Positions 1-36,168 of a DNA stretch of 36,168 nucleotides are shown here, piece by piece (position 1 is the first letter of the stretch; every line of letters starts with the position of its first letter). Under the pieces are notes generated by a model that ran no database searches, was not told where the DNA came from, and saw only the letters and a list, made by a program, of their open reading frames with translations. The DNA lies in contig JAFCCD010000003.1 in NCBI GenBank assembly GCA_017610405.1, positions 1 to 36,168 of the forward strand, read 5' to 3'. This stretch comes from Nanobdellota archaeon. GTDB taxonomy: Archaea > Nanobdellota > Nanobdellia > Pacearchaeales > GW2011-AR1. The translations under genes were made by a program, and so were the position numbers.

Positions 1-536
1 TCTTTAATAAATTCAGAAACAATTTTATTTTTTCCAGGAATTTTCGCCTTTATTTTCTTTAAAGTTTCTCTTGCAAATAGAAGAGCTTTTTCATTTGGAA
101 CAGCAATAAAGAAAATAGTTGAGCCGGGTTTAACAATTGCTGCTTTTCCTGAAGGTTTTCCATAAGACAGTTGCATTCCTGTCTGCATTCTATCAGACCC
201 TGCACCAGTTAACATTTTATTTTCTCGCTGAATATGATGTGGAAAAGGAACAATTCTAAAAAAATACTGGCCTGATAACTCTTCATCAAGTTTTTTATTA
301 ACGAACTGTCTACAAGATTCTAATGCATTGTGCCTTATTTGAACTTTTTCTTTAGAAAGAAATCTAATTTCATAAGGAAGTTTTCCTTCCTTATGGAGAA
401 CATTAGAACCCATAGTAAATTTCACAATTTTTTGTTGAGGAACTGTTTTCACATAAGATTTTCCCTTCTTTTTACTCACTCGTGTAAAGGGAACAACTTT
501 TTTCTTTGAATATGAATATGCTTTTCTTAATCCCAT
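1..536 (-). CDS. rpl10e: Large subunit ribosomal protein L10e (uL16 family), partial at left edge
   Basis: Manual minus-strand translation starts MGLRKAYSYSKKKVVPFTRVSKKKGKSYVKTVPQQKIVKFTMGS...; L10e-like basic protein running off position 1. Confidence 0.8.
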   Translation of the reverse strand, partial: MGLRKAYSYSKKKVVPFTRVSKKKGKSYVKTVPQQKIVKFTMGSNVLHKEGKLPYEIRFLSKEKVQIRHNALESCRQFVNKKLDEELSGQYFFRIVPFPHHIQRENKMLTGAGSDRMQTGMQLSYGKPSGKAAIVKPGSTIFFIAVPNEKALLFARETLKKIKAKIPGKNKIVSEFIK

Positions 537-537
537 T

Positions 538-966
538 TTATTTTATCTCCACATCTGTTGCAATTGCTTGTCCTGGAAGACCTATTTCAAAGATTGCCCT
601 CACAAGACCTTTATTTCCATGAGCAGAAGAGATTTTTCCCCTAATTATTTTTCCTCCAGGAGATTTCCATTCAACATTTTTTCCAATAAGCTTTTCTGCT
701 TTTTCTCTATTTTCTGTTCCAAAATCCAATAAAAAATGCTTTTCATGAATTCTTTTTTTTCCTCTTCTAAATTGTATAACTTTGCCTTTTGTAGATTTGT
801 TGGTTTTATCCAAAGAAACTTTTTTTTCTTTTTTAACTTCTTTTTTTAACTGTTTTTTCTCATCTAATACTTCTTCAGCCACAGCTATTTTTTCAGGAAC
901 TTTATCTCCTTTTTCAATATCCTGAATAATCTCTTCTTTTTCCTTTTTAGAAATTGTATCTTCCAT
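538..966 (-). CDS. rpl35ae: Ribosomal protein L35Ae with charged N-terminal extension
   Basis: C-terminal GKVIQFRRGKKRIHEKHFLLDFG...NVEWKSPGGKIIRGKISSAHGNKGLVRAIFEIGLPGQAI is typical L35Ae; about 60-aa Lys/Glu-rich N-terminus. Confidence 0.85.
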   Translation of the reverse strand: MEDTISKKEKEEIIQDIEKGDKVPEKIAVAEEVLDEKKQLKKEVKKEKKVSLDKTNKSTKGKVIQFRRGKKRIHEKHFLLDFGTENREKAEKLIGKNVEWKSPGGKIIRGKISSAHGNKGLVRAIFEIGLPGQAIATDVEIK

Positions 967-1034
967 ATTAGTTAATCAAGAAAATTTATTTATAAAGGTT
1001 TCCAGCATCTTTTATTACTAAATTAAATTTTATT

Positions 1035-2849
1035 TTAAAGAATAATTTCAAAATTTCCAAGTTCTTCTTTCACAAACTCAAAAACCTTTGGATTAATCTC
1101 AACACCTTTTCTAGGTTTTTGTTGCTCTACATATACTGAAACTTCTTTCATATCCGAATCTTCAACTTTATCTGTTATTTTTTTCACGCTTCCTTCAATA
1201 AAAAGAAAACTCGCACCATTACAATGCAAAAGTTCTGCATTCATATCTTTTCCAGCTTTTTTATATCGAAGCCTCATTCTTCCTTTTTCCAAAGCAACTA
1301 AATCACTTCTCTGAGAATAATCAATAAGCTCATTAATTAGTATAGATGCATTTTTTCTTGCATTATCAACTTTATGAGCATCTAATTTCCCTTTCTTAAA
1401 TTCAGTTTTTGCTTTAATAACATCTTTTAAAATTCTAATGTGTTGCTGAGTAAACTTTCCTTTTTTTACAAGTTTTTCAAATTCAAGAATACTAGCTGAT
1501 GGTGATTTTTTTCCAAAAATAGCTTCAAGAAGACTAAATATATCTTTATGAATCTGGTCTATTGTTTTTTCTTGAGATCTTTTTTCTATCTGCTTTCTCA
1601 ATTCCTTTAATCTTTTTATAAATTCTTCTCCACCTTTTAGAAATTTATCAATTTCTGCACCTGAAATCTCTTTTATCTTTTCATGTTCATAATCTCTCCA
1701 GGTATTTACAACTTTCTCTAAAAAATCAATATATTTTTTCTCAATCATTTTTGTATTATAAAATTCTTTTTTGAACTCTCTTACTAATTCTTTTTTCGCA
1801 TTTGGTGGTGGAAGCCCATAAAGCATTAACATTGCTTGTGCAGGAGTTGTAATTCCCCAAAATATATTCACAAAAATATCAGATAATAAAGTTCTTTTAC
1901 TTGAAGGGATAACCTTATCCCCCATAGACATAAACATATCAATTGCTTCAGGACTTGGTTTCAAACGTCCCATCCTAAGAAGAGCTTTCCATGGAAGGAA
2001 TGTCCCTCTATCATAAATAGGAATTCCATCTCTAATAAAAGTAAACATAACAGGATGGGCATCTTTAACACTATCCCAAAAATCAGTTAATAAATAAATT
2101 TGTGGTTCAAGTTTGTTTTTAACACCTGCAAGAGCAGTCGCTTCAGAAACATATTGATGAATCATTCCTTTAAGCCTTTCTTTTAACTCAAGTCTTGGCA
2201 TTCTTTTTACATCAGTATCATTAATAATAACAAAAACATCAACATCAGAATTTTTACCTGCTTCTCCCCTAACCAAACTTCCACCTAAAACATAAGAAAC
2301 AACATATTTATCAAATTTCTGAAGAACCAGAGATTTGTGAATTTCTGCTACTCTCAAAGCTCCAAGAATTCCTTTATCATAAAGGGGAAAAGACATTCCT
2401 ATTGCAGCCATAAACTCAAATTTACTATCAAGCCCTGCTTCCCAGATATCTACAGGAGTTTTTATATGAACCCACACATTTTGTTTTGTTCTTTCAATTT
2501 CAGAAACAACCTCTTTCTTCATCTTAGGTATTTCTTTTAACTTATCTTCTGGAATTATAATATAAAGATGAACTTTTTTTTGTATTTTCTTAAATTCTTC
2601 TTCAGGAATATTATCTCCAATTTCTTCTTCGATAAATTCTTTTATTGATGGGGGAGGTAGAATTCCTATTGCCTGAGTAAAAGAATATTTTTTAAGTATA
2701 AATCCTTTAAATTTTTCAAGCTCTTTTTTTGTTTTTTCAAGCTCTTTTTGTATTTTTTTAGAATTTTCAGGAGTAATTGGTTTTTTAGTAGAATATTTAT
2801 TAATTTCCATACCAGGAATGTTTTCTTCTACCTTGTTGTCTTTTCCCAT
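1035..2849 (-). CDS. Nucleotidyltransferase-domain protein (pol-beta-like fold)
   Basis: Motif GGSLVRGEAGKNSDVDVFVII (GS...DxD) in a 604-aa ORF. Confidence 0.7.
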   Translation of the reverse strand: MGKDNKVEENIPGMEINKYSTKKPITPENSKKIQKELEKTKKELEKFKGFILKKYSFTQAIGILPPPSIKEFIEEEIGDNIPEEEFKKIQKKVHLYIIIPEDKLKEIPKMKKEVVSEIERTKQNVWVHIKTPVDIWEAGLDSKFEFMAAIGMSFPLYDKGILGALRVAEIHKSLVLQKFDKYVVSYVLGGSLVRGEAGKNSDVDVFVIINDTDVKRMPRLELKERLKGMIHQYVSEATALAGVKNKLEPQIYLLTDFWDSVKDAHPVMFTFIRDGIPIYDRGTFLPWKALLRMGRLKPSPEAIDMFMSMGDKVIPSSKRTLLSDIFVNIFWGITTPAQAMLMLYGLPPPNAKKELVREFKKEFYNTKMIEKKYIDFLEKVVNTWRDYEHEKIKEISGAEIDKFLKGGEEFIKRLKELRKQIEKRSQEKTIDQIHKDIFSLLEAIFGKKSPSASILEFEKLVKKGKFTQQHIRILKDVIKAKTEFKKGKLDAHKVDNARKNASILINELIDYSQRSDLVALEKGRMRLRYKKAGKDMNAELLHCNGASFLFIEGSVKKITDKVEDSDMKEVSVYVEQQKPRKGVEINPKVFEFVKEELGNFEIIL

Positions 2850-2896
2850 TAGTGAAAAAATGGGAAAAATCGTTTTTAAAACTTTCTAAAGATGGA

Positions 2897-2967
2897 TGCG
2901 CACGCGGAGAATCGAACTCCGGTCTGATCGTTGGCAACGATCTATTCTGCCACTTAACTACGCACGC
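2897..2967 (-). tRNA. tRNA-Gly(GCC)
   Basis: Acceptor GCGTGCG/CGTGCGC, T-arm CGGAG-TTCGATT-CTCCG, anticodon arm GATCG-TTGCCAA-CGATC. Confidence 0.95.
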
Positions 2968-2984
2968 CTTCAAAGAAAATAATT

Positions 2985-3224
2985 CTAATTTTTTTTACTT
3001 TTTTTAATAATATCAATTATCGCAAACAAAACTCCTATTCCTATAAAAATATATCCCATTGTTTGATTATTAAGGACAATTCCCACAACCACAAATATCA
3101 TAGATAAGGTGATTAAAAAAGTGGCTTTCTTTCTCTTCTTTTTCTTCTTAAAAAGAAACATTGCAGCGCCGATTAATAACAATGCTATAAATACAACGAA
3201 AATATAAATTTGTGATGCTGTCAT
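2985..3224 (-). CDS. Small membrane protein
   Basis: Hydrophobic segments; start reassigned to internal Met (MTASQIY...) because the ORF-track start overlaps a tRNA-Val 3'-end relic. Confidence 0.5.
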   Translation of the reverse strand: MTASQIYIFVVFIALLLIGAAMFLFKKKKKRKKATFLITLSMIFVVVGIVLNNQTMGYIFIGIGVLFAIIDIIKKSKKN

Positions 3225-3235
3225 TTTACTTTTAA

Positions 3236-3258
3236 TGATCCATACAGGAATCAAACCT
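3236..3258 (-). repeat. Displaced copy of tRNA-Val(UAC) 3' end
   Basis: tgatccatacaggaatcaaacct vs tgGtccatacaggaatcGGacct at 6440-6462: 20/23 identical, same orientation. Confidence 0.75.
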
Positions 3259-3412
3259 AAGTTTGCTCAACATAAAAAAAACTATATCTTTTTTAACTTT
3301 TTTGGTAGTAATGGGTTTGCACAATAAGTCTATGTTATACAAAAAGTCATCCAATTTGAAGATAAAGAAAAAATATCTATATGTGATTTATCTCTAAGCT
3401 TAAAATTTATTT

Positions 3413-3706
3413 TTAAAGTATTTCTTTTATCTTTTTTCCACTTTCTTCTCTAAATTCAATCCCTTTTTCTTTTAAGGCAGAAATCATATTTCCTCCAATC
3501 TTTCCTGCGACAACTAAATTAACCTTTTTATCTGCTAACATATAAGCCACAGAAAAACCAGCCCCGCCACCACCTGTTGCAAAAGGATTTTTAATTGTTT
3601 CTATTAATTTTTTATCTTCAAAAATAAGATAATAAGGGGCTCTTCCGCCTCTTTGACTTATTTCTGAATCTTCATTTTTTCCTTCAGATGCTATAGCTAT
3701 TTTCAT
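3413..3706 (-). CDS. NifX/NifB-C-terminal-like (dinitrogenase iron-molybdenum cofactor) domain protein
   Basis: MKIAIASEGKNEDSEISQRGGRAPYYLIFE...GGGGAGFSVAYMLADKKVNLVVAGKIGGN typical of the family. Confidence 0.8.
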   Translation of the reverse strand: MKIAIASEGKNEDSEISQRGGRAPYYLIFEDKKLIETIKNPFATGGGGAGFSVAYMLADKKVNLVVAGKIGGNMISALKEKGIEFREESGKKIKEIL

Positions 3707-4215
3707 TTTTTAACCTCCATTAATTTATTTATTAATATACCTTGAATAATAGATATAATAATCATAACAAAACTTAAAATTATTATATATTGCCATCCAA
3801 AATAAAGAATTGCAATAGGTAATAAAGGAATCTTTATTGCTCTGTTATATAAAAAACAAGCGGCAAGTCCATAGCTTAATCCCTTTGCTTTTAAATCTGC
3901 AAGTAATGGATACCACATATAAATAGGGCCAGTAGATAAAATTCCTCCAATAATTACAAAAAACCATTTTTTAACCCCCTTTTCTTTAAGATGTTTCATT
4001 ATAAATCTTGGAGTTATAAAATAATTAGTTAAACTCATTAAAACAAAAACAAGAATAAATACAGGAATTATTTTTAAAAGAATATTATGAAAAAAGTTTA
4101 TACTTAAGGAGAATAAGTCTTGTCTAATAAAAAATAAAAAAAGATAAATAATTAGCATACCTATTAAAAAATACCATGCTCCTGAAATTTGTTTTAATTT
4201 ATCTTTTATGTTCAT
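3703..4215 (-). CDS. Permease, UPF0718/DUF318 (ArsP-like) family, C-terminal half
   Basis: Multi-TM; GGILSTGPIYMWYPLLADLKAKGLSYGLAACFLYNRAIKIPLLP resembles COG0701-type permeases. Confidence 0.65.
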   Translation of the reverse strand: MNIKDKLKQISGAWYFLIGMLIIYLFLFFIRQDLFSLSINFFHNILLKIIPVFILVFVLMSLTNYFITPRFIMKHLKEKGVKKWFFVIIGGILSTGPIYMWYPLLADLKAKGLSYGLAACFLYNRAIKIPLLPIAILYFGWQYIIILSFVMIIISIIQGILINKLMEVKK

Positions 4216-4216
4216 C

Positions 4217-4627
4217 TTATAACACTCCTAAAATTAATATTGTGATTATAGCTACGATTATTGCTAAAATAAATGCAGTAATGTTTCTTAACAAAGCAAA
4301 TTTTTTCCCTAAAATTGCTGATTCTGCAGGTAATTGTATTAATCCAACCGTAACCCAAGCAACTAAGAAAGCAGTGACAGCCAAAAGATTAACTCCTTGA
4401 GTTAAAAGTTCTCCACCAAAAATATAACTTGTTACAGGATTTCCTGCAGATATGCTTCCCGCTAAACTACCAATAAAAGAATCTGAAATAATATTTTTAC
4501 TAAATATATTTGTATAAAATGATTTTGGGATTAAAGTAGAAATTAAGCTTATAAGTAAAATGGTTCCTAAGATCATAGGAAATGCTTTCCATAATCCTTT
4601 TCCTGCTTTTATTATTGATTGTTTCAT
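4217..4627 (-). CDS. Permease, UPF0718/DUF318 (ArsP-like) family, N-terminal half
   Basis: Multi-TM; GSLAGSISAGNPVTSYIFGGELLTQGVNLLAVTAFLVAWVTVGLIQLPAE is characteristic. Confidence 0.65.
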   Translation of the reverse strand: MKQSIIKAGKGLWKAFPMILGTILLISLISTLIPKSFYTNIFSKNIISDSFIGSLAGSISAGNPVTSYIFGGELLTQGVNLLAVTAFLVAWVTVGLIQLPAESAILGKKFALLRNITAFILAIIVAIITILILGVL

Positions 4628-4648
4628 TTTGATTTTTTAGATAATTTT

Positions 4649-5308
4649 TTAAATTTCATAAATAAAAATTTTTTCATAAGGAATAAACCATTTTATAGCT
4701 TTTTCTTTTGGAGCTTTTTCAATAATCTTTCTAAATATCCTTATTGAATTTCCGTGTGCAGATATTGCTACATTAACATTGTTTCTTCTCATATATTTTT
4801 TTAACCAAAAAATAAACTTCTTAACTCTTTTTTCAACTTCTGCAAAGCTCTCTCCGTTTGGAGCTGCAACATTATAACCTCTATGAATTGCTTTGTATTC
4901 TTTTTTCCCTAAAAACTTTTCAACTTCTTTTTTTTGTTTTGGATTCAAATTTTCAATAGCATCTCCATAAATTCTAAGGTCATAACTTTTCTTTCCTATT
5001 TTTTCAATAAAACTCTTATGGCTTATTCCTTCTAAATCTCCATAACTTCTTTCAATCATCCTATCATCTTCAATAATCTTTTTACATTCTGGATGAAATT
5101 TTAGGACTTGTTTTAGTGTATTTTTTGATCGGGGTAAAGATGTATGAATTGCAACTTCAAATTTTTTATTCTTTAACTTTTTAGCAACTTTTTTCGCATC
5201 ATTTATTCCTTTTAGAGTTAATTTTGATTCACTTTGTCCTGTAAAAATTCCTTTCTCATTATTTTTTGTTTCACCATGTCTAAATAAATAAATTTTATTA
5301 TGTTTCAT
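4649..5308 (-). CDS. Histidine phosphatase / phosphoglycerate mutase-like
   Basis: KIYLFRHGETKNNEKGIFTGQSESKLTLKG and AISAHGNSIR; start placed at second Met, just after upstream stop. Confidence 0.85.
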   Translation of the reverse strand: MKHNKIYLFRHGETKNNEKGIFTGQSESKLTLKGINDAKKVAKKLKNKKFEVAIHTSLPRSKNTLKQVLKFHPECKKIIEDDRMIERSYGDLEGISHKSFIEKIGKKSYDLRIYGDAIENLNPKQKKEVEKFLGKKEYKAIHRGYNVAAPNGESFAEVEKRVKKFIFWLKKYMRRNNVNVAISAHGNSIRIFRKIIEKAPKEKAIKWFIPYEKIFIYEI

Positions 5309-5309
5309 T

Positions 5310-5498
5310 TTAATGACTACATCCAAAATCTAATTCTTTAAGATTATCTATGTTTTCAATAACTTCTTTCACTGTTTTGTAAATTTCTAAATTCTTTATG
5401 TTTGTGTCATAAATTCCAAAATAAGGACAATATCTGAAATGTTTACTAAGTTTAGAATTAAGTCCCATATTCTCATCTATTGCTAACAATAATTTCAT
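5310..5498 (-). CDS. Short NifX-like protein (62 aa)
   Basis: MKLLLAIDENMGLNSKLSKHFRYCPYFGIYD resembles the N-terminal half of the NifX/NifB-C family. Confidence 0.5.
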   Translation of the reverse strand: MKLLLAIDENMGLNSKLSKHFRYCPYFGIYDTNIKNLEIYKTVKEVIENIDNLKELDFGCSH

Positions 5499-5526
5499 TT
5501 TATTTTCTCTTTATTTTATCTTTATT

Positions 5527-6006
5527 TTATCTTTTTGTCATAGAACTTCCACATTTAGGACATTTTTGCTGTGTGCAAGGAACTCCAACTGAATGAGGAA
5601 CTTTTGCTCCACATTTTGGGCAAACACAAACTCCTCCAGGTCCACCTGCAACAGGTCCACCCATTCTTCCTTTGCCTCCACCAGCTGGCGCTCTAAAACG
5701 TCCACCTCTTGGTCTTACCATTTCAAAATCACCTCCTTTAATTTTAATTGCTTGACCATTAATTATAGCATCTGCTAATTTTTTTCTTCCTATTCTAAGT
5801 AATCTTGATAATGTAGACTGAGATATTTTCATCTTTTTTCCAGCTTTGCCTTGTTCCATTCCTTCAAAATCTATTAGTCTTATTGCTTCTAATTCATCAA
5901 AACTCAAAATAGTTTCTTTTAAATTAGACATAGGAATCCCTACTGGTTTAAAATAAGTTACATCTGGTTGAAAAGAGATTCTTCTGATTCTTCTGGGTCT
6001 TACCAT
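5527..6006 (-). CDS. DUF134 (UPF0251) family HTH protein with C-terminal zinc ribbon
   Basis: MVRPRRIRRISFQPDVTYFKPVGIP...LSFDELEAIRLIDFEGMEQGKAGKKMKISQSTLSRLL; C-terminal CPKC...CPKC. Confidence 0.85.
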   Translation of the reverse strand: MVRPRRIRRISFQPDVTYFKPVGIPMSNLKETILSFDELEAIRLIDFEGMEQGKAGKKMKISQSTLSRLLRIGRKKLADAIINGQAIKIKGGDFEMVRPRGGRFRAPAGGGKGRMGGPVAGGPGGVCVCPKCGAKVPHSVGVPCTQQKCPKCGSSMTKR

Positions 6007-6013
6007 TTTCTTA

Positions 6014-6322
6014 TTACTCTTTCAATTCTTTTAACCTTTTTTGTATTTCTTCCATGTCTTGTTTCAAGGTTTCTAATTCTTCTTTGAGATATTGTTTTTC
6101 TTGTTTTTCTGTAATTACTTGTGGTTGCATTTGTTGTATTGGCATTGGTTGGATAGCTTTTACTCTCCATCCAAATCCTCTTCCTCTACCGAATCCTCTA
6201 CCCATTCCTCGACCGTAACCTTGGTTTACAAAACCAGGCGTGTTAAAACCTGCACAATATCCCATTCCTCTTCCAGTCATTGATCCTTGTCCATTTGGAC
6301 CTGTTCCATCTCCTTGTGGCAT
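6014..6322 (-). CDS. DUF5320-like Gly/Met/Arg-rich protein
   Basis: MPQGDGTGPNGQGSMTGRGMGYCAGF... N-terminus with C-terminal coiled coil. Confidence 0.75.
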   Translation of the reverse strand: MPQGDGTGPNGQGSMTGRGMGYCAGFNTPGFVNQGYGRGMGRGFGRGRGFGWRVKAIQPMPIQQMQPQVITEKQEKQYLKEELETLKQDMEEIQKRLKELKE

Positions 6323-6439
6323 TTTATTTTCTCCTTGCCCTTTAAAGGCTAATTTAATTATGAATATATAATCATAAAAGTATTTAAATGTTCCGTTTTG
6401 AGCAGATATGCATAATAAGGAATTGGCTAAGAAAATTTA

Positions 6440-6510
6440 TGGTCCATACAGGAATCGGACCTGTGCCTCTTCGGTGTAAACGAAGTGTTCTACCATTAGA
6501 CTAATGGACC
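6440..6510 (-). tRNA. tRNA-Val(TAC)
   Basis: Acceptor GGTCCAT/ATGGACC, T-arm ACAGG-TCCGATT-CCTGT, anticodon arm CTTCG-TTTACAC-CGAAG. Confidence 0.95.
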
Positions 6511-6556
6511 TTAATTTAAGATAGAAGAATTTAGCTTTTAAAAGTTTTGAAATGCT

Positions 6557-6583
6557 AAACGCCTTGACCAGGAGAGTGGAGGA
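6557..6583 (-). repeat. Displaced tRNA-Ser(GGA) 3'-end relic with CCTCCACTCT arm
   Basis: acgccTtgaccagga (6560-6574) vs acgccctgaccagga (7126-7140): 14/15; minus strand reads CCTCCACTCTCCTGGTCAAGGCGTTTA. Confidence 0.6.
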
Positions 6584-6633
6584 ATTAATGTTTTTATTTC
6601 CTTAATAAACTACTTTTCTAATATGGTTGGGGG

Positions 6634-6996
6634 TTAAATTCTTTCCTTACTATAAACAGAGACATTTTTTGCCCCAAAAAATTTCTTACAGAATTTTACA
6701 AGGATTTTAGAATTATATTTTTTACAACTAAAAACATCAATAAAAGCCCTATTACCTTTATCATCACAATGAATTACTATTGATGAAGTCTCTATAAATT
6801 GCATAGCAGACCATCCTTTTAATTTTCCACTTCCAAATTGATCTATTCTTGTAGGACCATGTCTCTTCATCTTTAGAACTTCAGCTAGTTCTTTAATAAA
6901 TCGCTTTATGATTTTGGGATCTCTTAAAAGTTTGTTATTACAATCATGCAAATCTACATTTGTTGATCTTCCCCACAACCAATCTTTTTTTACCAT
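6634..6996 (-). CDS. S-adenosylmethionine decarboxylase-like (SpeD family) protein
   Basis: GWSAMQFIETSSIVIHCDDKGNRAFIDVFSCKKYN matches SpeD catalytic Ser / His / Cys spacing. Confidence 0.75.
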   Translation of the reverse strand: MVKKDWLWGRSTNVDLHDCNNKLLRDPKIIKRFIKELAEVLKMKRHGPTRIDQFGSGKLKGWSAMQFIETSSIVIHCDDKGNRAFIDVFSCKKYNSKILVKFCKKFFGAKNVSVYSKERI

Positions 6997-7126
6997 TTTT
7001 ATGATATATAATAAATCTTTTTAAATTCTCTTATTTTTTAGCTATAATAAACATAAAACCCTCATAATTATTGTTTCTTTCTTCAGAATGCATTGAGAAA
7101 ATTCTAATTGTATTACTTATTATACA

Positions 7127-7206
7127 CGCCCTGACCAGGAATCGAACCTGGGAGTCCAAAGGACCACGATTTCCAGTCGTGTGCAATACCACTATGCGAT
7201 CAGGGC
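7127..7206 (-). tRNA. tRNA-Ser(GGA)
   Basis: Acceptor GCCCTGA/TCAGGGC, discriminator G, long variable arm, anticodon arm CACGA-CTGGAAA-TCGTG. Confidence 0.93.
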
Positions 7207-7290
7207 CTATAGAAATAATTCAAAAAGAGAAATATATAAAATTAACTTATTCTTTCTGTAAATTTTAATTTATAGCAAAAACTGATTAAA

Positions 7291-7599
7291 TCAGTCTTTC
7301 ATCTCAATCTTTATATTCACGTTTTTTGGAATCTGCATTCTCATAATATGGTGAAGAACTTTTTCATTTGCAGGTAGATCTATAATTCTCTTATGAATTC
7401 TCATTTCAAAATTATCAAATGTTGCAGTGCCATCACCACATGGAGATTTCCTAGTTGTTATCTTGAGTTTTTTTGTTGGCAAGGGAATTGGTCCTGAAAT
7501 TGTTATTCCTGATTTTTTTGCTATATCTCTAATAGAATTACAAATATTATTAATCATTTCTATATCTATGCTATTAAGCTTTATTCGAACTTTTGGCAT
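7291..7599 (-). CDS. rps10: Small subunit ribosomal protein S10 (uS10)
   Basis: KVRIKLNSIDIEMINNICNSIRDIAKKSGITISGPIPLPTKKLKITTRKSPCGDGTATFDNFEMRIHKRIIDL. Confidence 0.95.
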   Translation of the reverse strand: MPKVRIKLNSIDIEMINNICNSIRDIAKKSGITISGPIPLPTKKLKITTRKSPCGDGTATFDNFEMRIHKRIIDLPANEKVLHHIMRMQIPKNVNIKIEMKD

Positions 7600-7737
7600 T
7601 TTTATTAACCTTATAATAAGATTTAATATTTATTTTTAAATGTTATCTTTTAAATTTGTTAATTATTATCTCCCTAATTTGTCAAAAACCTTTTTATACT
7701 AAACTTTTTATTATTATATATTCAATAAAAGAGGAAA

Positions 7738-9444
7738 ATGACAGAAGTATTTATACAAATCAGTTTTATGATTCTTATTGTTCTCGTGGTCTCATTCATA
7801 ATGAGATTACTAAAACAGCCCCTAATTGTCGGCTATATTATTTCAGGAGTTATTGTTGGCCCTTATTTTTTAGGTATTTTACCCGGAATTGATGCAATCC
7901 ATACGTTCTCAGAAATTGGAATAGCTCTTTTACTTTTTATCGTTGGTCTTCATTTAACTCCTAAAGTAATAAAAGAAGTAGGTAAAATTTCTCTTATTAC
8001 AGGGCTAGGACAAATATTCTTCACAGCAATAATTGGTTATTTAATAGCTAATTTATTAGGATTTAATGTTATAACTTCGATTTATATTGCATGCGCACTT
8101 ACATTCTCATCTACAATTATCATACTTAAGCTTCTTTCTGATAAGGGAGATTTAGATAACCTCTATGGAAAAATTTCAATTGGTTTTTTATTAGTCCAGG
8201 ATTTTGTTGCTATACTAGCTCTTATTATTATTTCTTCTCTTTCAACAGGACAAAACTTTCTCAGTTCAGTTGGTTTTACGCTCTTAAAAGGGGCTGGATT
8301 ACTTTTTATTTTAATTCTAATAAGCATTTTTTGCCTTCCTAAATTTCAGAGATTCTTTGCAAAATCTCAAGAATTTTTATTTGTATTTTCTATGGCCTGG
8401 GGACTTGGAATAGCTTCACTATTTTATTTTATAGGATTATCTATTGAAATTGGAGCTCTTATTGCAGGTGTTTTATTATCCATATCACCATATCATCTTG
8501 AAATGAGTTCAAAACTCAAACCTTTAAGAGATTTCTTTATAATTTCATTCTTCTTACTTTTAGGAGCACAGATAGCAATAATTAATATTGGATCAATGAT
8601 TGTTCCTGCCCTTATATTATCCTTACTAATCATTATAGGAAACCCTTTAATCATAATGATTTTAATGGGAATGGAGGGTTTCACTAAAAAAACAGGTTTT
8701 CTTGCAGGACTTACTATTGCACAAATAGGAGAATTCTCTTTAATTGTTGTTGCGCTTGGTGCAAAAGTAGGACATATATCAAATGAAATTCTTTCATTAA
8801 TAACATTAGTAAGCGTTATCACAATCGGGGTTTGCACTTATCTTGTACTTTATTCAAATAAAATATATCATTTATTGGAAAAATACCTTTCAATATTTGA
8901 AAGAAAAAAGATTAGTGAAAAGAGAAAAATAGATAAAAATATAGAAGCTGTTTTATTTGGTTATAATAGAATAGGATTTGGAATTCTTAGTTCATTGAAA
9001 AAGATAAAAAAGAAGTATCTTGTTGTAGATTTTAATCCTGATGTGATTGCTGATTTAAAAAAATTAGGAATCCCAAGTGTGTATGGGGATATTGATGACG
9101 ATCGTCTTTTAAGAGAACTGCCATTAAAAAAATTAAAACTCGCAATATCAACAATTCCTGATTTTGATACTAACGAACTTCTTATTGAAACAATAAAAGC
9201 AGAAAATCCAAAAGCAATAGTTATTGTAAGAGCACATACAATAAATGATTCTATGGAGTTATATAAAAAAGGAGCTGATTATGTTTTAACTCCTCATTTT
9301 CTGGGGGGAGAATATTTAGCAAAGATGTTAAAAGAAATAAAAACAGACGGAGAAGGATATAAAAAAGAACGTGAAAAGCACATAAAAATGCTTACTCAGA
9401 GATTTGATAAAGGTCAAGAACATCCAGAAGTCAAAAAGAACTAA
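7738..9444 (+). CDS. Kef-type cation:proton antiporter (CPA2) with C-terminal TrkA-N domain
   Basis: Multi-TM Na/H exchanger region plus VLFGYNRIGFGILSSLKKIKKKYLVVDFNPDVI Rossmann domain. Confidence 0.9.
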   Translation: MTEVFIQISFMILIVLVVSFIMRLLKQPLIVGYIISGVIVGPYFLGILPGIDAIHTFSEIGIALLLFIVGLHLTPKVIKEVGKISLITGLGQIFFTAIIGYLIANLLGFNVITSIYIACALTFSSTIIILKLLSDKGDLDNLYGKISIGFLLVQDFVAILALIIISSLSTGQNFLSSVGFTLLKGAGLLFILILISIFCLPKFQRFFAKSQEFLFVFSMAWGLGIASLFYFIGLSIEIGALIAGVLLSISPYHLEMSSKLKPLRDFFIISFFLLLGAQIAIINIGSMIVPALILSLLIIIGNPLIIMILMGMEGFTKKTGFLAGLTIAQIGEFSLIVVALGAKVGHISNEILSLITLVSVITIGVCTYLVLYSNKIYHLLEKYLSIFERKKISEKRKIDKNIEAVLFGYNRIGFGILSSLKKIKKKYLVVDFNPDVIADLKKLGIPSVYGDIDDDRLLRELPLKKLKLAISTIPDFDTNELLIETIKAENPKAIVIVRAHTINDSMELYKKGADYVLTPHFLGGEYLAKMLKEIKTDGEGYKKEREKHIKMLTQRFDKGQEHPEVKKN

Positions 9445-9447
9445 AAT

Positions 9448-10131
9448 TTATTTCTCTTCAGTTTCTTTAGGAGTTTCAATTTCTGCAATTTCAAATATAT
9501 TAAATATAAATTCAAAGAATCTTAAAATAATTTCAAGGAGAATTATAAACAATAGATATGCTATTATTCCTTCAAAGAAAGAGGATATCTCGCTGAATCT
9601 CGATGATACTCTACCCATAATATTAGTGAAAAGAGTTGGATTTAAAACAGAAACTGCTAAAAAAGAAAATGGGAGAATTTTTGCAAGTTCTTTTGCAAGG
9701 TTTTCACCATATTTTGGAATATAAGAACACATTCTAATAGCTGCAATTGCAACTGCAGATATAAAGAGAATATGGTTTACTGTATTCGTTGCTACAGCTT
9801 CTTCTACAAATAAAATCAGGAAAAAAGTAAATATAGCATACCAAAAGAAAATTATGAAAGGTATTAGAAGGATATATTCTATTAGATAAAATCCAGCTGC
9901 AATTACTTTTGTCCAAAAAGGATTAGCCGCCTTATTATATTTATTAAGATTAAACTTAAAAATATTTTTCGTTCCTATAAATTTATAAAATTTCCAAATA
10001 AAAATAGAATAAATAACTATCATTAAAACAAGTAAAAAAAGACTAAGAAAATTCTGAAGTAAAGGTGGGAGTGCGGATATAAAATTTCCATATTCCTGAA
10101 CAAATTTAGAAAAAAAATCACCTATACTCAT
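9448..10131 (-). CDS. Conserved-type multi-TM membrane protein, unknown function
   Basis: 227 aa with several hydrophobic helices, tail-to-tail with the antiporter. Confidence 0.65.
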   Translation of the reverse strand: MSIGDFFSKFVQEYGNFISALPPLLQNFLSLFLLVLMIVIYSIFIWKFYKFIGTKNIFKFNLNKYNKAANPFWTKVIAAGFYLIEYILLIPFIIFFWYAIFTFFLILFVEEAVATNTVNHILFISAVAIAAIRMCSYIPKYGENLAKELAKILPFSFLAVSVLNPTLFTNIMGRVSSRFSEISSFFEGIIAYLLFIILLEIILRFFEFIFNIFEIAEIETPKETEEK

Positions 10132-10171
10132 AAGTAAATTTAGCTTTCGTTATTTTTAAATCTTTCAATAA

Positions 10172-10180
10172 ATTTAAATA
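10172..10180 (+). promoter_or_regulatory. Archaeal TATA-box-like element upstream of serS
   Basis: atttaaata about 22-30 nt before ATG at 10202, with no clear Shine-Dalgarno; consistent with a leaderless transcript. Confidence 0.5.
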
Positions 10181-10201
10181 TAATCCTTCTTTGATCCAAA
10201 T

Positions 10202-11479
10202 ATGATTGATATAAAATTGGTGAGAGAAAATCCTAAATTAGTCAAAGATAATCTAAAAAAGAAATTTCAGGATGAAAAACTTCCCCTAGTAGATAAAGTT
10301 AGAAAACTCGACGAAGAATGGAGAAAACTGAAATACACAGGAGACTCTTTAAGATCAAAACGTAATAATATTTCTCAAGAAATAAATCAAGCGAAAAAAC
10401 AAAAGAAAGATTCAAAAGCCTTGATAAAGAAAGCTAAAGAAATTCCAAAAAAATTAAAGAAACTTGAAGAAAAAGGGAAAAAATTAGAAGTGGAAATTAA
10501 GGAGATAATGTTAAAGATTCCAAATATAATTCATAAATCTGTTCCTATAGGAAAAGATAGTAAATCTAATGTTGAAATAAAAAAAGTAGGAAAACCAAAA
10601 AAACCAAAATACAAAATTTTCAATCATGCAGAGCTAGCTGAAAAGTTAGGAGGGGCTGATTTTGATTCTGCAAGGAAAATGTCTGGAAAAGGATTTTATT
10701 TCTTAAAAGGGGATCTAGCTCTTTTAAGTGCAGCTATAATTAATTTTTCTAGAGATTATATGGTTAAAAAAGGATTTGAATATGTAGAGCCTCCCTTAAT
10801 GATTAGAAAAAAAGTTGTTCAGGGGGTAATGAGTTTTGGAGAAATTGAAGCAATGATGTATAAAGTTGATGGGGAAGACCTATATCCTATTGCAACTTCT
10901 GAACATCCATTAATAGGTATGTTTATGGATAAAAAAATTAGAAAAAAAGATTTACCTATTAAAATTACAGGTTATTCTTCCTGCTTTAGAAAAGAAGTAG
11001 GTGCACATGGTATAGAAGAAAAAGGATTTTTTAGAGTCCATCAATTTAATAAACAAGAAATGGTAGTTGTTTGTGAACCTTCTGAATCTTACAAATGGTA
11101 TGATAAAATGTTACAATATGCCCTTGATATATATAAAGCATTAAATATTCCTGTAAGAGTTTTAGAGATGGCATCAGGAGATTTAGCAGATTTAAAGGCA
11201 AAATCTTGTGATATAGAAGCATGGAGTCCTAAACAAGAAAAGTATTATGAAGTTGGTTCTTTAACAAATATGGAAGAAGCCCAAGCAAGAAGATTAGATA
11301 TTAAAATACAAGGAGGAGATAAATCCTATTTTGCCCATACATTAAATAATACTGTCATTGCAACACCAAGAGCATTAATAGCCATTATGGAAAACAACCA
11401 ACAAAAAGAAGGCTCAATTAAAATTCCAAAAGCACTTCAAAAATATATGAATAATCAGAAAATAATCAAGAAGAACTGA
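10202..11479 (+). CDS. serS: Seryl-tRNA synthetase
   Basis: MIDIKLVRENPKLVKDNLKKKF... N-terminal coiled coil; GFFRVHQFNKQEMVVVCEP and E-A-R class II motifs. Confidence 0.95.
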   Translation: MIDIKLVRENPKLVKDNLKKKFQDEKLPLVDKVRKLDEEWRKLKYTGDSLRSKRNNISQEINQAKKQKKDSKALIKKAKEIPKKLKKLEEKGKKLEVEIKEIMLKIPNIIHKSVPIGKDSKSNVEIKKVGKPKKPKYKIFNHAELAEKLGGADFDSARKMSGKGFYFLKGDLALLSAAIINFSRDYMVKKGFEYVEPPLMIRKKVVQGVMSFGEIEAMMYKVDGEDLYPIATSEHPLIGMFMDKKIRKKDLPIKITGYSSCFRKEVGAHGIEEKGFFRVHQFNKQEMVVVCEPSESYKWYDKMLQYALDIYKALNIPVRVLEMASGDLADLKAKSCDIEAWSPKQEKYYEVGSLTNMEEAQARRLDIKIQGGDKSYFAHTLNNTVIATPRALIAIMENNQQKEGSIKIPKALQKYMNNQKIIKKN

Positions 11480-11525
11480 GGATATAATTCTTTACATATA
11501 TCTTTTTAAATTATAATCTTTAATT

Positions 11526-12428
11526 TTGAAAATGGTAAAACCACTAAAAAATGCTTGGGGCTTTTTCGGAGAATTATGGAGATTAAAAAAATACGTTCCA
11601 GAAATAAAATCATGTCTTCAATATTTTAAACAAGACAAAAACACAGGAAAAATTCTGGAAAACATGATTAATATTGCAAAAAATAATCCAAGATTGGATA
11701 ATTTGTTAAAAATTAGTAAAACACATGAAATGCTCTTTAAAGTTGAAAAAAGAGCAGAAGAAAAAAACTGGAACTATGCATGTCAAGAAGCTTTAAAGGA
11801 AATGGAAGTAGATTATACATTAAAAGGTATAGAAAATATTCCTGTGAATGGAGGAACACTATATGTTTGTAATCATCCTTATGGTATTTTAGATGGCGCT
11901 ATATTATTTGGTGGCCTTGGTTATGTTCTTAATAAAAAAGAAAGAAAATTAAAAGTAATTGTAAAAGACCATTTTGAATTTATTAAAGAAATTGAAAAAG
12001 AAGTTTATTTTGTGCCTTCAAAAGGGGAAAAAACAAATTTAAGTTCTATTAGAAGTTATTTAAAATATCTTGATGATGGTGGAGATCTAGCAATATATCC
12101 TTCTGGAAGAATATCAAATGCAGGACTTAAAGAATATCCTTGGAAAAATGGTTTAAAGAACCTTATTACACATTCTTCTAATATAGTTCCAATGTGGTTT
12201 TCAGGACCTAACCATGCAAAAGCATATAATTTCTTTTCAAAATTTAAAAAAACAGAAAAACTAAGAAATATTTTCTCATTAAAAGAATTATGGAACAAAG
12301 AGGGAAAAAGGGTTATACTAAATATTGGAAAACCAATCAAATCTAGCGAATTAAAAGAAAGAAAAGATATTAAAGAAAAAGGCGAATATCTAAGAAAAAT
12401 CGCAGAAACACTAAAAGTTGCTGTTTAA
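11526..12428 (+). CDS. PlsC-like glycerolipid acyltransferase
   Basis: GIENIPVNGGTLYVCNHPYGILDGAILFG and AIYPSGRIS motifs. Confidence 0.8.
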   Translation: MKMVKPLKNAWGFFGELWRLKKYVPEIKSCLQYFKQDKNTGKILENMINIAKNNPRLDNLLKISKTHEMLFKVEKRAEEKNWNYACQEALKEMEVDYTLKGIENIPVNGGTLYVCNHPYGILDGAILFGGLGYVLNKKERKLKVIVKDHFEFIKEIEKEVYFVPSKGEKTNLSSIRSYLKYLDDGGDLAIYPSGRISNAGLKEYPWKNGLKNLITHSSNIVPMWFSGPNHAKAYNFFSKFKKTEKLRNIFSLKELWNKEGKRVILNIGKPIKSSELKERKDIKEKGEYLRKIAETLKVAV

Positions 12429-12470
12429 TATATTTATTAAATTAAGAGAACTATTTTTATTTCTATATCT

Positions 12471-13358
12471 TTAATCCCATGAGTAATTTATACTTCCTGT
12501 AATTGAAGGAATTACTCCAAAGGGGGTCTTATTAAGTTTGCTTTCAAGATTTAAGATTCCTATTTTTTCTTGAAGAATAATACTCAGTTTATCATTCTTT
12601 TGTTGATTTTTACAATTCTTCAAAACATAATTAATTCTGAGTTTGCCAGGAAAACCAATTCTGTCAAGTGCATAATCAAGATTTGCAGAAGTAATCATCA
12701 CATTATCTCTAAACTGCTGTGCAACATTAAAATCTACTCCTTTATAACTCTTTGAAATTGAGTAATTAAATTGCTTATTATTAAAATCATAAAACATATC
12801 GAGCTTTGCTACTTTTATAAAAGCTGTTTCTATTTTTCCCTTAATTAAATTATTGTTTCCGACAATAACTTCAATTGAATTCTTATTTTTACTAGCTCTA
12901 AAATTGAAAGCCGTTTTATTCTTTATAGGATCAATAAAACCCCTAACACTAAAATTACCTATTTCCCCGCCCAGCTGAATGTTTTTAATATCTCTTTCTC
13001 TTGTTAACTCTCCGCCAACATACCATTTAACATCTTTCTTTTCATCTTCTCCAAAATTAGAAGTTTTTGTATAGAGAAGTTTAATATCTTGGGGGTTATA
13101 TAACTGATGAGATTGAATACGATTATGATTCTGCTTTATATTGTCTTGCATAGAAATTTCTTTCTTTATTTTGGCATTAAAATTGCTAAAATTTTTTCCC
13201 AGGCTTTCCAATTGCTCTTTTGTCAGCTTTTTAACTTGCTTTGCTTTAACAGTTGGTTCTAATATCTTATGGGATTCTTGGGCATAACCATTCCTAGCGA
13301 ATAAAGACATAAGAACAGCTAGAGAAAGTGTTCCAATAACTTTTTTTATATCATCCAT
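12471..13358 (-). CDS. Exported beta-strand-rich protein, unknown function
   Basis: Start reassigned to MDDIKKVIGTLSLAVLMSLFARNGYA|QES (signal peptide) preceded by GGTGA; C-terminal two-thirds shows alternating hydrophobic/polar strands ending SINYSWD. Confidence 0.6.
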   Translation of the reverse strand: MDDIKKVIGTLSLAVLMSLFARNGYAQESHKILEPTVKAKQVKKLTKEQLESLGKNFSNFNAKIKKEISMQDNIKQNHNRIQSHQLYNPQDIKLLYTKTSNFGEDEKKDVKWYVGGELTRERDIKNIQLGGEIGNFSVRGFIDPIKNKTAFNFRASKNKNSIEVIVGNNNLIKGKIETAFIKVAKLDMFYDFNNKQFNYSISKSYKGVDFNVAQQFRDNVMITSANLDYALDRIGFPGKLRINYVLKNCKNQQKNDKLSIILQEKIGILNLESKLNKTPFGVIPSITGSINYSWD

Positions 13359-13486
13359 CTCATTCACCTTTAGTATAATTAATACAACTATGTTCAATAA
13401 CTATTTAAATATTTTTCTAAAAAATAAGAAAAACTTCAAATAATAAGATTTAAAAATTAATCCTAACATAATATTTTGTTTTAAAA

Positions 13487-13558
13487 GCCTCAATGGTCTA
13501 ATGGCTATGACGCTAGCCTGTCGCGCTGGAGACCCGGGTTCGATTCCCGGTTGGGGCG
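13487..13558 (+). tRNA. tRNA-Asp(GTC)
   Basis: Acceptor GCCTCAA/TTGGGGC, anticodon arm CTAGC-CTGTCGC-GCTGG, T-arm CCGGG-TTCGATT-CCCGG. Confidence 0.95.
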
Positions 13559-13607
13559 TAAACCTTTTATACATTATTTTCTTTAGATTATAAAGAGGAG
13601 GTGAAAA

Positions 13608-13811
13608 ATGATAAAAATTTGGAAAAAAGCTCAGAAGAGACTTGATCATTGGGATACAGGTTTGATAAAATTCGGTTCGATGGCCCTTATCTTATTCATT
13701 ATAACTATCTGGCCTGCAGTGATGGATTTGGTGCGCTCGATTCACTGGGGATGGTTCTTAGCAGCAGTTATAGTCCTTTTCGCAAGACCATTCAAGAGGG
13801 CGTATCTGTAA
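13608..13811 (+). CDS. Small (67 aa) membrane protein
   Basis: AGGAGGTGA Shine-Dalgarno just before ATG; two hydrophobic segments. Confidence 0.7.
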   Translation: MIKIWKKAQKRLDHWDTGLIKFGSMALILFIITIWPAVMDLVRSIHWGWFLAAVIVLFARPFKRAYL

Positions 13812-13885
13812 TAACAAAATGGCAAAACCAAAATCATAAATTTAACAGGAACCCCATGTTCCTTTTCTTTCTTTTTATTTTAATT

Positions 13886-13909
13886 CCCCCTACTCTTCCA
13901 GTTGGGTGT
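13886..13909 (+). repeat. Weak tRNA-Asp 3'-end-like relic (copy a)
   Basis: CCCCCTACTCTTCCAGTTGGGTGT vs ...GATTCCCGGTTGGGGCG. Confidence 0.4.
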
Positions 13910-13911
13910 TT

Positions 13912-15288
13912 TCAATATCTTCTAGAACCACTTCTTCTTTGATTACCTCTTCCTCGACTAGGCCTTTTGTTATATCTTGAATTGCTACTTCTTCCTCTAT
14001 TGGAAGTTCTGCTGTCGCTTCTTCCCCTACTAGGTCTTCTATCCTTTGGACCGCTACTTTTTCCACTAAAACCCCTATTACTACTTCTTTGAGGAATCCT
14101 TCTGCTCCAGTTAGTACTATCTCTGCTATAACTTCTTCTAACAGGCCTTTTATTCAAAATTATTTGAACTCTTTTTATATATGGAACTTTTATAGGAGCA
14201 ATTTTTAACTCTTCATCTCGAGAAACATTGCTAAAATTTGCATAATCTCTACTACATAATAGACTAATTGCAATTCCTTCTTTTCCTGCACGTGCTGTTC
14301 TGCCAATTCTATGAATATAATCTACACTTGTTTTTGGCAAGTCGTAATTGTAAACATGACTTACTCCTGGAATATCAAGCCCTCTTGCAGCAACATCTGT
14401 GCAAACTAAAATGGTTGTTCCTCGGTTACTGTTAAATTCTTCCATAACCCTATTTCTTTGGTTTTGGCTTAATCCCCCATGAATTGGTTTTGCATATATC
14501 CCAAGATTATTCAAATTTTTAGTTATAAAATCAACATTTCTTCTAGTTCCACAAAAAACCATAACTAACTTTGCTCTTTCTTTTTTCAATAAATGAACTA
14601 ATAAAGAAAATTTTAAATTATCTTGAACATCATAATAAACTTGTTTTAGTTTTGTAGGACCTACATAAGATTCAACTGAAACTTCTTTTGCGTTTTTAGT
14701 ATATTTTTTTGCTAAATAATCTATGTCTACAGATATTGTTGCTGAAAAAAGCATTGTTTGTCTTTTTTCTGGGCATTGTTCTAAAATTTTGTGAACATCA
14801 AATTGAAAACCCATATCTAACATTCTATCTACTTCATCTAAAACAAGAAATTTAACCTGGCTTAAATCTAAAGTTCCTCTACCTAAATGATCTAATATTC
14901 TTCCAGGAGTTCCCACAACAACATCAGTATCTCCTAAATGCCTAATTTGATCTTGAATAGAAACTCCACCATAAACAGGCAAAACTTTCAAATTTTTATG
15001 TTTTGAAAATTCTGAAATTGCCATTGAAACTTGTTCAGCAAGTTCTCGCGTAGGTGTTAAAATTAAAGCTTGAACATCTTCACTTTTCTTCAAATTTTCA
15101 ATAATAGTTGAAGCAAATGCTAAAGTTTTTCCAGAACCTGTTGCAGAACCACCTATTACATCTTTGCCAGCTAACACTAATGGGATTGCTTTCTCCTGTA
15201 TTTCTAAAGGAGTTGTAATTCCCGCTTTTTCAAGCACTGTTACAAATTCTCGGCTTAGTCCGAGTTCTTTAAATGTCTTCATATTCAA
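13912..15288 (-). CDS. DEAD-box RNA helicase with R/S/G-rich C-terminal tail
   Basis: GGSATGSGKTLAFA, PTRELAEQ, VLDEVDRMLDMGF, SAT, HRIGRTARAGKEG motifs; low-complexity RGRSSNSRYNKRPSRGRGNQRR tail. Confidence 0.95.
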   Translation of the reverse strand: MNMKTFKELGLSREFVTVLEKAGITTPLEIQEKAIPLVLAGKDVIGGSATGSGKTLAFASTIIENLKKSEDVQALILTPTRELAEQVSMAISEFSKHKNLKVLPVYGGVSIQDQIRHLGDTDVVVGTPGRILDHLGRGTLDLSQVKFLVLDEVDRMLDMGFQFDVHKILEQCPEKRQTMLFSATISVDIDYLAKKYTKNAKEVSVESYVGPTKLKQVYYDVQDNLKFSLLVHLLKKERAKLVMVFCGTRRNVDFITKNLNNLGIYAKPIHGGLSQNQRNRVMEEFNSNRGTTILVCTDVAARGLDIPGVSHVYNYDLPKTSVDYIHRIGRTARAGKEGIAISLLCSRDYANFSNVSRDEELKIAPIKVPYIKRVQIILNKRPVRRSYSRDSTNWSRRIPQRSSNRGFSGKSSGPKDRRPSRGRSDSRTSNRGRSSNSRYNKRPSRGRGNQRRSGSRRY

Positions 15289-15403
15289 TTATTTATCATA
15301 CAATCAAGAAATATTCTTGAGCAAGTCTTTATGAGCAAGCTCCAAGACTTTAACAATATAATCATATTAAATGAAATTAGGGGTTTATAAGAGTATTAGT
15401 CTA

Positions 15404-15658
15404 ATGGATAATATGGAAAAGCCATGGTATGTTTATATTCTTGAATGTGCAGATGGTTCTTTTTACACTGGTGTAACAAATAATATTGATGCTAGAATGA
15501 AAGCACATGCCGAAGGGAAAGGAAGTAAATATGTCTACAAAAAAGGTTTTAAGAAACTTCTTCGAGCAAAACCTTGTAAAAGTAAATCTAATGCATGCAA
15601 ATATGAATATGCAATTAAAAGACTGCCTAAAAATGAAAAATTAGATTGGTTTAATTGA
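15404..15658 (+). CDS. GIY-YIG nuclease-superfamily protein (UPF0213/YhbQ-like)
   Basis: PWYVYILECADGSFYTGVTNNIDARMKAHAEGKGSKY; start could be 15371, 15404 or 15413. Confidence 0.85.
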   Translation: MDNMEKPWYVYILECADGSFYTGVTNNIDARMKAHAEGKGSKYVYKKGFKKLLRAKPCKSKSNACKYEYAIKRLPKNEKLDWFN

Positions 15659-15676
15659 TTCTGCCCAGTTGGGGTG
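15654..15676 (+). repeat. Weak tRNA-Asp 3'-end-like relic (copy b), overlapping the GIY-YIG stop
   Basis: TTGATTCTGCCCAGTTGGGGTG vs TTCGATTCCCGGTTGGGGCG. Confidence 0.45.
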
Positions 15677-15730
15677 ATTTAGAAAATTTTATACAATAAT
15701 ATTTAAGTATCTTAAAGAATTAAGGGCTTT

Positions 15731-15928
15731 ATGACAAAAAATCTTCAAGATAAGGTTCAATGGTTAAACAGAGAAATTGTGCCTGTCTTAGAAATTCCAA
15801 AACAAGAAGATATTTCTTGTATGACTTTTGAAGAAAAAGTTTTCTATAAAATAATGAGAATAAGAAGCGCTATAAGAAATACTCTGCCCTCTTTTTATAA
15901 ATCTCTAAACAGATATTATAATTTCTAG
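15731..15928 (+). CDS. Hypothetical protein, 65 aa
   Basis: ATG ORF between relics b and c, charged, no recognised domain. Confidence 0.45.
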   Translation: MTKNLQDKVQWLNREIVPVLEIPKQEDISCMTFEEKVFYKIMRIRSAIRNTLPSFYKSLNRYYNF

Positions 15929-15936
15929 TGTTTAAT

Positions 15937-15965
15937 CCCCTTACTCTCCTGGTTAGAGTGTTTAT
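15937..15965 (+). repeat. tRNA 3'-end-like relic (copy c)
   Basis: CCCCTTACTCTCCTGGTTAGAGTGTTTATG. Confidence 0.4.
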
Positions 15966-16008
15966 GATTTTCAATAACCCTTTTAAATCCTAAAGTATTC
16001 TTAAGTAT

Positions 16009-16227
16009 ATGTTTTTTAGCTATAGAAATCTTCAAGAATTAGGTGCAAGAGATGCAATGAATAAAAAAATACCTGATTTCCATCTCCAGGATATTTTTCT
16101 GTATATGAAGAGATATAATTTTGAAAAAAAATATGGTTTGTTAGAAAAAAGAATTAAATTAGATATTAAAGAAAAAAAAGAGAATATGGAAAGATTAATG
16201 GAAAATTTCAAAAATCCTTTTAGATAG
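16009..16227 (+). CDS. Hypothetical protein, 72 aa
   Basis: ATG ORF between relics c and d. Confidence 0.4.
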   Translation: MFFSYRNLQELGARDAMNKKIPDFHLQDIFLYMKRYNFEKKYGLLEKRIKLDIKEKKENMERLMENFKNPFR

Positions 16228-16250
16228 TAAATACTTTAAACTCCTAAACT

Positions 16251-16282
16251 CCCTCCACTTTCCCGGTTGGGGCGTAACCTTT
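16251..16282 (+). repeat. tRNA-Asp 3'-end copy (copy d)
   Basis: 16260-16277 ttcccggttggggcgtaa is an 18/18 match to 13544-13561, including 3 nt beyond the tRNA end; followed by cctttA vs acctttT. Confidence 0.85.
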
Positions 16283-16308
16283 AAATCCATTCAATTTATA
16301 TCTTATTA

Positions 16309-17310
16309 ATGGAAAAAGGTTTTGATTCTTCGTTATATTTTAAAGCCCAAACTGCAAAGATTTTAAAGCGAGTGAAGAAGTTTAAGAGGCTTTATCTTGA
16401 ATTTGGAGGAAAACTAATCTATGATGGTCATGCTTCACGAGTTCTTCCTGGCTATAAAAAAACAACAAAGGTAGAGCTTCTAAAAAAATTAAGAAATCCG
16501 GAAATAATTTATTGTATCAATGCAAAAGACTTACAATCAAAAAAAGTCTTGGGTTTAAAAGAAAGATCCTACCAAAAACAATCATTAAAAGATTTAAGAG
16601 ATATTAATAAATTTGGTCTTAAAAATCATATAATTGTAATAACGAGATTTAATGGCGAAGAAAAAGCAAAGAAATTCTCAAAGAAATTAGAAACAATAGG
16701 GAAGGATGTTTATCTCCATAAAGAGATTGAGGGTTATGGCAAAAGTATAACTAAAACATTAAATGGGTACAAAAAACAACCATATATACCAATAAAAAGC
16801 AATTTGATAATTATATCAGGTCCTGCAGGGGGCTCAGGAAAAATGGCTGTTGCTTTAAGTCAAATCTATCATGAAAAAAAGAAGAAAATTAAATCAGGTT
16901 TTGCGAAATTTGAAACATTTCCTTTCTGGAATCTTTCTCTAAACCACCCAATCAACCTTGCATATGAAGCAGCAACAGCAGATTTACAAGACATAACTAT
17001 GATTGATCCTTTTCACAAAAAAGCCCATAATAAAAAAGCAGTGAATTATAACAGGGATATAAAAAACTTCTTGATTCTCCAGGAAATAAGCAAAAAAATA
17101 ACAAAGAAAAAATTCCCTTTTGGATATAAATCCCCTACAGATATGGGGGTAAATCTAGCAAAAAAAGGAGTCATTGATGATAAAATCTGTCGGGATGCAG
17201 CAATAAAAGAAATCAAAAGACGTTATAAAGCCTATAAAAAAGAATTTGAAAAAGGTAGAGAATCCAAACTTACAATCAAAAGAATGGAAGAAATCATGAA
17301 AAAGATTTAA
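16309..17310 (+). CDS. DUF1846 family protein, apparently lacking the C-terminal domain
   Basis: EKGFDSSLYFKAQ...LYLEFGGKLIYDGHASRVLPGYK, GPAGGSGKMAVALSQIYHEKK, FAKFETFPFWNLSLNHPINLAYEAATADL, DMGVN; 333 aa. Confidence 0.85.
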   Translation: MEKGFDSSLYFKAQTAKILKRVKKFKRLYLEFGGKLIYDGHASRVLPGYKKTTKVELLKKLRNPEIIYCINAKDLQSKKVLGLKERSYQKQSLKDLRDINKFGLKNHIIVITRFNGEEKAKKFSKKLETIGKDVYLHKEIEGYGKSITKTLNGYKKQPYIPIKSNLIIISGPAGGSGKMAVALSQIYHEKKKKIKSGFAKFETFPFWNLSLNHPINLAYEAATADLQDITMIDPFHKKAHNKKAVNYNRDIKNFLILQEISKKITKKKFPFGYKSPTDMGVNLAKKGVIDDKICRDAAIKEIKRRYKAYKKEFEKGRESKLTIKRMEEIMKKI

Positions 17311-17331
17311 GTTCGATTCCCTGTTGGGGCG
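17311..17331 (+). repeat. tRNA-Asp 3'-end copy (copy e)
   Basis: gttcgattcccTgttggggcg vs gttcgattcccGgttggggcg (13538-13558): 20/21; begins immediately after the DUF1846 stop. Confidence 0.85.
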
Positions 17332-17389
17332 CATCTATTCTCATCACAACATCATTTAATTTAAATATACAGATTTCTAAAAAGAAAAT

Positions 17390-18565
17390 ATGGGTATGTT
17401 TGATTTGTTCAAAAAATTAATTAAGCAAAGCAAAGTTAAAGAACCTATTACTAAAAAACTTTCTTTTTCTGAAATTGAAGATTATATTAAAGATAAAATA
17501 AAAGAAAATGAACTTAAAGAAAAAGAAATCATTGATTCTGTTAAAAAAAAGATTGGTTCATTTAATGAAGAACTTAAGGGGAAAATAACTGTTTTGGAAA
17601 ACTTTAATGTTGAATCAAAAAAAACACAAGATGAATTAAAATCTATTGTAAATGAAGGTAGGAAAAAATACACTGAATCTTTAGAAAATTTTATGATAAA
17701 TTTGAATAAGATAGAAAAAGAAAATCTTGAAGAATTTATTTCTTATGTAAACAATATTTTTTTAGATTTTAATAAAAAATCACGTATGCATTATGAAAGA
17801 ACAACTATTTTAATTGGGAAAGAAGCAGGAAGTATAAAAGACAGTTTAAAGATTTTTTCAAAAGAATTGATAAGAATTTTTGATAAAAATAAAAATATTG
17901 TGGATTTATCAAAATCACTTGTTTTTATTAAATTAAAAATTAATCAAATTAATCAAATTAATCAAATTCTTGAAGAGATTAAACAAAAAATAGAATTTCT
18001 AAGAAAAAAAATGATTGATGAAAGAAAGAAAGAAAGAAAATTTCTTGAAGAAATTGAAGAAGTTAAAAAAAGCCCTAATTATTTGGATTATTTAGATACT
18101 CAAGAAAAAATCAAACTTCTTGAAGAAGAAATTAGAACAGAGATTCAAAATTTAAGACAACTTATTGATTTTAAAGCATTGGCTAATTTTTATCATATTT
18201 TTGAAAATGAGATGATTACGATAAAAGAACATAAAGAAAATTTTGAAATGTCTTTTAGAAAAGACAATGGATTGAAAATTTTGAATTTATTAGAAAATTC
18301 TAAATTAAACAACAATAAAATCTCAGAAAAAACAGAATATATTAAGACTAAAAAAGAGAAATTAAAAGAAAATAAGCAAAAAATTATTAGAAATGAAATA
18401 CAAAACTTAAACTCAGAAAAAACAAAGATAAGTAGGGAAATTGAAGAATTAGATATAGAAAAAGTAAAAGAAGAAAAAAGGCAGGAGAAATTAAAAATAG
18501 GTAAAGAAGAACCAATTGATGTATTAAAACAAGAACTGTCTAAATTAAATGTTGAAGTTATTTGA
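17390..18565 (+). CDS. Coiled-coil protein, unknown function
   Basis: 391 aa, Lys/Glu-rich heptad-like segments. Confidence 0.6.
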   Translation: MGMFDLFKKLIKQSKVKEPITKKLSFSEIEDYIKDKIKENELKEKEIIDSVKKKIGSFNEELKGKITVLENFNVESKKTQDELKSIVNEGRKKYTESLENFMINLNKIEKENLEEFISYVNNIFLDFNKKSRMHYERTTILIGKEAGSIKDSLKIFSKELIRIFDKNKNIVDLSKSLVFIKLKINQINQINQILEEIKQKIEFLRKKMIDERKKERKFLEEIEEVKKSPNYLDYLDTQEKIKLLEEEIRTEIQNLRQLIDFKALANFYHIFENEMITIKEHKENFEMSFRKDNGLKILNLLENSKLNNNKISEKTEYIKTKKEKLKENKQKIIRNEIQNLNSEKTKISREIEELDIEKVKEEKRQEKLKIGKEEPIDVLKQELSKLNVEVI

Positions 18566-18606
18566 ATTTCAGAAAACTCTAAAAAGACATTTTTCTTAAA
18601 TTACAT

Positions 18607-18855
18607 ATGAGAAAAAAGAATAAACTTTCCAAGAAGAATATAAAATATCACATAGAGCACAAATCAAGATTAATTCTCCTTTTAATTGTCAAAATTTTAT
18701 TTGTATTCCTTATCTCAATTTTAGTATTCGGAGGTATTTACTTCCTATTCAAAGATATTTTAGGTATTATTCCTGTATTTATTATCTCTTTTGGAATTGC
18801 TTCTATAATATACCTTTTTTTAATTATAAAGGTATTAAAATTATTCAAGTTTTGA
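18607..18855 (+). CDS. Small membrane protein (two predicted TM segments)
   Basis: Basic N-terminus followed by two long hydrophobic stretches. Confidence 0.6.
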   Translation: MRKKNKLSKKNIKYHIEHKSRLILLLIVKILFVFLISILVFGGIYFLFKDILGIIPVFIISFGIASIIYLFLIIKVLKLFKF

Positions 18856-18932
18856 TAGATTAATTTATAATCCAAACCTTTAAAAGAAGTTTTTTCTTGA
18901 TATTTTAGTAATTAAATTTTGTATAATTCAAA

Positions 18933-19256
18933 ATGGAAGAACAAGAACAAAAAAATAAAGAAGTTCAGGAAGAAACTCAAAGTCCTGTAACTGAACAACC
19001 TGTACAAGAACCAGCTGTACAAGAACAACCTATTCAAGCAGCACCACAAGAACCAGCTGTACAAGAACAACCTGTTCAGTCAACTCCACAAGAACCTGTT
19101 CAAGCAGCACCACAAGAACCTGTTCAAACAGGAACAGTGGAACCAACACCGGCAACAGAGGGTGTTCCAGAACTTCCAGAACAACCACAAGCTTCTGAAG
19201 AAGGACAAGAAGCAAAAACTGAAGAAGTAAAACCTGAAGAAGGAACTTCTCAATAA
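18933..19256 (+). CDS. Low-complexity Pro/Gln/Glu/Val repeat protein
   Basis: Repeated QEPAVQEQP(I/V)Q and PQEPVQAAPQEPVQ units. Confidence 0.65.
   Translation: MEEQEQKNKEVQEETQSPVTEQPVQEPAVQEQPIQAAPQEPAVQEQPVQSTPQEPVQAAPQEPVQTGTVEPTPATEGVPELPEQPQASEEGQEAKTEEVKPEEGTSQ
19002..19132 (+). repeat. Imperfect in-frame tandem repeats
   Basis: Repeated caagaaccagctgtacaagaacaacct and ccacaagaacctgttcaagcagca units. Confidence 0.8.
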
Positions 19257-19330
19257 TTTTAAATTTTAAATTTTATTTTTCTTTTTTTTAATTTCAACAG
19301 ATTTATATATCTCTTTTGTAATTTTAGATT

Positions 19331-20245
19331 ATGGGGTTGAAAATAGTTCTTAGCATTGTTTTTTTTATGTTGGTAGTCATATTATTAGTATTTTACTGGA
19401 TTTTACCGATTGGAGAGTTAATTGAATTCAGGGTTTCAGGGGGAAGTTCTAATTTTAGTTTAAACAATTCTTTTAACACAAGCATGCAATTTTATGAAAA
19501 TATGAGATATAAATCTTCAGAAATCTCTTACAAAATTAACAGATGTGCTTTAGCAAGAGAAGATGAAATGAGAAGAGCTTTTTCTTTTTTAAAAAATCAT
19601 ACAATATTGAATTTTTATGAAGTAGAAGAAAATGAAGAAATAAGTGTGACGTGCGAGAATTCTGCAAAGGGTGAGGAAGGATTATTTATTGCAGGTGAAG
19701 GGGGAGTAACTAATGTTGTTATAACAGAAAACTTCAATGTTATTCTCAATGGAATGGTTATTCTAATAAGAGAGAGTAAATGTCCTGATCCACTTGTAGG
19801 TACTCACGAACTTCTACATACATTAGGATTTGATCATTCTGAAAATCCAAACAATATAATGTATCCCACAATAAATTGTAAACAGACTATTGGAGATGAC
19901 CTTATTAAAAATATAGAATGGCTTTACTCATTTCCAACTCTTTCAGATTTATCTTTAGAAAATGCTTCTGCATCAATGAAAGGAGGATATCTTGATATTA
20001 ATCTTACTGTAAAAAATCATGGTTTAAAGGATTCTGAAAATTCCACTCTTATTATTTATGCTAATAATAAATCCATAAAGGAATTTGGAATTGAACCAAT
20101 ATCAATAGGTAGTGGAAAAATGATTACCCTCTCCAAGATTTTTGTTTTACGAAGAAATATTCAAAAACTAGAACTCTTCATAAAATATAACTCTGAAGAA
20201 TTAAATAAAAATAATAATAAAATTATGTTAGAAATAAAAAAATAA
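19331..20245 (+). CDS. Membrane-anchored metzincin-like zinc metalloprotease with C-terminal CARDB-like domain
   Basis: N-terminal TM helix; HELLHTLGFDH (HExxHxxGxxH) followed by NIMYP Met-turn; Ig-like C-terminus. Confidence 0.8.
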   Translation: MGLKIVLSIVFFMLVVILLVFYWILPIGELIEFRVSGGSSNFSLNNSFNTSMQFYENMRYKSSEISYKINRCALAREDEMRRAFSFLKNHTILNFYEVEENEEISVTCENSAKGEEGLFIAGEGGVTNVVITENFNVILNGMVILIRESKCPDPLVGTHELLHTLGFDHSENPNNIMYPTINCKQTIGDDLIKNIEWLYSFPTLSDLSLENASASMKGGYLDINLTVKNHGLKDSENSTLIIYANNKSIKEFGIEPISIGSGKMITLSKIFVLRRNIQKLELFIKYNSEELNKNNNKIMLEIKK

Positions 20246-20267
20246 AGAAATAAAAAACACTTTAAAC

Positions 20268-20351
20268 CTAATCAAGCTCTAGGTCATCTATGTTCTCATC
20301 AAACTCATCCTCGTCATCAAGCTTTTCAGAGACCAAAAATTCATTAGCCAT
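20268..20351 (-). CDS. Possible 27-aa acidic microprotein
   Basis: MANEFLVSEKLDDEDEFDENIDDLELD*; AT-rich TATA-like sequence and GGGGTTGAT upstream; not in the supplied ORF track. Confidence 0.4.
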   Translation of the reverse strand: MANEFLVSEKLDDEDEFDENIDDLELD

Positions 20352-20664
20352 TTTGAATCAACCCCATTTTTATTGCTTTTTTAAGATATAATATGCTTTT
20401 AAATATTTCTATAGGGGAATATCATTGTTAATTTTTCGGTTTGAATATTATTATATTAAAAAATTATTTTATCTTATTTAATCTTTCATCAATTTCTCTT
20501 TCAAGTTCTCTTTTATTATTTTTTAGATTTATTTATTTTCCTTAAATAATTTTCAAATTGTTTTTGTGCTATATTGATTATATTTTTTTAATTAATTAGT
20601 TTTGGAAAAATGTTTTAGAATTATAACAAAAAATATTTATATCATAGAATTTCTTTATTTATTA

Positions 20665-21879
20665 ATGGATAAAAAAGGATTATCTCAAGTCATAACTGTT
20701 CTAATTATTATGCTCTTAACCATTGTGGTTATTGTTGTTGTATGGGTGGTCTTAAAAAATATTCTTTCTAAAGAAGCAGAAATATCAGAAGCAAAGGCTA
20801 GATTATTTTATGAACGTGTTGATATTAAAAAAATCCAATTTGATCCTAGTGACGAATTAAGCCTTATTATTAGTCTTCAAAAATTAACAGGAAAAATAAC
20901 TTTAGAAGGTACGGAAATAATCACATCTGTTCCATTAGAAGTAGATATTATTTCGGTGGCAGATCTTTCTGGAAGTATGCGTGCATGTAATGATGTATCA
21001 TGGTCTTGTTGTTATGGTACATTAGATGGTAATATCTATAGTGAAGGTATTTGTTATGGGATACTTTCAGATAAAATACCTAATTGCACCACACAATGTG
21101 GTGGAACATTGGTTGATGGATTAACATCAACACAAGACTCAAATAAACAATTAGTCAATAATCTTTTTGAAAAAGAAGGTGATAATCAACTGGGTTTAGT
21201 AGCATATAGTAATGATATAATAATGGGTTTTTCTTCAGATTTAACAAATGATAATAAATCATTAAGAGATATAATTGATTCGTGGGAAGCAGAAACATAT
21301 ACTTGTATTTGTTGTGGTATAAACGAAGCAATAAACAAATTAGAAGAGGGCTCTCTAGAAGACAAAATGAAAACAATTATTGTTATGAGCGATGGCGAAG
21401 CAAACAGAGAGTGTTCAGAACAAGGAACAGGTGATGCAAAACAAGATGCGATAAATGCAGCCCGTGATGCATACAATAGTCTTTCCAATCTTACAATTTA
21501 TACTGTTGGCCTAGGAGAAGAAGTTGATAAATCAACAATGGAAGCAATAGCAACAGATTGCGGTGATGGGCAGAGTTTCTATACAGATAACATAGAGGAA
21601 TTAATAGATATTTATGAAACAATAGCTGACCGAATTATAAAAAAATATAAATCTGAACATATTTTTAGTCTTCTAAAAATTAAATTTTATGGTGAATCTG
21701 GTTCTGTAACCAGAAATGTGGGTGTTCCAGACATCTTTGAAACAAAAAATTATGACTTTAATCTAACTGGGGAAGACATAATACCCCCTATTATAAAAAT
21801 AGAAATATATCCTATAGTTATAGATAAATCAGGAAAAGAAATTATAGGTTTTCCATTAGATACTTGGGAGAAAAAATAA
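20665..21879 (+). CDS. Membrane-anchored vWA domain protein with pilin-like N-terminus
   Basis: MDKKGLSQVITVLIIMLLTIVVIVVVWV class-III-signal-like start; MIDAS VADLSGSM; VMSDGEAN; Cys-rich insert. Confidence 0.75.
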   Translation: MDKKGLSQVITVLIIMLLTIVVIVVVWVVLKNILSKEAEISEAKARLFYERVDIKKIQFDPSDELSLIISLQKLTGKITLEGTEIITSVPLEVDIISVADLSGSMRACNDVSWSCCYGTLDGNIYSEGICYGILSDKIPNCTTQCGGTLVDGLTSTQDSNKQLVNNLFEKEGDNQLGLVAYSNDIIMGFSSDLTNDNKSLRDIIDSWEAETYTCICCGINEAINKLEEGSLEDKMKTIIVMSDGEANRECSEQGTGDAKQDAINAARDAYNSLSNLTIYTVGLGEEVDKSTMEAIATDCGDGQSFYTDNIEELIDIYETIADRIIKKYKSEHIFSLLKIKFYGESGSVTRNVGVPDIFETKNYDFNLTGEDIIPPIIKIEIYPIVIDKSGKEIIGFPLDTWEKK

Positions 21880-21969
21880 GTTTACTTTGAACGATTATTG
21901 AGATAAAATCTTTTCTTTTGGACTGAAAGGTATAATCCTTCCGCCGATAGTAGTTTTGGGAATGATATA

Positions 21970-21996
21970 GTTAACTACCTATTAAGGAGTTGAAAG
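21970..21996 (+). other. Solitary CRISPR-repeat-like sequence (no array)
   Basis: gttaactacctattaaggagttgaaag resembles type I-B-style repeats ending TTGAAA(G/C); single copy only. Confidence 0.2.
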
Positions 21997-22015
21997 CCCA
22001 AATCGTAAGATTAAT

Positions 22016-22327
22016 TCAATGTGGAAATAGAAGCTCTGCAAGAACCCATAACAAGATTAAAAAACCTAGAATAATAGATAAAAAAACAAGGACAGATTTT
22101 TCTTTCTTTTTAGGAACACTTATAATTCCTGTTAAAAAAGAAGCTATTGCTGAAAAAACTGCAAGAGAATAAGGAATTAGAAGTTTAAGATTACTGAAAA
22201 TTGTTGCCCCTCCTCTTTCTCCTAACTCAACCAATATAAAGAAGAATGCGAAAAAGATAAAAAAACCTAGAATTAATCCAACTGACCATTTACCCAATTG
22301 TGTTTTTGGCATAAAAGTAATTTTCAT
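22016..22327 (-). CDS. Small membrane protein
   Basis: Three hydrophobic segments in 103 aa. Confidence 0.55.
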   Translation of the reverse strand: MKITFMPKTQLGKWSVGLILGFFIFFAFFFILVELGERGGATIFSNLKLLIPYSLAVFSAIASFLTGIISVPKKKEKSVLVFLSIILGFLILLWVLAELLFPH

Positions 22328-22380
22328 TTTTCCCTCTTTAATATGATTAAGGATTCTTAATTAATAAATCTAACTTTAAG

Positions 22381-22410
22381 TTACACACCTCAACCAGCAG
22401 AGTGGGGGGT
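22381..22410 (-). repeat. Dispersed CCCCYYACTCT-type relic
   Basis: Minus strand CCCCCCACTCTGCTGGTTGAGGTGTGTAA, similar to 15937-15965 and 6557-6583. Confidence 0.45.
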
Positions 22411-22783
22411 TAAAATTATTTTCAAAAGAGGAAATTTTTCAATATCTCAAAAAGAGAAAAGCCAAATAAAAAGGAGATTGAAATTAACAAACCTATCACA
22501 AGAACAAAATTCAAAATAAATGTTTTGGAGAATAAAAAATCCCCCCTCCTGTAACCAAATTTTAAGTTCCTTTTTTAAAGGGATTGCAATGCCCACGCCG
22601 AGCAGAATCCATTTTATCTAATCAATGGGTGTGTTTTTTTATTATGAGGGATAAAATGAATGGCTCTTTATATAATTTTTGATTACATTACTAATCTTCA
22701 ATAAAATAGTTCAACAAAAGAAGTAATTTTATAAATCTTCTAATTTATTTAATATAGACTAAAAATTTAATAAAATAAATAAA

Positions 22784-23176
22784 ATGACCTTTTTTGAAGA
22801 TAATGATCAATTTGAAAGCATTGTAAGAGAACTTTTTGGGGGTAAGGTTTCTAGAATTGGGAGAGATAATTATGAAGAAATTATAGAAAGTGAAAAAGAA
22901 GAGAGAGTTATAGATTTTATTCAGGATGAGAATTATATCTACCTTATTTTTGAGCTTCTAGGATATGATGAGAAAGATATTTCAATTTCAATTAAAGGTA
23001 GGGAACTTGAAATTATTGCTAAAAAAAGAAAGATGGAGGAAGTTCAAAACTATTTAATACAAAAACTTAATGAAGGACTTTTTATCAAAAAAAGTTTGCC
23101 TAATTTTATAAAAACAAAAAATTTTAAGCACACCATAAAAAATGGTATTTTAGAAATAGTGTTCATCAAAAAATGA
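22784..23176 (+). CDS. Hsp20/alpha-crystallin-like small heat shock protein
   Basis: YIYLIFELLGYDEKDISISIKGRELEIIAKKR...FKHTIKNGILEIVF. Confidence 0.75.
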   Translation: MTFFEDNDQFESIVRELFGGKVSRIGRDNYEEIIESEKEERVIDFIQDENYIYLIFELLGYDEKDISISIKGRELEIIAKKRKMEEVQNYLIQKLNEGLFIKKSLPNFIKTKNFKHTIKNGILEIVFIKK

Positions 23177-25287
23177 GTAAAGAAAAATATTTTAATTTAG
23201 AAGTTGCAGAATCGTTACAAGAAGATATAGATAAGGGAATAGCTAGAATCCCTTCAAAAATAATGGATTCTTTTAAGCTAGTTTCAGGAGATATTATAGA
23301 AATTAAAGCAAAAACCTCCACAGTTGTAAAAGCTATGAGAACTATTAATGAAGCTGAAAATTATAAAACTATTAGGCTTGATGGGACAATAAGATCTAAT
23401 ATTGGGGCATCAATTGGAGATGAAATTAAGGCCACTCCAATAAAAATTATTGGAGCCAAATTAATTAAATTAGCTCCTTTACATGAAGTAAAGTTTAGTA
23501 ACGATCCTACAGAATATTTTCATTCTAAACTTTTACATAAACCTCTTTCTACAGGTCAAAAAACAGTTATAGATGTTTTTGGAAATAGGCTTGAATATGT
23601 TGTATTAAAATCTAATCCTAAAGGTCATTTTATTGTTACTCCTTCTACAAAGATTGTTGTTTCTGATGAACCTTACTCTGGAGATCTTAAATCAACTGGA
23701 ATTACTTATGAAGATGTTGGAGGATTAAAAAACGAAGTTGAATTGATTAGGGAAATGGTGGAACTACCGATGAATCATCCAGAAGTATTTCAAAAACTGG
23801 GGGTTGGAGCTCCAAAGGGAGTTTTACTAACAGGGCCTCCTGGAACAGGTAAAACTCTTTTAGCTAAAGCTGTTGCAAATGAAACAGACTCCTCTTTTTT
23901 TTATATTGCAGGTCCTGAAATTATGTCAAAATATTATGGTGAATCAGAAAAACATATTAGAGATATTTTTGAGAAAGCAGAAAAAAATTCTCCCTCCATA
24001 ATTTTTATAGACGAAATTGATTCTATAGCTCCAAAAAGAGGAGAGGGCATTGATCAAACAGAAAAAAGAGTTGTAGCCCAAATTCTTACCCTCATGGATG
24101 GTTTAAAATCTAGAGGACAAGTTGTTGTAATGGCAGCAACAAATAGACCTGAGGATATTGATTCAGCTCTAAGAAGACCTGGAAGATTTGATAGAGAATT
24201 AAAAATTAATCCTCCTAATGAAGGAGGAAGGAAAGAAATTTTAAGGATTCATACTAGGGGAATGCCTCTTTCTAAAGATGTTAATTTTAATGAAATTGCA
24301 ATAAAAACAATGGGATACACTGGAGCAGATCTAGAAATTCTTTGTAAGGAAGCTGGATTAAAATCTATAAAACCTTATTTTTCTGAACTAAAAAATTTAC
24401 AAGAAAAAGTTCCCACTCAAATATTGGAAAAAATAAAAGTTAGAAGACAAGATTTTATTGATGCTATGAAAGTTGTTGAGCCCTCTGCCATGAGGGAAGT
24501 TTTGATTAATAAACCTCATGTTAGATGGAGTGATATTGGGGGATTGGAAAAAGCAAAAGAAAAATTAAGGGAATTAGTTGAACTGCCTCTTTTAAGACCG
24601 GATTTATTTAAAGAAGCTGGAATAAATCCTTCAAAAGGGGTGTTATTAACAGGACCCCCTGGAACAGGTAAAACTCTTTTAGCTAAAGCTGTAGCAACAG
24701 AGGCCACTTCCAATTTTATATCTGTAAAAGGACCAGAATTAATTAGCAAGTGGGTTGGCGAGTCTGAAAAGCATGTAAGAGAGATTTTTAAGAAAGCCAG
24801 ACAAGTTGCTCCATGTATAATCTTTTTTGATGAATTTGATAGTATATCAAAACATAGAGGTTCTTCATTAAATGATTCTACAGAAAAAGTTGTAAATCAA
24901 TTACTAACAGAATTAGATGGTGTTGAAGAACTTGAAAAAGTAGTAGTTATTGCAATTGACTCCATTGTTGAACTTGGAATACCTGACAAAAAAACGAGAG
25001 AAGAAATTTTTAAAGTTCATACTAGAAATATGCCCTTAGATAAATCTATTAAAATTTTAGATTATGCTAAAAAAACAGATGGTTGGACTGGGGCAGATAT
25101 AGAAGCAATTTGTAGAAATGCTGGAATGAGTGCCATAAAAAGAGTTTATCAATCAAAGAAAAAAGAAAAATTAATAATAAAAAAAGAAGATTTTGAAGAA
25201 GGTTTAAAAGAAGTTTCAAAACAAATTGAGAAAGATATTAGTATAAAAAGTAAAAAAGAAGATAAAATAACTAAGAAGAAAAACTAA
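23173..25287 (+). CDS. CDC48/VCP-type double AAA+ ATPase with deletion in D2
   Basis: N-domain plus two GPPGTGKT Walker A and two Walker B motifs; D2 lacks the ATNRPD...RPGRFDR segment. Confidence 0.92.
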   Translation: MSKEKYFNLEVAESLQEDIDKGIARIPSKIMDSFKLVSGDIIEIKAKTSTVVKAMRTINEAENYKTIRLDGTIRSNIGASIGDEIKATPIKIIGAKLIKLAPLHEVKFSNDPTEYFHSKLLHKPLSTGQKTVIDVFGNRLEYVVLKSNPKGHFIVTPSTKIVVSDEPYSGDLKSTGITYEDVGGLKNEVELIREMVELPMNHPEVFQKLGVGAPKGVLLTGPPGTGKTLLAKAVANETDSSFFYIAGPEIMSKYYGESEKHIRDIFEKAEKNSPSIIFIDEIDSIAPKRGEGIDQTEKRVVAQILTLMDGLKSRGQVVVMAATNRPEDIDSALRRPGRFDRELKINPPNEGGRKEILRIHTRGMPLSKDVNFNEIAIKTMGYTGADLEILCKEAGLKSIKPYFSELKNLQEKVPTQILEKIKVRRQDFIDAMKVVEPSAMREVLINKPHVRWSDIGGLEKAKEKLRELVELPLLRPDLFKEAGINPSKGVLLTGPPGTGKTLLAKAVATEATSNFISVKGPELISKWVGESEKHVREIFKKARQVAPCIIFFDEFDSISKHRGSSLNDSTEKVVNQLLTELDGVEELEKVVVIAIDSIVELGIPDKKTREEIFKVHTRNMPLDKSIKILDYAKKTDGWTGADIEAICRNAGMSAIKRVYQSKKKEKLIIKKEDFEEGLKEVSKQIEKDISIKSKKEDKITKKKN

Positions 25288-25420
25288 AATAACCGCTCTA
25301 TCTTGGCTTTTAACAGAAAACTTGCATTGTTACCTTAATTGGTCTTTTATTTTAGTTTTATAAAAATTATTGCATTACAAGGTTATATCTGGGTTCGAAT
25401 TCTGAAACCAGGATTAAAAA

Positions 25421-25565
25421 TCCCTCCGCCCAGATTCGAACTGGGGATCTCCCGGGTACTGCTTTACCCGAAAACCGGCTTTTGGGGTTTCATAGTAATC
25501 ATGATTGAATCTCCACCTTAGTTAAAAACTACAGCCAGGCGCTTTAACCACTAAGCTACGAAGGG
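25421..25565 (-). tRNA. tRNA-Tyr(GTA) with about 72-nt intron
   Basis: Acceptor CCCTTCG/CGGAGGG (C1-G72, A73), D-arm GCTT..AAGC, anticodon stem CCTGG/CCGGG with CTGTAG before the intron (25457-25528), T-arm CCCAG-TTCGAAT-CTGGG. Confidence 0.85.
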
Positions 25566-25600
25566 TATTTTAAGAAATAAATACTGACTTTTAAAAGTTC

Positions 25601-26980
25601 TTATTCTTCAATATCTTTCTTTCTCTGCTCTGCTATAAAAAATGCGCGGTTTGATTCAGACTCATGAATTTCGCCTTCTTTTTCATATATAGCAGTTGCT
25701 GTAGGAAGTGCAAACTTCCCAATAACACCTATCTTAGAATAAATTATATATGATAAGACCCTCATTTCTCCTGGTTCAAGTTTTTCAAAATTCCATTCCA
25801 TTCTTCTGTTTTTCTTGTCTATTTTTGATGGGTGGTCTCCTCCAAATCTTTCATAAATTTCAACCAAAGGAGGAAGTTTGTCCACGACATTAACTCTTTC
25901 AACATATTTCTTTGCATTGACTAAAACAGAAACTTTTAGTGCGAATTCTCCGCCCTTGGATTTTACAAAGGAAACTTTTTTCTTTAGAACAAGAGTTGTT
26001 TCATTGTATTTTTTAGTTAAAACAACAATAAAAATTACAAACAAAATAATTAAAAATGGAAACAACCAATTTGTTTTTACAACTATTTCCAAAGTTTCTC
26101 CTGGCATTATTTTCTCATCCCATGTATAATAAATAGTAGTACCATCTCTTTCCACAATCCCTGGTTCAGGATTAAAACTTGTAAAAAGCCGGGAGATAAT
26201 ATTTTTCTTTATTACTGTTTCAGATTGCTCAATAGTGTTTCCTGTATTTTTCTTCTCAATTATTTTCGTTGTTATTAAAAAACCAAAATCTTTTTTTGTT
26301 GTAGTAAGTATATTTTTTTCAACAAAGTTTATCGTTCCTTCAACTTCTACTTCTTTCCCCCCAATATTCATCTTTGCTGTCAAGGTATAAAATCCTGCCA
26401 CTAATTCTTTAAAATCCTTTGAATTAAGTTGGATAGGAAATTCTTTCGTCTCTTCAGGTCCTAAAGAAAAACTTTTTTCAATGTTAAAAAAAGGAGAAGA
26501 AAAATTTATATCAATTTTTCCAAAATCAAAATTTTCTCTGTTCTTGATAAATATATTAATAGAATTTAATTCGGGGTCAATATTCTGAGAACCAATTAAA
26601 AGAGCATCTTGTAAATCAATTATCTTAAATGTAAGAGTTTCAGCAATTTCAGAAGAATCACTTGCTTTAATGTAATAAGTTATAGTATAAAACCCTCTTT
26701 CGCTAATTGAATTTAAAGGGATAATTTCAAGAGGAATTTCTTTTGTTTCTCCCTTTTTTATATGAACTTTTTCAGGAGATAGAAGAAATCCTAAAAAATT
26801 AAAAAATTCAAAATCACTTGAAATACCTAAATTAGTTATTTCTAAATCAAAAACAATTCGATTATTCAACTCTGCAATCAAAACTTCACCAGTGCTCTTT
26901 TTTTCAATTTCTAAATTTATAGCAAGAATTGTAGGAATAATTAAAAGTATTAGTAAAGAGATTAAAATAATTTTTTTCAT
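25601..26980 (-). CDS. Signal peptide/TM-anchored protein with CARDB/NEW3-like Ig domains
   Basis: N-terminal signal, repeated beta-rich domains (FDLEITNLGISSDFEF...), internal TM helix, DUF11-like VNVVDKLPPLVEIYERFGG. Confidence 0.6.
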   Translation of the reverse strand: MKKIILISLLILLIIPTILAINLEIEKKSTGEVLIAELNNRIVFDLEITNLGISSDFEFFNFLGFLLSPEKVHIKKGETKEIPLEIIPLNSISERGFYTITYYIKASDSSEIAETLTFKIIDLQDALLIGSQNIDPELNSINIFIKNRENFDFGKIDINFSSPFFNIEKSFSLGPEETKEFPIQLNSKDFKELVAGFYTLTAKMNIGGKEVEVEGTINFVEKNILTTTKKDFGFLITTKIIEKKNTGNTIEQSETVIKKNIISRLFTSFNPEPGIVERDGTTIYYTWDEKIMPGETLEIVVKTNWLFPFLIILFVIFIVVLTKKYNETTLVLKKKVSFVKSKGGEFALKVSVLVNAKKYVERVNVVDKLPPLVEIYERFGGDHPSKIDKKNRRMEWNFEKLEPGEMRVLSYIIYSKIGVIGKFALPTATAIYEKEGEIHESESNRAFFIAEQRKKDIEE

Positions 26981-27041
26981 AAAAAAAACAAAGAGGAATT
27001 CTATTTAAGGATTTCGGTGATAATCCTATGACCAAAATTTA

Positions 27042-27545
27042 TTATTTTTTTCCTTCAAGATCAAGATAAGCTTTTGCTTGGCTCAGAAGTTCATCACAAT
27101 CACCAGCAATTTTGCCTTTGTATTCGTCTACCCTAGAAGGAATTACCCATTTTTCATAAATTGCCCGAAGAAATTTGTTAAAAGCACTCATCTCAAATTT
27201 TCCCTTATAATCTCTCACAATAATCCCTTTAGTAGCGAGTTTTATAGAAGCTTTATTTGTCTTTATCTTTTTTCCACCCTGTGTAATTTCCACATTTTTA
27301 AGACCTTTCACATCAAATCTAACTTTCATATCAAACCTAAAATAATCTGTAAGTTCTTTTCCCCCCTCCCATTCAACAGTAATTTCTTTTTCATCTCCTT
27401 TTAACTTTTCCTCATATTTTGTTTCAGAGAGATCTAATCCTATCTCTTCAGTAATCCATTCATAACAAAACTTATAAAATTCTGAAAATGAAAAAATCCC
27501 AACAGATTTAATAGTGCTTGAAAATACTGTTTCTTTTTCTGCCAT
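27042..27545 (-). CDS. Conserved-type hypothetical protein
   Basis: MAEKETVFSSTIKSVGIFSFSEFYKFCYEWITEEIGL...; start reassigned to internal Met. Confidence 0.6.
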   Translation of the reverse strand: MAEKETVFSSTIKSVGIFSFSEFYKFCYEWITEEIGLDLSETKYEEKLKGDEKEITVEWEGGKELTDYFRFDMKVRFDVKGLKNVEITQGGKKIKTNKASIKLATKGIIVRDYKGKFEMSAFNKFLRAIYEKWVIPSRVDEYKGKIAGDCDELLSQAKAYLDLEGKK

Positions 27546-27600
27546 TATTTTATAAAGAAAAATATAATTTAAATAGTTAACTAAACCTCTTTTAGAATAA

Positions 27601-28161
27601 CTATATTGAATTTTTACATGATTCACAAATTAACATTCCATTAACTCTATAAAGGAAATCTATTCCTCCGCATTCCTCACATATCCCTTCCATAGAAGTT
27701 TTCTCTTTCGCTTTCTTTATCCTTTTTAATTTTCTCACTTCTTCCCTAATTTTTGCAAATTCCTCAAGTTCTGGATAAAATTCTGGGTTAAAGTTCAAAA
27801 TATCTTTTACAGTTACTATTCCAACAAGCTGGTTATTATTAATTACAGGAAGTCTTTTAAATTTCAGTTTTTTCATCTTGCTCATTGCTTCCCTAATAGT
27901 TGCAAAAGGTCTAACTGTGATAATTTTTTTAGGAGAAATATCTATAGCTTTTATATTTGCAAGATCTTTTCTTGATTTCTTTACAAGTGCCCACAAAATA
28001 TCCTTTTCATTAATAAATCCAATAAGCTTTTTTTTATCAACAATAAGAATACTTCCTATTCTTTTCTTAACCATCTTCTTAGCACATTTCAAAAGATCGT
28101 CATTAGGTCCAACAGTTATAGGTTCACGAGTCATCACATCTGCAACTAATATATCTTTCAT
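27601..28161 (-). CDS. Tandem CBS-domain protein with C-terminal zinc ribbon
   Basis: MKDILVADVMTREPITVGPNDDL...GFINEKDILWALV...LVGIVTVKDIL; CEECGGIDF...CESC. Confidence 0.85.
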   Translation of the reverse strand: MKDILVADVMTREPITVGPNDDLLKCAKKMVKKRIGSILIVDKKKLIGFINEKDILWALVKKSRKDLANIKAIDISPKKIITVRPFATIREAMSKMKKLKFKRLPVINNNQLVGIVTVKDILNFNPEFYPELEEFAKIREEVRKLKRIKKAKEKTSMEGICEECGGIDFLYRVNGMLICESCKNSI

Positions 28162-28220
28162 TATCTTATTAATATGTTTTTTGCTTATAAACTTTATGAG
28201 ATTGTTTTCTATTACAACAA

Positions 28221-28230
28221 TATTTAAATA
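28221..28230 (+). promoter_or_regulatory. TATA-box-like element for thermosome gene
   Basis: tatttaaata 22-31 nt upstream of ATG 28252; no SD, leaderless-like. Confidence 0.5.
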
Positions 28231-28251
28231 AATTCTAAGAAGAATATAATT

Positions 28252-29877
28252 ATGACAGAAAAACCAATGGTTCTTATGCCTGAAGATGTCCAAAGAATTC
28301 TCGGAAAAGACGCTCAAAAAAATAACATAATGGCTGCGAAAATGGTTGCAGAGATTGTTAAAACAACTCTCGGACCAAGAGGCATGGATAAAATGCTTGT
28401 TTCTCCAACAAATGACATAATAATTACAAATGACGGAGTTACAATTCTTGAAGAAATGCAAATAGAACATCCTGCTGCAAAAATGATGGTTGAAATTGCG
28501 AGGACACAGGAAGAAGAAGTTGGTGATGGGACAACAACAGCAGTAATGATTGCTGGAAAACTTTTAGAAAATGCAGAAAAACTTCTTGATAAAAAAATTC
28601 ATCCAACTGTTATTACAAAAGGATATAGAATTGCTGCAGATAAATCTCAAGAAATTCTTTTAGATCTTGCTCTTAAAATAACTGCAGAAGATGACGATAT
28701 TTTAAAAGAAATTGCTAAAACTGCAATGACTGGAAAAGGTGCAGAAGATTCAAGGGAAAAATTTGCAAGGATTATTGTTAAAGCAATAAAACAGGTGGAA
28801 AACAACGGAAAAGTTGATTTAAATGATATAAAAATAGAAAAATCAAAAAGAGATGGAATAAAAGATACAGAGCTTATTCAAGGAATAGTTCTTGACAAAG
28901 AAAAAGTATCTTACGACATGCCAAAAATTGTAAAAGATGCTAAAATTGCTCTTATTGACTTTACTCTTGAAATTAAAAATCCAGAAATTGATACAAAGAT
29001 TTCAATCACTTCTCCAGAACAACTTCATGATTTTGTAATACAAGAAGAACTAGAAATTAAATCCATGGTAGAGAAAATAAAATTATCAGGAGCAAGTGTA
29101 ATTTTCTGTCAAAAAGGAATTGATGATTTTGCCCAGTATCTTCTTGCCAAAGAAAAGATATATGCTTGTCGTAGAGTTGCTAAAAGTGATATGGAAAAAA
29201 TAGCAAAAGCTACAGGAGGAAAAATTGTCAGCAATCTCAACGAACTAACTCCTTTTGAATTGGGAAATGCTGGAAATGTTGAAGAAGTAAAGCAGGGAGA
29301 AAACACTTTTACTTATATTAAAGAATGTCAAAATCCAAAAGCATTAACAATTCTTATTCATGGGGGTTCAGAACATGTTATTGATGAAATAAAAAGAGCA
29401 ATAAAAGATGGTTTAGGAGATGTTGCATGTACTCTACAATCAGGATTAATTGTGTCTGGAGGAGGTGCTATAGAAATAGAACTTGCAAAAAGGCTTCGTG
29501 AATTTTCACAAGGTTTAAGCGGAAGAGAACAACTGGCTGTTGAAGAATTTGCTTCTGCTCTTGAGTTTATTCCAAGTAGTCTTGCAGAAAATGCAGGATT
29601 AGACCCTATTGACATAATAACTGAACTTAAATCAAGGCATGATTCAGGAGAGAAAAATGCAGGTCTTAATTTATTTACCAACAAAATTGAAAATGTTCTT
29701 GAAGCAAGAATTATAGAACCTTTAAAGACAAAAAGTCAGGCTCTAAATTCAGCTAGCGAGGTCTCAATTATGATTTTAAGAATAGATGATATTATTTCTT
29801 CAACAGGTAAAGAGTCTTTAGGAACAGGTTTAAAGCAAGGTAAAGAAAAAATTTCTCCAGATTATGGGGATTTCTAA
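28252..29877 (+). CDS. thsA: Thermosome (group II chaperonin) subunit
   Basis: [72 protein letters not shown]. Confidence 0.97.
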
Positions 29878-29915
29878 ACTTTTATAAAATCCTTCTGTTT
29901 TCTTACTTTAGAAAA

Positions 29916-29993
29916 ATGAAAAAAGATAAGAATTATGATTTTGTAATTCTAGATGCTGCGGGTGCTGGTTTAGCAGCTGCTTACAGTGTATGA
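29916..29993 (+). pseudogene. N-terminal remnant of a thioredoxin-reductase-like FAD/NAD-binding protein
   Basis: MKKDKNYDFVILDAAGAGLAAAYSV* resembles DVIIIGAGPAGLAAAIYAA with degenerate Gly motif and early stop. Confidence 0.5.
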
Positions 29994-30027
29994 ATATATA
30001 AAAAAGAATAGGATTTTTACACCTTGA

Positions 30028-30240
30028 TTATTCAACCAAAACCTTTTCCTCAATTATTCTAGAAATAGGTTTTCCTGTTTTTTCCTTTAACTTCTTGAGC
30101 TTGTTTATAGTATCTACTGAAAGAGTTATATCTATTCTTTTTCGCTGAAACCCAAGTTCTCCTGTCTTATCATAATTTTCAAGAGCTTCAAAGGTTTTTT
30201 TATGTTTTTTCAATATTTTTTTAATTTCATTTAATTGCAT
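30028..30240 (-). CDS. Ribbon-helix-helix-like putative antitoxin
   Basis: IDITLSVDTINKLKKLKEKTGKPISRIIEEKV; overlaps the upstream Fic/Doc-like ORF by 14 bp. Confidence 0.55.
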   Translation of the reverse strand: MQLNEIKKILKKHKKTFEALENYDKTGELGFQRKRIDITLSVDTINKLKKLKEKTGKPISRIIEEKVLVE

Positions 30241-30568
30241 TTTTTAGCCTCCTCTCAATTTTCCTTATATCATTAATATTTTGTTTTGCTATTGAAATAA
30301 GATGATGGGTTAATAATTCTTCATTTATTTGTTTATCATATTTATTTGCAAAAGCATAGGCAACAAATGCTGCTGTTCTTTTATTTCCGTCTGAAAATGG
30401 ATAATCCACTAATATTGCTCTCCACAGATAGGCTAATTTTTTATACATACCTAATTTCTCGTTCTCTATTCTTAAAAAAGCAAAGTCTAAACTAGAACCA
30501 CTTCTAAGATTACCTTCAAATCCATGATTAATTCTAAGCAGGTCTTTCTTACCAATATTCATACACAT
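30227..30568 (-). CDS. Fic/Doc-family protein with His-to-Tyr motif change
   Basis: ILVDYPFSDGNKRTAAFVAYAFA corresponds to the HxFx(D/N)(A/G)NKRT Doc motif. Confidence 0.75.
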   Translation of the reverse strand: MCMNIGKKDLLRINHGFEGNLRSGSSLDFAFLRIENEKLGMYKKLAYLWRAILVDYPFSDGNKRTAAFVAYAFANKYDKQINEELLTHHLISIAKQNINDIRKIERRLKNAIK

Positions 30569-30643
30569 AAATAATGGATAGTTAGTATTTTAAATCTTTT
30601 TATTTAAAGGAATATTTATAAATCTCTCTCTTGTTTTTGAAAA

Positions 30644-31630
30644 ATGGCACTAGATTTTGAAAAAGAAAAACTGGTTGAAGAACTAAAAAAAAGAAAACCC
30701 AAAAAAGTTCTTGTCCAGCTTGCAGAAGGAATCAAGCAAAATTCTGGAGAAATTAAAAAAGAAATTGAAGAGCTTGGAATTAAAGTAATATTTTCAGGAG
30801 AAACTTCCTGGGGTGCTTGTGATATTGCTATAGATGAAGCAAAATCTGTCGGAGCAGATTTAATAGTTCATTTTGGACATGCCCAATTCATCGAAACATC
30901 TTTTCCAGTAATTTATGTAGAAGTTAAAGACATACTTGACTTGAATTCTCTTCTCGAAAAATCTTTAGAATTTTTCAAAGATTACAAAACCCTCGGATTA
31001 TCTTATTCTATTCAACATCGCCATGATATTGATAAAGTAATAAAATTCTATGAAGAAAAAGCCAAGAAAATTATTTTATCAAAGAAAAAAGGAACAAATG
31101 CTTATGAAGGGCATATAACTGGCTGTAATTATCAAGGTTTAAAAGAAATTCAAAACCAAGTTGAATGTTTTGTAATTATTGGGAATAGATTTCATTCAAT
31201 CGGCGCAACCCTTGCTGTAAAAAAACCAGTTTTCCTTATTGATGTTTATAATGATGAAATAAAAACAATGGAGGGGGTAAAAGATGAAATCTTAAAACAA
31301 AGGATAGTCGCTATTGAAAAATTAAAAGACGCGAAAAATATTGGGATTATAATTGGAACAAAATGTGGACAAAAATTCGGCTCTCCTGAAAAATTAATAG
31401 AAAAATTAGAAGAAAAAGAAAAAAATGTTACAATTATCACAATGAATGAATTAACTCCTGAAAAAATTATGAATTTTTATAAGATAGATGTTTTCATAGA
31501 ACTTGCATGCCCGAGAATTGCACTTAACGATTTTGCAAATTATCCAAAACCAATTTTAACAAGTAGAGAGGCTGAAGTTGCATTAGGAGAAATTTCCTGG
31601 GATGAAATTTTAGAACAAGGCCTATTATAA
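30644..31630 (+). CDS. dph2: Diphthamide biosynthesis enzyme Dph2 (archaeal Dph1/Dph2 family)
   Basis: KKVLVQLAEGIKQ...SGETSWGACDIAIDEAKSVGADLIVHFGHAQF; ELACPRIALNDF. Confidence 0.92.
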   Translation: MALDFEKEKLVEELKKRKPKKVLVQLAEGIKQNSGEIKKEIEELGIKVIFSGETSWGACDIAIDEAKSVGADLIVHFGHAQFIETSFPVIYVEVKDILDLNSLLEKSLEFFKDYKTLGLSYSIQHRHDIDKVIKFYEEKAKKIILSKKKGTNAYEGHITGCNYQGLKEIQNQVECFVIIGNRFHSIGATLAVKKPVFLIDVYNDEIKTMEGVKDEILKQRIVAIEKLKDAKNIGIIIGTKCGQKFGSPEKLIEKLEEKEKNVTIITMNELTPEKIMNFYKIDVFIELACPRIALNDFANYPKPILTSREAEVALGEISWDEILEQGLL

Positions 31631-31679
31631 AAACAAAACATTAATAAAGGTTTTTCTATAAATTATGGAATAAAATAAA

Positions 31680-32705
31680 ATGGATAAAGAAAAAAAAACA
31701 TTGTCAATAAAAATAAAGAAATCAGATTTATGGAAATATTCAACATTTTTGCTTTTAATTATTGTAATTATCTTGCTTTTTCTAAATTTTTCGAATTTTG
31801 AAATTACAGGAAAAACCATTTCTGGAGAAGAAGTTGGAGAAAATTTAATAAATTATTTCTCATCTATAGGTTATGATGGACTTGAAGTTTTAGGTGTTCA
31901 AAGTTTTGGCACAATGTATCTGATAAAAACCAACTATGAAGGACGAGAAGTTCCTTTTTATATCACTAAAGACGGCTATATTATAGGAAATTCCCTGATT
32001 TCGATTATTCCTGAAGAAGAAACTGAACCAAGTGCTAACCAACAAACAGAAATTATAAAATCCGATAAGCCACTTGTTGAATTATTTGTTATGAGCTATT
32101 GCCCTTACGGAACTCAGGCTGAAAAAGGAATTATCCCTGCTATTCAAACTCTGGGAGATAAGATTGACTTCAAACTAAGATTTGTTTATTATCTAATGCA
32201 TGGTGAAAAAGAAGCTGATGAAAATCTGAGAGAATATTGTATTCAAAAAATAGCTCCTGAAAAACTGTTAGATTATATGAATTGTTTCTTAGAAGGAAAT
32301 GGAGTTGAATCTGATGGATACATTTCTGAAGGAAATGACGTGGATTATTGTTTAACTAAGGCTAACATTGATAAAAGTGCTTTAGAGATTTATATGGCTA
32401 AAGCAAATAAGGAGTTCTCTATTAAAGAAAACTTAGAAGATAAAGATTCTTGGTTAAGTGGACATTATCCCTTATTTGATATAGATGCCAAACTAAACAA
32501 ACAATATGAAATAGAAGGAAGCCCAACACTTATTATTAACGGAAAAAAAGTTTCAAGCTCGAGGGATCCTGCTTCTTATTTAAGCATAATTTGCCAGGCC
32601 TTTACAGAAACACCTGAAGAGTGTGCTACTAAATTGTCTTCAGAAACACCTTCACCTTACTTTGGATGGGAAGGAACAGGAACTTCAACAACAGCCCAGT
32701 GTTAA
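31680..32705 (+). CDS. Membrane-anchored DsbA/thioredoxin-like protein
   Basis: N-terminal TM; VELFVMSYCPYGTQAEKGI and cis-Pro EGSPTLIINGKKV. Confidence 0.8.
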   Translation: MDKEKKTLSIKIKKSDLWKYSTFLLLIIVIILLFLNFSNFEITGKTISGEEVGENLINYFSSIGYDGLEVLGVQSFGTMYLIKTNYEGREVPFYITKDGYIIGNSLISIIPEEETEPSANQQTEIIKSDKPLVELFVMSYCPYGTQAEKGIIPAIQTLGDKIDFKLRFVYYLMHGEKEADENLREYCIQKIAPEKLLDYMNCFLEGNGVESDGYISEGNDVDYCLTKANIDKSALEIYMAKANKEFSIKENLEDKDSWLSGHYPLFDIDAKLNKQYEIEGSPTLIINGKKVSSSRDPASYLSIICQAFTETPEECATKLSSETPSPYFGWEGTGTSTTAQC

Positions 32706-32736
32706 AAAAACGAATAAAATTTTCTTTTAAAATATT

Positions 32737-33327
32737 ATGAAATTCAGTTTTAAAGAGAAAAAAGATTTATTTTTTGCAGGTATTATGATATCTTTAGCTT
32801 TTGCTATTCTTCTGTCTGGTGGATTAGGAGGAATTTTAAGTTCAAATTTTTACATTGTTTTTGTAATTGCTTTTTTTACAGCAGGGACAGGATTTTTACT
32901 CCATGAATTAATGCACAAATATGTTGCTCAAAGTTATGGGTTATTTGCAGAGTTTCGTGCATATTACAAAATGTTATGGATGGCCATAGCTTTTTCATTT
33001 TTTGGTTTTATTCTAGCTGCCCCAGGAGCAGTTTATATTCGTGGAAATATCAACAAAGAAAAAAATGGGAAAATCTCTATAGCAGGCCCTTTAACCAACC
33101 TTGTGCTTGGATTTCTGTTTTTGATTTTTCTTTTAATTCTAAATTCAGAAGGAATTTTAAGATTATTTCTGGAATTTGGATTAACAATAAACTCTCTTCT
33201 TGCTGCATTTAATATGATTCCTGTTCTGCCTTTTGATGGTGCTAAAGTTTTTGCGTGGAACAAAAAAGTCTATACAATAACCATTATTTTAGCAGTAGGA
33301 TTGTTCTTTCTAAGCTGGTTTATTTAA
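32737..33327 (+). CDS. M50-type (site-2 protease family) membrane metalloprotease
   Basis: FLLHELMHKYVAQSYG zinc motif and IPVLPFDGAKVFAWN. Confidence 0.85.
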   Translation: MKFSFKEKKDLFFAGIMISLAFAILLSGGLGGILSSNFYIVFVIAFFTAGTGFLLHELMHKYVAQSYGLFAEFRAYYKMLWMAIAFSFFGFILAAPGAVYIRGNINKEKNGKISIAGPLTNLVLGFLFLIFLLILNSEGILRLFLEFGLTINSLLAAFNMIPVLPFDGAKVFAWNKKVYTITIILAVGLFFLSWFI

Positions 33328-33389
33328 CAAAAAAAGATTATAGAACTTCTTATCAAAAGGTTTAAAAGAAGAGTGTTTTTTGGAATTAT

Positions 33390-34013
33390 ATGGTAGGAGA
33401 GTTAGAACAAAAATCCCTATTTAAATCTGAATCTACTATTAACAATAATCCACTTTTTGAGGTTGAAGAATCTCTTCCTTATAAAATCACACCAAATCTT
33501 TCTGTTGCTTTTGGAGTAACAAAAAAAGGTTTGCTTGAAGGAAACTATAGAACTCTAGAAAATATTTTTTATGGAATAAATAATTTAGGAATCCCTATAG
33601 AAATGTTAGTCATAGAAAATCCTGATGAAATTTTGGCAAATTATTTTGCTGCCGGTAAATTAAAGAGACATAATAGACATCTTAGTTTAAATCTTCCCCA
33701 TGATTTTTTACCATTAATAAACGCGCTCAATAAACATTCTTATCCAGATGGATTTGCCAGTCTTGCACATAATTTCAGAAATTATTTTAACAAAAATCCT
33801 GGAAAACAAAAAGAAAGATTAAGTATTTTAGAAAAAACTACAAAAGATGAATTTATTGCATCATTTTTTAGCCCATATAAATTTTCAAATAAAGATGTAG
33901 AATTTAATCATGATTTTTATGATCCTAATTTTGATGGAAGAGATAAGGGAATTTATGTAAATAAAATTTATGAAAAATTTCTCAGTTTAAGTCAGGAAGT
34001 TAAGGAAATTTAA
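33390..34013 (+). CDS. Hypothetical protein, 207 aa
   Basis: Long ORF, no recognised motif. Confidence 0.6.
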   Translation: MVGELEQKSLFKSESTINNNPLFEVEESLPYKITPNLSVAFGVTKKGLLEGNYRTLENIFYGINNLGIPIEMLVIENPDEILANYFAAGKLKRHNRHLSLNLPHDFLPLINALNKHSYPDGFASLAHNFRNYFNKNPGKQKERLSILEKTTKDEFIASFFSPYKFSNKDVEFNHDFYDPNFDGRDKGIYVNKIYEKFLSLSQEVKEI

Positions 34014-34031
34014 ATAAATTATCATTAAAAA

Positions 34032-34409
34032 TTAAAGTTTCCCTTTCTTCAAACAATTCTGAACAGCATTGAGAGAAAGACATGCACATTGCATTTTTAA
34101 AGGAGTTACATCCACATCTAAAAGTTTCAAAAGATCTTTGTTTTTTAGATTGTAAATATCTTTAACTTTCATTCCTTTGATTTTTTCAGTAAGTTTTGAT
34201 GCAAAAACAATACAAATCAAACATCCTGTGCTGAAAAATTTAGCATCTCTTATAATATTATTTTCAACTCTTAAATAAATTGACATATCATCCCCACAAA
34301 TAGTGTTTATTTCAGAACATTTATGAGTAGGATTTAATAATTTCCCAAAATTTTTAGGATCTTTCCACAATTCAAGAATTTTTTCGTTGTACATATTTTT
34401 ATTTTTCAT
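34032..34409 (-). CDS. SufU/IscU-like Fe-S scaffold protein, copy 2
   Basis: TICGDDMSIYLRV...FSTGCLICIVFASKLTEKIKG...LKMQCACLSLNAV; three conserved Cys. Confidence 0.85.
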   Translation of the reverse strand: MKNKNMYNEKILELWKDPKNFGKLLNPTHKCSEINTICGDDMSIYLRVENNIIRDAKFFSTGCLICIVFASKLTEKIKGMKVKDIYNLKNKDLLKLLDVDVTPLKMQCACLSLNAVQNCLKKGKL

Positions 34410-34780
34410 TTTAATGCCTTTTTTATCGCTTCAAGTGGAAGAAGAGCACATTTAATTCTAGTGGAATTTATTCTTGCTCCAAATAGTTTCTTTATATCAT
34501 CTTTATCTAAATTTTTTATATCTTTAATCTTCATTCCTTTGATTTTTTCAATAAGAAGAGAAGCAACAACTGTGCTAAGAATACATCCACTTCCGCTAAA
34601 TTTAGCATTGATTATTTTTCTATCCTTAACAATAATTTGAACAGTTATCTCATCTCCACATATAGAATTGTGCTCTGTTGCTTCAAAATTGGAGTTTTCA
34701 AGAGATCCAAAATTAGAAGGATTTTTATATAATTCAATAACATGCTTAGGATATATATCTTTATAATTTAATTTTTCCAT
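34406..34780 (-). CDS. SufU/IscU-like Fe-S scaffold protein, copy 1
   Basis: SICGDEITVQIIV...FSGSGCILSTVVASLLIEKIKG...RIKCALLPLEAI. Confidence 0.88.
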   Translation of the reverse strand: MEKLNYKDIYPKHVIELYKNPSNFGSLENSNFEATEHNSICGDEITVQIIVKDRKIINAKFSGSGCILSTVVASLLIEKIKGMKIKDIKNLDKDDIKKLFGARINSTRIKCALLPLEAIKKALK

Positions 34781-34782
34781 TT

Positions 34783-36006
34783 TTATTCTAATTTATTCCT
34801 TATCTTTTTCAAAGCATCTGTTAATTTATCTATTTCTTCAAAAGTATTAAATATTGAAAAACTTATTCTTGTAACACCCTGGGGAATTCCAAGCTTTTTC
34901 ATAAGAGGCATTGCACAACAATGTCCTGCTCTTACTGCAATTCCTTTTTCATTCAATAAAGAAGAAACATCGTGAGGATGAATTTTTCCAAGATTAAAAG
35001 AAATTATTCCTGTGCTTTTTTCTGAACCTGGATTATAAATATTCATTTCAGGGATTTCTCTAAGTTTTTTTAAAGCATATGTTGTTAGATTTCTCTCCAA
35101 ATCAGCAATATTTTTCAAACCAATTTTTTCCAAATACCTAATAGCTTCTCCCAATCCAATAGCCCCAGCTATGTTCTGTGTACCAGCCTCAAACTTTTCA
35201 GGAAGTTCTGTCCATTCTGCACTTCCCCATTTAACTTTTTTTATCATTCCTCCACCAAAATTAAAAGGAGGCATCTTTTCAAGAATCTCTTTTTTTCCAT
35301 AAAGAATTCCCATTCCTGTTGGCCCAAGCATTTTATGAGATGAAAATGCTAAAAAATCACAGTCTAGTTTTTTAACATCTGTTTTTATGCTGGAAATACT
35401 TTGTGCAGCATCAACAATAGTTATTGCGCCATGGCTTTTTCCCAATTCAACAAGTTTTTTTATAGGATTTATAGTTCCCAACACATTAGAAACAGAAGTA
35501 AAAGAAAGAATTGCTGTCTTGTTTGTAATCTTCTGCTCAGCATCTTTCATATCAAGAGTAAAATCTTCCTTTATTTTTATTATCTTTAACTTCATTTTAT
35601 TTTTCTTTGCAAATTGTTGCCATGGAACCAAATTAGAATGATGCTCCATCTCTGTCAAAACAATCTCATCTTTTTCCTTGGAAATAACAGATGAAAGTGT
35701 ATAAGATAATAAATTAAGAGATTCTGTAGTATTTTTTGTAAATATAATTTCCTCTGGAGAAGAATTTATGAAACTAGCAATTATCTCCCTAGCATTGTTA
35801 TATTTTATCATTGCTCTTTCAGCAAGAGTATAAAATCCCCTCTCAACATTTGCATTATCTTTTTCGTAAAAATCTATTATTGCCTTTATAACCTGCTTTG
35901 GCCTTTGGGATGTCGCAGCATTATCTAAATAAATCAAATTTTTATTATTTTTAAAAATAGGAAAATCTTTTTTCAACTTCTTTGCTATCTTATTATTCAT
36001 TCTCAT
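34783..36006 (-). CDS. sufS: Cysteine desulfurase, SufS type
   Basis: IYLDNAATSQRPKQVI, FTKNTTESLNL, FSSHKMLGPTGMGILYG, AVRAGHCCAMPLM. Confidence 0.95.
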   Translation of the reverse strand: MRMNNKIAKKLKKDFPIFKNNKNLIYLDNAATSQRPKQVIKAIIDFYEKDNANVERGFYTLAERAMIKYNNAREIIASFINSSPEEIIFTKNTTESLNLLSYTLSSVISKEKDEIVLTEMEHHSNLVPWQQFAKKNKMKLKIIKIKEDFTLDMKDAEQKITNKTAILSFTSVSNVLGTINPIKKLVELGKSHGAITIVDAAQSISSIKTDVKKLDCDFLAFSSHKMLGPTGMGILYGKKEILEKMPPFNFGGGMIKKVKWGSAEWTELPEKFEAGTQNIAGAIGLGEAIRYLEKIGLKNIADLERNLTTYALKKLREIPEMNIYNPGSEKSTGIISFNLGKIHPHDVSSLLNEKGIAVRAGHCCAMPLMKKLGIPQGVTRISFSIFNTFEEIDKLTDALKKIRNKLE

Positions 36007-36086
36007 TTTAATTGACTTTATTAAAACTCTTTAGAATATATTTAAATATTTTTATATATGTATATTATTAACTTGTTTAATCACCT

Positions 36087-36168
36087 GCCTGAGTTGGACA
36101 ATGGTGGTCCGCGTGGCTCGAACCCACGTTTCTGAAAAGATATCCAGGTTCGATTCCTGGCTCGGGCG
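36087..36168 (+). tRNA. tRNA-Ser(CGA)
   Basis: Acceptor GCCTGAG/CTCGGGC, discriminator G, anticodon arm CGTGG-CTCGAAC-CCACG, extended variable arm, T-arm CCAGG-TTCGATT-CCTGG. Confidence 0.93.

Follow-up and report, generated by a model that had tools for sequence, protein, structure and literature searches.

The window, a stretch of 36,168 nt, is contig C4 of a Nanobdellota archaeon whose genome is 388 kb as assembled and 72% complete. On its minus strand, an intact tRNA-Ser(GGA) is followed by a 130-bp spacer, a SpeD-family gene and a second copy, here termed a relic, of the tRNA's own 3' end (Table 1). The terminal 15-mer of the tRNA, TCCTGGTCAGGGCGT (minus strand, 7126–7140), recurs in the same orientation as TCCTGGTCAAGGCGT, with 14 of 15 positions identical. 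An initial annotation of this DNA had pointed to this repeat; its length, identity and strand stand, while its position has to be moved from 6560–6574 to 6559–6573. The same annotation held that only a SpeD-like gene lies between the tRNA and the relic, and the ORF at 6634–6996 is alone there. tRNA-Val(TAC), which that annotation does not mention, starts 49 bp past the relic, and the intervening stretch GCATTTCAAAACTTTTAAAAGC, directly beyond it, is probably the tRNA-Val promoter, as judged from its match to the region preceding tRNA-Val in a congener, G006 (21 of 22 positions; 0 of 500 shuffles reached the score). At the far end of the contig, a tRNA at 36086–36168 and one at a second contig end (G000:C20:33-114) score alike with Rfam (49 bits each) and have an identical 3'-end match; the two contigs, C4 and C20, may therefore join or overlap here.

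Table 1. Features of the window around tRNA-anchored units; fractions after relics give positions identical to the tRNA 3' end
Feature	Position	Strand	Basis or remark
tRNA-Gly(GCC), site empty here, Fic-occupied in G009	2897..2967	(-)	alignment
tRNA-Val 3'-end relic, 21/25	3235..3259	(-)	repeat search
Val unit, 3.2 kb, between tRNA-Val and its relic	3260..6439	(-)	Pfam; synteny
tRNA-Val(TAC), past Ser relic; own 3' relic further on	6440..6510	(-)	ARAGORN
Putative tRNA-Val promoter stretch	6534..6555	(-)	identity to pre-tRNA-Val stretch, G006
tRNA-Ser 3'-end relic, putative attR core	6559..6573	(-)	repeat search and controls
Entire inserted unit, 568 bp: spacer, SpeD, relic	6559..7126	(-)	limits inferred from direct repeat
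SpeD-family gene, 120 aa	6634..6996	(-)	Pfam AdoMet_dc, E 8e-19
tRNA-Ser(GGA), intact, unit anchor	7127..7206	(-)	ARAGORN; Rfam RF00005, 56.7 bits
tRNA-Asp(GTC), anchors array of units	13487..13558	(+)	ARAGORN
Weaker Asp-like relic, CCCCTTACTCTCCTGGTTAGAGTGT	15937..15961	(+)	after 65-aa ORF 15731-15928
tRNA-Asp 3' relic, 15/15, after CCCTCCACTT	16261..16275	(+)	repeat search
tRNA-Asp 3' relic, 20/25	17308..17332	(+)	overlaps stop codon of DUF1846 gene 16309-17310
CCYTCYACTYTCC-like stretch sites	6559-6582, 16251-16275, 15937-15961; L148 relic +585		Ser, Asp, and Ala in G004

The centre of the SpeD protein reads QFIETSSIVIH...RAFIDVFSCKKY and is SpeDC-like. It keeps the residues of pyruvoyl enzymes (ETSSIVIH...FSC), namely Ser, His at +5 and Cys at +20 by a spacing read by eye from the alignment, as quoted for S63/H68/C83 of T. 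maritima. In passages of PMC10407285, SpeDC proteins are described as pyruvoyl-dependent ornithine decarboxylases derived from AdoMetDC that are known from DPANN archaea and CPR bacteria and undergo horizontal transfer. Our protein resembles those enzymes in its Ser/His/Cys catalytic residues; its centre also contains Gln, Thr, Phe and Tyr, possibly the four diagnostic residues of the Q..T..F..Y-type centre of SpeDC. Its score against TIGR03330, the equivalog of bacterial-type AdoMetDC, is 36.3 bits, below the cut-off of 75.65. Phylogenetic analysis placed it with 16 others in one clade (100/98) with the centre Q-[FL]-[IL]-[EQK]-T-S, similar to that of the SpeDC enzymes in PMC10407285, and the SpeDs of three congeners in a separate clade (100/99) that excludes it; around its position inside the SpeDC-like clade the tree has open forks and points to no donor. 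Homologs are patchy, being found in only 22 of the 93 genomes searched, so that SpeD is not a core gene here, and none of the other homolog loci has a tRNA within 1.5 kb. A 53%-identical homolog occurs in a CPR bacterium (Amesbacteria), and the nearest named record with a homolog is a Nanoarchaeota MAG; searches of phages and IMG/VR found no relatives, and a sequence search of the PDB gave no match. The patchy distribution, the congener clade without this SpeD and the CPR homolog fit a horizontal gain. Read from sequence, the cargo is most likely a horizontally acquired pyruvoyl-dependent decarboxylase of the SpeDC (ornithine decarboxylase) type. Unlike the speD-type genes in the passages of PMC10407285, which are reported from polyamine gene clusters, it stands alone behind a tRNA.

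A 14/15 match to the Ser 15-mer did not arise in any of 100,000 first-order Markov simulations of 1-kb stretches with the composition of the window, and matches of at least 13/15 occurred in 6e-5 of them; over the whole window, 0.12 matches with at most three mismatches are expected. We then scanned up to 6 kb downstream of every tRNA for its last 14 bases, in this genome and seven relatives. At a threshold of at least 13/14, same-strand downstream copies of the tRNA's own 3' end follow 6 of 32 tRNAs in this genome, compared with 0 of 32 on the opposite strand, 0 of 31 upstream and 2 of 946 swapped pairs (Fisher p 2e-8). Pooled over the eight genomes at no fewer than 12/14, 20 of 274 tRNAs have such a copy, as against 0/274 on the opposite strand, 2/270 upstream and 43/8,920 swapped (p 6.5e-16); at 13/14 or better, there are 11, with 16/8,920 swapped (p 1e-10). 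The initial annotation had counted three instances of a tRNA followed by an accessory gene and a relic, and the pattern reaches far past these. This genome is the richest in relics of the eight, with copies behind Val(TAC), Ser(GGA), Asp(GTC), Thr(TGT), Lys(TTT) and Gln(CTG); the copies behind Glu(TTC) and Glu(CTC) are weaker. Weak 12/14 matches within core or longer genes (Gln +3831 and Lys +766 in G012) are probably due to chance, and the 3'-end scan found no relic at any tRNA of a more distant genome, G021.

The repeated segment is the 3' strand of the acceptor and T stems, 10–17 bp long, similar to the short att sites of tRNA-targeted archaeal elements (PMC6563490), and its sequence is specific to each tRNA; as the swapped controls show, it tracks the identity of the upstream tRNA and not the gene that it follows. 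This bears on what the relics are. Were they functional 3' elements, such as terminators or processing signals selected behind several genes, one could understand why they lie directly after stop codons and why CCTCCACTYTCC opens the tRNA-like core of the Ser and Asp relics alike, but not why they follow the tRNA, and we give this account next to no probability. CCCTCCACTT precedes the Asp relic at 16261–16275 as TCCTCCACTC precedes the Ser relic, and several relics have in common a CCYTCYACTYTCC-like stretch inside the unit, beside the tRNA-like core, which could possibly be a common recombinase arm. We also considered split-tRNA halves, which occur in Nanoarchaeum, and rejected them: the relics comprise the last 10–25 bases only, and a full tRNA adjoins. 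A true integron array, with attC-bearing cassettes and an integron integrase that uses tRNA ends, is very improbable. Integrons and attC clusters have been reported from Archaea, including Nanoarchaeota (PMC9668308), and tandem single-gene cassettes look alike; however, the repeated sites appear to be the last 10–17 bases of a particular tRNA, different for each, and not attC, the dependence of the repeated site on the tRNA speaks against an attC or integron reading, and the 72%-complete genome has yielded no tyrosine recombinase (no PF00589 match that could represent IntI).

What lies behind tRNA-Ser(GGA) is hypervariable. Seven different genes directly follow this tRNA in eight congeners, so SpeD is not syntenic here. 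The order Ser(GGA)-x-Val(TAC)-Gly(GCC) is kept in G006 and G007, x being a Fic gene in the former and an unrelated 109-aa ORF in the latter. Relics close a Fic gene in G008 (+963), a methyltransferase gene in the more distant G068 (+687) and, in G004, two tandem one-gene units of unknown genes (+778 and +1507); in G005, G009 and G010, the same tRNA is followed by other genes, and no relic was found. No empty Ser(GGA) site was found among the congeners, the gaps in G006 and G007 holding other genes, and because a clean empty site was not found, we infer the SpeD insertion itself from the repeat and its sister loci.

At one of these sister loci, the insertion can be followed to the base. G009 carries tRNA-Gly(GCC), one Fic gene and a 17-bp relic at +988, and from the relic onward its sequence aligns with the window directly behind tRNA-Gly (2896 downward) with a score of 146, where the shuffle maximum is 50; the left junction of the G009 unit scores just 40 against the window, mostly through the tRNA itself. 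A single-gene unit of about 1 kb was therefore inserted at the tRNA-Gly end in G009, and the window keeps the empty site. Synteny reveals further empty sites: only 46 and 70 bp separate the Val and Gly tRNAs of G007 and G012, which lack the Val unit, against about 3.5 kb here, with the Val relic between them; past the second Gln(CTG) relic, the next gene begins at +966 in this genome and at +40 in G012; and the gene past the Thr(TGT) relic lies at +4300 here and at +58 in G010. It is improbable, in view of these comparisons, that SpeD arrived by ordinary recombination and that the copy at 6559 goes back to a local duplication of the tRNA end in tandem. Some tRNA ends are indeed copied in tandem, perfectly and at very short range (Leu +54 in G007, L087; Val +34 in G046, L212), but such copies enclose no gene, whereas the gene-bounded pattern occurs at many tRNAs and has empty sites past the relic. 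These gene-less copies, together with a 75-bp duplicated segment at Lys(TTT) (L064, Lys +1070/+1145), are perhaps empty or collapsed units.

The units of this genome differ in size. The Val unit encodes DUF5320, DUF134, His_Phos_1 and Nitro_FeMo-Co family proteins and two hydrophobic proteins, and the Thr unit spans about 4 kb. At tRNA-Gln(CTG) (L067, 9675–10580), a relic at +48, genes for an antitoxin-like protein and a ParE-family toxin, and a second relic at +878 follow one another. Behind tRNA-Asp(GTC), window positions 13559–17332 hold a run of Asp-end-like sites, each right after a gene, with further weak sites at about 15652–15677 and about 13886–13911; the contents of this array include two small ORFs and genes for a GIY-YIG protein, a DUF1846 N-terminal domain that stands alone and, on the opposite strand, a DEAD-box helicase.

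The main rival to site-specific insertion of single genes is that the units are decay remnants of tRNA-targeted proviruses or integrative plasmids, which entered with integrases of their own and were streamlined to one or two genes, the relics being old attR sites. The host genome is small, part of the relics are degraded, and the larger units (Val, Thr and the Asp array) are well explained in this way; in Thaumarchaeota, moreover, integrated mobile elements (iMGEs) are known to insert at tRNA 3' ends with direct repeats from 8 bp upward (median 17; PMC6563490). Decay explains the recurrent one-gene units poorly, however. Most of the units analysed are small, and ten of them, spread over six genomes, contain a single complete gene (SpeD, NYN, three Fic, two methyltransferases and three unknown), whose usual start is 18–150 bp behind the tRNA and whose end lies within about 150 bp of the relic; two-gene units number two, the antitoxin-like and ParE-family toxin pair and an uncharacterised pair. 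No recombinase is present among the scanned cargo proteins. Units at different tRNAs, furthermore, consist of nothing but a related Fic gene, a recurrence not expected from independent decay: the Fic at Glu(TTC) in this genome and that at Ser(GGA) in G006 are 72% identical, and more distant Fic genes lie behind Ser(GGA), Gly(GCC), Ala(TGC) and Glu(TTC) in other congeners. Seven of the 14 full-length Fic genes of the genus lie at most about 1.5 kb downstream of a tRNA on the same strand, where fewer than one is expected, a rough figure that approximates the background fraction at 5–6%. We consider decay unlikely on balance. The window also contains, at 30227–30568, a small Fic/Doc-type gene with a weak PF02661 match and an adjoining 70-aa ORF (region 30028–30568), a possible toxin-antitoxin pair by its sequence.

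The Ser unit has no integrase of its own, SpeD being its sole gene, and the 72%-complete genome gave no match to Phage_integrase (PF00589), SSV-type integrase (PF16795) or Resolvase (PF00239). Phage_integrase matches occur in most relatives, but a host XerA-like protein was rejected as the driver, since G002–G004 have relics without such a match. A single-copy Resolvase (PF00239), with a frame of mostly about 260–280 aa, is present in 7 of 11 congeners (G002–G006, G008 and G010), and the examined stretches of six of these contain relics. G007, which has almost no relics, lacks this Resolvase, yet so do this genome and G009, where relics are present. Neither Phage_integrase nor Resolvase presence thus fully tracks relics across the genus.

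We conclude, with a probability of roughly two in three, that SpeD entered as a cassette of one gene, without an integrase, by site-specific insertion at the 3' end of tRNA-Ser(GGA). The reading of this unit in the initial annotation is supported, as neither outcome that it named as refuting was observed: controls do not produce 14/15 matches as often, and SpeD is neither core nor syntenic at this locus. Insertion by a recombinase acting in trans, functionally like that of an integron, is the best explanation of how it got there. The incoming DNA would be small (a circle, probably, of some 0.57 kb) and would carry one gene and a 10–17 bp match to the 3' strand of the tRNA acceptor and T stems, and the recombinase would exchange strands within this core. 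The tRNA would be left intact and its displaced 3' end would remain at the far side as the relic. Such a tRNA could be used again, and units would therefore stack in tandem; the process may be active at present. In this archaeon and its close relatives, tRNA genes appear to be docking sites for one- or two-gene foreign cassettes. Tentatively, and with less confidence than in the SpeD insertion, we extend this to a tRNA-anchored gene-cassette system of a DPANN lineage, in which single-gene circles might be captured in tandem at many tRNA 3' ends by an in-trans recombinase, with tRNA genes in the role of attI and tRNA tails in that of the cassette site.

Although tiny, DPANN genomes differ in their accessory genes, which raises the question of how they gain single genes. 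If the system proposed here is real, a site-specific route that adds one gene at a time would explain accessory gain and predict the sites of new genes across the group. Its elements are already known: DNA that integrates at tRNA ends, att sites that are short, att-flanked cargo that lacks an integrase, and sites that are re-used in tandem. In the literature searched, which leaves subscription papers largely outside and is weak evidence on this point, we found no account of DPANN archaea with single-gene units at many of their tRNAs.

Among known systems, CIMEs are integrase-less, att-flanked elements that show accretion and are deletion products of conjugative elements. The term is used in passages of PMC7563491 and PMC5704250. 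Our units are like CIMEs in their att-flanked cargo without recombination or transfer genes and in their tandem stacking, and unlike them in being single-gene units at many tRNAs; no integrative conjugative parent element was seen at the loci examined. With the iMGEs of Thaumarchaeota they share insertion at the tRNA 3' end, short direct repeats, an intact tRNA and re-use of the site, but the smallest cryptic element reported from that group measures 2.6 kb and has an integrase gene, whereas the units here are of about 0.5–1 kb, hold one gene and lack an integrase (PMC6563490). Integrons and CALINs offer a third comparison (PMC9668308): like them, the units are one-gene cassettes that stack behind a fixed docking site, and their recombinase may act in trans; unlike them, they dock at a tRNA gene, their sites are tRNA 3' ends particular to each tRNA, no attC-type site is shared and an integrase was not found. 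If the proposal holds, tRNA-anchored cassettes would serve small-genome archaea as integrons serve bacteria, and would constitute a second cassette-capture platform beside integrons, possibly one that moves genes between archaea and CPR bacteria.
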